Positions 1 to 44,355 of a stretch of 44,355 nt of DNA are shown in pieces (position 1 is the first letter of the stretch; each line of letters opens with the position of its first letter). The position numbers and the translations under genes are program-made. Source of the DNA: Methylomonas rivi (GTDB lineage: Bacteria > Pseudomonadota > Gammaproteobacteria > Methylococcales > Methylomonadaceae); assembly GCF_024505165.1 (NCBI RefSeq), contig NZ_JANIBK010000022.1:1-44355 (forward strand), in the 5' to 3' direction. The notes under the pieces were generated by a model that saw only the letters and a program-made list of their open reading frames with translations, was not told the origin of the DNA and made no database searches.

Positions 1-36
1 TTACGAAAATACCCTAAAAGATCAATTAATCAAAAC

Positions 37-112
<76 letters not shown>

Positions 113-132
113 GACGTTACCATAGCCAAAAA

Positions 133-206
133 TGGAGCGGGTGATGGGAATCGAACCCACGCAATCAGCTTGGAAGGCTGGAGTTCTACCATTGAACTAC
201 ACCCGC
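133..206 (-). tRNA. glyT: tRNA-Gly (anticodon TCC)
   Basis: A 74-nt cloverleaf on the minus strand with acceptor arm GCGGGTG/CACCCGC, anticodon loop CTTCCAA (TCC, reads GGA/GGG) and T-arm loop TTCGATT. CCA is encoded. It is the middle gene of the Tyr-Gly-Thr tRNA transcript. Confidence 0.97.
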
Positions 207-225
207 AGATCCAATTCAAATTTGA

Positions 226-310
226 TGGTGGAGGGGGGAGGATTCGAACCTCCGAAGGTAGAACCGGCAGATTTACAGTCTGATCCCTTTGGCCGCTCGG
301 GAACCCCTCC
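226..310 (-). tRNA. tyrU: tRNA-Tyr (anticodon GTA)
   Basis: An 85-nt class II tRNA with a long variable arm, anticodon loop TGTAAAT (GTA) and encoded CCA. It is first in the tRNA transcript, about 17 nt downstream of a well-formed promoter. Confidence 0.97.
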
Positions 311-326
311 TTCATTTAATCTGGCT

Positions 327-355
327 ATTATCCATAAACAAGCCAGCTTGGTCAA
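327..355 (-). promoter_or_regulatory. sigma70 promoter of the tRNA-Tyr-Gly-Thr operon
   Basis: On the minus strand TTGACC (350-355) and GATAAT (327-332) are separated by 17 nt. Transcription would start near 320, giving a leader of about 10 nt before tRNA-Tyr. Position and spacing fit a strong stable-RNA promoter. The consensus match is seen directly; activity is inferred. Confidence 0.75.
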
Positions 356-392
356 CCTTTTTTAATTCATGCAATGCAACCAATTCTTCCCA

Positions 393-959
393 TCAAAAAA
401 ACAGCGCATTGAAATCCGTCAAGTCCCCCGCCAAAACCAAATCCAACCGGGCTTCTATTTTGCTGAAAACACTTTCAAAAATCCCAAGCGTAGCAACCGA
501 AGGCCTGGATAAAACGTAGTTCGCAATATTCGCCCCCGGAGCCTCCGGTCGGCCGACACCCAACCTCAACCGATAGAAATCTCGAGAATCGATATGCGAA
601 ATGATGTCGCGCAAGCCGTTATGTCCCGCATGACCACCATCTCGCTTCATCCTGACAGCCCCTTCCGGCAGCTCTAACTCGTCATGCACAACCAGCAATT
701 CATCCGGCTTCAGCTTGTGATAACGCAACATCTTGCCAACAGAAAGCCCGCTTTTATTCATGAACGTCATCGGCTTAAGCAGCATTAACTTGTCCGCTCC
801 ACCCGAACAACTTGCCACATCAGCCTGGAACTGCGCATTGCTCGACCAACCAGCGCCGCGCGAAGCAGCCAGATGATCTATAAAAAGAAACCCGGCATTA
901 TGCCGGGTTTTTTCATACTGCGACCCAGGATTCCCAAGCCCCACTATTAACTTAATCAT
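393..959 (-). CDS. pth: peptidyl-tRNA hydrolase
   Basis: Pth hydrolyses the ester bond of peptidyl-tRNAs that drop off ribosomes, recycling tRNA in the cytoplasm. The 188-residue length is normal for the family. Residues matching the E. coli active site are visible: N10 (GLGNPG), H20 (TRHNAGF), N68 (TFMNKSG) and D93 (HDELELP). The ATG start directly opens the conserved MIKLIVGLGNPG sequence. It is last in the ispE/tRNA-Gln/prs/rplY/pth block, 12 nt after rplY, so co-transcription is likely. Codons 17-24 contain a terminator-like palindrome, listed separately. The identification is secure. Confidence 0.98.
   Translation of the reverse strand: MIKLIVGLGNPGSQYEKTRHNAGFLFIDHLAASRGAGWSSNAQFQADVASCSGGADKLMLLKPMTFMNKSGLSVGKMLRYHKLKPDELLVVHDELELPEGAVRMKRDGGHAGHNGLRDIISHIDSRDFYRLRLGVGRPEAPGANIANYVLSRPSVATLGIFESVFSKIEARLDLVLAGDLTDFNALFF
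888..910 (-). other. terminator-like hairpin inside pth codons 17-24
   Basis: The arms AAACCCGGCA and TGCCGGGTTT are perfect inverted repeats of 10 bp around a 3-nt loop. On the pth sense strand the hairpin is followed by the T-rich run TTTCTTTTTA, as in an intrinsic terminator. It encodes the invariant T-R-H-N-A-G-F segment, so part of the symmetry is imposed by the protein. A role in attenuating pth is conjecture. Confidence 0.5.
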
Positions 960-971
960 TAATCCATAAAG

Positions 972-1574
972 CTATTCGGCCGAAGGCTCTTCAGCCGTCT
1001 TAGGCTTAACAACCTGGACGATAGGATGATTATGTTCCACACCCTGATGCAACTCCGGAATCTCAACACCGGCAGGCAACACCAAATCCGAAAGATGCAG
1101 AGCGGAACCCACGTCGACAGACGCCATATCCACCTCGATAAACTCAGGCAAATTTTGCGGCAAACAAACAACTTCAACATCAGTCATTGAATGATTAACG
1201 ACCCCGCCTTTTTTGACACCGACCGAAACTTCTTCATTAATGAAATGCAGAGGCACATGCGCTTTTAGTTTATGATCTTTCTCGACCCTCAAAAAGTCAA
1301 CATGCAGAATTTGCGGCTTGGCCGGATGACGCTGAATATGCTTTAAAACAGCCTTCTCGGTTTTACCGTCAACCTTAACATCAAGCACATGCGAGTAAAC
1401 AGCTTCGTGAGCAAGGTGCTTCAACAAATCGTTATGATCCAAAACCAGCATCTCCGGAGCATCGCTGCCACCGTAGATTACCGCCGGCACCTTACCTTTA
1501 CGGCGAGTAACTTTCGCCGCACTACTACCAGTCTCACTGCGAGCTTCCGCAATAAATTCAAACACGTTAGCCAT
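972..1574 (-). CDS. rplY: 50S ribosomal protein L25 (Ctc form)
   Basis: L25 binds 5S rRNA in the large subunit. This is the long, two-domain Ctc/TL5 form of 200 residues: an N-terminal 5S-binding domain (about 1-90) followed by the C-terminal TL5 beta domain (about 95-185) and an acidic tail. The frame is open upstream to 1604. I chose the ATG at 1574 because it opens the conserved MANVFEF sequence and sits 6 nt after GGAG. It lies between prs and pth, the usual gammaproteobacterial order. E. coli has only the short one-domain form, so the long form is a lineage trait rather than a fusion. Confidence 0.97.
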   Translation of the reverse strand: MANVFEFIAEARSETGSSAAKVTRRKGKVPAVIYGGSDAPEMLVLDHNDLLKHLAHEAVYSHVLDVKVDGKTEKAVLKHIQRHPAKPQILHVDFLRVEKDHKLKAHVPLHFINEEVSVGVKKGGVVNHSMTDVEVVCLPQNLPEFIEVDMASVDVGSALHLSDLVLPAGVEIPELHQGVEHNHPIVQVVKPKTAEEPSAE

Positions 1575-1622
1575 TATTTTCTCCAAAGCCTGCTCTACAA
1601 GCACTTCTTAATAGTTATTAAA

Positions 1623-2576
1623 CTAATCCACATAAAGCGAGCTAACAGACTCGCCCACAGCTATTCGCCGAATCGTTTCAGCCAACATTTCGGCAACGCT
1701 CAACTGCCTGATCTTGCCTATAGCCTTTAACTCATCAGTGAGAGGAATCGTATCGGTGACAACCAACTCATCCAAAACCGAATTTCTGACATTTTCCGCC
1801 GCCGCACCCGATAAAACCGGATGCGTACAATAAGCAACAACTTTAACAGCGCCATTCTTTTTTAACGCCGAGGCTGCGTGACACAGCGTCCCAGCCGTAT
1901 CCACCAGATCATCCACCATTACGCAAGTCCTACCAGCCACATCACCTATGATGTGCATGATTTCCGATACATTGGCCCGCGGCCTGCGCTTATCAATAAT
2001 CGCTAGATCCGCATCACCCAACCTTTTTGCCAATGCTCTAGCCCGGACAACCCCACCCACATCGGGCGAGACAACGATTAGATTCTCATATTCCTGGCGC
2101 CAAACATCCCCCAATAGAATTGGGGACGCGTACACATTATCCACCGGAATCCCGAAGAACCCCTGTATCTGATCGGCATGCAAATCCACGGTAAGCGCTC
2201 TATCCGCCCCCGCATGCCCAATCATATCGGCAACCAGCCGAGCCGTTATCGGCACCCTGGCGGATCTGGAACGCCTGTCTTGGCGCGCATAGCCATAGTA
2301 AGGAATGACCGCCGTTATTCTTGCCGCCGACGCCCTTCTCAATGCATCGATCATAACCAATAATTCCATGAGATTTTCATTTGTAGGAGAGCATGTCGGC
2401 TGAACCACGAACACATCGCGACCCCTTACATTTTCCTCAATCTCTACAAATATCTCACCATCACTGAAGCGTCCAACCGACGCCATCCCGAGGCGCATGT
2501 TGAGCTTCCTCACAATACCCTCGGACAACGCCTTGTTGGCATTACCCGAAAATACCATTATTGAAGCATCACGCAT
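1623..2576 (-). CDS. prs: ribose-phosphate pyrophosphokinase
   Basis: Prs makes PRPP from ribose 5-phosphate and ATP for purine, pyrimidine, NAD, histidine and tryptophan synthesis. The 317-residue product matches the bacterial enzyme end to end: the ATP/flexible-loop region [15 protein letters not shown], the [11 protein letters not shown] segment and the PRPP-binding loop [12 protein letters not shown] near residues 216-228. The ATG at 2576 has GGGAG about 9 nt upstream; a second ATG at codon 7 would remove a poorly conserved N-terminus. tRNA-Gln lies 37 nt upstream on the same strand with no clear terminator between, so both may come from one transcript. Confidence 0.98.
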
Positions 2577-2613
2577 TCAAGGACTCCCGAGGAATTGTTT
2601 TATAATGGAGATA

Positions 2614-2688
2614 TGGCTGGGCTGCTAGGATTCGAACCTAGGTATGCGGAGATCAAAACCCCGTGCCTTACCGCTTGGCGACAGCCCA
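2614..2688 (-). tRNA. glnQ: tRNA-Gln (anticodon TTG)
   Basis: A 75-nt cloverleaf on the minus strand with acceptor arm TGGGCTG/CAGCCCA, anticodon loop TTTTGAT (TTG), T-loop TTCGAAT and encoded CCA. It sits 14 nt after ispE and 37 nt before prs. The same placement is known in Pseudomonas. The gene symbol is only a conventional label. Confidence 0.95.
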
Positions 2689-2702
2689 ATAACTGATTTG
2701 AC

Positions 2703-3584
2703 TTATTCTTGTTCTAACTTCTTGTAGAGCGGTGATTCATTCAAGCCTTTTGCCAAGAAAACCAGCCATTCATTTTTTAACGCTTGAAACACTACTTCCG
2801 CCTCTTCCTTACTGGGAAATTGTGCAAAAACACACGCCCCAGTGCCCGTCAATCTTGCCCCCGCATAAACAGACAAAGCATTCATTGCATCCCTTACCCG
2901 CGGGTACATCTTGCAAACTTCTTCAGTGCAATCGTTACTTTCTTCCCCTGCAAGAAAGTCGCTCATTTTGATGACTTTACTATCTCTTGTCAACCCTTCT
3001 GAGCAAAAAATTTCTTTGGTATTCACATGGCAATCCGGCTTGATAATCACAAACCATTGTTCAGGAAGCATGATCGGCTGCAATTCTTCACCAACCCCTT
3101 CTCCCCAAGCGGCATGCCCAAACACAAAAACCGGCACATCGGCTCCCAATCGCAAGCCCAATGCCATCAATTCTTGCTTGGGAAGCCTTAAACCCCAAAG
3201 GCGATTCAATACAACCAAAGTAGTGGCCGCATCCGAGCTGCCACCACCCAAACCGCCGCCCATAGGCAATTTTTTTTCGATCTCTATGCAAACTCCTGCC
3301 TCGCACCCTGTATGCAACTTAAGCAAATTCGCCGCGCGCACAGTCAGATCCTCTTGCTCAGGCACGCCGGGGATTGGACTTAGTAACGAGACACTGCCAT
3401 CGGCGACCGGACGAAAAGCCAACCAATCGCACAAATCAAGCATTTGGAAAACAGTCTGCAGCAGATGATAGCCATCCTCTCGCCGCCCGGTAATTCTCAA
3501 CATTAAATTCAATTTTGCCGGGGCCGGCCATTTCCCGCCCCACCCCGAAATGAATTCCATACCTTCTGTCACAATAAAACCCAT
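2703..3584 (-). CDS. ispE: 4-diphosphocytidyl-2-C-methyl-D-erythritol kinase
   Basis: IspE phosphorylates CDP-methylerythritol in the MEP route to isoprenoids. It is a GHMP kinase. The substrate motif PAPAKLNL is near residue 20, the glycine-rich ATP loop PMGGGLGGGSSDAATT is near 107, and the third GHMP motif LTGTGACVFAQF is near the C-terminus. The start is uncertain. The ATG at 3584 overlaps the lolB stop by 16 nt and gives 293 residues; the ATG at 3560 gives 285, closer to other IspE proteins, but its AGAAGG sits only one base away. It follows lolB and precedes tRNA-Gln, a conserved arrangement. Confidence 0.95.
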   Translation of the reverse strand: MGFIVTEGMEFISGWGGKWPAPAKLNLMLRITGRREDGYHLLQTVFQMLDLCDWLAFRPVADGSVSLLSPIPGVPEQEDLTVRAANLLKLHTGCEAGVCIEIEKKLPMGGGLGGGSSDAATTLVVLNRLWGLRLPKQELMALGLRLGADVPVFVFGHAAWGEGVGEELQPIMLPEQWFVIIKPDCHVNTKEIFCSEGLTRDSKVIKMSDFLAGEESNDCTEEVCKMYPRVRDAMNALSVYAGARLTGTGACVFAQFPSKEEAEVVFQALKNEWLVFLAKGLNESPLYKKLEQE

Positions 3585-4138
3585 TGATCCACAATTAATT
3601 TGATTCTCGCCTTATCTTTTTCGGCCGTTATTCTTTTAGGCAGCGTGCCCGCATTGACCGTTTGCATCTCTTTATACCTGACCAGCCAATTGCCTTGATA
3701 AAACCCGCCCGGCTGTTCAATATAAGCCTGCCTTGGATCGTTCACTCCCAGCACCCAAAATTTCAATGAATCGACCGGCAAATCCACACCTAACTGCTGG
3801 GAAAGCACTTCGTCAACCGCCCCATAAAAAACCTTGAGATTCTCGCCGTCATCCACCGTCACCTGACCGGGCGTAACGGATATTCTTACCCTGCCTTGAG
3901 CCAACGGCCCCACAAGCTCGATATCGTCCTGTAATTCGTTATGCCGCCAGCTGATAGACACGGAGACGGAATCTTTTTCATCCACCAAGGCCAACCGACC
4001 TTCCAACACCCAGTTTTTTTGCCTCTGCAAATACTGCATGCTTGCCAGCCGATATTCATCGGCCGGCTTTTGCGGAGCAACCGAACAACCACCGAGCCAC
4101 CCAACCAGCGCAATATAAACTATAAAGCGGCCTTTCAT
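3569..4138 (-). CDS. lolB: outer-membrane lipoprotein LolB
   Basis: LolB receives lipoproteins from the periplasmic carrier LolA and inserts them in the outer membrane. The 189-residue protein begins with a short signal peptide ending in the lipobox LGGC (Cys18), as expected for a lipoprotein. The body fits the LolB fold, with the conserved NWVLEGRLAL strand near residue 42 and NWLVRYKEM near 150. Its ATG overlaps the stop of the upstream TPR gene (ATGA, 4135-4138), and its stop overlaps the longest ispE frame, so the three genes are translationally coupled. The lolB-ispE neighbourhood supports the call. Confidence 0.93.
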   Translation of the reverse strand: MKGRFIVYIALVGWLGGCSVAPQKPADEYRLASMQYLQRQKNWVLEGRLALVDEKDSVSVSISWRHNELQDDIELVGPLAQGRVRISVTPGQVTVDDGENLKVFYGAVDEVLSQQLGVDLPVDSLKFWVLGVNDPRQAYIEQPGGFYQGNWLVRYKEMQTVNAGTLPKRITAEKDKARIKLIVDQWVLL

Positions 4139-5868
4139 CGCTCGTCTGGTAAGAAGCGTTTCTTAAATTTCAACAAATACTCATCTTCGGGAAATTTTTT
4201 AAAAATCGGCTCAAAAAATTCCTTGGCTTCTTTTTCCTTACCGGTCGCCCATAACACTTCCGCTATATGCGCGGCGATCTCATTTTCCTGCTGTTTTTCA
4301 TAGGCCTTCCTTAAATACTCCAAAGCCAAGTCATACTTGCCCCGCTTGAATTGCAGCCAACCATAACTATCAATAATGACCGCTTCGTCGGGTTGCAATT
4401 GAATGGCTTTCCGCAGATATTTTTCGGCATCATCGAAACGCTGGGTCCTATCGGTCAGCGTATACCCCAAAGCGTTCAGCGCTCCCACATCATCCGGATT
4501 TTTTTCCAAAATCTTCAGCAAATCCGCTTCCAAAACGTCCAACTTGTCCAATCGCTCGGCGATCAGCGCCCGCGCATACAACACATCCCTACTGTCGGGC
4601 GCATCATTCAACGCCAAACTCAATACATCGTATGCTTCCTGATACTTACTCCATTGGTTATAAAGCTCGGCTTTCATCATCAGAATGCGCAAATGCTGCT
4701 CGGGATATTTGCCATCCATCGTCTTGATCCGGGCTTCCGCCTTGCTCAACTCCTTTTGACCCAATAACAGCGACACGGCAGCCATATCGGCCTCAAAGCC
4801 ATAGCCATTCGCTTCCGCGCGATCGAACCAAACCAAGGCCTTACCGGGATTCTGCCTGTCCAGCTCGATTTTTCCCAAATAAAAACTAGCCTGACCTTCC
4901 CATTCCGGCTTATTTAGGGCCTTTTCAAAATATCCTTCGGCCTTGTCCAGTTGATTTTGCTGCATGTAAATCAATGCCAATGTAAACAGCGCCTCGCCGT
5001 CATCGGGATTTTCATCCAATACCGACTGATAAAGCTTGATCGCATCGTCGTAAGCACCGGTTTTAACCAACACTTCCAACAGCATTTTTCTCAACTGCTT
5101 ATCGTCCGGCGCTTGCTTAACCGCTTTTTCCAGAAACTCCCGCGTTTTTTCCATATCGCCGGAACGGCCCGCCAGCTGCGCCTGAAAAATGATGGCTTTA
5201 TTCCAATCCGGCTGCAATTCCAATACCTGGCCGATTTTTTGTTGCGCCAAGGCATTATCATGCAAAACGGAAGCCAATACAGCCTGTAGAAACAGCAGAT
5301 TCGGTTGCTCGGGATGCAACCCATTCAAATCTTCCAGTGCATCGTAGATAAATTGAGACCGTCCCTCCTTTTCCAGCGCCTTGATCATTTCCAGCATTCC
5401 GCCCTCGAAGCCGGCCGGGTCTTCCCGGAAGATGGCATCCAAGTTTTCCACCGCCGCCTTGCGATCCAATTTCTTGATCGCCATCAACACCGCAAATTTT
5501 TTGGCCGGCAGATTATCCGGATCCTTGGACATCCAAATCTCTAACGCCTCGCGCGTGCGTCTTTCGTCTTTTAAAAACATGCCGATTTTGACGGCCCGCT
5601 CGGCAATCCGCGCATCATCAACCCGTTTCGCCGCCTGTAGGTAAGCATCCAGAGCCAAATCGTACTGGTTACGCTGCCCGGCCAGTTCCGCCGCCATCAG
5701 CAGATACAACACCTCCTCGTCTATCACGGTATTGTGACTGGCCCTAGGCGCCAAGGCTTCTTGCGGGGTAATTTTGGTTTCAGTATCCGGCGTCGCGTCA
5801 GGAGAAACCGCGCAGCCCGACAAAGAAAAAATTATTGCAATACCTATCCATTTATTCATGCAATTCAA
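4135..5868 (-). CDS. TPR-repeat lipoprotein (lolB-linked)
   Basis: A 577-residue protein with an N-terminal signal and lipobox LSGC (Cys19), so probably anchored in an outer membrane. The rest consists of helical pairs of TPR type from about residue 50 to the end. Clear units include DDGEALFTLALIYMQQNQLD and DDVGALNALGYTLTDRTQ. It opens the TPR-lolB-ispE transcript, divergent from hemA, matching the position of PA4667 in Pseudomonas aeruginosa. TPRs mediate protein contacts; the partner is unknown. A role in envelope assembly is inferred only from the lipid anchor and from lolB. Confidence 0.88.
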   Translation of the reverse strand: MNCMNKWIGIAIIFSLSGCAVSPDATPDTETKITPQEALAPRASHNTVIDEEVLYLLMAAELAGQRNQYDLALDAYLQAAKRVDDARIAERAVKIGMFLKDERRTREALEIWMSKDPDNLPAKKFAVLMAIKKLDRKAAVENLDAIFREDPAGFEGGMLEMIKALEKEGRSQFIYDALEDLNGLHPEQPNLLFLQAVLASVLHDNALAQQKIGQVLELQPDWNKAIIFQAQLAGRSGDMEKTREFLEKAVKQAPDDKQLRKMLLEVLVKTGAYDDAIKLYQSVLDENPDDGEALFTLALIYMQQNQLDKAEGYFEKALNKPEWEGQASFYLGKIELDRQNPGKALVWFDRAEANGYGFEADMAAVSLLLGQKELSKAEARIKTMDGKYPEQHLRILMMKAELYNQWSKYQEAYDVLSLALNDAPDSRDVLYARALIAERLDKLDVLEADLLKILEKNPDDVGALNALGYTLTDRTQRFDDAEKYLRKAIQLQPDEAVIIDSYGWLQFKRGKYDLALEYLRKAYEKQQENEIAAHIAEVLWATGKEKEAKEFFEPIFKKFPEDEYLLKFKKRFLPDER

Positions 5869-5944
5869 ATGACCTGATTTCGATAAATTGTAAACATAGA
5901 TTATCAGAAAAACCCATTAGTTCAGCTTAACCTATCATTCTATT

Positions 5945-5972
5945 TGGACAAAAACAGCGCATTCCTTAAAAT
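5945..5972 (+). promoter_or_regulatory. candidate sigma70 promoter for hemA
   Basis: TGGACA (5945-5950, five of six to consensus) and TAAAAT (5967-5972, five of six) are 16 nt apart in the 136-nt AT-rich spacer between the TPR gene and hemA. The start would be near 5979, leaving a leader of about 25 nt. No clear counterpart was found for the opposite strand. Confidence 0.55.
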
Positions 5973-6004
5973 GACCTACTTTTAAAAGGCCTACATTACA
6001 GCTA

Positions 6005-7255
6005 ATGACACTACTTGCCGTAGGGATAAATTACAACACCGCGCCGGTTGCCGTACGCGAACGCTTGGCTTTCCCGGCGGAAATACTGGACAATACCTTA
6101 AAAAATTTGCGCAACGTCCGGGACATTTCCGAGGCGGCCATTTTATCCACCTGTAACCGGACGGAATTTTATTGCCAAACCGATAGCGAAGACCAAACCC
6201 CCTTGATTACGTGGATCGCCGATACCAAAATCATCGAACCGGCCGATTTCACGCCGTATTTATACAGCTACAAGGATAGCCAATCCATCCGTCACATGTT
6301 CAGGGTAGCCTGCGGACTGGATTCGATGATACTCGGCGAACCGCAAATACTCGGCCAAATGAAAACCGCCTATCACGCGGCGTCGCAGGCCGGTACCCTG
6401 GGCAAAAACCTCAGCAAGCTGTTTCAACACACTTTTTCCGCCGCCAAAAAAGTCCGTACCGATACGGCGATAGGCTCCAGCCCTGTTTCAGTGGCTTTTG
6501 CCGCCGTGCAACTGGCGCAACAAATTTTCGACAAACTCTCCGAACAAACCGCCCTATTGATCGGGGCGGGCGAAACCATAGAACTGACAGCCCGCCATCT
6601 TTACCAACATGGCATAGGCCGCATCATTATCGCCAACCGAACATATGATAAGGCCCATGCCCTGGCCGCGCAATTTAACGGCTACGCCATCGCCCTGTCG
6701 GAACTGCCCAGCCATTTGGCGGAAGCCGACATCGTGGTCTCCTCCACGGCCAGCCAACTGCCGATTTTGGGTAAGGGCCGGGTGGAAAGCGCCATCAAAA
6801 AACGTAAACATAAACCCATGTTTATGGTGGATTTGGCGGTACCCCGCGACATCGAGGCAGAAGTGGAACAACTGCGCGACGTATATTTATACACCGTTGA
6901 CGATTTGCAAAACACCGTCAACCAAAACATGGACTCGCGCCGCCGCGCCGCCGAGCAAGCCGAGGAAATCATCGATACCCAGGTCGAGCACTTTTTGGCC
7001 TGGCTGCGCTCACAAGGCGCGCAGGAAACCATTCGCGACTTTCGCCTGCAAGCCGAGATGACCCGCGATGAAGCATTGCAAAAAGCGCTGTCGCAACTCA
7101 ACAACGGTATTCCATCGGAAGAAGTATTGCAACGCCTGGCGCATACCCTGACCAACAAACTGATCCATACCCCATGCGCGCAATTGCGCGACGCCGGCGC
7201 CAACGAACGCCACGACTTGATTGCCGCCTCGCGCGAAATTTTTAAATTGAGATAA
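6005..7255 (+). CDS. hemA: glutamyl-tRNA reductase
   Basis: HemA reduces glutamyl-tRNA(Glu) to glutamate 1-semialdehyde with NADPH, the first committed step of C5-pathway haem synthesis. The 416-residue length is typical. The catalytic cysteine is C50 in STCNRTEFYC, the N-terminus GINYNTAPVAVRERLAF is diagnostic, LGEPQILGQMK follows near 115, and the NADPH-binding GAGETIELTARHL segment is near 185. It starts the hemA-prfA-prmC run, 9 nt ahead of prfA. The enzyme uses charged tRNA, which may explain the long-standing linkage with translation termination genes. Confidence 0.98.
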   Translation: MTLLAVGINYNTAPVAVRERLAFPAEILDNTLKNLRNVRDISEAAILSTCNRTEFYCQTDSEDQTPLITWIADTKIIEPADFTPYLYSYKDSQSIRHMFRVACGLDSMILGEPQILGQMKTAYHAASQAGTLGKNLSKLFQHTFSAAKKVRTDTAIGSSPVSVAFAAVQLAQQIFDKLSEQTALLIGAGETIELTARHLYQHGIGRIIIANRTYDKAHALAAQFNGYAIALSELPSHLAEADIVVSSTASQLPILGKGRVESAIKKRKHKPMFMVDLAVPRDIEAEVEQLRDVYLYTVDDLQNTVNQNMDSRRRAAEQAEEIIDTQVEHFLAWLRSQGAQETIRDFRLQAEMTRDEALQKALSQLNNGIPSEEVLQRLAHTLTNKLIHTPCAQLRDAGANERHDLIAASREIFKLR

Positions 7256-7264
7256 CCCTCCCTA

Positions 7265-8350
7265 ATGAAACCCTCGATACAAACCAAACTCGAAAACCTG
7301 GGCGAACGCTTCGAAGAAATCACCGCCCTGCTTTCGCAACCCGAAGTACAAAGCAATCAAAACCAGTTTCGCAGCCTCAGCCAGGAATATGCGCAAATAG
7401 AACCGCTGGTGGCTTGTTACAAAACCTATCTGGATAACGAAGCCAATCTGGAATCGGCCCGGGAAATGGCCAAGGACAGCGACCCGGAGTTGCGGGAAAT
7501 GGCTAGGGATGAAATCGCCGAAGCCGAAAGCAAACGCGAAGCATTGGAACAGGAACTGCAAATACTGCTGCTGCCGAAAGACCCCAACGATAACCGCAAC
7601 GTGTTTTTGGAGGTTCGCGCCGGCACCGGCGGCGACGAAGCCGCCATCTTCGCCGGCGATCTGGCCCGGATGTATCAACGCTATGCGGAAAGGCAAGGCT
7701 GGAGCACGGAAATCATCAACGAAAATCGCGGCGAACACGGCGGCTACAAGGAAATCATCCTGCGCGTCAGCGGCCAAAATGTCTATTCCCAACTCAAATT
7801 CGAATCCGGCACCCACCGGGTGCAGCGGGTGCCGGAAACCGAATCGCAAGGCCGCGTGCATACCTCGGCCTGCACGGTGGCCATCATGCCGGAGGTGGAT
7901 GCCGTGGACGAAATCGACATCAACCCCGCCGATCTGCGTATAGACACCTACCGTGCCTCCGGCGCCGGCGGCCAACACGTCAACCGTACCGATTCGGCGA
8001 TCCGCATCACCCACATTCCTTCCGGGGTGGTGGTGGAATGCCAGGACGAACGCTCGCAACACAAAAACCGCGCACGCGCCATGTCGGTACTGCAGGCCCG
8101 CCTGCTGTCCGCCGCGCAGGAAAAGCAACATGCGGAACAATCGGAAAACCGCCGCTTGCAAGTCGGCAGCGGCGACCGCTCCGAGCGCATCCGCACTTAC
8201 AATTATCCGCAAGGCCGCTTGACCGACCACCGCGTCAATCTGACTTTGTACAAGCTGGAAGAAATCATGGAAGGCGGACTGGAGCATGTGATTCAACCCC
8301 TGATCCACGAACATCAGGCGGACTTGTTGACCCAGCTCGGCAATGCCTGA
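7265..8350 (+). CDS. prfA: peptide chain release factor 1
   Basis: RF1 reads UAA and UAG stop codons and triggers release of the finished protein. At 361 residues it matches the family. The GGQ catalytic loop is in [15 protein letters not shown] near residue 235 and is preceded by the expected RAGTGGDEA region near 120. It overlaps the next gene prmC by 8 nt; PrmC methylates the GGQ glutamine of this protein, so enzyme and substrate are encoded in tandem. Confidence 0.98.
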
Positions 8351-9212
8351 GTTAAACAGCCAAGACGGCCGCTCCATACAAGAGGTGCTGGAACGAGCTT
8401 GCACGGTTTTAGGCCGTGTCTCCGATTCCGCGCGGCTGGATGCGGAAGTCTTGCTTTGCCATTGCCTGGGAAAGCAACGTTCATTTCTGCGCGCCTGGCC
8501 GGAGCGGCAACTCGATGCCGCGCAAGCGGAGCAATTTCGGCATTTGCTGGAACAACGCCGACAAGGCCGGCCCATCGCCTATTTAACCGGCGAGCGGGAG
8601 TTCTGGTCGCGGACGTTCAAAGTCACCCCTGATGTATTGATTCCCCGGCCGGACAGCGAATTATTGATAGAATTGAGCCTATCCATGCTACCCGACAATC
8701 AAGCCTACAAAATCATAGACCTGGGCACGGGATCGGGGATTTTGGCCATCACGCTGGCGGCGGAACGTCCTTTGGCCGAGGTCGTGGCGACCGACATCAG
8801 CACCGCCGCTCTGGCCGTCGCCCGGCAAAACGCCGAGCAACTCGCTGCCGGCAATGTGCGCTTTGTCGAGTCGCATTGGTTCGATGCCGTACCCGATAGC
8901 GATTTCGATCTGGTCGTCAGCAACCCGCCCTACATTGCCGGCGACGACCCGCATTTACAACAAGGCGATGTGCGTTTCGAGCCTGAAACAGCCTTGATCA
9001 GCGGCGAAGCAGGCCTGAAAGATATCCGTTTGCTGGCGGCACAAGCCGGACACCACCTCAAACCGCATGGACACCTATTGATCGAACACGGTTACAATCA
9101 GGCCCAGCAAGTTCGATCCATTTTAAAACAGCTAAACTACCGGCAAGTCGTCACCCACCAGGACTTGTCCGGCAATCCCCGCGTGACGTCAGGACTATGG
9201 AACCCAGCATGA
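8343..9212 (+). CDS. prmC: release factor glutamine N5-methyltransferase
   Basis: PrmC (HemK) transfers a methyl group from AdoMet to the glutamine of the GGQ motif in RF1 and RF2. The 289-residue protein has the N-terminal helical substrate domain, the AdoMet motif [14 protein letters not shown] near residue 126 and the catalytic NPPY motif near 194. The start codon lies inside the end of prfA (8-nt overlap), suggesting coupled translation. The gene formerly named hemK is regularly found here. Confidence 0.97.
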
Positions 9213-9634
9213 ACAGCCACGAAATTTGTTTACCTCGCAAACTCACCAACCAGTTGCTGCATTTGGCGCAATTATCGCCGGACACTGAAGTTTGCGGCCT
9301 GGTCGGCGCGGACGAAGACGGTCTGCCGAGCGCCTGCTATCCGGTCGACAATAACGCCGCCAACCCGCAAATCCGCTTTTCGCTGGAACCGAGCCAACAA
9401 ATCGCTGCCATGAAACAAATGCGCGAAAAAGGCCAAACCCTGTTCGCCATTTATCATTCGCATCCGACCGCGCCGGCCGAACCATCGGCCACCGACATCG
9501 AGCAAGCCGGTTATCCTGATGCCTTGCATTTGATCATCTCCTTGAATACCAAAGGCGTACTGGAAATGCGCGCTTTCAAAATTGCCGGCAATCAGGTGGA
9601 GGAATTTCCCTTGAGGTTAATCGAACAGGCCTGA
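9209..9634 (+). CDS. JAMM/MPN-domain metallopeptidase
   Basis: A 141-residue single-domain protein with the complete JAMM zinc signature. The upstream glutamate is in DTEVCGLV, and H-x-H-x10-D is in the YHSHPTAPAEPSATD segment. Bacterial members cut C-terminal extensions from ubiquitin-like sulfur carriers (the Mec+/CysO type), but no carrier gene is visible here. The ATG at 9209 overlaps the prmC stop (ATGA); an alternative ATG at 9197 adds four residues. Its 3' end overlaps the convergent CDF gene by 43 nt. The family call is firm; the substrate is unknown. Confidence 0.88.
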   Translation: MNSHEICLPRKLTNQLLHLAQLSPDTEVCGLVGADEDGLPSACYPVDNNAANPQIRFSLEPSQQIAAMKQMREKGQTLFAIYHSHPTAPAEPSATDIEQAGYPDALHLIISLNTKGVLEMRAFKIAGNQVEEFPLRLIEQA

Positions 9635-10593
9635 TCGACCGGATCGGCCGCCAAATGCTGCCAGGAGGCGATATCCTCTATCGGCTCGAGATGGGTATCG
9701 ATATCGATGCTGTCGAACTTGTCCATGATTTGTTGTTCTATCGTTTCCAGTAAATCGTGCCCCTGTTGCACCGACCAATCTCCGGGCACCAATACATGTA
9801 CCGACATGAAGCGGCGGGCGCCGGCATAACGGGTACGCAGGGCGTGGTAGGTAATATGATCCGAAGCGGCAAACTTATCCAGCACTTCGGTAATGACAGC
9901 CAACTCGTCTTCCGGCAGCGCAGCATCCATTAAACCGGATATGGTGCGGCGAATCAGATGCAACCCGGCCAGAACGATATTGACCGCCACCAAAATGGCG
10001 ATGATGGGATCGAGAATTTCCCAGCCGCCGATCCCCAGGTGTCGGGCCAGATTCAAGCCGGTATCAAAACGATTGGCCACGGCGATGATGCCTATCCCGA
10101 ATAAAATCCCGATCGTGGTCCACACATCGGTCATCAAATGCTTGCCGTCGGCCTCCAGGGTAATGGATTGCCGGCTGCGGCCCACGCTAATCAAAATCCG
10201 CGCCACGATTAAATTAATCAGCGAAGCAAACACGGAAACGGCGATACCCAAATCCAGTTTTTGCAACGGCATCGGGTGCCACAGCCGCTCCCAGGCGGTA
10301 TAGGCAATACTAAAGGCCGCCAACAAGATCATGATGCCTTCGGCGCCGCTGGAAAAATATTCTATCTTGTCGTGCCCGTAGGCATGGTTTTCATCCGGCG
10401 GCCGCGCCGCGATGCTGAGCACGAACAGCACGATAATCGCGGCCACCAGATTGATCACCGACTCCAGCGCATCCGACAGCAAGCCGACCGAATCGGTCAG
10501 CCAATAGGCATAACTTTTCAGCGCGATGGTGGATACGGCGGCAAAGATGGATAACCAACCATAGCGGGCCAACGACGGTTGCGCGGCGTCCAT
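9592..10593 (-). CDS. cation diffusion facilitator (CDF) metal exporter
   Basis: A 333-residue inner-membrane protein with about six hydrophobic segments and a C-terminal cytoplasmic domain, the layout of Zn/Fe/Co/Mn proton antiporters. The conserved YGHDKIEYFSSG segment follows TM2, and TM5 carries the metal-site HxxxD as HLMTD. In TM2, where H/D-x3-D is usual, the sequence is SDALESVIN, so the matching positions appear to be E and N. This could shift metal preference. Its last 43 nt overlap the end of the JAMM gene on the other strand. The metal cannot be assigned. Confidence 0.9.
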   Translation of the reverse strand: MDAAQPSLARYGWLSIFAAVSTIALKSYAYWLTDSVGLLSDALESVINLVAAIIVLFVLSIAARPPDENHAYGHDKIEYFSSGAEGIMILLAAFSIAYTAWERLWHPMPLQKLDLGIAVSVFASLINLIVARILISVGRSRQSITLEADGKHLMTDVWTTIGILFGIGIIAVANRFDTGLNLARHLGIGGWEILDPIIAILVAVNIVLAGLHLIRRTISGLMDAALPEDELAVITEVLDKFAASDHITYHALRTRYAGARRFMSVHVLVPGDWSVQQGHDLLETIEQQIMDKFDSIDIDTHLEPIEDIASWQHLAADPVDQACSINLKGNSST

Positions 10594-10894
10594 TAGCGAA
10601 TTCCATGTGTTAGAAACGGGCCTAGTCTAGCAGGCCGCCGTCACTTATTACACCTTAGCCGACACAAAACGCGTCTAAACAACCAAGCAAAATCTCCCGA
10701 ACGGTTCAAATAAACCATTCGAATTGTGCAATTGCGCCACCGGCTTAAAATAACCAGGGTAATTTGGCACGCTGTAGATGCCGCCTCCGGCGACAGATTC
10801 AGATTACACGCACCTTTCAGCTCCGCTACGGGAAAAACTAAAAAACTGGCATGGTTATCGCTTGCTTATAAGTTTTCCATTTTCGAGACATGTC
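10594..10894 (+). promoter_or_regulatory. divergent intergenic region with weak sulP promoter candidate
   Basis: About 300 nt separate the CDF and SulP genes. On the plus strand TTGTGC (10724-10729) and TAAAAT (10746-10751) are 16 nt apart, which would give a leader of about 140 nt. No riboswitch fold or strong hairpin is apparent. The SulP reading frame stays open upstream to 10778, but that extension looks non-coding. Confidence 0.35.
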
Positions 10895-12541
10895 ATGCAG
10901 CATCCTTCACTTGTCATAGTCCCCAAAACCGGCCTGGCCGGACTCGCGGAAAACTGGCGCAGCGATTTATTATCCGGTTTTTTGGTATTTCTGATTGCCT
11001 TGCCGCTTTGCCTGGGTATCGCAATGGCTTCCGGCTTTCCGCCCATGGCCGGCATCATTTCCGCCATTATCGGCGGCTTGGTGGTATCGCGCATCAGCGG
11101 TTCCTATGTGACGATCAATGGCCCCGCCGCCGGCCTGATCGTGGTAATTTTGGATGCCGTTCAGTCCCTGGGCCACGGCGACGCCATGGCCGGTTACCGT
11201 TACACCTTGGCCGCCATCGTGGTCGCCAGCGTGTTACAGGTGTTACTGGGCGTCTGCAAAGCCGGCAAATTGAGCGCGTTTTTCCCGTCTTCCGTGGTGC
11301 ACGGCATGCTGGCCGCCATCGGCATCATCATCATGGCCAAACAGATTCATACCTTGCTGGGAGTGAAACCGGAAGCCAAATCCTTGCTCGGCACCATAGC
11401 CGAAATTCCGCATTCGCTCATCGAAATGAACCCGGAAGTCTGCATTATCGGCTTGTGCGGTTTGGGGTTATTAATAGCTTGGGCGCTGATCAAAAACCCG
11501 GTCTTGAAAATGGTCCCCGCCCCCATTCTGGTGGTCTTGCTGGGCTTGGTGCTGGGCCAATATTTCGATTTGGACCATATCCACAAATACCTGTTTTTAC
11601 CGGATGCGAAAATGCTGCCGCACCACGAATTTTCCGTGGGCCCGGCCTTTTTGGTGGCCGTGCCGGAAAACTTTTTGTCCGGCTTTTATTTTCCGGACTT
11701 TTCCCTGATCGCCAGTTACGAGTTCTGGCTTGCCGTCGTCACCATCTGGTTGGTCGGCAGCCTGGAAAGCTTATTGAGCGCCGCGGCGGTCGACAAACTG
11801 GACCCCTATAAACGCGACTCCAACCTAAACCGGGACTTGGCGGCGGTCGGGGTTGGCAACATCGTTGCCGGCCTGATCGGCGGCTTGCCGATGATCGCGG
11901 AGATTGTACGTAGTTCGGCCAACATCAATAACGGCGCCAAAACCGGCTGGGCCAATTTTTTCCACGGCGCCTTTTTGTTGATCTTCGTCGCCCTGTTTCC
12001 GCGCCTGATACACGAAATACCGTTATCCTCCCTGGCAGCCTTGCTGGTGTTTACCGGCTTTCGCCTAGCCTCGCCGAAGGAATTCGCCAAAACCCTGGCG
12101 GTCGGCCTGGACAATTTTGCGGTATTCGTCATCACCATCATCGGCGTACTGGCGACCGACTTGCTAATCGGCGTGGCCATCGGCATCGTGGCGGAACTAT
12201 TGATCCATTTGGCGCGCGGCCTGAAACCGAACCATATCTTTTCCATCGCCTACCATGTCGATCGTACCGCCGCCGACACTTACCATATCGCCGTCAGCGG
12301 CTCGGCGGTATTCTCAAACTTCATCAGCTTGAAAAGCCTGTTGGCGGACTTTCCCAAACAAAAAAAGGTATATTTCGATTTGAGCGAGGCCGAATTGATC
12401 GACCACACCGTGATGGAATTCATTCATCACTTTACCGAAGAATACAACCACGCCGGCGGCCAATGCGAAATCGTCGGGCTGGATGGGCACGAAACATTCT
12501 CCGACCATCATTTGGCCGCGCGCCGCAAGACGGCCAACTGA
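10895..12541 (+). CDS. SulP-family anion transporter with STAS domain
   Basis: A 548-residue inner-membrane transporter of the SLC26/SulP family. The first hydrophobic block carries the family-type sequence FLIALPLCLGIAMASGFPP; TM segments continue to about residue 415. The STAS domain occupies about 430-540 and includes VYFDLSEAELIDHTVME. Members move sulfate, bicarbonate or other anions. The substrate cannot be read from sequence and no carbonic-anhydrase gene is adjacent. I placed the start at the ATG at 10895, just before the predicted cytosolic N-terminus; the longer frame from 10778 adds 39 unlike residues. Confidence 0.9.
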   Translation: MQHPSLVIVPKTGLAGLAENWRSDLLSGFLVFLIALPLCLGIAMASGFPPMAGIISAIIGGLVVSRISGSYVTINGPAAGLIVVILDAVQSLGHGDAMAGYRYTLAAIVVASVLQVLLGVCKAGKLSAFFPSSVVHGMLAAIGIIIMAKQIHTLLGVKPEAKSLLGTIAEIPHSLIEMNPEVCIIGLCGLGLLIAWALIKNPVLKMVPAPILVVLLGLVLGQYFDLDHIHKYLFLPDAKMLPHHEFSVGPAFLVAVPENFLSGFYFPDFSLIASYEFWLAVVTIWLVGSLESLLSAAAVDKLDPYKRDSNLNRDLAAVGVGNIVAGLIGGLPMIAEIVRSSANINNGAKTGWANFFHGAFLLIFVALFPRLIHEIPLSSLAALLVFTGFRLASPKEFAKTLAVGLDNFAVFVITIIGVLATDLLIGVAIGIVAELLIHLARGLKPNHIFSIAYHVDRTAADTYHIAVSGSAVFSNFISLKSLLADFPKQKKVYFDLSEAELIDHTVMEFIHHFTEEYNHAGGQCEIVGLDGHETFSDHHLAARRKTAN

Positions 12542-12725
12542 CCGCAACCGTGCCCCAAACAGCGCATGGCCCGGCCGAAGCCGAACATCAGGAGGACCGC
12601 CCCAACCGGCTAGCGCCGTGCCGGATGACGGGGTTTTAAGTTTCGGCCCACGGTTGCGGGGATACTTATTTCCGTCTACCCAGTAGAATTGGAACCCTTT
12701 CATCCATGACCCCCAACCGCCGACC

Positions 12726-14156
12726 ATGCGCCAACTTCTGCTCAGACCCATCATCTTCGTCACCCTCATCATGAGTCTGCTGGTGTTGGGAGAATTAATG
12801 GCTATCGGCCGCCTGACCTGGCAAAACCATCAACGCATCCAAACCATCCAAACCGACATAGGCAAGGGTCACCGGCTGCAGGAAACCATTTTCGAATTGC
12901 TGCAATTGCAATCGAAAATAGCCATACACCAAAACGATCCGGCGGTAACGGCGGAGCAGATTCAGGAACTGCAATCGCACCTGATGGATTTACTGGAACA
13001 CCACGACAGCAGCGAGTTCAGCGTGCCGCTGGACTTACAGAACCTGCAAAATAAATTCAGCCAAGCCATCAACGGCGACGCCCGCGCCATGATCGATACC
13101 GTCGACCTGATTCAGGATTTATTGGACCAACAAACCGACGAAGAGGAAAAACTCTTAATCGGCGTGGAAAACGACAGCCAGCTGGAACTGCAGCTGGCGG
13201 TGATCCTGCCGCTGCTGCTGATCTGGATAGGCCAGTATTTTTTCCGCAATAACGTGCTGGAACCCTTGGAAGCCCTACGGGTGTTATTGTCCGGTCTGGC
13301 GGAGGGCGTCAAACAACCCATACAGCTCAGCAGCCCCGATCCCATCATTAACGACTTGTTCGAACGCTACAACCATTTGGTCGAACATTTAATCGAATTG
13401 GAGCAAACCCACCTCAATTACACCAGCCGCCTGGAAAGCCAAGTGCGCCAGACCAGTCACAAATTACTCGAACAAAGCCAGCGCCTGGCCAAGGCCGAGC
13501 GTTTGGCGGCCTTGACCGAAATGGCGGCCAGTACCGCGCACGAGTTACGCAATCCGCTGGCCGTGATTCAAGCGGCACTGGAGAACATGCAAGCCGAATC
13601 CGCCGACCCCGAGTTCCGCGAGCGCATAGGCCTGTTGCACAGGGAAGTACACCGGCTGACCAAGCATCTCAACGATTTGCTCAGTAACGCCCGCAACAGC
13701 AGCGAGACCGCCCAAGCCCTCCCTGTCAACAACGTGATTCAGGAATTGATCACCCTACTCAGCTATCAGGCGGCGGACAGCATCCGTTTCGATCTACACG
13801 CCGACAACGATATCGTCGCGGTACTGCCCGAAACCGAGTTTCGGCAAGTGTTGTTAAACTTGTTGCAAAATGCCGTGCAAGCCATCGGCGATAGCCCCGG
13901 CACGGTGCGCGTCGATGTCGGCCGGACAGAGCAACAATTACAGGTTAGCGTCACCGACAGCGGCGGCGGCTTCAACACTGAACTATTACAACAAGGCATA
14001 CGCCCCTTCGTCAGTTTGAAGGAAAAAGGCAGCGGCCTGGGCTTGGCAATGGTGCAACGTTTTGCCCGCGATTTACACGGCCAACTCAGGCTGGCCAACA
14101 ATCCGGACGGACACGCCTGCGTCACGCTGTCGCTGCCGCTGACTCCCGCCGCCTAG
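12726..14156 (+). CDS. membrane sensor histidine kinase (NtrB-like)
   Basis: A 476-residue sensor kinase. TM1 is at about residues 5-28, followed by a helical periplasmic region (30-150, rich in L, Q and E) and TM2 at about 155-173. A HAMP-like linker and coiled coil (175-255) lead to the H-box AHELRNPLA with phospho-accepting His272. The ATP-binding domain has the N-box LLNLLQNAVQAI and the G-boxes DSGGGF and GSGLGLAMVQRF. It precedes a sigma54-type response regulator by 33 nt, so the two form a cognate pair. No ribosome-binding site is evident before the ATG. The signal is unknown. Confidence 0.93.
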   Translation: MRQLLLRPIIFVTLIMSLLVLGELMAIGRLTWQNHQRIQTIQTDIGKGHRLQETIFELLQLQSKIAIHQNDPAVTAEQIQELQSHLMDLLEHHDSSEFSVPLDLQNLQNKFSQAINGDARAMIDTVDLIQDLLDQQTDEEEKLLIGVENDSQLELQLAVILPLLLIWIGQYFFRNNVLEPLEALRVLLSGLAEGVKQPIQLSSPDPIINDLFERYNHLVEHLIELEQTHLNYTSRLESQVRQTSHKLLEQSQRLAKAERLAALTEMAASTAHELRNPLAVIQAALENMQAESADPEFRERIGLLHREVHRLTKHLNDLLSNARNSSETAQALPVNNVIQELITLLSYQAADSIRFDLHADNDIVAVLPETEFRQVLLNLLQNAVQAIGDSPGTVRVDVGRTEQQLQVSVTDSGGGFNTELLQQGIRPFVSLKEKGSGLGLAMVQRFARDLHGQLRLANNPDGHACVTLSLPLTPAA

Positions 14157-14189
14157 CCCGACAGCGCGAAACCACCACGAGAAACCGCC

Positions 14190-15587
14190 ATGATGACGAA
14201 TACACTGCTGATCATTGAAGACGAAGCCCTGCTGGGCGCCGAACTGGCACGCTATTTTAAAAAGGCCGATTGGGAAGTCAGTGTGGTGGATTCGGTGCAA
14301 AAAGCCGAAAACCATTTGCGCGAACAAAACCTCGACCCGCTGGTAGTGCTGTCGGACATGAACCTGCCGGACGGCAACGCCCTGGACTTACTGGAAAAAC
14401 TCAAACCCGAGATCGACAGCAGCGAATGGATATTCTTGACCGGTTACGGCAGCGTGGCCGATTCGGTGCGGGCGGTGCGGCTGGGCGCCTACGATTTCAT
14501 CGAAAAGCCCTGCTCGCTGGACAGGCTCAACCTGCTGGTGGAAGGCGCCGCCCGCAGCGCTCGCGCCCAGCGGCGGGTGCAACTGCAAACCGCCGCCCAA
14601 AACAGCCAGTACAGTATCGACAGCCTGCTCGGCTCCAGCCCGGCCATGGCGACCTTGCGCGGCATGCTGAGACAAGTGGTGAATGTACCGTTTTCCAGCC
14701 TGATTATCAGCGGCGAAACCGGCACAGGCAAAGGCATGATCGCGCGAATTCTGCATTATTCCGGCGTGCGCGCCAATGCTCCCTTGGTGGAAATCAACTG
14801 CGCCGCCCTACCGCGGGAATTGCTGGAGGCGGAGTTATTCGGTTACGAAGCCGGCTCGTTCACCGGCGCCAAGAAACGCCATCGCGGCATGTTCGAACAG
14901 GCCCACACCGGCACCTTGTTTCTGGACGAAATCGGCGAGATGGATCTGGATTTACAGAGCAAGTTATTAAAAGCGGTGGAAGATTTGCGCATCCGCCGGC
15001 TGGGCAGCGAAACCGAAATCAGCGTGGACGTGCAAATCATCGCCGCCACCAATCTGGATCTGGTGGAAAAAGTGGCCGCCGGCCAATTCCGCCGCGACCT
15101 TTACCATCGCCTGAATGTCATCAACATTCGCGTGCCCTCGCTGCGGGAGCATAAGCAAGATTTGGAGCAACTGGTGCCGCAGTTTATCGCCGCCTGCAAC
15201 CGTAAATCGGCAAAAAACGTCTGCACTATTCCGGAAGCCACCTGGCAGGCCATCAAAGCCTACGACTGGCCCGGCAATATCCGTGAATTACGTAACGTGC
15301 TGGAACGTTGCGTGTTATTGGCCAGCGACCAAACCTTGTCCACCGAATGGCTGCAACTGCAAACCCCTCGGCTGGTTTCGGCACAAGCCATGCCGCGCAC
15401 CGATCGGGAAGGCTTGTTCATTCCGCTGGACGGCAGCCTGAGTTTGCACGAAATGGAAAAATTCATCATCCAGGAAGCCTTGAACCGCACCGACGCCAAC
15501 GTTACCGCCGCGGCCCGCATGCTGGGCACCACCCGGGAAACTTTGCGCTACCGGGTGCAGAAGTACCATTTGAAGTGCAAGTTTTAA
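14190..15587 (+). CDS. sigma54-dependent response regulator (NtrC family)
   Basis: A 465-residue activator with three domains. The receiver domain has acceptor Asp56 (LSDMNLPDG). The AAA+ domain carries Walker A GETGTGKG near 174, the sigma54-contact loop as GSFTGA (variant of GAFTGA) and Walker B TLFLDEIGEMD. A Fis-type helix-turn-helix covers about 430-462 (NVTAAARMLGTTRETLRYRV). It should activate sigma54 promoters when phosphorylated by the upstream kinase. I found no convincing -24/-12 site in the nearby spacers, so the regulon probably lies elsewhere. Its stop overlaps the convergent lipoprotein gene by 4 nt. Confidence 0.95.
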   Translation: MMTNTLLIIEDEALLGAELARYFKKADWEVSVVDSVQKAENHLREQNLDPLVVLSDMNLPDGNALDLLEKLKPEIDSSEWIFLTGYGSVADSVRAVRLGAYDFIEKPCSLDRLNLLVEGAARSARAQRRVQLQTAAQNSQYSIDSLLGSSPAMATLRGMLRQVVNVPFSSLIISGETGTGKGMIARILHYSGVRANAPLVEINCAALPRELLEAELFGYEAGSFTGAKKRHRGMFEQAHTGTLFLDEIGEMDLDLQSKLLKAVEDLRIRRLGSETEISVDVQIIAATNLDLVEKVAAGQFRRDLYHRLNVINIRVPSLREHKQDLEQLVPQFIAACNRKSAKNVCTIPEATWQAIKAYDWPGNIRELRNVLERCVLLASDQTLSTEWLQLQTPRLVSAQAMPRTDREGLFIPLDGSLSLHEMEKFIIQEALNRTDANVTAAARMLGTTRETLRYRVQKYHLKCKF

Positions 15588-16129
15588 TGCCAGCCGCCGT
15601 ATTGGGTGGTGGGATCGCCGCGAAATCCGGCGGTGGTTTTATTGCTGGCCGGCACCGTACCGCTACTTTCCGCCGCACTCACCAGATTCTTATGCGTGTA
15701 ACCGCCCAACGCCTTGGCCTGCCGGGCAATCCGGGTACTGAGTTGGTTAATATCGAACTTACTAGCCGCCGCATGCACCACCACCGAAACCATGCGCTGC
15801 TCGTCGCCGGCCGCCGCCGACGGGTAATAGGCCAGTATTATCGGCAACACGGTGCCGGCCGGCACTTCGATACTGTAATGCGGACCGTCGCTCAGCTCGA
15901 TTTCCGCTAAAACCTGCCCCGACTCGGTCAACGCCTTGACAATACCGGTTTTCACCGGCCCGTCGTCATTGGTTACCAACCCTTGCAAGGTTTTGTTACC
16001 GGCATATTTTTCCACGCCGGTTTTGCCGGCAACCGTTGGCTGCGGCTTGGAATCGCAACCGGTCAGCGTCCCGCCGCCGGCGCAGCTTAGGCATACCGCC
16101 AGCAAAATCCGCTTAAATGTTGGCTTCAT
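15584..16129 (-). CDS. small lipoprotein with TGVEKY motif
   Basis: A 181-residue protein of unknown function. It has a signal peptide ending in lipobox LTGC. The mature N-terminus carries KTGVEKYAGNKT. The central part (LQGLVTNDDGPV to IEVPAGTVLPIIL) looks like a beta-rich transthyretin or carboxypeptidase-regulatory-like fold. The C-terminus is low-complexity and ends in QYGGWH. I chose the ATG at 16129 (or 16132) because GGGGGA stands a few bases upstream; the frame extends to 16147. The six residues TGVEKY match the repeat core of the protein at 42501-43886. Whether that is more than chance is open. Confidence 0.75.
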   Translation of the reverse strand: MKPTFKRILLAVCLSCAGGGTLTGCDSKPQPTVAGKTGVEKYAGNKTLQGLVTNDDGPVKTGIVKALTESGQVLAEIELSDGPHYSIEVPAGTVLPIILAYYPSAAAGDEQRMVSVVVHAAASKFDINQLSTRIARQAKALGGYTHKNLVSAAESSGTVPASNKTTAGFRGDPTTQYGGWH

Positions 16130-16276
16130 CATTATCCCCCCTGTCATACTGTTTATAATATTGCCGAATCAGTGTAGCCCAATCCGCCCGGCATTGCCGG
16201 CGGGCAGATAGAGGTTGAATTCGCCAGCTATCGCCTTTATAGTGACCCGCCTTTTTTCCACTTGCAAATCAACACT

Positions 16277-16759
16277 ATGCCATCATTCGATATCGTTTCC
16301 GAACTGGACAGCCACGAAGTGACCAACGCCGTTGATCAGGCCAACAAAGAAGTCGCCACCCGCTTCGATTTCAAGGGCAGCAATGCCTGCTTTGAGCAAC
16401 AGGACGACAGCATCGTCATGAAAGCCGAATCTACTTTTCAACTGCAGCAAATGCTGCCGATTCTGTACGCCAAAATGGGCAAGCGCGGCATCGACATCGC
16501 CTGCCTGGAAAGCGGCAAAATTCAGGACACCGGCAAAACCGCCCAGCAGTCCATCGCCTTGAAACAAGGCATAGAGAGCGATCTGGCGAAAAAAATCGTC
16601 AAAATCATCAAGGACAAAAAGCTGAAAGTGCAAACCGCCATCAACGGCGACAAACTGCGCGTTACCGGCAAAAAACGCGACGACTTACAGGAGGCTATAC
16701 AAATGCTGCGCGGCGAAGACCTGGGCCAGCCGCTGCAATTCAATAACTTTCGCGATTAA
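16277..16759 (+). CDS. yajQ: YajQ-family nucleotide-binding protein
   Basis: A 160-residue cytoplasmic protein matching YajQ/DUF520 throughout: MPSFDIVSELD at the start, NKEVATRFDFKG near 30 and a C-terminus ending in QPLQFNNFRD. YajQ proteins bind nucleotides, and a Xanthomonas member is reported to bind cyclic di-GMP. The frame is open five codons upstream, but the ATG at 16277 opens the conserved sequence. A cyclic-di-GMP phosphodiesterase-type gene lies 1.5 kb downstream on the same strand, a possible functional link. Confidence 0.93.
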   Translation: MPSFDIVSELDSHEVTNAVDQANKEVATRFDFKGSNACFEQQDDSIVMKAESTFQLQQMLPILYAKMGKRGIDIACLESGKIQDTGKTAQQSIALKQGIESDLAKKIVKIIKDKKLKVQTAINGDKLRVTGKKRDDLQEAIQMLRGEDLGQPLQFNNFRD

Positions 16760-16844
16760 CGCATTCCCAATCCATTATTACCGGCGGCGCGGCAATCACC
16801 ACGCCACCGGGTTTATTCCGCCTAACCGCACTTTTCAACTTTGC

Positions 16845-18170
16845 ATGACTGTTTTCGATAACCACCTGGGGCTGCAGCGGGCCAAACAACTCAATCGCGA
16901 TTGCCATTGCCTGTCGCTGGACCGGCGGCAATTGCGGCGGGAGCTGGCGGCGCAACCGCACGGCGACAGCCTGTGCCGGATGATCTGCGAAGAGCGTCCG
17001 CATTTGATTTCCGATGCTGCCGTGTTCGTCGCCGAAGCCAGCCTGCAAAAACAGCGCGACATCATAGCCGCCATCGAGCAGGTGATCGCCTTGCCGGCGT
17101 ATCAACAGCGGGTACTGGCATACGCGCCGCCATCGGCACGCTTTCAACCCAAGGCCCGCGGCGTCTTCCTGGGTTACGATTTCCATCTGGACGACGAGGG
17201 GCCGAAATTAATCGAAATCAACACCAATGCCGGCGGCGCCTTGATCAATCTATTGCTGACCAAGGCCCACAAGGCCTGCGAAAGCTGCCCTTGTCAACTG
17301 GATTTTCCAAACAGTGCGCTGGATGCCGAACAAGCCATCATCGGTATGTTTCAAGCCGAATGGCGACTGGAAGGCCGGGCGCAAACCTTGCGGAACGTTG
17401 CCATCGTCGACGCGGCCCCCGACCGACAATACATGCTGCCGGAGTTTCTGCTGTTTCAAAATCTGTTCGCCAAGCATGGCATCAACGCGCTGATTTGCGA
17501 CCCCGGCGAGCTGGCATTCCGCGACGGCGGGCTTTGGCACGGCCAAACCGTTATCGATCTGGTCTACAACCGCCTGACCGATTTCGCCCTGGAACTGCCG
17601 GCGCAACAGGCGCTATTGCAAGCCTATCTGGCCGGTGCCGCCGTTGTGACGCCGCACCCCAGAAACCACGCCTTATATGCCGACAAACGCAACCTGGCCG
17701 TGCTGACCGACCCCGTTGCGTTGCGGGCCATGGGCATCGACAGCGCCACCCAAACCGTCCTCTTGCAAGGCATCGCTAATACCATCCGGGTTGAGGAACA
17801 ACAGGCCGACGCTCTCTGGCAACAACGCAAACAGTTGTTTTTCAAACCGGCCAAGGGTTACGGCAGCAAAGCCGCCTATCGCGGCGACAAACTGACCCGG
17901 CGGGTATTCGGCGAAATTCTGCAAACCGATTACGTAGCCCAAGCGCTGGTGCAACCCAGCGAACGGCAATTGCAAATCGGCGATCACGCAGTCGAATTGA
18001 AACTGGACTTACGCCATTACGTCTACCAAGGCCAAACTCAGACCGTTTGCGCCCGCCTCTATCAAGGCCAAACCACCAACTTCCGCACCCCGGGCGGCGG
18101 CTTTGCCCAGGTGGTTGCGGTGCCGCAAACCACGGAATCCGCGCCGGTGCTTTCCAGCCAAAAGGCCTAA
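16845..18170 (+). CDS. ATP-grasp-like protein of unknown function
   Basis: A 441-residue soluble protein. Residues around 125-135 (LIEINTNAGGALIN) resemble the metal/ATP-binding strand of ATP-grasp ligases such as glutathione synthetase. KPAKGYGSKAAYRG near 330 looks like the nucleotide-gripping loop, and VELKLDLRHYVYQG near 385 matches the strand that contributes a metal-binding acidic residue in that fold. A carboxylate-amine ligase reaction would fit, but the substrate is unknown. I recognise no characterised homologue. It lies between yajQ and the HD-GYP gene. No clear ribosome-binding site precedes the ATG. Confidence 0.75.
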   Translation: MTVFDNHLGLQRAKQLNRDCHCLSLDRRQLRRELAAQPHGDSLCRMICEERPHLISDAAVFVAEASLQKQRDIIAAIEQVIALPAYQQRVLAYAPPSARFQPKARGVFLGYDFHLDDEGPKLIEINTNAGGALINLLLTKAHKACESCPCQLDFPNSALDAEQAIIGMFQAEWRLEGRAQTLRNVAIVDAAPDRQYMLPEFLLFQNLFAKHGINALICDPGELAFRDGGLWHGQTVIDLVYNRLTDFALELPAQQALLQAYLAGAAVVTPHPRNHALYADKRNLAVLTDPVALRAMGIDSATQTVLLQGIANTIRVEEQQADALWQQRKQLFFKPAKGYGSKAAYRGDKLTRRVFGEILQTDYVAQALVQPSERQLQIGDHAVELKLDLRHYVYQGQTQTVCARLYQGQTTNFRTPGGGFAQVVAVPQTTESAPVLSSQKA

Positions 18171-18290
18171 GCATGCGAACTATCGGCCACTATTTTTCAA
18201 CGTCGTCACCGGCTTTTGGTTTATTCTGCCCGGCATGGCCGTTCAACTAAGCTATTTTATGGCTCATTTTGTCGAAACAAAGCCGAATTA

Positions 18291-19610
18291 ATGCCTTTAC
18301 GAAAACTCTGGCCGTTTCGGAACAAGAAGAAAAAACCTGTCGGCACTGCTGTCGAATACAGCGTACCGGAGCGGGTTTACACACCTGTAGGCCTGCTGGA
18401 AATCGGCATGTATGTTATCGAGCTGGACCGGCCCTGGCTGGACAGCCCGTTTTTGTTTCAAGGCTTTGAAATTCAAAACCATAATGAAATCTTGCAATTA
18501 AGAGGCTGTTGCGAGTACGTCTACATCGATACCACCATCAAGCGTAAACGCCGATTGGGAAAGTTCGCCTCCCATAACGGGCCGCCGATCGATACCCTGT
18601 CGGATTACGGCACCCCACCGCCCAAACTCGGTAGTTTCGAAAGCGAAATCGGCCGCGCGGAAGCCGTTTATCGGCAGGTCGGCCGGTTTGTGACCGAAAC
18701 CATGCAGCGCGTCAGTTATGGCGGGTCCATCGACACCCAAACGGCCAAGGCGGCGGTTGCCGAATGCGTCGCCAGTATTTTGCAATCCCCGGATGCTTTC
18801 TTATGGCTGATTCAGCTGAAAAATAGCGACGAATATACCGCCCAGCATAGTTTGAACGTCTGCGTGCTATCCATCGTGCTGGGCCGGCACATCAACCTGT
18901 CCGATGCGAACCTGCATAATGTCGGCTTGTGCGGCCTGATGCACGATATGGGCAAAATGCTGGTTCCGGACCACATTTTGAACAAGCCCGGCCGGCTGGA
19001 TCCGGATGAAATGGAGATCATGCGCAGCCACACCACCCAGGGTTACGACTTGTTGAAATCCAGCGAGAATATGTATCCCGGCGCCATCAAGACCGCGCTG
19101 ATGCATCACGAAATGTTAAACGGCAAAGGTTACCCGAACCAACTGATCCACCGGGATATTCCGCTGTTTACCCGCATGGTGACCATCGCCGATATTTACG
19201 ATGCCATGACCAGCGACCGGGTTTATCAAAAAGGCCGCACCCATCTGGAAGCAACCAGCATCATGGCCGACATGAGCGGCGAAAATCTGGAGGAACGGCT
19301 GGTCACCAAATTTATCGAATCCTTGGGCGTTTACCCGCCCGGCTGTGCGGTCATGCTAACCAACGGCGCCGTCGCCATTGTGGTGGAAGTCAACGAGTCG
19401 GCTAAATTGCGCCCCAAAATCATCGTTTTGCTGGACGCGGACGAGCAGCCCGTGCCGGAAAAAGTAACCAATTTAGCGGATATGCCCTTGGACGAGCGCG
19501 GCAAGCTGATGACGATAAAAGGTATAGTCAAAGCGCAGGATTACGCTATCGATATTCGTCAATATTACCGCGACGGCGTTTTACAAAAAGGCTTTGCGGC
19601 CAACGAATAA
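18291..19610 (+). CDS. HD-GYP domain c-di-GMP phosphodiesterase with DUF3391
   Basis: A 439-residue cytoplasmic protein. The N-terminal 120 residues resemble DUF3391 (the RVYTPVGLLEIGMYVIELD segment). The HD-GYP domain spans about 170-370. It carries HD in LMHDMGKMLVPDHIL, HHEMLNGKGYP and the later DIYDAMTSDR helix. The family hydrolyses cyclic di-GMP. The usual HHERxDGxGYP is altered to HHEMLNGKGYP, but the metal ligands and GYP remain, so activity is plausible. The ATG at 18291 begins MPLRKLWPF; the frame extends to 18216 with no support. Confidence 0.9.
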   Translation: MPLRKLWPFRNKKKKPVGTAVEYSVPERVYTPVGLLEIGMYVIELDRPWLDSPFLFQGFEIQNHNEILQLRGCCEYVYIDTTIKRKRRLGKFASHNGPPIDTLSDYGTPPPKLGSFESEIGRAEAVYRQVGRFVTETMQRVSYGGSIDTQTAKAAVAECVASILQSPDAFLWLIQLKNSDEYTAQHSLNVCVLSIVLGRHINLSDANLHNVGLCGLMHDMGKMLVPDHILNKPGRLDPDEMEIMRSHTTQGYDLLKSSENMYPGAIKTALMHHEMLNGKGYPNQLIHRDIPLFTRMVTIADIYDAMTSDRVYQKGRTHLEATSIMADMSGENLEERLVTKFIESLGVYPPGCAVMLTNGAVAIVVEVNESAKLRPKIIVLLDADEQPVPEKVTNLADMPLDERGKLMTIKGIVKAQDYAIDIRQYYRDGVLQKGFAANE

Positions 19611-19947
19611 GGCTTCGCGAGGCACTCGGGCCGCTTGCCGCAAGTGGATAGGCGACAATTCCAAGCCATGGTTTCCATAATGCTCGGCAACCGCTCCAGT
19701 GTTGCTCCCAGCTTCCGCAGCCGTAGAGTGCGCTCCAAGTACCGGTTATCCGTCCCCTTAAACCGAACTTTTATTTCCTGGCCGCCGCCGAGTCCGGCGT
19801 GTTACTCTTCGACACATTCCACCAAACCCACTCGAGGCTGCGGCCCTTTCTGCCCACCAGCCCTGCTCTGAAAGTTTTGTGCCCGGCCGCATTGAAAACA
19901 GCGGTCTTTAAGGATCGGCTTTGCCGGCCAAACCAACAGGAAACCTC
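19611..19947 (+). other. gene-poor spacer
   Basis: About 340 nt between the HD-GYP and TPMT genes. A 78-codon frame at 19635-19871 has odd composition (many P, S, R) and no recognisable motif, so I do not call it. The minus strand gave no convincing product. No repeat, tRNA or strong terminator was seen. Confidence 0.4.
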
Positions 19948-20622
19948 ATGAGCAGCCGCGACAACGTACTTTGGCTACAATGCTGGCGCGACCGCCAACT
20001 CGATTTTCACCAGCCAACAGTCAATCATTTCCTGACCCGCTTCTGGCCCGGTCTCGATCTGGCCTTGGGCAGCCGCGTTTTCGTCCCGCTGTGCGGCAAA
20101 AGCCTGGACATGATCTGGCTTGCCGAACGGGGCCACCACGTCGTCGGCGTGGAGTTGAGCCCCATCGCGGTGGCGGAGTTTTTCCGGGAGAACGGTTTAA
20201 GACCCAGCCGCCGGCGGGTCGGTCAATTCATGCTGTGGCAACACGGCAGAATCAGCATACTCTGCGGGGATTATTTCGCGCTTAAGCCATCCGACTTGGG
20301 AGAAATTGAAACGGTATACGACAGAGCGGCACTGACCGCGCTGCCGGAGGACATACGCCGGCGGTATGTATCCCATTTGCGCACAATCGCACCGGAAACC
20401 AGCCGAATTTTTCTGCTGACCACCGAGGATGCCGCGGAAAACGAAACGCTGAGCGAATCGCTCGCGATTGGCGAAGAGATTACAGCTCTTTACGCCAAGA
20501 ATTTCCGCATCGACCTAACCCATATTGAAAGCGTATTCGAAATCGATCCCGCCGCACCGGAGCGTCCGGCGGAACGCGCCGAGTACAAGCTATACAGTTT
20601 ATCCAACCGGTCCGCGGCCTGA
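19948..20622 (+). CDS. tpm: thiopurine S-methyltransferase family protein
   Basis: A 224-residue AdoMet-dependent methyltransferase of the TPMT type. Bacterial members methylate thiopurines and selenite/tellurite species. The N-terminal W-x3-W-x6-FHQP pattern is intact (LWLQCWRDRQLDFHQP). Motif I reads FVPLCGKSLDMIWLAERGH with the acidic end GVEL, and YDRAALTALPEDIRRRY is near residue 128. AGGAA six bases upstream supports the ATG at 19948; a TTG frame starts nine codons earlier. It is flanked by two non-coding stretches, so it is probably transcribed alone. Its true substrate is unknown. Confidence 0.93.
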   Translation: MSSRDNVLWLQCWRDRQLDFHQPTVNHFLTRFWPGLDLALGSRVFVPLCGKSLDMIWLAERGHHVVGVELSPIAVAEFFRENGLRPSRRRVGQFMLWQHGRISILCGDYFALKPSDLGEIETVYDRAALTALPEDIRRRYVSHLRTIAPETSRIFLLTTEDAAENETLSESLAIGEEITALYAKNFRIDLTHIESVFEIDPAAPERPAERAEYKLYSLSNRSAA

Positions 20623-21035
20623 GTGGTTCCGATGGCGCGCGGTTAAACATAATCCGGCCGAAAAGAACCCGACAGGCCAGCGAAAACTAGCCAACTCCCT
20701 GTGCCCACGCAGATCGGTGTCTGCTTTGAAACTCTATTAACGAAGTTATGAATATAGGGCAATCGCGCCGAACAATGACAACCAGCCAAACCACCTCGAC
20801 ACATCATCATGTCTTCGAGATTCAAGACCCGCGAATTAACCGGCAAAAATACATCGAGGGTTTCCGGCCTGCATGACCGCTGTCAGCCATGCAGGTTTAC
20901 GGCTCCAAACCAATCGCCAGGCCTAAGGATAGCCGGTAGCAAGAACTCGGATTTCTCGCGCTACGGGATGCCTCGGCGGCGCAAGCATGATATGGTTAGC
21001 ACCGCTTAATTTTTAGCTTTTCCAGGGACATCGTT
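20623..21035 (+). other. gene-poor spacer with strong inverted repeat
   Basis: About 410 nt without a convincing gene. A 66-codon plus-strand frame (20809-21009) lacks family features and runs through the hairpin. The notable structure is CCTGCATG (20868-20875) facing CATGCAGG (20888-20895) around a 12-nt loop, with weaker outer pairing. No T-tract follows on either strand, so it is not a typical terminator. It could be an RNA element, an operator or a remnant. Confidence 0.5.
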
Positions 21036-22526
21036 ATGACCGAGCCGCTTCTTATCGCCAAATCGCCTTCCGGCGACTGTTGCATGTTGCCCGCCATGGC
21101 TAACCGCCACGGTTTGATCGCCGGCGCCACCGGCACCGGCAAAACCATCACCTTGCAAACCCTGGCGGAAAGTTTTGCCGACATCGGCGTACCGGTGTTC
21201 ATGGCCGACGTGAAAGGCGATTTGTCCGGCATCTGCCGGGAAGGCGGCGGCAACAACAAAGTTGAAACCCGCGCCAGGGAATTGGGGCTGAAGGATTTTG
21301 TTTATCGGGCGGCACCGACCATGTTCTGGGACGTATTCGGAGAGAAGGGCCATCCCTTGCGCTCCACCATCTCGGAAATGGGGCCGTTGCTGCTGTCGCG
21401 CATGTTGAATCTCAACGACACGCAGGCCGGCGTGTTAACCGCCGCCTTTAAAATCGCCGACGATAACGGCTGGCTATTATTGGATTTGAAGGATTTACGG
21501 GCCATGCTGCAGTTTGCCGCCGACAACGCCTCGGAACTGCGCGGCGAATACGGCAGCATTTCCGCCGCCAGCGTCGGCGCCATTCAGCGCGGCTTGCTGC
21601 AACTGGAACACGAGGGCGGCGAAAACTTGTTCGGCGAGCCGGCCCTGGATTTTAACGATTTGCTGCAAACCGACAATGGCCGAGGCGTGATCAATATTTT
21701 GGCCGCCGACACCTTGTACAACTCTCCGCGCGTATACGCCACGCTGTTATTGTGGCTATTGTCCGAACTGTTCGAAAATCTGCCGGAAGCCGGCGATTTG
21801 GACAAACCCAAGCTGGTATTCTTTTTCGACGAAGCGCATTTATTGTTCAACGACGCCCCACCGGCCTTGCTGCAAAAAATCGAACAAGTGGTGCGGCTGA
21901 TTCGTTCCAAGGCGGTCGGCGTGTATTTCGTCAGCCAGAATCCGCTGGACATTCCGGATGTGATCCTCGGCCAACTCGGCAACCGGGTGCAACACGCCTT
22001 GCGCGCCTTTACTCCGCGCGACCAGAAAGCCGTCAAGGCGGCGGCGGAAACCTTCAGGAGCAATCCGGGCCTGGATGTGGCAACCGCCATCACCGAACTG
22101 GGGGTCGGCGAAGCGCTGGTATCGTTTCTGGATGAAAAAGGCACGCCGCTACCGGTCGAACGCGCCCTGATCAAACCGCCCCAATCCCGCATCGGCCCCG
22201 TCAATGACAATGAACGCCGGCAAACCGTCGAAAAGTCTCTGATATACGGCCACTACGAAAAACAGATCGATAGGGAGTCGGCCTACGAAATCTTGAAAGG
22301 CCGCGCCGAGCAGATCGCCGCGCCCGCGCAGAAATCAACGGCTGCCGACAGCGGCTTCGGTTTGGCCGATATATTGTTGGGCAGCACCGGCCCGCGCGGC
22401 GGCAGACGCCAAGGCGTACTGGAATCCGCCGCCAAAAGCGCCGCCAGCACCATCGGCCGGGAAGTGGGTAAGCAATTGATACGCGGCGTGTTGGGCTCCC
22501 TGCTGGGCGGCGGGCGCAAACGTTAA
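21036..22526 (+). CDS. yjgR: HerA/YjgR-type ATPase (DUF853)
   Basis: A 496-residue P-loop ATPase of the HerA-FtsK branch. Walker A is [15 protein letters not shown] near residue 30, and [16 protein letters not shown] near 60 is typical of the family. Walker B is [12 protein letters not shown] near 266, followed by the sensor region [13 protein letters not shown]. The C-terminus becomes Ala/Gly-rich and ends LLGGGRKR. The E. coli homologue YjgR is uncharacterised, so a DNA-translocase-like activity is family inference. It stands just upstream of the AT-richer defence-like pair but has the GC-rich codon use of the host genes. Confidence 0.92.
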
Positions 22527-22624
22527 ATTCGCCAATAGGCGATTAAATGCAGAAAATCTGCAGATAAAACAGAAATTGACTATATTAATATGATTATAAA
22601 GTCATTTAAGTGTAAGTTTTTCGC
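22527..22624 (+). promoter_or_regulatory. AT-rich leader with palindromes upstream of the AAA15-RloB pair
   Basis: Three dyads occur in 100 nt: CGCC-AATA-GGCG (22530-22541), TGCAGA-AAA-TCTGCA (22548-22562) and an imperfect dyad GACTATATT...TATAAAGTC (22578-22603). A -10-like TATAAA is at 22595-22600 and TTGACT at 22576, but their spacing (13 nt) is too short for a normal pair. Probable promoter/operator region for the downstream genes; no regulator is known. Confidence 0.4.
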
Positions 22625-23869
22625 ATGTTAATCGAATTTTCCGTCAGCAATTTCCGTTCTTTCCGTGAGAAACAAACCTTTTCCATGGTTGCCGCACCTA
22701 GATTAAAGAAACGGGAAAATACCTTTAAGCCAGTAATCAAAGGGGAAAAGTTACCGGATTTATTAAAGGTTGCCGCAATTTATGGTCCTAATGCATCGGG
22801 TAAGAGCAATTTGATTAAGGCACTGGACGTTGTCCGAGAGGTTGCAAGTCGCCAACCTAGTGCTCAACCGATACCGCTACCTGTTTCACCTTTTCGTTTC
22901 GATGCGCAATTGGTGAATCAACCTAGCCGAATAGAATTGCATTTTGTTTATGCTGAAATGAGATACCAGTTTGAACTGTCTTTAACTCAAAATCGTATCG
23001 CCGAAGAACGCTTAACTTCTTTTCCAAATGGAAAGGAATCTCTTTTATACGAACGTAAACATGAAACATCAGGTGATATTTACCACTTTGGCAAACTATT
23101 AGAAGGTGGAGCGGATTTGCATGAATTATGGAAAAAATTGACCGGTCCGCAAGTATTGTTCATTGCCCAAGCTGCCGCTAACAGCAGTGAAGATTTAACT
23201 CAATTAAGAAACCCGTTTATTTGGTTGAAAGCTGGATTTATGGTCTTTTTAAGTGGAAGCATGATGGCTCTTACAGAGATAAGTCAAATTCGGGCAGAAT
23301 CGGATATATCTTTTACCAAAGAGCTTTCAAGGTTTCTTCAAGATGTCGATACTCCTATTACTGATATCCGCTTTGAAAAGGCAGAACCAGACTCTTGGAA
23401 TTTACTTCAGTCACCGGGTACAAAACCTAAAAGCAAAACCGTATTAACCCATAGAACAGCGCTAGGGGAGGCCGAATTTAACCTTCAAGACGAATCAGAA
23501 GGAACTAAAAACTTGATTGGATTTTACTTACCATGGAACTTGCATTCAGAAACGAAGCTTGTAACCCAAAGCACCGCGTTGATTGTAGACGAGCTTGACA
23601 GCAGCCTGCATCCTGAAATTGTTGCCTCTTTGGTTGCAAAACATATCAAATCTGACTTACCAGCCCAACTCATATTCACCACCCACGACACCCACTTAAT
23701 GGATACAAAACTTTTACGTCGTGACCAATTCTGGTTGACAGAGCGTGATGCAAATGGAGCGACTCAACTCCGCTCCATACACGATTTTGAAGGTAGAGAA
23801 GGCGAAGACCTGGAAAAACGCTATTACGAAGGCCGTTACAGGGCATTACCGGTTCTACGTAAAAGATAA
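22625..23869 (+). CDS. AAA15-family ATPase (RloA/AbiLi-like)
   Basis: A 414-residue ATPase of the ABC/SMC-like AAA15-AAA21 group. It begins with the typical MLIEFSVSNFRSFREKQTF. Walker A is YGPNASGKSNL near residue 60, a signature-like DESEGTKNL is near 295, Walker B is ALIVDELDSSLHPE near 320, and the switch histidine is in FTTHDTHLMD. Such ATPases pair with nuclease-like partners in phage defence (RloA, AbiL, OLD, PARIS-type systems). The stop is one base from the next gene, so the two form an operon. Base and codon use are clearly more AT-rich than in flanking genes, suggesting acquisition by transfer. Confidence 0.9.
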   Translation: MLIEFSVSNFRSFREKQTFSMVAAPRLKKRENTFKPVIKGEKLPDLLKVAAIYGPNASGKSNLIKALDVVREVASRQPSAQPIPLPVSPFRFDAQLVNQPSRIELHFVYAEMRYQFELSLTQNRIAEERLTSFPNGKESLLYERKHETSGDIYHFGKLLEGGADLHELWKKLTGPQVLFIAQAAANSSEDLTQLRNPFIWLKAGFMVFLSGSMMALTEISQIRAESDISFTKELSRFLQDVDTPITDIRFEKAEPDSWNLLQSPGTKPKSKTVLTHRTALGEAEFNLQDESEGTKNLIGFYLPWNLHSETKLVTQSTALIVDELDSSLHPEIVASLVAKHIKSDLPAQLIFTTHDTHLMDTKLLRRDQFWLTERDANGATQLRSIHDFEGREGEDLEKRYYEGRYRALPVLRKR

Positions 23870-23870
23870 T

Positions 23871-24497
23871 ATGGCCCGTAACGCAGCCTCATTCAAGCGA
23901 TCTAAACCGCGTTTTCTTCCACAGCCGACAGTGCTAGTGATTTGCGAGGATAGCAAATCCGGCAAACGTTATCTGGAAGATGCCAGCGTACATTTCCGAG
24001 TGAAGGTTCAAGTGGAAATCACCCATTGCGGCAAAACCGACCCATTGAATATCGTCAAAGAAGCACTTAGCCGGCAAGGCAAATTCGATCGCGTATTTTG
24101 TGTAATAGACCGCGATACTCATGCAAACTTCATTGAAGCACTAAGTTTAGCTAAAACCTCGAAAAAGGTTGAAACAATTACCTCTTATCCCTGCTTCGAA
24201 TTTTGGCTTTTGCTGCATTTCGGTTTCAGCCGAAAACCTTATACCTCTGTCGGAAAATATTCCGCGGCCGAGCTACTAATCAAAGACTTACGAGCTTACC
24301 CAGGCTTTGAAAACTACGATAAAGGTAAAGATCAAAATATTTTTATTCTCTTGATTGATCGACTTGCGGATGCGCACCGATTTGCATCTAACGCATTAAT
24401 CCAAGCCATTGACAGCGGCGAAATGAATCCCAGCACTCGTCTGCATCAACTAATTTCATACTTCGAAACACTTTCCGTTCCGCAGAAAACCTCTTAA
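23871..24497 (+). CDS. RloB-like protein with TOPRIM-type core
   Basis: A 208-residue protein matching the RloB family found beside RloA-type ATPases. TOPRIM-like acidic residues are visible: the glutamate in VLVICEDSKSGKRYLE near residue 25 and D-x-D in FCVIDRDTHANF near 82. SYPCFEFWLLLHFG near 105 is a hallmark of the family. By analogy with AbiLii and other TOPRIM effectors it may act as a nuclease released or licensed by the ATPase. The ATG at 23871 immediately follows the upstream stop; the frame extends into the ATPase gene but that part is shadow. Confidence 0.88.
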   Translation: MARNAASFKRSKPRFLPQPTVLVICEDSKSGKRYLEDASVHFRVKVQVEITHCGKTDPLNIVKEALSRQGKFDRVFCVIDRDTHANFIEALSLAKTSKKVETITSYPCFEFWLLLHFGFSRKPYTSVGKYSAAELLIKDLRAYPGFENYDKGKDQNIFILLIDRLADAHRFASNALIQAIDSGEMNPSTRLHQLISYFETLSVPQKTS

Positions 24498-24522
24498 ATT
24501 ACAAACCCGATTCGACTCTGTT

Positions 24523-25965
24523 ATGACCACAATAAATATTCAACAAATGATGGCCGACAGCGGCGTGGCGTTCGGCACCAGCGGCGCCCGCGGCTTGGTC
24601 AGCCAAATGACCGACCAGGTTTGCGCGGCCTATACCTTGGCATTTTTGCAGGGCTTGAATCTGGCCGAACCGGGCCAGAAAATCGCCTTGGGCATGGATT
24701 TGCGCCCGTCCAGCCCCGGCATCGTCCAGGCCTGCGCGGCGGCGATTAAACAGGCAGGCTGCGAAACGATTTTCTGCGGCGCATTGCCGACCCCGGCCCT
24801 GGCCTTTTACGCGATGTCGCAACATATTCCGGCCATCATGGTGACCGGCAGTCATATTCCTTTCGACCGTAACGGTATCAAGTTTTACCGGGCCGAAGGC
24901 GAAATCAGCAAAGCCGACGAGGCAGCCATTACTCAGGCCGTGGTCGAAGTCGCCGGCTTTGGCGAGGATAAGATGCCGGCGGTTGATTCCGGGGCGCTGG
25001 AATTATACAAGCAGCGTTATACCGACTTGTTCGAGCGAGATTTGCTGACCGGCTGGCGGATTGGCATTTACGAACATTCCAGCGTGGCGCGGGATTGTTT
25101 GCGCGATATTTTGTCCGGGTTGAGCGCCGAGGTGATTAGCCTGGCCCGGACCGACACCTTCGTGCCCATCGATACCGAAGCCGTCAGCGAGACAGACCGT
25201 CAACGCGGGCTGGACTGGGCCAAGGAATATGGCCTGGACGCCATCATTTCCACCGACGGCGACGGCGACCGGCCGCTGATTGCCGATGAAACCGGAAACT
25301 GGCTGCGCGGCGACATCGTCGGCTTGCTGTGCGCGCGGTTTTTAGGCGCGGACACGGTAGTCACTCCGGTGAGTTGTAATACCGCCATCGAGGCGTCCGG
25401 CGCATTCAAACAGGTGCTTCGCACCCGCATCGGCTCGCCGTACGTGATCGCCGGCATGGAACAGGCCGAGGCCGAAGGCAGCCCCAGCGTGGCCGGCTTC
25501 GAAGCCAACGGCGGCTTTTTGGCGGGCAATGGCTTACAAGTTGCCGGCCGCATGCTAGCCGCGCTGCCTACCCGCGATGCGCTGTTACCGGCTTTGGTGT
25601 TATTGGCCATGGCTAAACGGCAGCATTGCAAATTATCGGCCTTAACCGCCAACCTGCCGCAACGCTACACCGCCAGCGATCGGCTGCAGGATTTTCCAAC
25701 GGCCAACAGCCAAGTTTTGCTGGCGCAATTGCAACAGGACGATACCGCGTGTGCAAGTCTTTGGGGGAAGGCATTGGGCTCGGTCGCACAGCGCGATTTA
25801 ACCGACGGCCTGCGCTTGACGTTCACCAACGGCGAAATCGTCCATTTACGCCCCTCCGGCAATGCGCCAGAGTTACGTTGTTATGCGGAAAGCGATAACA
25901 TGCCACGGGCACGGGACCTGGTAAACCTGACGCTGCACGGCATTTCCAGGCAATACGCCGCTTAA
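24523..25965 (+). CDS. phosphomannomutase/phosphoglucomutase family enzyme
   Basis: A 480-residue alpha-D-phosphohexomutase with the four expected domains. FGTSGARGLV is near residue 17. The phosphoserine loop is TGSHIPFDRNGIKFY near 107 (usual form T-A/G-S-H-N-P). The metal loop is STDGDGDRPLI near 243, the sugar-specificity region FEANGGFLAGNG near 327 and the phosphate-binding loop RPSGNAPELRCYAE near 445. It interconverts hexose 1- and 6-phosphates for surface polysaccharide precursors. Which sugar cannot be stated, hence no gene symbol. It is 25 nt after RloB but differs in base use, so co-transcription is uncertain. Confidence 0.92.
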   Translation: MTTINIQQMMADSGVAFGTSGARGLVSQMTDQVCAAYTLAFLQGLNLAEPGQKIALGMDLRPSSPGIVQACAAAIKQAGCETIFCGALPTPALAFYAMSQHIPAIMVTGSHIPFDRNGIKFYRAEGEISKADEAAITQAVVEVAGFGEDKMPAVDSGALELYKQRYTDLFERDLLTGWRIGIYEHSSVARDCLRDILSGLSAEVISLARTDTFVPIDTEAVSETDRQRGLDWAKEYGLDAIISTDGDGDRPLIADETGNWLRGDIVGLLCARFLGADTVVTPVSCNTAIEASGAFKQVLRTRIGSPYVIAGMEQAEAEGSPSVAGFEANGGFLAGNGLQVAGRMLAALPTRDALLPALVLLAMAKRQHCKLSALTANLPQRYTASDRLQDFPTANSQVLLAQLQQDDTACASLWGKALGSVAQRDLTDGLRLTFTNGEIVHLRPSGNAPELRCYAESDNMPRARDLVNLTLHGISRQYAA

Positions 25966-26030
25966 TGCTCAGTTAAGAATACCTGTAGTATGCTGTCGCC
26001 GCGTTACATTCATAACACGAGGAATCATTC

Positions 26031-26456
26031 ATGAATAATAAAATAATTATCATCGGCTCATTGTTATTTGCATCCAGCACTGCATTTGCCGAAACTTCCT
26101 TACTCGAAGCGGCGGGCAAACAATTAATTAAAGATAAAGCAACGGCGGTGGCGCCGGGCGCGGTCGAAAAAGTTGAAGCCGCCGGCCAGGCGGTCGACAG
26201 TGCCAAAGCGGCTAAAGCGGCAGTTGAAACAGCGCCCGAAGTAGTAACCGATCAAGCCACGGAAACCGTGAAAAGTGCCGCCGAAGAAAAAGTGAAAGCA
26301 GCTGTCCCCGCTGAAGCGACACAAGCGGTAGATACCGTAAAATCAGGTAAAGCCGTGATGGATGCCGCGCCTAAATCCACCGGCGAGGCTGCCGAGGCCG
26401 TCAAAAATAAAGCCAGCCAAAAGGCTACCGAAAAAGCTTTTGACTTGCTGAGATAA
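26031..26456 (+). CDS. exported Ala/Lys-rich helical protein with internal duplication
   Basis: A 141-residue protein of unknown function. A signal peptide covers residues 1-20, with cleavage likely after TAFA. The mature part is very rich in A, K, E and V and should be amphipathic helix. Residues 53-88 (QAVDSAKAAKAAVETAPEVV...) and 98-133 (QAVDTVKSGKAVMDAAPKST...) are a direct repeat offset by 45 residues. The style recalls LEA-like or apolipoprotein-like proteins, by resemblance only. GAGGA seven bases upstream supports the ATG. It is a single gene ended by a strong terminator. Confidence 0.8.
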   Translation: MNNKIIIIGSLLFASSTAFAETSLLEAAGKQLIKDKATAVAPGAVEKVEAAGQAVDSAKAAKAAVETAPEVVTDQATETVKSAAEEKVKAAVPAEATQAVDTVKSGKAVMDAAPKSTGEAAEAVKNKASQKATEKAFDLLR

Positions 26457-26466
26457 GTCCAACATC

Positions 26467-26494
26467 AAAAAGGCCGGAACAATCCGGCCTTTTT
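26467..26494. terminator. bidirectional intrinsic terminator
   Basis: A 12-bp perfect stem AAAAAGGCCGGA / TCCGGCCTTTTT with a 4-nt loop, with U-tracts on both strands. It separates the exported helical protein (plus) from the phosphotransferase gene (minus), which converge here. Confidence 0.92.
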
Positions 26495-26518
26495 AACTTT
26501 ATCGAGCTTGCCTGAATC

Positions 26519-27598
26519 TTATGCTTTGATCATGGCGAAACTGTCGTGATCTTCCACTGCGGCAGCGGCTCTTCTGATCAATTCAAGATTGGTTTCGTGC
26601 TGCATCATACCCCCTATCGCCAACGTCACCACCATGGCCTCGAACGGATAGACCAGATGCATCCGATAACGCCGCAGCAGATTATCCTCATCCAGCCCGG
26701 CCGCCCCGGTATTGGCCAATTGCTCGACATACTGATCCAATAGACTCTTTTCGTGTTTACGCCGCAGCTGCGGCTCCAACGCCGTCGCCAAAAAATACGC
26801 CACATCGCCGATCCCTTCGCCGATGCGCACCAGTTGCCAGTCCAAAAAACCCGGTTCCGCGCCGGCCCAAAAAATATTGCCGGGATGGCAGTCGTAGTGC
26901 ACCAGCGTTTTGGCATCCGTGTTCAATAATTGTTTGATAGCGCGCCGGTTGACCGCATAATTCAGGGCCGGCCGGTGGAGTTTTTTCCCGATCAAACCGC
27001 CGGCTTGATGCAAGCCGCGTTTCATAAAAGGGTAAGCCATCAGCGTACCCATATGGTTTTCCATTTGGTGAGAGAAACCGTTTAACCAGCGGTGCCCGTG
27101 CAACAGGCTGGGCTTGTTTCGATAATGGCCATGCAGTTGCGCCAAATGGGTAATCACCCGGCTGGCCTGATCGTAAGTCAACGCATCGGCGGCCATTCCC
27201 GGTCTAAAATCATACTCGGCCAAATCGCTCATTACCAGCGTGGAGCCCCGTCCGAAACGGCTTTCCGCCGCCAAAATGCGCGGCAATTTAAGCGGAATGC
27301 CGGCGGAAAGCGAACGGTAAAAACTCACCTCTTTATGCAGAAAACGCGGTACGGCCGTAATTAAGCGCGGTTTCAGCGCCAATGACGGGGTTTTGATAAA
27401 CCAGCGCGCGGGCACGGCGCCATTGGCATCATGGTGTACTTCAGCCCGCAAACGAGTGGATGTACCTACATCGACCGAATAAACGTCGACGCCAAACACT
27501 CTGGCGTCGGGCGCGAAGCGGTTAACGATACGTTGCGCCCATTTTACCGATAAGTCTTTCGGGCGGTGTACCACAATATTTTTATTTGGATTACCCAT
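26519..27598 (-). CDS. APH-like phosphotransferase (protein-kinase fold)
   Basis: A 359-residue protein of the aminoglycoside-phosphotransferase/choline-kinase superfamily. The catalytic loop is LVHYDCHPGNIFW near residue 240, with the metal-binding FLDWQLVRIGEGIGDVAYFL following. A conserved helix with RYRMHLVYPFEAMV sits near the end. The family phosphorylates small molecules; the substrate here is unknown, and resistance should not be assumed. The start is unclear: a TTG at 27646 adds 16 hydrophobic residues, while the ATG at 27598 has no good ribosome-binding site. It follows the CPBP gene on the same strand and probably ends the bioA transcript. Confidence 0.8.
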   Translation of the reverse strand: MGNPNKNIVVHRPKDLSVKWAQRIVNRFAPDARVFGVDVYSVDVGTSTRLRAEVHHDANGAVPARWFIKTPSLALKPRLITAVPRFLHKEVSFYRSLSAGIPLKLPRILAAESRFGRGSTLVMSDLAEYDFRPGMAADALTYDQASRVITHLAQLHGHYRNKPSLLHGHRWLNGFSHQMENHMGTLMAYPFMKRGLHQAGGLIGKKLHRPALNYAVNRRAIKQLLNTDAKTLVHYDCHPGNIFWAGAEPGFLDWQLVRIGEGIGDVAYFLATALEPQLRRKHEKSLLDQYVEQLANTGAAGLDEDNLLRRYRMHLVYPFEAMVVTLAIGGMMQHETNLELIRRAAAAVEDHDSFAMIKA

Positions 27599-27670
27599 AT
27601 CAATATTAAACACTGCTAATACAGCAAAAACAACAAATATCGCCAAGGACTCATCGTTTTTTGCCGGCGA

Positions 27671-28555
27671 TTAGTTTTCCGGTTTCGGTAGTTGCCCGAT
27701 TTTTAGCCAGGCCCATACCGCTATAGTTAACCAGACGCCGACCAACGGCCCCACCACGCCATCATAAGCAGTATTGACCAGATACAGATAATCGGACTGC
27801 AGGTTAACGTTACACAAATCCTTGCTGATTTTGATCTGCCAGACCCAACCGGCATGGCAGCCGATACACAAAGCCAGGCTTTGCGGTACGCGGGTTCTGA
27901 GCACCGCCAAAAACACTCCGACTACAAACAGGGCCAGCAAAGCGGTTAAATAGCGGGGGTCCAGCCAATTGACGAAGGCTTCCGCCATTAACCGGAACCC
28001 GCTACCAAGCGTTTGTTCGGCATGAGGAATCTGGGTTTTGCTTTTTAAAAAATGCAGCGCCGCATAATAAAACGCACTGACGCCCATGGCGGCAAGCAGC
28101 GGCAACCGGCGCCGCAAGGCGCTTAACAGCAAGCCGCGAAACAGCATCTCCTCGCCGACACCGATCAACAAGGCCAAAAATAAGGATAAGGCGGTTTTTT
28201 CCAGCACTTTGCCGGGCGTCCAGACCCTTGATGAGTCCCAGACATGCACATCCAAGGCATACAGCAACAGCAGCACCGGCGCCAAGGTCAGCACGGCAAA
28301 TAACAGGCCTTGCCCCATTTGCTTGAAAAATCTCGGCGCCGGTGTAAAGCCCAGTTCCGCCCAACTCAGCCGCAGCATGTTTCGTAACGGAAAAATACTC
28401 AGCAGCAACAGGATCAAGGTCAATTTGCTAATGACTTTGTGTAATGGCAGCACGTCGCCCGCCAAGCGCAGCAAACCGAAACCCAACAGACTGGCCACCG
28501 CCGACAACCCCACGATTATCGCCAACGGCGCAAACATCATCGTCAGCCGGCCCAT
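27671..28555 (-). CDS. CPBP-family intramembrane metalloprotease
   Basis: A 294-residue membrane protein with about eight hydrophobic segments. The three Abi/CAAX-protease motifs are present: EExxxR in GVGEEMLFRGLLL near residue 142, FxxxH-type YYAALHFL near 170 and a later H in CIGCHAGWVW near 240. Members cut membrane-anchored substrates (Rce1 relatives) and may act in protein maturation or bacteriocin immunity. The ATG at 28555 overlaps the rsmE stop (ATGA) with GGGGAG upstream; a GTG at 28573 is the alternative. The substrate is unknown. Confidence 0.88.
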   Translation of the reverse strand: MGRLTMMFAPLAIIVGLSAVASLLGFGLLRLAGDVLPLHKVISKLTLILLLLSIFPLRNMLRLSWAELGFTPAPRFFKQMGQGLLFAVLTLAPVLLLLYALDVHVWDSSRVWTPGKVLEKTALSLFLALLIGVGEEMLFRGLLLSALRRRLPLLAAMGVSAFYYAALHFLKSKTQIPHAEQTLGSGFRLMAEAFVNWLDPRYLTALLALFVVGVFLAVLRTRVPQSLALCIGCHAGWVWQIKISKDLCNVNLQSDYLYLVNTAYDGVVGPLVGVWLTIAVWAWLKIGQLPKPEN

Positions 28556-29283
28556 CAGCAAAAATCTCCCCACAGGGTTTGCACCGCGCTCAATGCCGAT
28601 AACACGGCGGTTTCGGTACGTAAAATTCGGCCCCCCAGCCTGACCGGGATAAACCCGGCCGCTTTGGCAAATTGCCTTTCACTGTCGCTGAAACCGCCTT
28701 CCGGGCCGGATAACAGGGTAATGTGATTGTTTTCCGGTCGGCAATCCGCCAGGGTTTGAGCAGCATAAGGATCTAAAAACACCCGTAAGCCCTGCTGCCT
28801 GCTCACCCATTCCGCTAACTCGGCAATCTCGTCCATGACCGGCACACGGGTACGGCCTGACTGTTCGGCGGCATGCTGAACAATATGCCGCCAATGCTGC
28901 AGGCGCTGCTGTTTTTTGTCGTCATTAAGCTTTGCCACGCAACGTTCGGTGAACAATGGCGTTAATTGGGCTACGCCCAACTCCACCGCTTTTTGTACGG
29001 CCCAGTCCATGCGGTCGCCACGGGAAATCCCCATGCCCAGCGTCACCGCCAATGGCGACTCCACGTCGCGATCCGAGAATTGTTCGATTTCCACCCGCAC
29101 GCATTTGCGGCTGACTTCGCTGAAGCGGCTCCGGTACTCACCGCCCTGGCCATTGAACAATACAATGGCCTGATCCTGCTTGAGCCGTAACACGCTGCGC
29201 ACATAATGCGCCGCGTCTTCGTCCAGCTCGATACGGCTGCCGACATTGAGCGGCGCGCTGACATATAAACGGGAAACGCGCAT
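28555..29283 (-). CDS. rsmE: 16S rRNA m3U1498 methyltransferase
   Basis: RsmE methylates N3 of U1498 in 16S rRNA using AdoMet. The 242-residue protein has the N-terminal PUA-like domain (MRVSRLYVSAPL to about 75). A SPOUT knot domain follows, with LLSGPEGGFSDSE near 190 and the AdoMet-binding LGGRILRTETAVLSAL near 217. The ATG at 29283 overlaps the bioA stop (ATGA), and its own stop overlaps the CPBP start, so three genes are coupled. A longer frame to 29316 lies inside bioA and is rejected. Confidence 0.96.
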   Translation of the reverse strand: MRVSRLYVSAPLNVGSRIELDEDAAHYVRSVLRLKQDQAIVLFNGQGGEYRSRFSEVSRKCVRVEIEQFSDRDVESPLAVTLGMGISRGDRMDWAVQKAVELGVAQLTPLFTERCVAKLNDDKKQQRLQHWRHIVQHAAEQSGRTRVPVMDEIAELAEWVSRQQGLRVFLDPYAAQTLADCRPENNHITLLSGPEGGFSDSERQFAKAAGFIPVRLGGRILRTETAVLSALSAVQTLWGDFC

Positions 29284-30632
29284 CAGTCTTGGGTCGCCAA
29301 CTGGATGCCATGCCATGCCACTTCGACCATCAGTTCTATCTCCTGCTCGGTAATTACATAGGGCGGCATAAAATAAATGACATTGCCCAGCGGACGCAAC
29401 AACACACCTTGCGATAATGCGTACTGGTACACTTTTAATCCACGGCGTTGCTGCCAGGGATACGCTTCGCGAGTCAGCCGGTTTTTGACCAACTCAATGG
29501 CGAGAATCATGCCGGTTTGGCGAACTTCGGCAACATGCGGATGCTGCTTAAAGCGTTCCGCCGCTCTGGCCATCGCGGCGGCCAATCGGCGGTTATTACC
29601 CAGCACATCCTGACTTTGAAACAAGCCGATGGTCGCCAACGCCGCCCGGCAGCCCAAGGCATTTCCGGTGTAACTATGCGAATGCAAAAACGCCGTCAGA
29701 TTTTGATAATCGTCGTAAAACGCCTGATAGACGGTATCGGTGGTCAATACCGCCGACAACGGCAAATAACCGCCGGTCAGCCCTTTGGACAAGCACATGA
29801 AATCCGGGCTGATGTTCGCCTGCTCGCAAGCAAACAGTGTGCTGGTACGACCAAAACCAACCGCAATTTCATCGGCGATCAAATGCACGCGATATTTGTC
29901 GCAAGCTTCCCGCAATAACGTCAAATAAACCGGATCGTACATGCGCATGCCGCCGGCGCATTGCACCAGCGGCTCGACAATCACCGCGCTCACCGTGTCC
30001 GCATGACGCGCCAAAGTTTGCTCCATATCGGCAAATCGGCGGATGGAATAATCTCGCCAACTTTCACCGGCTTCCCGGTTATAACAATCCGGACTGGCTA
30101 CGCTGATCACATCCATCAGCAACGGCCCGTAAGTGTCTTTATATAAGGCCACATTACCCACCGCCAGCGCCCCCAAGGTTTCGCCGTGGTAACTATTTTC
30201 CAGGGTAACGAATTTGGTTTTCCGGCTTTGGCCCAGATTGCGCCAATAATGGAAACTCATCTTCAGCGCGATTTCAATCGCCGACGAGCCGTTATCGGCG
30301 TAAAAGCATTTGTTCAAACCCGGCGGCGTAATTTCCACCAGCTTTTCAGCCAGCTCGACCGCTGCCTGATGGGTAAAGCCGCCCAGGATCACATGCTCCA
30401 ACGTATCCAGCTGGGCTTTTACGGCATGATTGATAACGGGATTACAATGCCCGAACAGATTCACCCACCAGGAGCTGACGGCATCCAAATAACGCTTGCC
30501 GTCGAAATCCTCCAACCACACACCCTGGCCGGATTTGATCGGAATCAGCGGCAGTTGCTCATGATCCTTCATCTGGCTGCAGGGATGCCAGAGCACGGCC
30601 AAATCGCGTTTAACAAGAGTTTGATTATTCAT
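29283..30632 (-). CDS. bioA: adenosylmethionine-8-amino-7-oxononanoate transaminase
   Basis: BioA converts KAPA to DAPA in biotin synthesis, with AdoMet as amino donor and PLP as cofactor. The 449-residue protein shows WHPCSQMKDHE near 15, SSWWVNLFGHCNP near 53 and DNGSSAIEIALKM near 113. It also has the PLP aspartate in IADEIAVGFGRT near 245 and the PLP lysine in LSKGLTGGYLPLSA near 274. No other bio gene is present, so the biotin pathway is split. The ATG lacks a clear ribosome-binding site and begins 12 nt after the ahcY terminator T-tract, so its leader must include that hairpin. Confidence 0.96.
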   Translation of the reverse strand: MNNQTLVKRDLAVLWHPCSQMKDHEQLPLIPIKSGQGVWLEDFDGKRYLDAVSSWWVNLFGHCNPVINHAVKAQLDTLEHVILGGFTHQAAVELAEKLVEITPPGLNKCFYADNGSSAIEIALKMSFHYWRNLGQSRKTKFVTLENSYHGETLGALAVGNVALYKDTYGPLLMDVISVASPDCYNREAGESWRDYSIRRFADMEQTLARHADTVSAVIVEPLVQCAGGMRMYDPVYLTLLREACDKYRVHLIADEIAVGFGRTSTLFACEQANISPDFMCLSKGLTGGYLPLSAVLTTDTVYQAFYDDYQNLTAFLHSHSYTGNALGCRAALATIGLFQSQDVLGNNRRLAAAMARAAERFKQHPHVAEVRQTGMILAIELVKNRLTREAYPWQQRRGLKVYQYALSQGVLLRPLGNVIYFMPPYVITEQEIELMVEVAWHGIQLATQD

Positions 30633-30644
30633 CGGTCAAAACTG

Positions 30645-30668
30645 AAAAAGGGGCTTTTCAGCCCCTTT
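30645..30668 (-). terminator. intrinsic terminator after ahcY
   Basis: An 8-bp stem AAAGGGGC/GCCCCTTT with a 6-nt loop, followed on the minus strand by TTTTTC. It lies 20 nt after the ahcY stop and immediately before bioA. Confidence 0.85.
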
Positions 30669-30688
30669 GTATTGAGTCAAATAAACGC

Positions 30689-31981
30689 TTAGTAACGATA
30701 ATGGTCCGGTTTATAAGGGCCTTCGACCGGTACATTAATATACGCCGCCTGTTCGGGGCTCAACTGGGTCAATTTGACGCCGATTTGCGCCAAATGCGCG
30801 CGGGCCACTTTTTCATCCAGTTTTTTCGGCAATACATAGACCTTGTTTTCGTAGCCGCCTGCGTTGGTCCACAATTCGATTTGGGCCAACACTTGGTTAC
30901 AGAAAGAGTTGGACATCACGAAGCTAGGGTGGCCGGTAGCGCAACCCAAATTCACCAAGCGGCCTTCCGCCAACACGATGATGCGCTTGCCGTCGGGGAA
31001 GATCACATGATCGACTTGCGGCTTGATGTTTTCCCAGGTGTACTGGCGAATCGCGGCAATTTCGATTTCGGAATCGAAGTGGCCGATATTGCAGACGATG
31101 GCTTGGTCGCGCATGGCTTTCATGTGTTCATGCGTAATGACGCCCACATTGCCGGTCGCGGTAACGAAGATATTGGCGAGAGGTGCCGCTTCGTCCATGG
31201 TTACTACGCGGTAGCCTTCCATGGCCGCCTGCAGGGCGCAGATCGGGTCGATTTCGGTAATCAGCACGGTGGCGCCCAAGCCGCGCAACGATTGCGCGCA
31301 GCCTTTACCCACGTCGCCGTAACCGCATACCACGGCGATCTTACCCGCCACCATGACGTCGGTGGCGCGTTTGATACCGTCGACCAGGGATTCGCGGCAA
31401 CCGTACAGGTTATCGAATTTGGATTTGGTAACCGAGTCGTTGACGTTGAAGGCAGGCACTTTCAGCGTGCCTTTGGCAACCCGCTCGGTCAAGCGCAGCA
31501 CGCCGGTAGTGGTTTCTTCCGATAAACCTTTCACCTCGGCCATCAATTCCGGGAAGTTGTCGTGCATCATATTGGTCAAATCGCCGCCGTCGTCCAGAAT
31601 CATATTCGGACGCCAGCCGTTCGAACCCAGGATGGTTTGCTCTATACACCATTCGGCTTCGGCCTCGGTTTCGCCTTTCCAGGCAAACACCGGAACACCG
31701 GCCGCCGCAATCGCCGCCGCCGCATGATCCTGAGTCGAGAAGATGTTGCAGGACGACCAGCGCACTTCGGCGCCCAGTGCAGTCAGGGTTTCGATCAGCA
31801 CCGCGGTTTGGATGGTCATGTGCAAGCAACCGGCGATACGCGCGCCTTTTAGCGGCTGTTGCGCACCGAATTCCGCGCGCAAAGCCATCAGACCCGGCAT
31901 TTCGGTTTCGGCGATGTTGATTTCTTTCCGTCCCCAGTCCGCCAGGCTAATGTCGGCGACTTTGTAATCGGTTTGACTCAT
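30689..31981 (-). CDS. ahcY: adenosylhomocysteinase
   Basis: AhcY splits S-adenosylhomocysteine to adenosine and homocysteine, relieving product inhibition of methyltransferases. The 430-residue enzyme binds NAD: the Rossmann loop is [16 protein letters not shown] near residue 215, substrate-binding residues lie in [13 protein letters not shown] near 54 and [13 protein letters not shown] near 178, and the C-terminus is the diagnostic KPDHYRY. GGGAG eight bases upstream supports the ATG. It starts 18 nt after metK, so one transcript makes and recycles AdoMet; a terminator follows. Confidence 0.98.
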
Positions 31982-31999
31982 TCTATTGCTCCCTAAATA

Positions 32000-33160
32000 T
32001 TAAATGCCGGCGGCGTCTTTTAACGCTTCGGCTTTATCGGTTTTTTCCCAGCTAAAGCTGGCTTCGTTACGCCCGAAATGTCCATAGGCCGCTGTTGGGC
32101 GGTAAATCGGTTTCAACAAGCCCAATTGCGCGATCAAGCCTTTCGGTCTCAAATCGAAATGCTCGCGGATGATTTCGACCAAACGCGCTTCTTCGACTTT
32201 ACCGGTACCAAAAGTTTCAACGGTGATGGAAGTTGGCTCGGCCACGCCGATCGCATAAGACACTTGTATCTCGCAACGTTCCGCCAAACCGGCGGCGACG
32301 ATGTTTTTGGCTACATAGCGGGCCATATAGGCAGCCGATCTATCCACTTTGGACGGATCCTTACCGGAGAATGCGCCGCCACCGTGTCTGGCCATACCGC
32401 CGTAGGTATCGACGATAATTTTACGGCCGGTCAAGCCGCAGTCGCCCACCGGGCCGCCGATAATGAACTGGCCGGTCGGGTTGATGAAATATTTGGTGTC
32501 TTTATGCAGCCATTCCGCCGGCAGGGTTGGCAGAATGATTTCGTCCATCACCGCTTCTTCCAACAGTTTGCCGCCAACTTCGGGGGCATGCTGAGTCGAC
32601 AGAACCACGGCATCGATCGCGACCGGCTTATTGTTCTCGTAGCGGAAAGTCACCTGGCTTTTGGCGTCCGGACGCAACCAGGGCAGAGTTTTGTTTTTAC
32701 GCAATTGCGCCTGTCTTTCTACTAATCGATGAGCGTAAGTAATCGGAGCCGGCATGAACACGTCGGTTTCATTGCTGGCATAGCCGAACATCAAACCTTG
32801 GTCGCCAGCGCCTTGTTCGTGATTGTCGGACTCATCCACACCCATGGCGATATCCGCCGATTGTTTGCCTATAGCATTCAACACCGCGCAACTGTTACCA
32901 TCGAAACCGATGTCGCCGTGATCGTAACCGATTTCACAAACGACTTTTCTGACCAGTTCTTCGGTGTCCACCCAGGCATCGGTGGTAATCTCGCCGGCCA
33001 GGATCACCATACCGGTTTTTACCAAGGTTTCGCACGCGACTCTGGAACGCGGGTCTTGCGCCAGCAATGCATCGACAACAGCATCGGAAATTTGGTCGGC
33101 CACTTTATCGGGATGACCTTCGGATACGGATTCAGAGGTAAAAAGATAGTTATTATTCAC
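32000..33160 (-). CDS. metK: S-adenosylmethionine synthetase
   Basis: MetK makes AdoMet from methionine and ATP. The 386-residue protein has [19 protein letters not shown] at the start, [12 protein letters not shown] near 117 and the P-loop-like [19 protein letters not shown] near 260. The start codon is GTG at 33160, preceded by GAGG about 12 nt away. Only about 36 nt separate it from the tRNA terminator, too short for a SAM riboswitch. With ahcY downstream it forms a methyl-cycle pair. Confidence 0.98.
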
Positions 33161-33196
33161 GGTGACACACCTCGCGATTAAATAGTGTGAATATAG

Positions 33197-33219
33197 AAAA
33201 GGCCGCTTTAAACGGCCTT
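33197..33219 (-). terminator. intrinsic terminator after tRNA-Ile2
   Basis: A 7-bp stem AAGGCCG/CGGCCTT with a 7-nt loop, followed on the minus strand by TTTTC. It closes the rpoD-tRNA transcript or the tRNA alone, just before metK. Confidence 0.75.
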
Positions 33220-33227
33220 GGGTATTA

Positions 33228-33304
33228 TGGTGGGCCCTGTAGGACTTGAACCTACGACCTGCCGATTATGAGTCGGAAGCTCTAACCAACTGAGCTAAGG
33301 GCCC
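33228..33304 (-). tRNA. ileX: tRNA-Ile2 (anticodon CAT, lysidine type)
   Basis: A 77-nt cloverleaf with acceptor GGGCCCT/AGGGCCC, anticodon loop CTCATAA (CAT) and encoded CCA. CAT could mean Met or Ile2. The acceptor-end sequence, the T-arm GGTTCAAGTCC and the place next to rpoD match E. coli ileX, whose anticodon C becomes lysidine to read AUA. A Met elongator remains the alternative. Confidence 0.8.
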
Positions 33305-33309
33305 GGCGT

Positions 33310-35124
33310 TTATTCGCCATCCAGGAAACAGCGCAATTGCTCCGACCTTGACGGATGGCGTAACTTTCTAAGCGCTTTGGCCTCGATCTGACGAATCCTT
33401 TCCCGGGTAACGTCAAATTGCTTACCCACCTCTTCAAGAGTATGGTCGGTATTCATGTTGATGCCAAAACGCATGCGTAACACTTTCGCTTCCCGAGCAG
33501 TCAAACCCGCCAACACATTCTGAGTCGATTCGCGAAGGCCGGCGATTGTAGCAGATTCCACCGGCGATAGCATCTTGGAATCTTCGATAAAATCCCCCAG
33601 ATGCGAGTCTTCATCGTCGCCGATCGGGGTTTCCATGGAAATCGGCTCTTTGGCGATTTTCAGAACCTTACGGATTTTATCCTCCGGCATTTCCATGCGC
33701 TCGGCCAATTCTTCCGGCGTCGCTTCCCGGCCCATCTCTTGCAAAATCTGTCTGGAGACGCGATTCAGCTTGTTGATGGTTTCTATCATGTGCACCGGAA
33801 TCCGGATGGTCCTGGCTTGATCCGCAATCGAACGCGTGATGGCCTGCCGAATCCACCAAGTCGCATAAGTCGAAAACTTATACCCTCGGCGGTATTCGAA
33901 CTTATCCACCGCCTTCATCAAACCGATATTGCCCTCCTGGATCAAATCCAGGAATTGAAGACCTCGATTGGTGTATTTTTTGGCAATGGATATCACCAAA
34001 CGCAGGTTGGCCTCGATCATTTCTTTTTTGGCGCGTCTGGCCTTGGCTTCGCCCAGCGAAATATTGCGGCAAATATTTTTCAAATTCGCAATGCTCAGCC
34101 CGTGCCGCGCTTCAATGTCGGCCAACCTCTGCTGGGCGGATTGGATTTTTTCCCGGTTGGCGTTCAGCGCATCGGCATATTTAGGGTTGTCCTGAATAAA
34201 CTGATCCAGCCAATTCAATTGCGCTTCATTTTCGGTGAAGGCATTAATAAAATCCCGGCGCGGTATTTTGGTTTTTTTTACGCAAGCATCCATCACCTGC
34301 TTTTCCTGCTCGCGAATTGCCGCTATCAATTCGTCGGCAATAGACGTCATTCTTTTTAAATATTGCGGCGTCCATTTGAACTGGGAAAAAATCTCGCTCA
34401 GCGCATCGAAAGCCTTTTCCGACTTATCATGGCCGTAGCCGTGTTTTTTCACGGCCGCCACCGCAGTCTTTAAAGCCTTTTTCAGCAAATCGACTTTTTC
34501 CTTGACTTCATTATAATCGATGACCTTAACTTCTTCGTCGTCAGCCTCTTCCGCGGGTGTTTCTATTTCAATTTCATCAACTTCGACATCATCGATGTCG
34601 CTGTAGTCGACAAAACCTTGCACCAAGTCCCCCAGACGCGTGCTCGACTCCTCGTCGGCTACATTGGAAAAGGCTTCGATAAACGCGTCCACAATGAATC
34701 CGGATCGAGCAATGGCCGCTACCACTTGCCGCTGGCCTTCTTCAATGCGTTTAGCAATTTTCAGCTCTTGCTCGCGCGTCAGCAACTCAACAGACCCCAT
34801 CTCGCGCATATATAGACGCACCGGATCAGTTGTTCGGCCGAACTCGCTATCGACGGAAGCCAGTGCGGCCACTTCGGCCACCTCTTCGTCGTCGTCGGCG
34901 GAAACAACCGTATCGGCAGTAATCAGGGAATCGTCGTCGTCAGGCGCAACTTCATACACCTGAATACCCATGTCATTGATCATGCCGATAATATCGTCAA
35001 TCTGCTCGGGATCGATGATGTCGCTAGGTAAATGGTCGTTAACCTCGGCGTAGGTCAAATAACCTTGCGCCTTACCTTTTGCTATCAGCTGTTTCAGTTG
35101 GGATTGCTGTTGTTCTTGATTCAT
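33310..35124 (-). CDS. rpoD: RNA polymerase primary sigma factor (sigma70)
   Basis: RpoD directs RNA polymerase to housekeeping promoters. The 604-residue protein has region 1.1 at the N-terminus and an acidic non-conserved region around 180-205. Region 2 ([20 protein letters not shown], then [18 protein letters not shown]) is near 370-435. Region 3 follows, and region 4 has the helix-turn-helix [17 protein letters not shown] near 575. The tRNA-Ile2 gene is 5 nt downstream and dnaG 75 nt upstream, the classic arrangement. Confidence 0.98.
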
Positions 35125-35199
35125 TCTTTACTCACAATACGTTTCAGCACCAGGCACCGCAGAACAGGGCATTTTAACAGTAAATGACAACACAATCAT

Positions 35200-36930
35200 C
35201 TACAAACTTTCTTTCAGCAATGTCCGCAATGCCTGCTTTTCTTCTATAGTCAGTCCGTCACGGCCCTCCTTCGCCAACAACTCGCTCAATTTTTCCTGCC
35301 TAGCTCGTCTTCGCAACTGGGTCAAAGCGCCGGAAAATTCGGCTTCTTCGCCACCCTCGGGCACGTTAAGCTCCATACCCGCCAAAGCCGTGACCGTTTT
35401 TTCATAAGACGATCCGCGATAAGCTTCCAACAAGATTGCGCCATTTTCCGGTTTTTCAAGGGCAATTTTGTGTAAAACATCCTCCAACACTTCCTGACCG
35501 GCATATTGCAAGCCATCAAGACTTAAATCCTGCCTTACGGCCACATGCCGTAAATTAGGATGCTGTATCAACAACGCCAAAACCCGCCGCACCAAACTGG
35601 GTCTCTTTTGATTCGACCCATTCACTATCCCCATGTTCCGTGGCCTAAGTGTAGCCGTATTTTCAGGAACATCCACCAACCTTGAGGCCGTCATTTCGCC
35701 CAATCGCCGCCACATCATGTCCCTAAAAAAACCGGAAGGAATCTTTTCCAGCTGCGGCTTGGCCGCGGCCATTAATTGCGACCGCCCTTCAATAGTCGAC
35801 AAATCCAACTGACCGGCCACAGCCTCAAAAAAATAATCCGACAACACCGTCGCATCGTTTATTCTTGCCTGAAAACCGGACACCCCTTCCGCCCTAACCA
35901 GCGAATCCGGGTCATGACCTTGCGGCAACAGCATGATCTTAATTTGCCTGCCGTCTTTCAGCGCCGGCAAGGCCGACTCCGTAGCCTTCCACGCCGCCTG
36001 CCGCCCGGCGTTATCGCCATCAAAGCAGAACACCAATTCCGCGGCAAATCGGAACAGCAAATCGACCTGCGCCTTGGATGTCGCGGTACCCAAGGCCGCC
36101 ACCGCATTGCCAATACCGTATTGCGCCAACGCAATCACATCCATATAGCCTTCCACGACCAAAATACGCCCCGGACGACTGTTCTTTTGCAGCAGCTCAT
36201 TCAAGCCGTAAAGCTCTTTGCTTTTGGAAAAAACCGGCGTTTCCGGCGAATTGAGGTATTTCGGCAAGCCATCGTCCAGAACTCGTCCGCCAAAACCGAC
36301 CACGCGCTTGCGCTTATCGCGAATCGGAAACATCAACCGGCCGCGAAACCGGTCATACACCTTACCGTCATCCCGCACGACCAACATGCCCGCATCGGTC
36401 AAAGCCTGCCGATCAAACCGCCCAAGCAAGCCGTCCCAACCTCGAGGCGCAAACCCCAAACCGAAATCCCTCGCCACTTCGCCGCTCACACCCCGCGCCC
36501 TAAGGTAGTCGAGCGCTTTTTCACCTTCGACGCCGAACAACTGCTCCGCGTAAAATGCAGCCACTTGTTCGAGCACACTATAGATCCGCGACACACTTTG
36601 CTTATCCGCGCCGCCAGAATCATGTCCATCTTCCCTCGGCACCTCGACACCGACAAATGCCGCCAAATCCTCCACGGCCTCAACAAACCCCAAATGGCTG
36701 TACTCCATCACAAAGCTAATGGCATTGCCACTGACCCCGCAACCGAAACAATGATACATCTGCCGATTGCGGCTGACGGAAAAGCTAGGGGTTTTTTCGT
36801 TATGAAAAGGACAACGGGCAACATAGTTGCTGCCGTTTTTTTTGAGCGGCACGTGCGAATCGATCAGATCGACGATATCGACCCGCACCAATAAATCATC
36901 GATGAACTGCTTGGGGATTCTGCCGGACAT
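35200..36930 (-). CDS. dnaG: DNA primase
   Basis: DnaG makes RNA primers for DNA replication with the DnaB helicase. The 576-residue protein starts MSGRIPKQFIDDLL. The zinc-binding residues C40, H43, C61 and C64 are visible (ARCPFHNEK and YHCFGCG). The TOPRIM catalytic core has the glutamate in VVEGYMDVIALAQYG near 265 and D-x-D in CFDGDNAGRQA near 307; the C-terminal helicase-binding domain follows. The ATG at 36930 is chosen over a frame open to 37005. It lies between yqeY and rpoD. Confidence 0.98.
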   Translation of the reverse strand: MSGRIPKQFIDDLLVRVDIVDLIDSHVPLKKNGSNYVARCPFHNEKTPSFSVSRNRQMYHCFGCGVSGNAISFVMEYSHLGFVEAVEDLAAFVGVEVPREDGHDSGGADKQSVSRIYSVLEQVAAFYAEQLFGVEGEKALDYLRARGVSGEVARDFGLGFAPRGWDGLLGRFDRQALTDAGMLVVRDDGKVYDRFRGRLMFPIRDKRKRVVGFGGRVLDDGLPKYLNSPETPVFSKSKELYGLNELLQKNSRPGRILVVEGYMDVIALAQYGIGNAVAALGTATSKAQVDLLFRFAAELVFCFDGDNAGRQAAWKATESALPALKDGRQIKIMLLPQGHDPDSLVRAEGVSGFQARINDATVLSDYFFEAVAGQLDLSTIEGRSQLMAAAKPQLEKIPSGFFRDMMWRRLGEMTASRLVDVPENTATLRPRNMGIVNGSNQKRPSLVRRVLALLIQHPNLRHVAVRQDLSLDGLQYAGQEVLEDVLHKIALEKPENGAILLEAYRGSSYEKTVTALAGMELNVPEGGEEAEFSGALTQLRRRARQEKLSELLAKEGRDGLTIEEKQALRTLLKESL

Positions 36931-36952
36931 ATAACCGACAAAAGACGAAGGC

Positions 36953-37402
36953 TTACGCTGAAAAGCCAGCCTTGATTCTTCCGCTGACAACAGCCATATC
37001 CGCACGGCCTTGCATTTGCGGCTTCAGGATAGCCATGACAGCCCCCATATCCTTAATCGATGTCGCCCCGACTTCGGCAATAGCGTTAGCCACCATGACA
37101 TCTATCTCCGCCTCGGTTAAGGCCTGCGGCAGAAAATCCTGAATTACCCGAACCTCAGCTTCTTCTATTTCCGCCAAATCGATACGATTGGCATCACGAA
37201 ACTGCTTTATGGACTCGCGGCGCTGCTTTAGCATTTTATCGAGCACAACCAGCACCCGATCGTCGCCCAACTCAACACGCTCGTCGACCTCAACCTGCTT
37301 AATGGCCGCCAGCATCATGCGTATCACGCCCAACCTGGCTTTGTCGCCATTTTTCATTGAGGCCTTCATATCATCCTTGATACGCTCCTTTAACAAATCC
37401 AT
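36953..37402 (-). CDS. yqeY: GatB/YqeY domain protein
   Basis: A 149-residue helical protein of the YqeY family, which resembles the tRNA-binding tail of the amidotransferase subunit GatB. It starts MDLLKERIKDDMKASMKNGD, with KLRLGVIRMMLAAIK-like sequence near 20-36 and the conserved FLPQALTEAEI near 110. Its exact job is not established; a role around tRNA handling is suggested by the homology. It lies between rpsU and dnaG, a location common in gammaproteobacteria, and probably shares the rpsU promoter. Confidence 0.93.
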   Translation of the reverse strand: MDLLKERIKDDMKASMKNGDKARLGVIRMMLAAIKQVEVDERVELGDDRVLVVLDKMLKQRRESIKQFRDANRIDLAEIEEAEVRVIQDFLPQALTEAEIDVMVANAIAEVGATSIKDMGAVMAILKPQMQGRADMAVVSGRIKAGFSA

Positions 37403-37413
37403 TCCAGACAGCC

Positions 37414-37647
37414 TTAAGTTTGCGGACGGCCGCGGCGCAGGTTTTTCAGCGCATAACGCTCGCGCGCCAATTTTTTCAAATGACGTTTAACGGCCGCAGC
37501 ACCTTTACGTTTACGTTCCGTAGTTGGTTTTTCATAAAACTCGCGGCGACGCACTTCCGCCAACACGCCGGCTTTTTCGCAAGCGCGTTTAAAACGGCGA
37601 ATAGCGATATCGAAATGTTCGTTTTCTTTAACTTTAACTGATGGCAT
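37414..37647 (-). CDS. rpsU: 30S ribosomal protein S21
   Basis: S21 sits near the anti-Shine-Dalgarno end of 16S rRNA and helps initiation. The 77-residue protein matches E. coli S21 through [28 protein letters not shown] and [13 protein letters not shown], with a slightly longer basic tail ending RRGRPQT. The ATG at 37647 opens the conserved sequence; a TTG two codons upstream is unlikely. It is the first gene of rpsU-yqeY-dnaG-rpoD and has a strong promoter. Confidence 0.97.
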
Positions 37648-37718
37648 TATCAAAAATCCGAATTATGTTAGTATCTTAAAAAATCGTCAGGCAAAAACCA
37701 GCCCTGTAAAACCGACGG

Positions 37719-37746
37719 ATTATACCCACAAAATACTTTTATTCAA
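37719..37746 (-). promoter_or_regulatory. sigma70 promoter of the rpsU-yqeY-dnaG-rpoD operon
   Basis: On the minus strand TTGAAT (37741-37746) and a perfect TATAAT (37719-37724) are 16 nt apart. Initiation near 37712 gives a leader of about 65 nt. The -35 box ends only 8 nt from the tsaD start on the other strand. Confidence 0.85.
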
Positions 37747-37754
37747 AAAAATTA

Positions 37755-38765
37755 ATGTACGTTTTAGGCATAGAAACATCTTGCGACGAAACCGCCGTTG
37801 CCATTTACCACGCCGAAAAAGGCTTAATAGCTCACACCCTGCACAGCCAGATACTGACGCACAACGAATACGGCGGCGTCGTGCCGGAGCTTGCGTCCCG
37901 CGACCACGTGCGAAAATTAATCCCGCTCATCAACCGGGTCTTACGGGACAGCCGATTGGGTTCGACCGATATTAACGGCATTGCCTACACCGCCGGACCG
38001 GGATTGATGGGCGCTTTACTCGTCGGCGCCGCCACCGCTCGCAGTTTGGCATGGACCTGGCAAATACCGGCGATTGCCGTGCATCACATGGAAGGTCACC
38101 TGCTCGCTCCCATGCTGGAAGAACAACCGCCACGATTTCCTTTTGTTGCGCTGCTAATCTCGGGCGGCCACACCTTACTGATCGAAGTATCCGGCATGGG
38201 CCGTTATTGCTTGTTAGGCGAATCGCTGGATGATGCCGCCGGAGAAGCCTTCGATAAAACCGCCAAACTGCTTGGGCTCGATTACCCCGGCGGCCCAGCC
38301 TTGTCCAACTTGGCCCGACAGGGCAACCCGCGCTTTAAATTCCCGCGCCCCATGACCGACAGGCCGGGACTGGATTTTAGCTTTAGCGGCCTGAAAACCT
38401 TTACCCTGAACACCTACAATACCAGCAATCGATCACTACAGGACAAAGCCGACATTGCCTTTGCATTTCAACAGGCCATAGCCGAAACGCTTACCATCAA
38501 ATGCAAACGCGCGTTACAACAAACCGGCTTAAGCCGGTTGGTCGTGGCGGGCGGCGTTAGCGCCAATCAGGAAATTCGCCGCCAGCTAGAGCGGATGAGC
38601 GAAAAAGCTGGAGCGGATATTTTTTTTCCGCGCCCGGAGTTTTGTACCGATAACGGCGCCATGATTGCCTATGCCGGCTGCCGACGGCTACAGGCCGGCC
38701 AAACTCAAGATCTGAATATTTTCGCCCGCCCCCGCTGGCCCATGAATGAATTGCTGAACGCATAG
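37755..38765 (+). CDS. tsaD: tRNA N6-threonylcarbamoyladenosine transferase subunit TsaD
   Basis: TsaD, with TsaB and TsaE, transfers threonylcarbamoyl to A37 of ANN-decoding tRNAs. The 336-residue protein begins [16 protein letters not shown]. Its metal histidines are in [13 protein letters not shown] (about 110-114), the nucleotide loop ISGGHTLL follows near 136, and [12 protein letters not shown] is near 300. No ribosome-binding site is visible and the rpsU promoter occupies the space just upstream, so its own promoter must overlap that region. Divergence from rpsU is conserved in gammaproteobacteria. Confidence 0.97.
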
Positions 38766-38766
38766 T

Positions 38767-39339
38767 TCAAGATTCATTGCCCGCCAACAACCGCTGAATA
38801 TTGCCCTTATGCCGCCATAACAATATCAGCGATATCAATGCAAACACTACGATCAAATTAATATCGCCTACAATCAGCCACACGTACAGCGGCGCCAATG
38901 TTGCCGCCACCAACGCGGACAACGATGAAATCTTGCTGACTTTGTAAACCACAAACCAAGTTGCCGCGACCGCTAAACCCAGCGGCCACGCCACGCCAAG
39001 CGTCACACCCAAAGATGTTGCAACGCCTTTGCCGCCCTTAAAATCAAAAAACAGCGGATACAGATGCCCCAAAAACGCAGCGAATACCACAAAAGACAAC
39101 ACCAAACTATCCACACCCAACACCTTCGCCAACAAGACCGGGATCAAACCTTTCAATGCATCGCCCGCCAAGGTAATGGCCGCGGCTTTTTTACCGCCGA
39201 TGCGCATCACATTCGTCGCGCCGGGGTTGCCCGAACCGTTCTCCCTTGGATCGGCCAATCCCATCATTCGACACACAATAATCGCACTGGAAACCGAACC
39301 GGTTAAATAAGCCAAGGGCACGAGCAACCATTCCAACAT
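38767..39339 (-). CDS. plsY: glycerol-3-phosphate acyltransferase PlsY
   Basis: PlsY acylates glycerol 3-phosphate with acyl-phosphate, the first step of phospholipid synthesis. The 190-residue inner-membrane protein has about five TM segments. The three cytosolic motifs are recognisable: AYLTGSVSSAIIV at the start, SGNPGATNVMRIGG near 37 and FKGGKGVATSLG near 102. Its stop is one base from the tsaD stop (convergent) and it diverges from folB, the usual tsaD-plsY-folB arrangement. Confidence 0.96.
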   Translation of the reverse strand: MLEWLLVPLAYLTGSVSSAIIVCRMMGLADPRENGSGNPGATNVMRIGGKKAAAITLAGDALKGLIPVLLAKVLGVDSLVLSFVVFAAFLGHLYPLFFDFKGGKGVATSLGVTLGVAWPLGLAVAATWFVVYKVSKISSLSALVAATLAPLYVWLIVGDINLIVVFALISLILLWRHKGNIQRLLAGNES

Positions 39340-39426
39340 TCAATCAACCTCTCTCATCGGGACTTGTACAGTCGAGCTATTTACTCGATACTGATATAAC
39401 AAAAATATAATAACCGGAAAGCACTA

Positions 39427-39780
39427 ATGGACATCATTTTTTTAGGCGGCCTTGAAATTGACACCGTGATAGGTATCTACGACTGGGAACGCAGCATCAA
39501 ACAAAAAATTATCCTAGACATTGAAATGGCTTTCGATATTCGGAAAGCCGCCGCCACGGACGACATCGCCTACACGTTGGATTACAAAACCGTTTCCGAC
39601 CGCATTGTCGCTTTTGTAGAGGCCAGCGAGTTTTATCTAGTAGAAACCCTGATCGAAGAAATCGCCAAAATTTTGCTGAACGAATTTTCCGTACCGTGGG
39701 TAAAAATCGTTCTGAATAAAAAAGGCGCTATTAGCCGGGCACGCGACGTCGGCATCATCATAGAACGCGGGCAAAAATAA
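39427..39780 (+). CDS. folB: dihydroneopterin aldolase
   Basis: FolB cleaves dihydroneopterin to hydroxymethyl-dihydropterin in folate synthesis. The 117-residue protein matches the family: GGLEIDTVIGIYDWER, LVETLIEEIAKILL near 75 with the substrate glutamate, and GVIIERG near the end. An extended -10 element TGATATAAC (39392-39400) lies upstream as a candidate promoter. folK begins one base after its stop, so consecutive pathway steps are co-transcribed. Confidence 0.95.
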   Translation: MDIIFLGGLEIDTVIGIYDWERSIKQKIILDIEMAFDIRKAAATDDIAYTLDYKTVSDRIVAFVEASEFYLVETLIEEIAKILLNEFSVPWVKIVLNKKGAISRARDVGIIIERGQK

Positions 39781-39781
39781 C

Positions 39782-40273
39782 ATGCCAACAGGTTATATCA
39801 GCATCGGCAGCAACATCGACAAAGAAAGCCACATCCCCTCCAGCCTAAAAGCATTGGAGAAAGCGCTCGGTAAACTGGTGTTATCCAGCATTTACGAAAC
39901 CGAACCCGTGGGCTTTGTCGGCGATAGTTTTTATAACCTGATTGCGCGCTTCGAATCCGACCTTAGCGCCAAGGAAATCGCAAAAACATTGCGGCAAATT
40001 GAGCTGGACCACGGCCGCGCACGGGAATCGCAAAAATTCTCGGCCCGCACATTGGATTTGGATTTGATCCTGTACGGAGATCAAGTCATTAACGATGGCC
40101 GCCTGCGAATCCCTCGCGATGAAATTGAACGCTATGCCTTCGTGCTGGAACCGCTCGCTGAAATAGCCGGCAACGAAAAGCATCCCATTACCGGCGAAAC
40201 CTATGCCGACCTTTGGCGGCGTTTCGACAAATCCCAAGCGAAACAAACCAAAATCGAATCGACCCGGCACTAG
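39782..40273 (+). CDS. folK: hydroxymethyl-dihydropterin pyrophosphokinase
   Basis: FolK transfers pyrophosphate from ATP to the FolB product. The 163-residue protein has the N-terminal YISIGSNIDKE, the loop YETEPVGFVGDSFYN near 38-52 and the diagnostic ARTLDLDLILYG near 90, followed by IPRDEIERYAFVLEPLAEIA. Expected ligands are present. Its last 4 nt overlap the convergent SDR gene. Confidence 0.95.
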   Translation: MPTGYISIGSNIDKESHIPSSLKALEKALGKLVLSSIYETEPVGFVGDSFYNLIARFESDLSAKEIAKTLRQIELDHGRARESQKFSARTLDLDLILYGDQVINDGRLRIPRDEIERYAFVLEPLAEIAGNEKHPITGETYADLWRRFDKSQAKQTKIESTRH

Positions 40274-41001
40274 GTATACAGCATTCTACCGCCGTCCACC
40301 GTCAAAACCTGCCCGGTCATATAGGGCGCATCATCGCTCAAATACCCGACCGCTCGGGCAATATCGTCAACTTCCCCGCAACGCTGCAATGCCACCTTTT
40401 GCAGGATCTCTGCCTTTTGTTCAGCGCTAATGCCGCGATCCGGCCATAAAATAGCCCCCGGAGCCACGGCGTTGACCCTGACGTCGGGCGCCAATTCCTT
40501 GGCCAAACATTTTGTCATCGCCACCAGTCCCGCTTTGGCAATACTATAAACAGGAAACCCCGGCAAACCTTTTTCCGCATGTATGTCGGTAATATTGATA
40601 ATGCAACCCCGCCGCCGACGTAAGGACGGCGCCAAGGCCTGGGATAAAAAAAAAGGCGCCTTAAGATTGCCGCCCAACAAATCGTCCCAATCGCGCTCGG
40701 CAATATCGCCCAATGAGCCGGAATAAAACAAGGAAGCGTTATTAATTAATACATCCACATTGCCCCATGCATATAGCGCTTTCTCGGCTAATGCATGAAC
40801 CTGCTCCAGCAGCAATAAGTCTGCCGCCACCAAATAAGCCGACTCCGCTCGCAAGCCATTTAATTCCTCAACCAATTGGCTTGCCTCGTGAACCGACCTG
40901 TGGCAATGCAAAACTATATTGTAACCATGCGCGTGCAACAAGCGTGCGCAGGCCGCGCCTATCCGCTTCGCCGCTCCGGTAACCAACGCAATTTTAGGCA
41001 T
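40270..41001 (-). CDS. pteridine-reductase-like short-chain dehydrogenase (FolM type)
   Basis: A 243-residue NAD(P)-dependent SDR. The nucleotide loop is TGAAKRIG, with the arginine typical of pteridine reductases (TGxxxRxG), rather than the plain TGxxxGIG. NNAS is near 90, the catalytic Tyr and Lys are in VYSIAKAGL near 155-160, and VNAVAPGAILWPD follows near 183. FolM/PTR1-like enzymes reduce dihydropteridines or dihydrofolate. It converges on folB-folK with a 4-nt overlap, and that neighbourhood supports a pterin role. A general SDR is the alternative. Confidence 0.85.
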   Translation of the reverse strand: MPKIALVTGAAKRIGAACARLLHAHGYNIVLHCHRSVHEASQLVEELNGLRAESAYLVAADLLLLEQVHALAEKALYAWGNVDVLINNASLFYSGSLGDIAERDWDDLLGGNLKAPFFLSQALAPSLRRRRGCIINITDIHAEKGLPGFPVYSIAKAGLVAMTKCLAKELAPDVRVNAVAPGAILWPDRGISAEQKAEILQKVALQRCGEVDDIARAVGYLSDDAPYMTGQVLTVDGGRMLYT

Positions 41002-41013
41002 TATTTTTAGGGC

Positions 41014-41298
41014 TTATCCCGCGCTCGGCAAACTGGCAATCAGCTTTTTTCTGATCAGGTAACACGCAGCCACCGCGCAAACAACAGGCATTTGCGTTAA
41101 CAAAAACTCCATGACCGAGTGCTTAGGCACCAAATCCGCCAAGGGCACCACCAATAACATTTTCGCCAACCACCACGTCAGCCAGTAACCGATCAAGCCG
41201 ATTACGGACCAATTGATCAAAGGCGCATTATGATTCTTGGCCGTCAGATAAAACCAGACCAAAGTAAGAATTCCAAATAATTTAGCCAGAAACAACAT
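41014..41298 (-). CDS. small integral membrane protein
   Basis: A 94-residue protein of unknown function with three predicted hydrophobic helices: about 3-20, 28-50 and 65-85, with a short basic C-terminus (IRKKLI). It is rich in W in the second helix (YWLTWWLAK). A ribosome-binding-like GGGATGGG precedes the ATG. It is upstream of the SDR gene on the same strand, 12 nt apart, so the two probably share a transcript. I do not recognise a family. Confidence 0.7.
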   Translation of the reverse strand: MLFLAKLFGILTLVWFYLTAKNHNAPLINWSVIGLIGYWLTWWLAKMLLVVPLADLVPKHSVMEFLLTQMPVVCAVAACYLIRKKLIASLPSAG

Positions 41299-41531
41299 AA
41301 ACCCATCCCGTTTTTATTATTGTGAATACGGCAAGATTTCACCGCTTGGCCAATGTAATCAAATTACCTAAAAACATCAACTATTCCTGATACTTGCGAA
41401 ACTTATCCCTGCCGGAATGCCGAGAAACCCGAACCAACAGCTTCTTTCGTTACCGTTTACAGGCTTCAAAGTTGGCCGGCCAAACCCTATAATGGCCGGA
41501 CTATTAAAAGAAAAACCATCAGGAGGCCCTC

Positions 41532-41942
41532 GTGCGAATTATCAAAATTTTAGTGACGCTGTACGCTGTTAGCTTTAGCGGCATCGGCATGGCGCAATCA
41601 ACGGGAGGCCACGGCGGCCATGGCGGCAGCGGCGGAGGTAGCGGTACGGATTGCATAAAAGCCAAAATAAGCAGAAACGCGCCTGAGCATTTAGCCACCG
41701 TGGCACCGGGTTCGGAATTCTCATTTGCGGCTTCCGGCAGTAACGGCCCCGGCCATATTCATGTCAGCATCAAGCAACACCCCATCGAAGTTACGCTTGA
41801 AGATAAAGACACCTTTTATCTGGTGAAAGGCAGACTGCCGGCAGAGATTAAAAATACCGTGGTGCGCATTTCGGTCTCGCTTAAATCCAAATTCAGCAAA
41901 TGCGACACCGAGGGCGGCTGGCTGTTGAAAGTATCCGAATAA
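41532..41942 (+). CDS. exported protein with Gly-His-rich N-terminus
   Basis: A 136-residue protein of unknown function. The start is GTG at 41532, chosen because a perfect AGGAGG (41521-41526) stands five bases before it. A signal peptide covers about 1-21 (cleavage after GMA). The mature N-terminus is GGHGGHGGSGGGSG, which could bind metal, followed by one Cys (TDCIKAK) and a beta-rich domain. A second Cys lies near the end (KFSKCDTEGG), so a disulfide is likely. The fold may be Ig-like, but this is only an impression. Confidence 0.82.
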   Translation: MRIIKILVTLYAVSFSGIGMAQSTGGHGGHGGSGGGSGTDCIKAKISRNAPEHLATVAPGSEFSFAASGSNGPGHIHVSIKQHPIEVTLEDKDTFYLVKGRLPAEIKNTVVRISVSLKSKFSKCDTEGGWLLKVSE

Positions 41943-42002
41943 AGCCGCTTTACACGGCCAGCCCTGATACGATAGCACTCAGGACCAAAGGCCGAGGACT
42001 AT

Positions 42003-42347
42003 TCAATCCCACTCAAACAGCAGCCATTGATTGATCTCGGTACCTTTATCCAGATCGTTTTTCTTCACATCCATGACGCCGTCGCCGTTTTTGTCCAATA
42101 GATAATAAGGCGGCCCGACTTGGGGCTGCACTTTAATCATGTACAATTTTCCATTCCTGCGGTACTCCTGAATGGTGTCCTTGCCTTTACGTATGATAGT
42201 AATATCCGGCTCCATTTCCTCTCCGGATTGAATGCGCGGAGGCAACTCCGGCGGCTCGGGCACGGCCGGCGGCTCTTCCAGCGTCTGCTGCGCCCAGACC
42301 AGGCCCGGCACAACAAATAGCAAACTCAACACGTACTGGCGAAACAT
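42003..42347 (-). CDS. DUF2782 periplasmic protein
   Basis: A 114-residue exported protein. The signal peptide ends at VWA near residue 19. A proline/glutamate-rich stretch (EEPPAVPEPPELPP) is followed by the compact domain PDITIIRKGKDTIQEYRRNG...KVQPQVGPPYYLLDKNGDG, which matches the gammaproteobacterial DUF2782 family. Function is unknown. AGGGA five bases upstream supports the ATG. A strong terminator isolates it from the repeat-protein gene upstream. Confidence 0.85.
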   Translation of the reverse strand: MFRQYVLSLLFVVPGLVWAQQTLEEPPAVPEPPELPPRIQSGEEMEPDITIIRKGKDTIQEYRRNGKLYMIKVQPQVGPPYYLLDKNGDGVMDVKKNDLDKGTEINQWLLFEWD

Positions 42348-42441
42348 TCGAATCCCTGGATAAGTCTTATTGAAAACACATAATAAACCAGTTTGAGAAT
42401 GGCAACAGGTTCTAAAGCGGATTTACCATCTTTTTGATCGC

Positions 42442-42480
42442 AAAAAAAAACCAACGCTCTCCGCAGAGCATTGGTTTTTT
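42442..42480. terminator. intrinsic terminator after the repeat-protein gene
   Basis: A 10-bp stem with one C-A mismatch and a 4-nt loop (CCAACGCTCT ... AGAGCATTGG), flanked by nine A and six T, so it can act on both strands. On the minus strand it ends the 42501-43886 gene. Confidence 0.93.
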
Positions 42481-42500
42481 CAATATCACTACCGCGAATA

Positions 42501-43886
42501 TCAGCTTTGTTTACGCAGATATTTTTCCACGCCGGTGGTTCTAACGAACCCCGCATCGTCGGCATGAGCATGCTTAACTACATAGCGTTCAACACCGGAA
42601 ACGGGCGAGGCATCCTTAGCCAATAAACTCTGCTTAGACATGTATCTGGCCACGCCGGTTAGTTCAGCGCTTTCCTTATCTTGCAACTCCTGGCGCAACA
42701 AATACTTGCTGACAGAACTAACGGACACAACCGGCTTGGCAACCAGAATCCGCTTGGCCAAATATTTACTCACCCCGGTTTGAGGTGCCTGTTGCCTGGC
42801 CAAAGTTGCTTGCTTCGCCAGATACTTGGCAACACCGCTCATGGGTTCCAACTGGCTTTGCAATTGAATCTGCTTGGCCAAATATCTAGCCACTCCGGTT
42901 GGCTTGGCAACATCGGAGGCGGCTTGTCTGGCTATATATTGAGCAACACGCGAGCCTTCAAAGACCTCCTCGGTAGGATCGTCTAAATCCCGTGTCTTTT
43001 CGGCTTGCTCGGCTTGTTGCAATGCTCGTTCCGCTTGCATGCCGGCTTCCTGTTCCCGATAACGCGCCACCAACGCTGCCGCCGCAGCTTTTTTAGCCGC
43101 TAGAGCCTGCTGCGCTACAAATTTGGCCACCCCTGTAGCCGGCACCCGTTCTTGCTCCATTTTTTCCAGCGATTTTATATAATTGGCCACACCGGTAACT
43201 TTTGGCGCATCCTTGGCAAGCAAGGTTTGTTTGCTGACATACTTGGCGACACCCGTCGCTAGAGGCGCATCCTTTGCCTGCAATTCATTTTTCAGCACAT
43301 ATTTAGCCACGCCGGTAACACCTGGCGACGCGCTTTCGCGCATGCTTTGCTTGGTCACGTACTTGGCGACTCCCGTCACCACATGACCCTCGTATTCTTG
43401 CTTGGTCACGTATTTAGCAACGCCGGTAACCGGAATTTCGCGCGATAAAATCGATTGCTTCAACAAATATTTAGCAACCCGCGTGATAGGGTTTTCGCTT
43501 TGCTGAGATAGATATTTCTCAACTCCGCTCGGCTCAGGCTCAATTATCGCTTCGGGCTCGACAATCTCTTCAATAATCTCTTCGACGACGTCTTCTTCGA
43601 CATCTTCCAACACAGCCTCTTCAACCTGAATTTCTTCCTCGGGTTCAGGCTCGGGCCCTTCAATAACCGGCTTATTGGCATCTTCAAACGCTTGCAGCTG
43701 CGCCAAATACCGTTCAACGCCTGTTTGCTCAAGTTTTTTTAGATAGCGGGCAACGCCAGTCAATTGAGCGCCTTCTTCGTTGGCAGCGGCGCCTCTTGCT
43801 TCGACTGCACCGCCCGCTGACGGTTTATCGAAAAACAAGGGCGGCAAAATGCCAAATAAGCTATTCATCAAACTGTTTTTTTTCAT
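42501..43886 (-). CDS. tandem-repeat protein with nineteen TGVxKYL units
   Basis: A 461-residue protein of unknown function. The N-terminus is not a clear signal peptide, though residues 7-20 are hydrophobic. Nineteen units of consensus [T/S]GVAKYLxKQ occur between residues 43 and 461. In two blocks, 171-271 and 330-430, they recur exactly every 20 residues. Each unit looks like one amphipathic helix (GVAKYLAKQ-xLLAK) ended by a proline turn (DAPxV). Residues 78-118 form an acidic linker rich in E, V and I. AGGAG ten bases before the ATG supports the start. It could be a multivalent scaffold; I recognise no family. A strong terminator follows. Confidence 0.9.
   Translation of the reverse strand: MKKNSLMNSLFGILPPLFFDKPSAGGAVEARGAAANEEGAQLTGVARYLKKLEQTGVERYLAQLQAFEDANKPVIEGPEPEPEEEIQVEEAVLEDVEEDVVEEIIEEIVEPEAIIEPEPSGVEKYLSQQSENPITRVAKYLLKQSILSREIPVTGVAKYVTKQEYEGHVVTGVAKYVTKQSMRESASPGVTGVAKYVLKNELQAKDAPLATGVAKYVSKQTLLAKDAPKVTGVANYIKSLEKMEQERVPATGVAKFVAQQALAAKKAAAAALVARYREQEAGMQAERALQQAEQAEKTRDLDDPTEEVFEGSRVAQYIARQAASDVAKPTGVARYLAKQIQLQSQLEPMSGVAKYLAKQATLARQQAPQTGVSKYLAKRILVAKPVVSVSSVSKYLLRQELQDKESAELTGVARYMSKQSLLAKDASPVSGVERYVVKHAHADDAGFVRTTGVEKYLRKQS
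42507..43760 (-). repeat. coding tandem repeats, 60-nt period
   Basis: These are the units of the TGVxKYL protein at DNA level. Cores start at codons 43, 55, 120, 135, 154, 171, 191, 211, 231, 251, 271 (degenerate ALVARY), 312, 330, 350, 370, 390, 410, 430 and 451. Codons differ between units while residues are kept, so the array looks old and selected rather than freshly expanded. Confidence 0.9.
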
Positions 43887-44002
43887 TTGAGAATACTCCT
43901 GAATGAATTAATGTCGTGCACAACAACACCGGGTTGTTTACACCTTCTTTATTACCAAACGCGCCCATTACAAAAACTGGCCACAATCATTTATTTTTAT
44001 TC

Positions 44003-44278
44003 TTAGTTGCTTTCGCTAAAAAGCACTTTTGGCTGAAAACTGCTAGCCGGATATTTAGGATCTACTTCCGCTACAACATCTTGCTTCGCTGTATCAGCCT
44101 GACTGACACAAGGAACTGCCGCACTGTTGGCCGGTACCGCTGATTCAACGACAACCGACTCATCCCTGAACAACACTTTCGGCTGGAAATCGGCAGCGGG
44201 ATAATCCTGCGCATTAACGGCCGAGGCCGCCAATAATAACCCAACGAGCATTCCTTGGTTCAATTGTGTTTTTTTCAT
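44003..44278 (-). CDS. small exported protein with duplicated FQPKVLF motif
   Basis: A 91-residue protein of unknown function. The signal peptide is residues 1-23 (cleavage after VNA). The mature protein contains the same element twice, exactly 50 residues apart: YPAADFQPKVLFRDES at 26-41 and YPASSFQPKVLFSES at 76-90. One Cys is present (VPCVSQ). AAGG eight bases upstream supports the ATG. It precedes the repeat-protein gene on the same strand by 116 nt. I do not recognise the family; a repeated binding or assembly motif is plausible. Confidence 0.82.
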   Translation of the reverse strand: MKKTQLNQGMLVGLLLAASAVNAQDYPAADFQPKVLFRDESVVVESAVPANSAAVPCVSQADTAKQDVVAEVDPKYPASSFQPKVLFSESN

Positions 44279-44307
44279 TGCTTATACCTTACTCAATTAT
44301 TAAAACG

Positions 44308-44340
44308 CCGGCTTTTGCAGGCCACGCCCGCAAAAGCCGG
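44308..44340 (-). terminator. inverted repeat, probable terminator of an upstream gene
   Basis: CCGGCTTTTGC (44308-44318) and GCAAAAGCCGG (44330-44340) form a perfect 11-bp stem with an 11-nt loop. On the minus strand CGTTTTAATAA follows, so it may end a gene lying right of the window and separate it from the FQPKVLF gene. Confidence 0.6.
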
Positions 44341-44355
44341 TATAAACGGTCTTAA

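Follow-up and report, generated by a model that had tools for sequence, protein, structure and literature searches.

Near the far end of the window, by which we mean the whole stretch of Methylomonas rivi DNA analysed here (44,355 nucleotides), we confirmed an open reading frame on the reverse strand that encodes a repeat protein, S. A small exported protein, F, is encoded just upstream of it, and a terminator-like hairpin lies between F and the end of the contig; terminator-like sites in all numbered 7, against 2.8 expected from shuffles. The features of both proteins are collected in Table 1. Directly downstream of S there is a gene for an exported DUF2782 protein (42003-42347, reverse strand), and a similar gene occupies this place in three other loci (L033, L036, and L049). 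On the forward strand, positions 41532-41942 encode a small exported protein with a GTG start and a HGGHGGSGGGSG stretch, for which no Pfam or NCBIfam match was found.

Table 1. Features of S, F and the adjoining hairpin, in positions of the window
Feature	Position	Strand	Basis
S, 19-core TGVxKYL repeat protein, 461 aa	42501..43886	-	ORF and core pattern count
S residues 4-20, hydrophobic N-terminal segment	43827..43877	-	invariant residues, hydropathy
S residues 43-61, first two cores, spacing 12	43704..43760	-	core pattern
S residues 72-118 (about), acidic linker, length variable, pLDDT <50 at 72-113	43533..43673	-	sequence, alignment, model
S residues 120-277, nine-core block	43056..43529	-	core pattern
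S residues 252-301, long coiled-coil-like helix (predicted) through cores at 251 and 271	42984..43133	-	model
S residues 312-457, eight-core block, last core near C-terminus	42516..42953	-	core pattern
F, 91-aa exported protein, two YPAxxFQPKVLF motifs	44003..44278	-	sequence, alignment
F residues 26-37, first FQPKV motif	44168..44203	-	motif
F residues 76-87, second FQPKV motif	44018..44053	-	motif
Terminator-like hairpin, 15 pairs, upstream of F at contig end	44308..44340	-	hairpin scan

The original prediction, made from the letters of the window, was of nineteen TGVxKYL repeats with an exact 20-residue period, and its count has stood: the pattern V[AES][KRNQ][YF] matches S 19 times (a pattern count), and 18 matches remain with the stricter core [TSR][GSR]V[AESN][KRNQ][YF][LVIM]. 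By comparison, 2000 shuffled copies of S contained at most one strict core each, with a mean of 0.001. The period needs to be qualified, as it holds for two runs of five steps but not overall; the 18 spacings are 12, 65, 15, 19, 17, 20 (five times), 41, 18, 20 (five times), and 21, so that 10 of the 18 are exactly 20. One core, AALVARY from residue 271, is degenerate. Read from its start, S consists of a short hydrophobic N-terminus, two cores, an acidic linker, nine cores, and eight cores. The acidic linker had been placed ahead of two repeat blocks and is indeed there, but 2 of the 19 cores lie on its N-terminal side. A coiled-coil-like stretch had also been proposed to split the blocks, and the AlphaFold model agrees, with a helix of 50 residues (252-301) that takes in the last two cores of the nine-core block. 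Tandem Repeats Finder returned a single row, of 29 bases, within the acidic linker; the protein repeat is therefore not a recent expansion of DNA, and its copies have diverged at that level.

Conservation is concentrated in the cores. From 510 units in 31 orthologues of S, we derived the consensus T-G-V-[AS]-[KR]-Y-[LV]-x-K-Q, in which the tyrosine is kept in 93 percent of units, the glycine in 81 percent, and the threonine in 79 percent (the valine stands at 100 percent, since it was the criterion by which units were picked). Across the 31 orthologues, mean identity is 0.89 at the 133 core positions, of which 66 are invariant, and 0.61 at the 299 remaining positions, counted from residue 30, of which 25 are invariant. 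Ahead of these, L6, M7, N8, S9, and G12 are invariant in all 31, and the best 12-residue mean hydropathy of the N-terminal region ranges from 1.22 to 3.21 in the 22 S-type proteins listed. Residues 4-20 may be a membrane anchor. The units are not the disordered, unconserved sequence that had been named as an outcome contrary to the original prediction, since they are conserved in relatives, though the linkers between them are predicted to be flexible.

The AlphaFold model of S, built on the 31-sequence alignment, is of low confidence (mean pLDDT 58.6, pTM 0.21) and comprises separate helices of 9-16 residues together with the one long helix. Within two residues, 16 of the 19 cores start a helix in this low-confidence model; there is none at cores 154 and 171, and core 271 lies inside helix 252-301. 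This arrangement of several short helical motifs on flexible linkers is the one seen in EPYC1-type linkers, and the side-by-side packing of repeats that marks a HEAT or TPR-like solenoid is absent, which at this confidence is a weak negative. S may therefore be better described as a string of short helices than as a solenoid. Both a multivalent scaffold and a solenoid had been suggested; with isolated helices and so low a pTM the solenoid loses ground, and the scaffold is the better option, for which the gene context described below supplies a likely set of partners, the enzymes of the ribulose-monophosphate (RuMP) pathway.

That no characterised family has this core was also part of the original prediction, and as far as tested this is correct: we accepted no match in Pfam, NCBIfam, or the PDB, and none of the characterised repeat families matched strongly. 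The closest candidate was PF12220 (U1snRNP70_N, the N-terminus of U1-70K), which scores 28.1 bits against S (cut-off 23) and matches 29 of the 31 orthologues at E <=0.01, with a best value of 1.1e-9. Only the summed score passes, the best stretch in the S of the window covering profile positions 10-48 of 92, and because no single stretch passes and the two appear to have little in common beyond a G-[VI]-A-x-Y-[LI] helix, we did not accept the match as homology. Other matches of S orthologues were taken as composition: in Pfam, ATP_synth_reg (5 of 31, best 9.7e-8), Zein (4 of 31, 7.3e-6), RHH_5 (3 of 31, 6e-5), HBD, HC2, ATP12, and others; in NCBIfam, SpoIIID (8 of 31, best 2.2e-4) and others. 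We treated TF_AP-2 (Pfam), TyroCdyMelC1 (NCBIfam), and MCM5 in the PDB (E 0.083) in the same way for S, and likewise six Pfam families that each matched one member of M, the membrane relative described next (best 0.0015). PDB sequences gave no match at E <=1 to the profiles of M (A1) or S (A2). The parts of the open-licence literature consulted hold no description of such a protein, and five core peptides used as text words found no match there.

M has a signal-like N-terminus, one or two FQPKV-type motifs, a single membrane helix, and usually three to five TGVxKYL cores. Its periplasmic motif reads YPAxxFQPKVxY. The hydrophobic segment is followed by net positive charge in all 14 of the M rows examined. 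Positive charge flanking a membrane helix marks the cytoplasmic side (the positive-inside rule), and because here it follows the helix, the FQPKV part is predicted to be periplasmic and the TGV tail cytoplasmic. The tail carries the core of S, so that, as in EPYC1-type linkers, one motif is found on the soluble repeat and on a membrane tether; the tyrosine kept in most S units is present in 100 percent of M units. In the genome to which the window belongs, TGVx[KR]Y[LIVM] has 19 matches, of which 18 fall in S and two M genes (reversed control, 1).

The second of these M genes is shorter and occurs in six genomes of the genus Methylomonas, including the one studied here (L201:4760-5353, on contig C24; the others are L035, L038, L209, L210, and L211). 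All six loci have mxaF and mxaJ next to it, with a response-regulator gene in between; mxaI was seen at five, the sixth stretch ending before that gene. NCBIfam and Pfam support these assignments with PQQ alcohol dehydrogenase (L201, L210, and L035), MoxJ (L201, L209, and L211), MoxG (L035), and MxaI (L035 and L038), and the remaining mxa genes were recognised by motif or by eye. One M is therefore placed beside formaldehyde-fixing enzymes and the other beside the formaldehyde maker. The periplasmic motif of the second M is degenerate (for example YQPAEYQPKISY or YEPEPYHPQVRY), which speaks against a single periplasmic ligand common to both. The gene that flanks the second M on its opposite side encodes a small exported protein; the one at L201 matches a polyketide-cyclase family, and judged by eye those at the remaining loci are similar.

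F resembles the periplasmic part of M, with a signal-like N-terminus and without membrane helix or TGV tail, and F-Q-P-K is invariant in 23 aligned copies of its motif. Of 30 S loci, 28 have F just upstream of S; the other two, L010 and L019, are at contig edges. The FQPKV pattern alone does not exceed chance in the same genome (11 matches against 10 in the reversed control); with the YPA context added, it singles out F and one M among all but three of the matches. Beside ABC transporter genes in another genome (L212:8386-8712, G061) there is one more exported protein that has two FQPKV motifs but lacks a TGV tail.

It is the neighbourhood of these genes that points to a pathway. In other genera the common order is hps-hpi-tkt-M-S-tal-fba, the RuMP cluster, the genes encoding hexulose-6-phosphate synthase (HPS), hexuloisomerase (HPI), transketolase, transaldolase, and fructose-bisphosphate aldolase around M and S. 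By protein clustering, hps is a neighbour in 23 of 29 chosen loci, hpi in 21, tkt in 24, tal in 21, and fba in 17, and ten proteins from three loci pass the NCBIfam cut-offs (TIGR03128, TIGR03127, TIGR00232, TIGR00874, and NF006628). Of 16 RuMP loci from the family's other genera, 11 have M and S adjacent after tkt (L162, L164, L166-L171, L178, L181, and L206), with a gap of 2-3 bases in nine; S is elsewhere in the cluster in four (L163, L165, L179, and L205), and one holds M only (L172). L165 has hps-hpi-tkt-S twice in tandem, followed by hps-hpi-tkt-M. Counted over 27 S-type loci, hps was seen in 24, the misses being L180 (cut at the contig end), L173, and L044, and hpi in 19.

Methylomonas itself has a split arrangement, with hps-tkt-F-S in all five S loci that have long flanks and hps-hpi-tkt-M-tal-fba in all seven M loci uncut by a contig end. 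The closest relative of the window (L033) reads hps-tkt-F-S, with tkt just beyond the hairpin site upstream of F. The contig of the window stops just above F, that of its own M opens with the M gene, and hps, hpi, and the first part of tkt close a third; these ends fit our inference that near-identical copies of tkt broke the assembly. In named loci from Methylomonas (including Methylomonas sp. LW13), Methylobacter, and MAGs, tal follows M, or the tail of M at a contig start, in 20 of 20, and the five with full upstream flanks all read hps-hpi-tkt-M. Among the 61 other-genus genomes with both M and a stand-alone HPI among the matches listed, the two lie within 10 kb of each other in 58 (median 2.8 kb, maximum 3.2 kb). 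The exceptions are G202, G157, and G153, the first two having M near a contig start. In family f4, M lies near RuMP genes with no long S nearby (L174-L177, L199, and L042; L043 has only a 56-residue frame). M lies at a contig end in L204 (G178), with no RuMP gene in the 6.3 kb beyond. Family f10 shows the opposite case, S without M: a protein of 97-187 residues with 4-7 cores stands in hps-S-tal-hps-hpi in three of three genomes. We assign these families by inference, f4 to the Methylococcaceae, f7 to a Cycloclasticaceae-like and f10 to a Methylophaga-like group, and the order to the Methylococcales.

Within its own genus, 33 of 37 genomes encode S at full length; of the remaining four, G030 carries a fragment of it at the edge of a contig, and G003, G004, and G009 have short TGV matches only. 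In the order as a whole, the S profile matches 150 of 201 genomes, tails of M being counted, and the M profile matches 169 of 201 at E <=0.001, including every f1 genome and 28 of 38 f4 genomes. An M-profile match can come from S or F and is thus a looser mark than M itself. Cross-tabulated by hand against HPI over its curated cut-off, the 201 genomes divide into 163 with both, 6 with the match only (G026, G028, G044, G079, G136, and G178), 6 with HPI only (G057, G068, G085, G093, G109, and G114; six f4 genomes), and 26 with neither. Against AMO, the corresponding numbers are 146, 23, 20, and 12, several of the AMO-negative genomes being drafts, and 17 of the 20 AMO-only genomes lack HPI over the cut-off. 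M-profile matches hence follow the RuMP genes, as marked by HPI, better than methane monooxygenase. In 369 genomes of the class the M profile matches seven, and six of these are exactly the genomes with HPI over the cut-off; the seventh (G337) matches at E 5e-4, shows no cores where its sequence was read, and was taken as false. In G560, HPI stays below the threshold and the M profile finds no match. Three of the six belong to the distant family f10 and have no AMO match. It should be remembered that this co-occurrence represents at most two independent groups, as genomes within a group are related and their counts are not independent trials.

Cores also occur outside this setting. Two S-like proteins (L173:7137-8102 and L044:5442-6272) have about five cores and a Cys/His-containing C-terminal domain without a Pfam match, and no RuMP neighbours. 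TSVERYIQQQ repeats were found in a long Hpt-domain protein (L193:3-2549, G211), and a 2049-residue frame (G368:C10) also matches the core motif, both of these genomes belonging to f10.

We consider it probable, at roughly 60%, that S and M form a membrane-tethered multivalent linker that gathers RuMP enzymes, probably HPS, as EPYC1 and the RBMP proteins do for Rubisco. Each TGVxKYL core would be a short helix that acts as a docking motif, and nineteen of them on flexible links would give each S chain many weak contacts. The cytoplasmic tail of M, with the same motif, would hold the assembly at the cytoplasmic or intracytoplasmic membrane, probably with help from the hydrophobic N-terminus of S. 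The client would be a RuMP enzyme, and HPS is the most probable one because hps is the most constant neighbour of S. Formaldehyde fixation would in this manner be concentrated at the membrane, where formaldehyde arrives from periplasmic methanol dehydrogenase. We infer that the motif binds an enzyme and that this enzyme is recruited to the membrane; a condensate might form, and flux might gain.

Several observations count against such a linker. Six f4 genomes have HPI and no M-profile match, the M of G178 has no RuMP gene beside it in the stretch read, and the fused HPS-HPI genes, judged by their coordinates, lie at other places. The proximity of S and M to RuMP genes may reflect only co-regulation, and the core motif occurs in the Hpt-domain protein, the 2049-residue frame, and the two S-like proteins above. 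A client signature was sought by comparing stand-alone with fused enzymes. No residue is present in >=90 percent of 36 stand-alone HPS and <=15 percent of 16 fused HPS (the stand-alone set being loci L033 and up, minus six from f10 and the three of L196-L198, with a few maybe unlinked to M), and between 41 stand-alone and 19 fused HPI only the start methionine separates. This result lends HPS no support as the client, nor does it exclude it. In 1974 Ferenci, Strom and Quayle reportedly described a membrane association of HPS in Methylococcus capsulatus, which we have not counted as evidence. Five strongly expressed proteins of Methylomonas sp. DH-1, selected from 2D gels, are reported to include MxaF, TAL, and HPS (PMC8645107, in the portion available), which fits a massive formaldehyde step and is silent on S or M. 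The M. capsulatus genome paper reports a duplicated RuMP repeat, and the text available of it describes no extra gene there (PMC517821).

A more elaborate version, which we put forward tentatively and at well below even odds, would make M a trans-membrane coupler. Its YPAxxFQPKVxY motif would hold methanol dehydrogenase or a partner, and its TGVxKYL tail the RuMP enzymes cross-linked by S, so that formaldehyde made on one face of the membrane could be captured on the other before it spreads; F might serve as a free periplasmic competitor or cross-linker. This version is weakened because the M that lies beside methanol dehydrogenase genes is the one with only a degenerate periplasmic motif.

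The cores could also stick to one another. Like-with-like contacts between the TGVxKYL helices of S and M would then build a membrane scaffold, with enzymes held otherwise or not at all. We regard this as unlikely, though it has points in its favour: S and M share the core down to its tyrosine, neither HPS nor HPI bears a client signature, and PYCO1, a red-type pyrenoid linker, is described with "oligomerizing sticker motifs" in the title of its report (PMC10288592). Self-association sits poorly, however, with an M tail kept in f4 without a long S nearby and an S kept in f10 without M, and the predicted helices of S do not pack together (at low confidence).

Improbable, in our judgement, is a structural role for M, S, and F in the pMMO-housing intracytoplasmic membranes, their RuMP site only securing co-expression during C1 growth. 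The biogenesis of these membranes is stated to be unknown in the text available (PMC9445010), and M is a predicted membrane protein whose profile matches throughout f1 and in most of f4. The profile nevertheless tracks HPI better than AMO, most AMO genomes that lack it lack HPI as well, and the f10 genomes have S and no AMO match. A pMMO or intracytoplasmic-membrane scaffold was in fact our first idea and was dropped over the AMO tallies given above. Very unlikely, too, is a general localisation or signalling dock, such as a polar or chemosensory hub, in place of a metabolic enzyme. Such a dock would account for TSVERYI repeats in an Hpt-domain protein, for matches in the 2049-residue frame, and for S-like proteins without RuMP neighbours; against it, all but one of the pattern matches in the genome of the window fall in S and the two M genes, and two groups as distant as f1/f4 and f10 both show the RuMP context. 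Finally, that S is a low-complexity protein without specific partner, as its low-confidence linkers, acidic and alanine-rich stretches, and composition-type matches such as Zein and HC2 might suggest, can practically be dismissed, given that the cores are conserved across 31 orthologues and persist in M and f10, and that the gene order is conserved as well.

A membrane-tethered RuMP linker would resemble known multivalent linkers but serve a new pathway, and its membrane partner would bear motifs on either face. CsoS2 of carboxysomes, also a long repeat protein, binds Rubisco through short motifs, and its gene lies among those of its clients. S is likewise a long repeat protein encoded among genes of its presumed clients, but S and M would use a membrane tether and a different motif, and no shell-protein gene was recognised by eye among the genes of the S and M loci read. 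For PYCO1 we know of no membrane partner with the same motif. Like this linker of the diatom pyrenoid, S appears to be a repeat linker with sticker motifs, from a different organism and for a different client (PMC10288592, in the portion available). A parallel in design comes from Chlamydomonas, where one motif on the soluble linker EPYC1 and on membrane proteins (RBMP1 and RBMP2) is reported to organise Rubisco, the proposal being that the membrane proteins with this motif anchor the enzyme matrix to membranes (PMC10473226, available in part). Here, too, there is a repeat linker with several copies of one motif, a membrane protein with the same motif, and a carbon-fixing pathway; S and M are bacterial, however, with a client that is only proposed and a periplasmic motif of M's own, and the likeness drawn here is one of design.

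Formaldehyde is a toxic intermediate that arises in the periplasm while its fixation is cytoplasmic, and how methanotrophs stop it from spreading is, to our knowledge, an open question. The literature consulted, as far as its text was available, mentions no extra protein with methanotroph RuMP genes. A conserved membrane protein and a linker in the RuMP cluster of most of the methanotroph order, M and S would be candidates for a natural way of organising formaldehyde fixation in space. Engineered Mdh-Hps-Phi fusions are reported to join the formaldehyde maker and fixer to speed capture (PMC8879981, in the text available). The arrangement proposed for S and M would bring maker and fixer together as well, but as a natural, membrane-spanning one in place of a man-made fusion, and it could be of use for synthetic methylotrophy, where enzyme fusions have already been tried for the same end. 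The 18 f7 and two f8 genomes, in which neither HPI over the cut-off nor an M-profile match was found and 14 of the 20 have AMO-family matches, form a natural control group.
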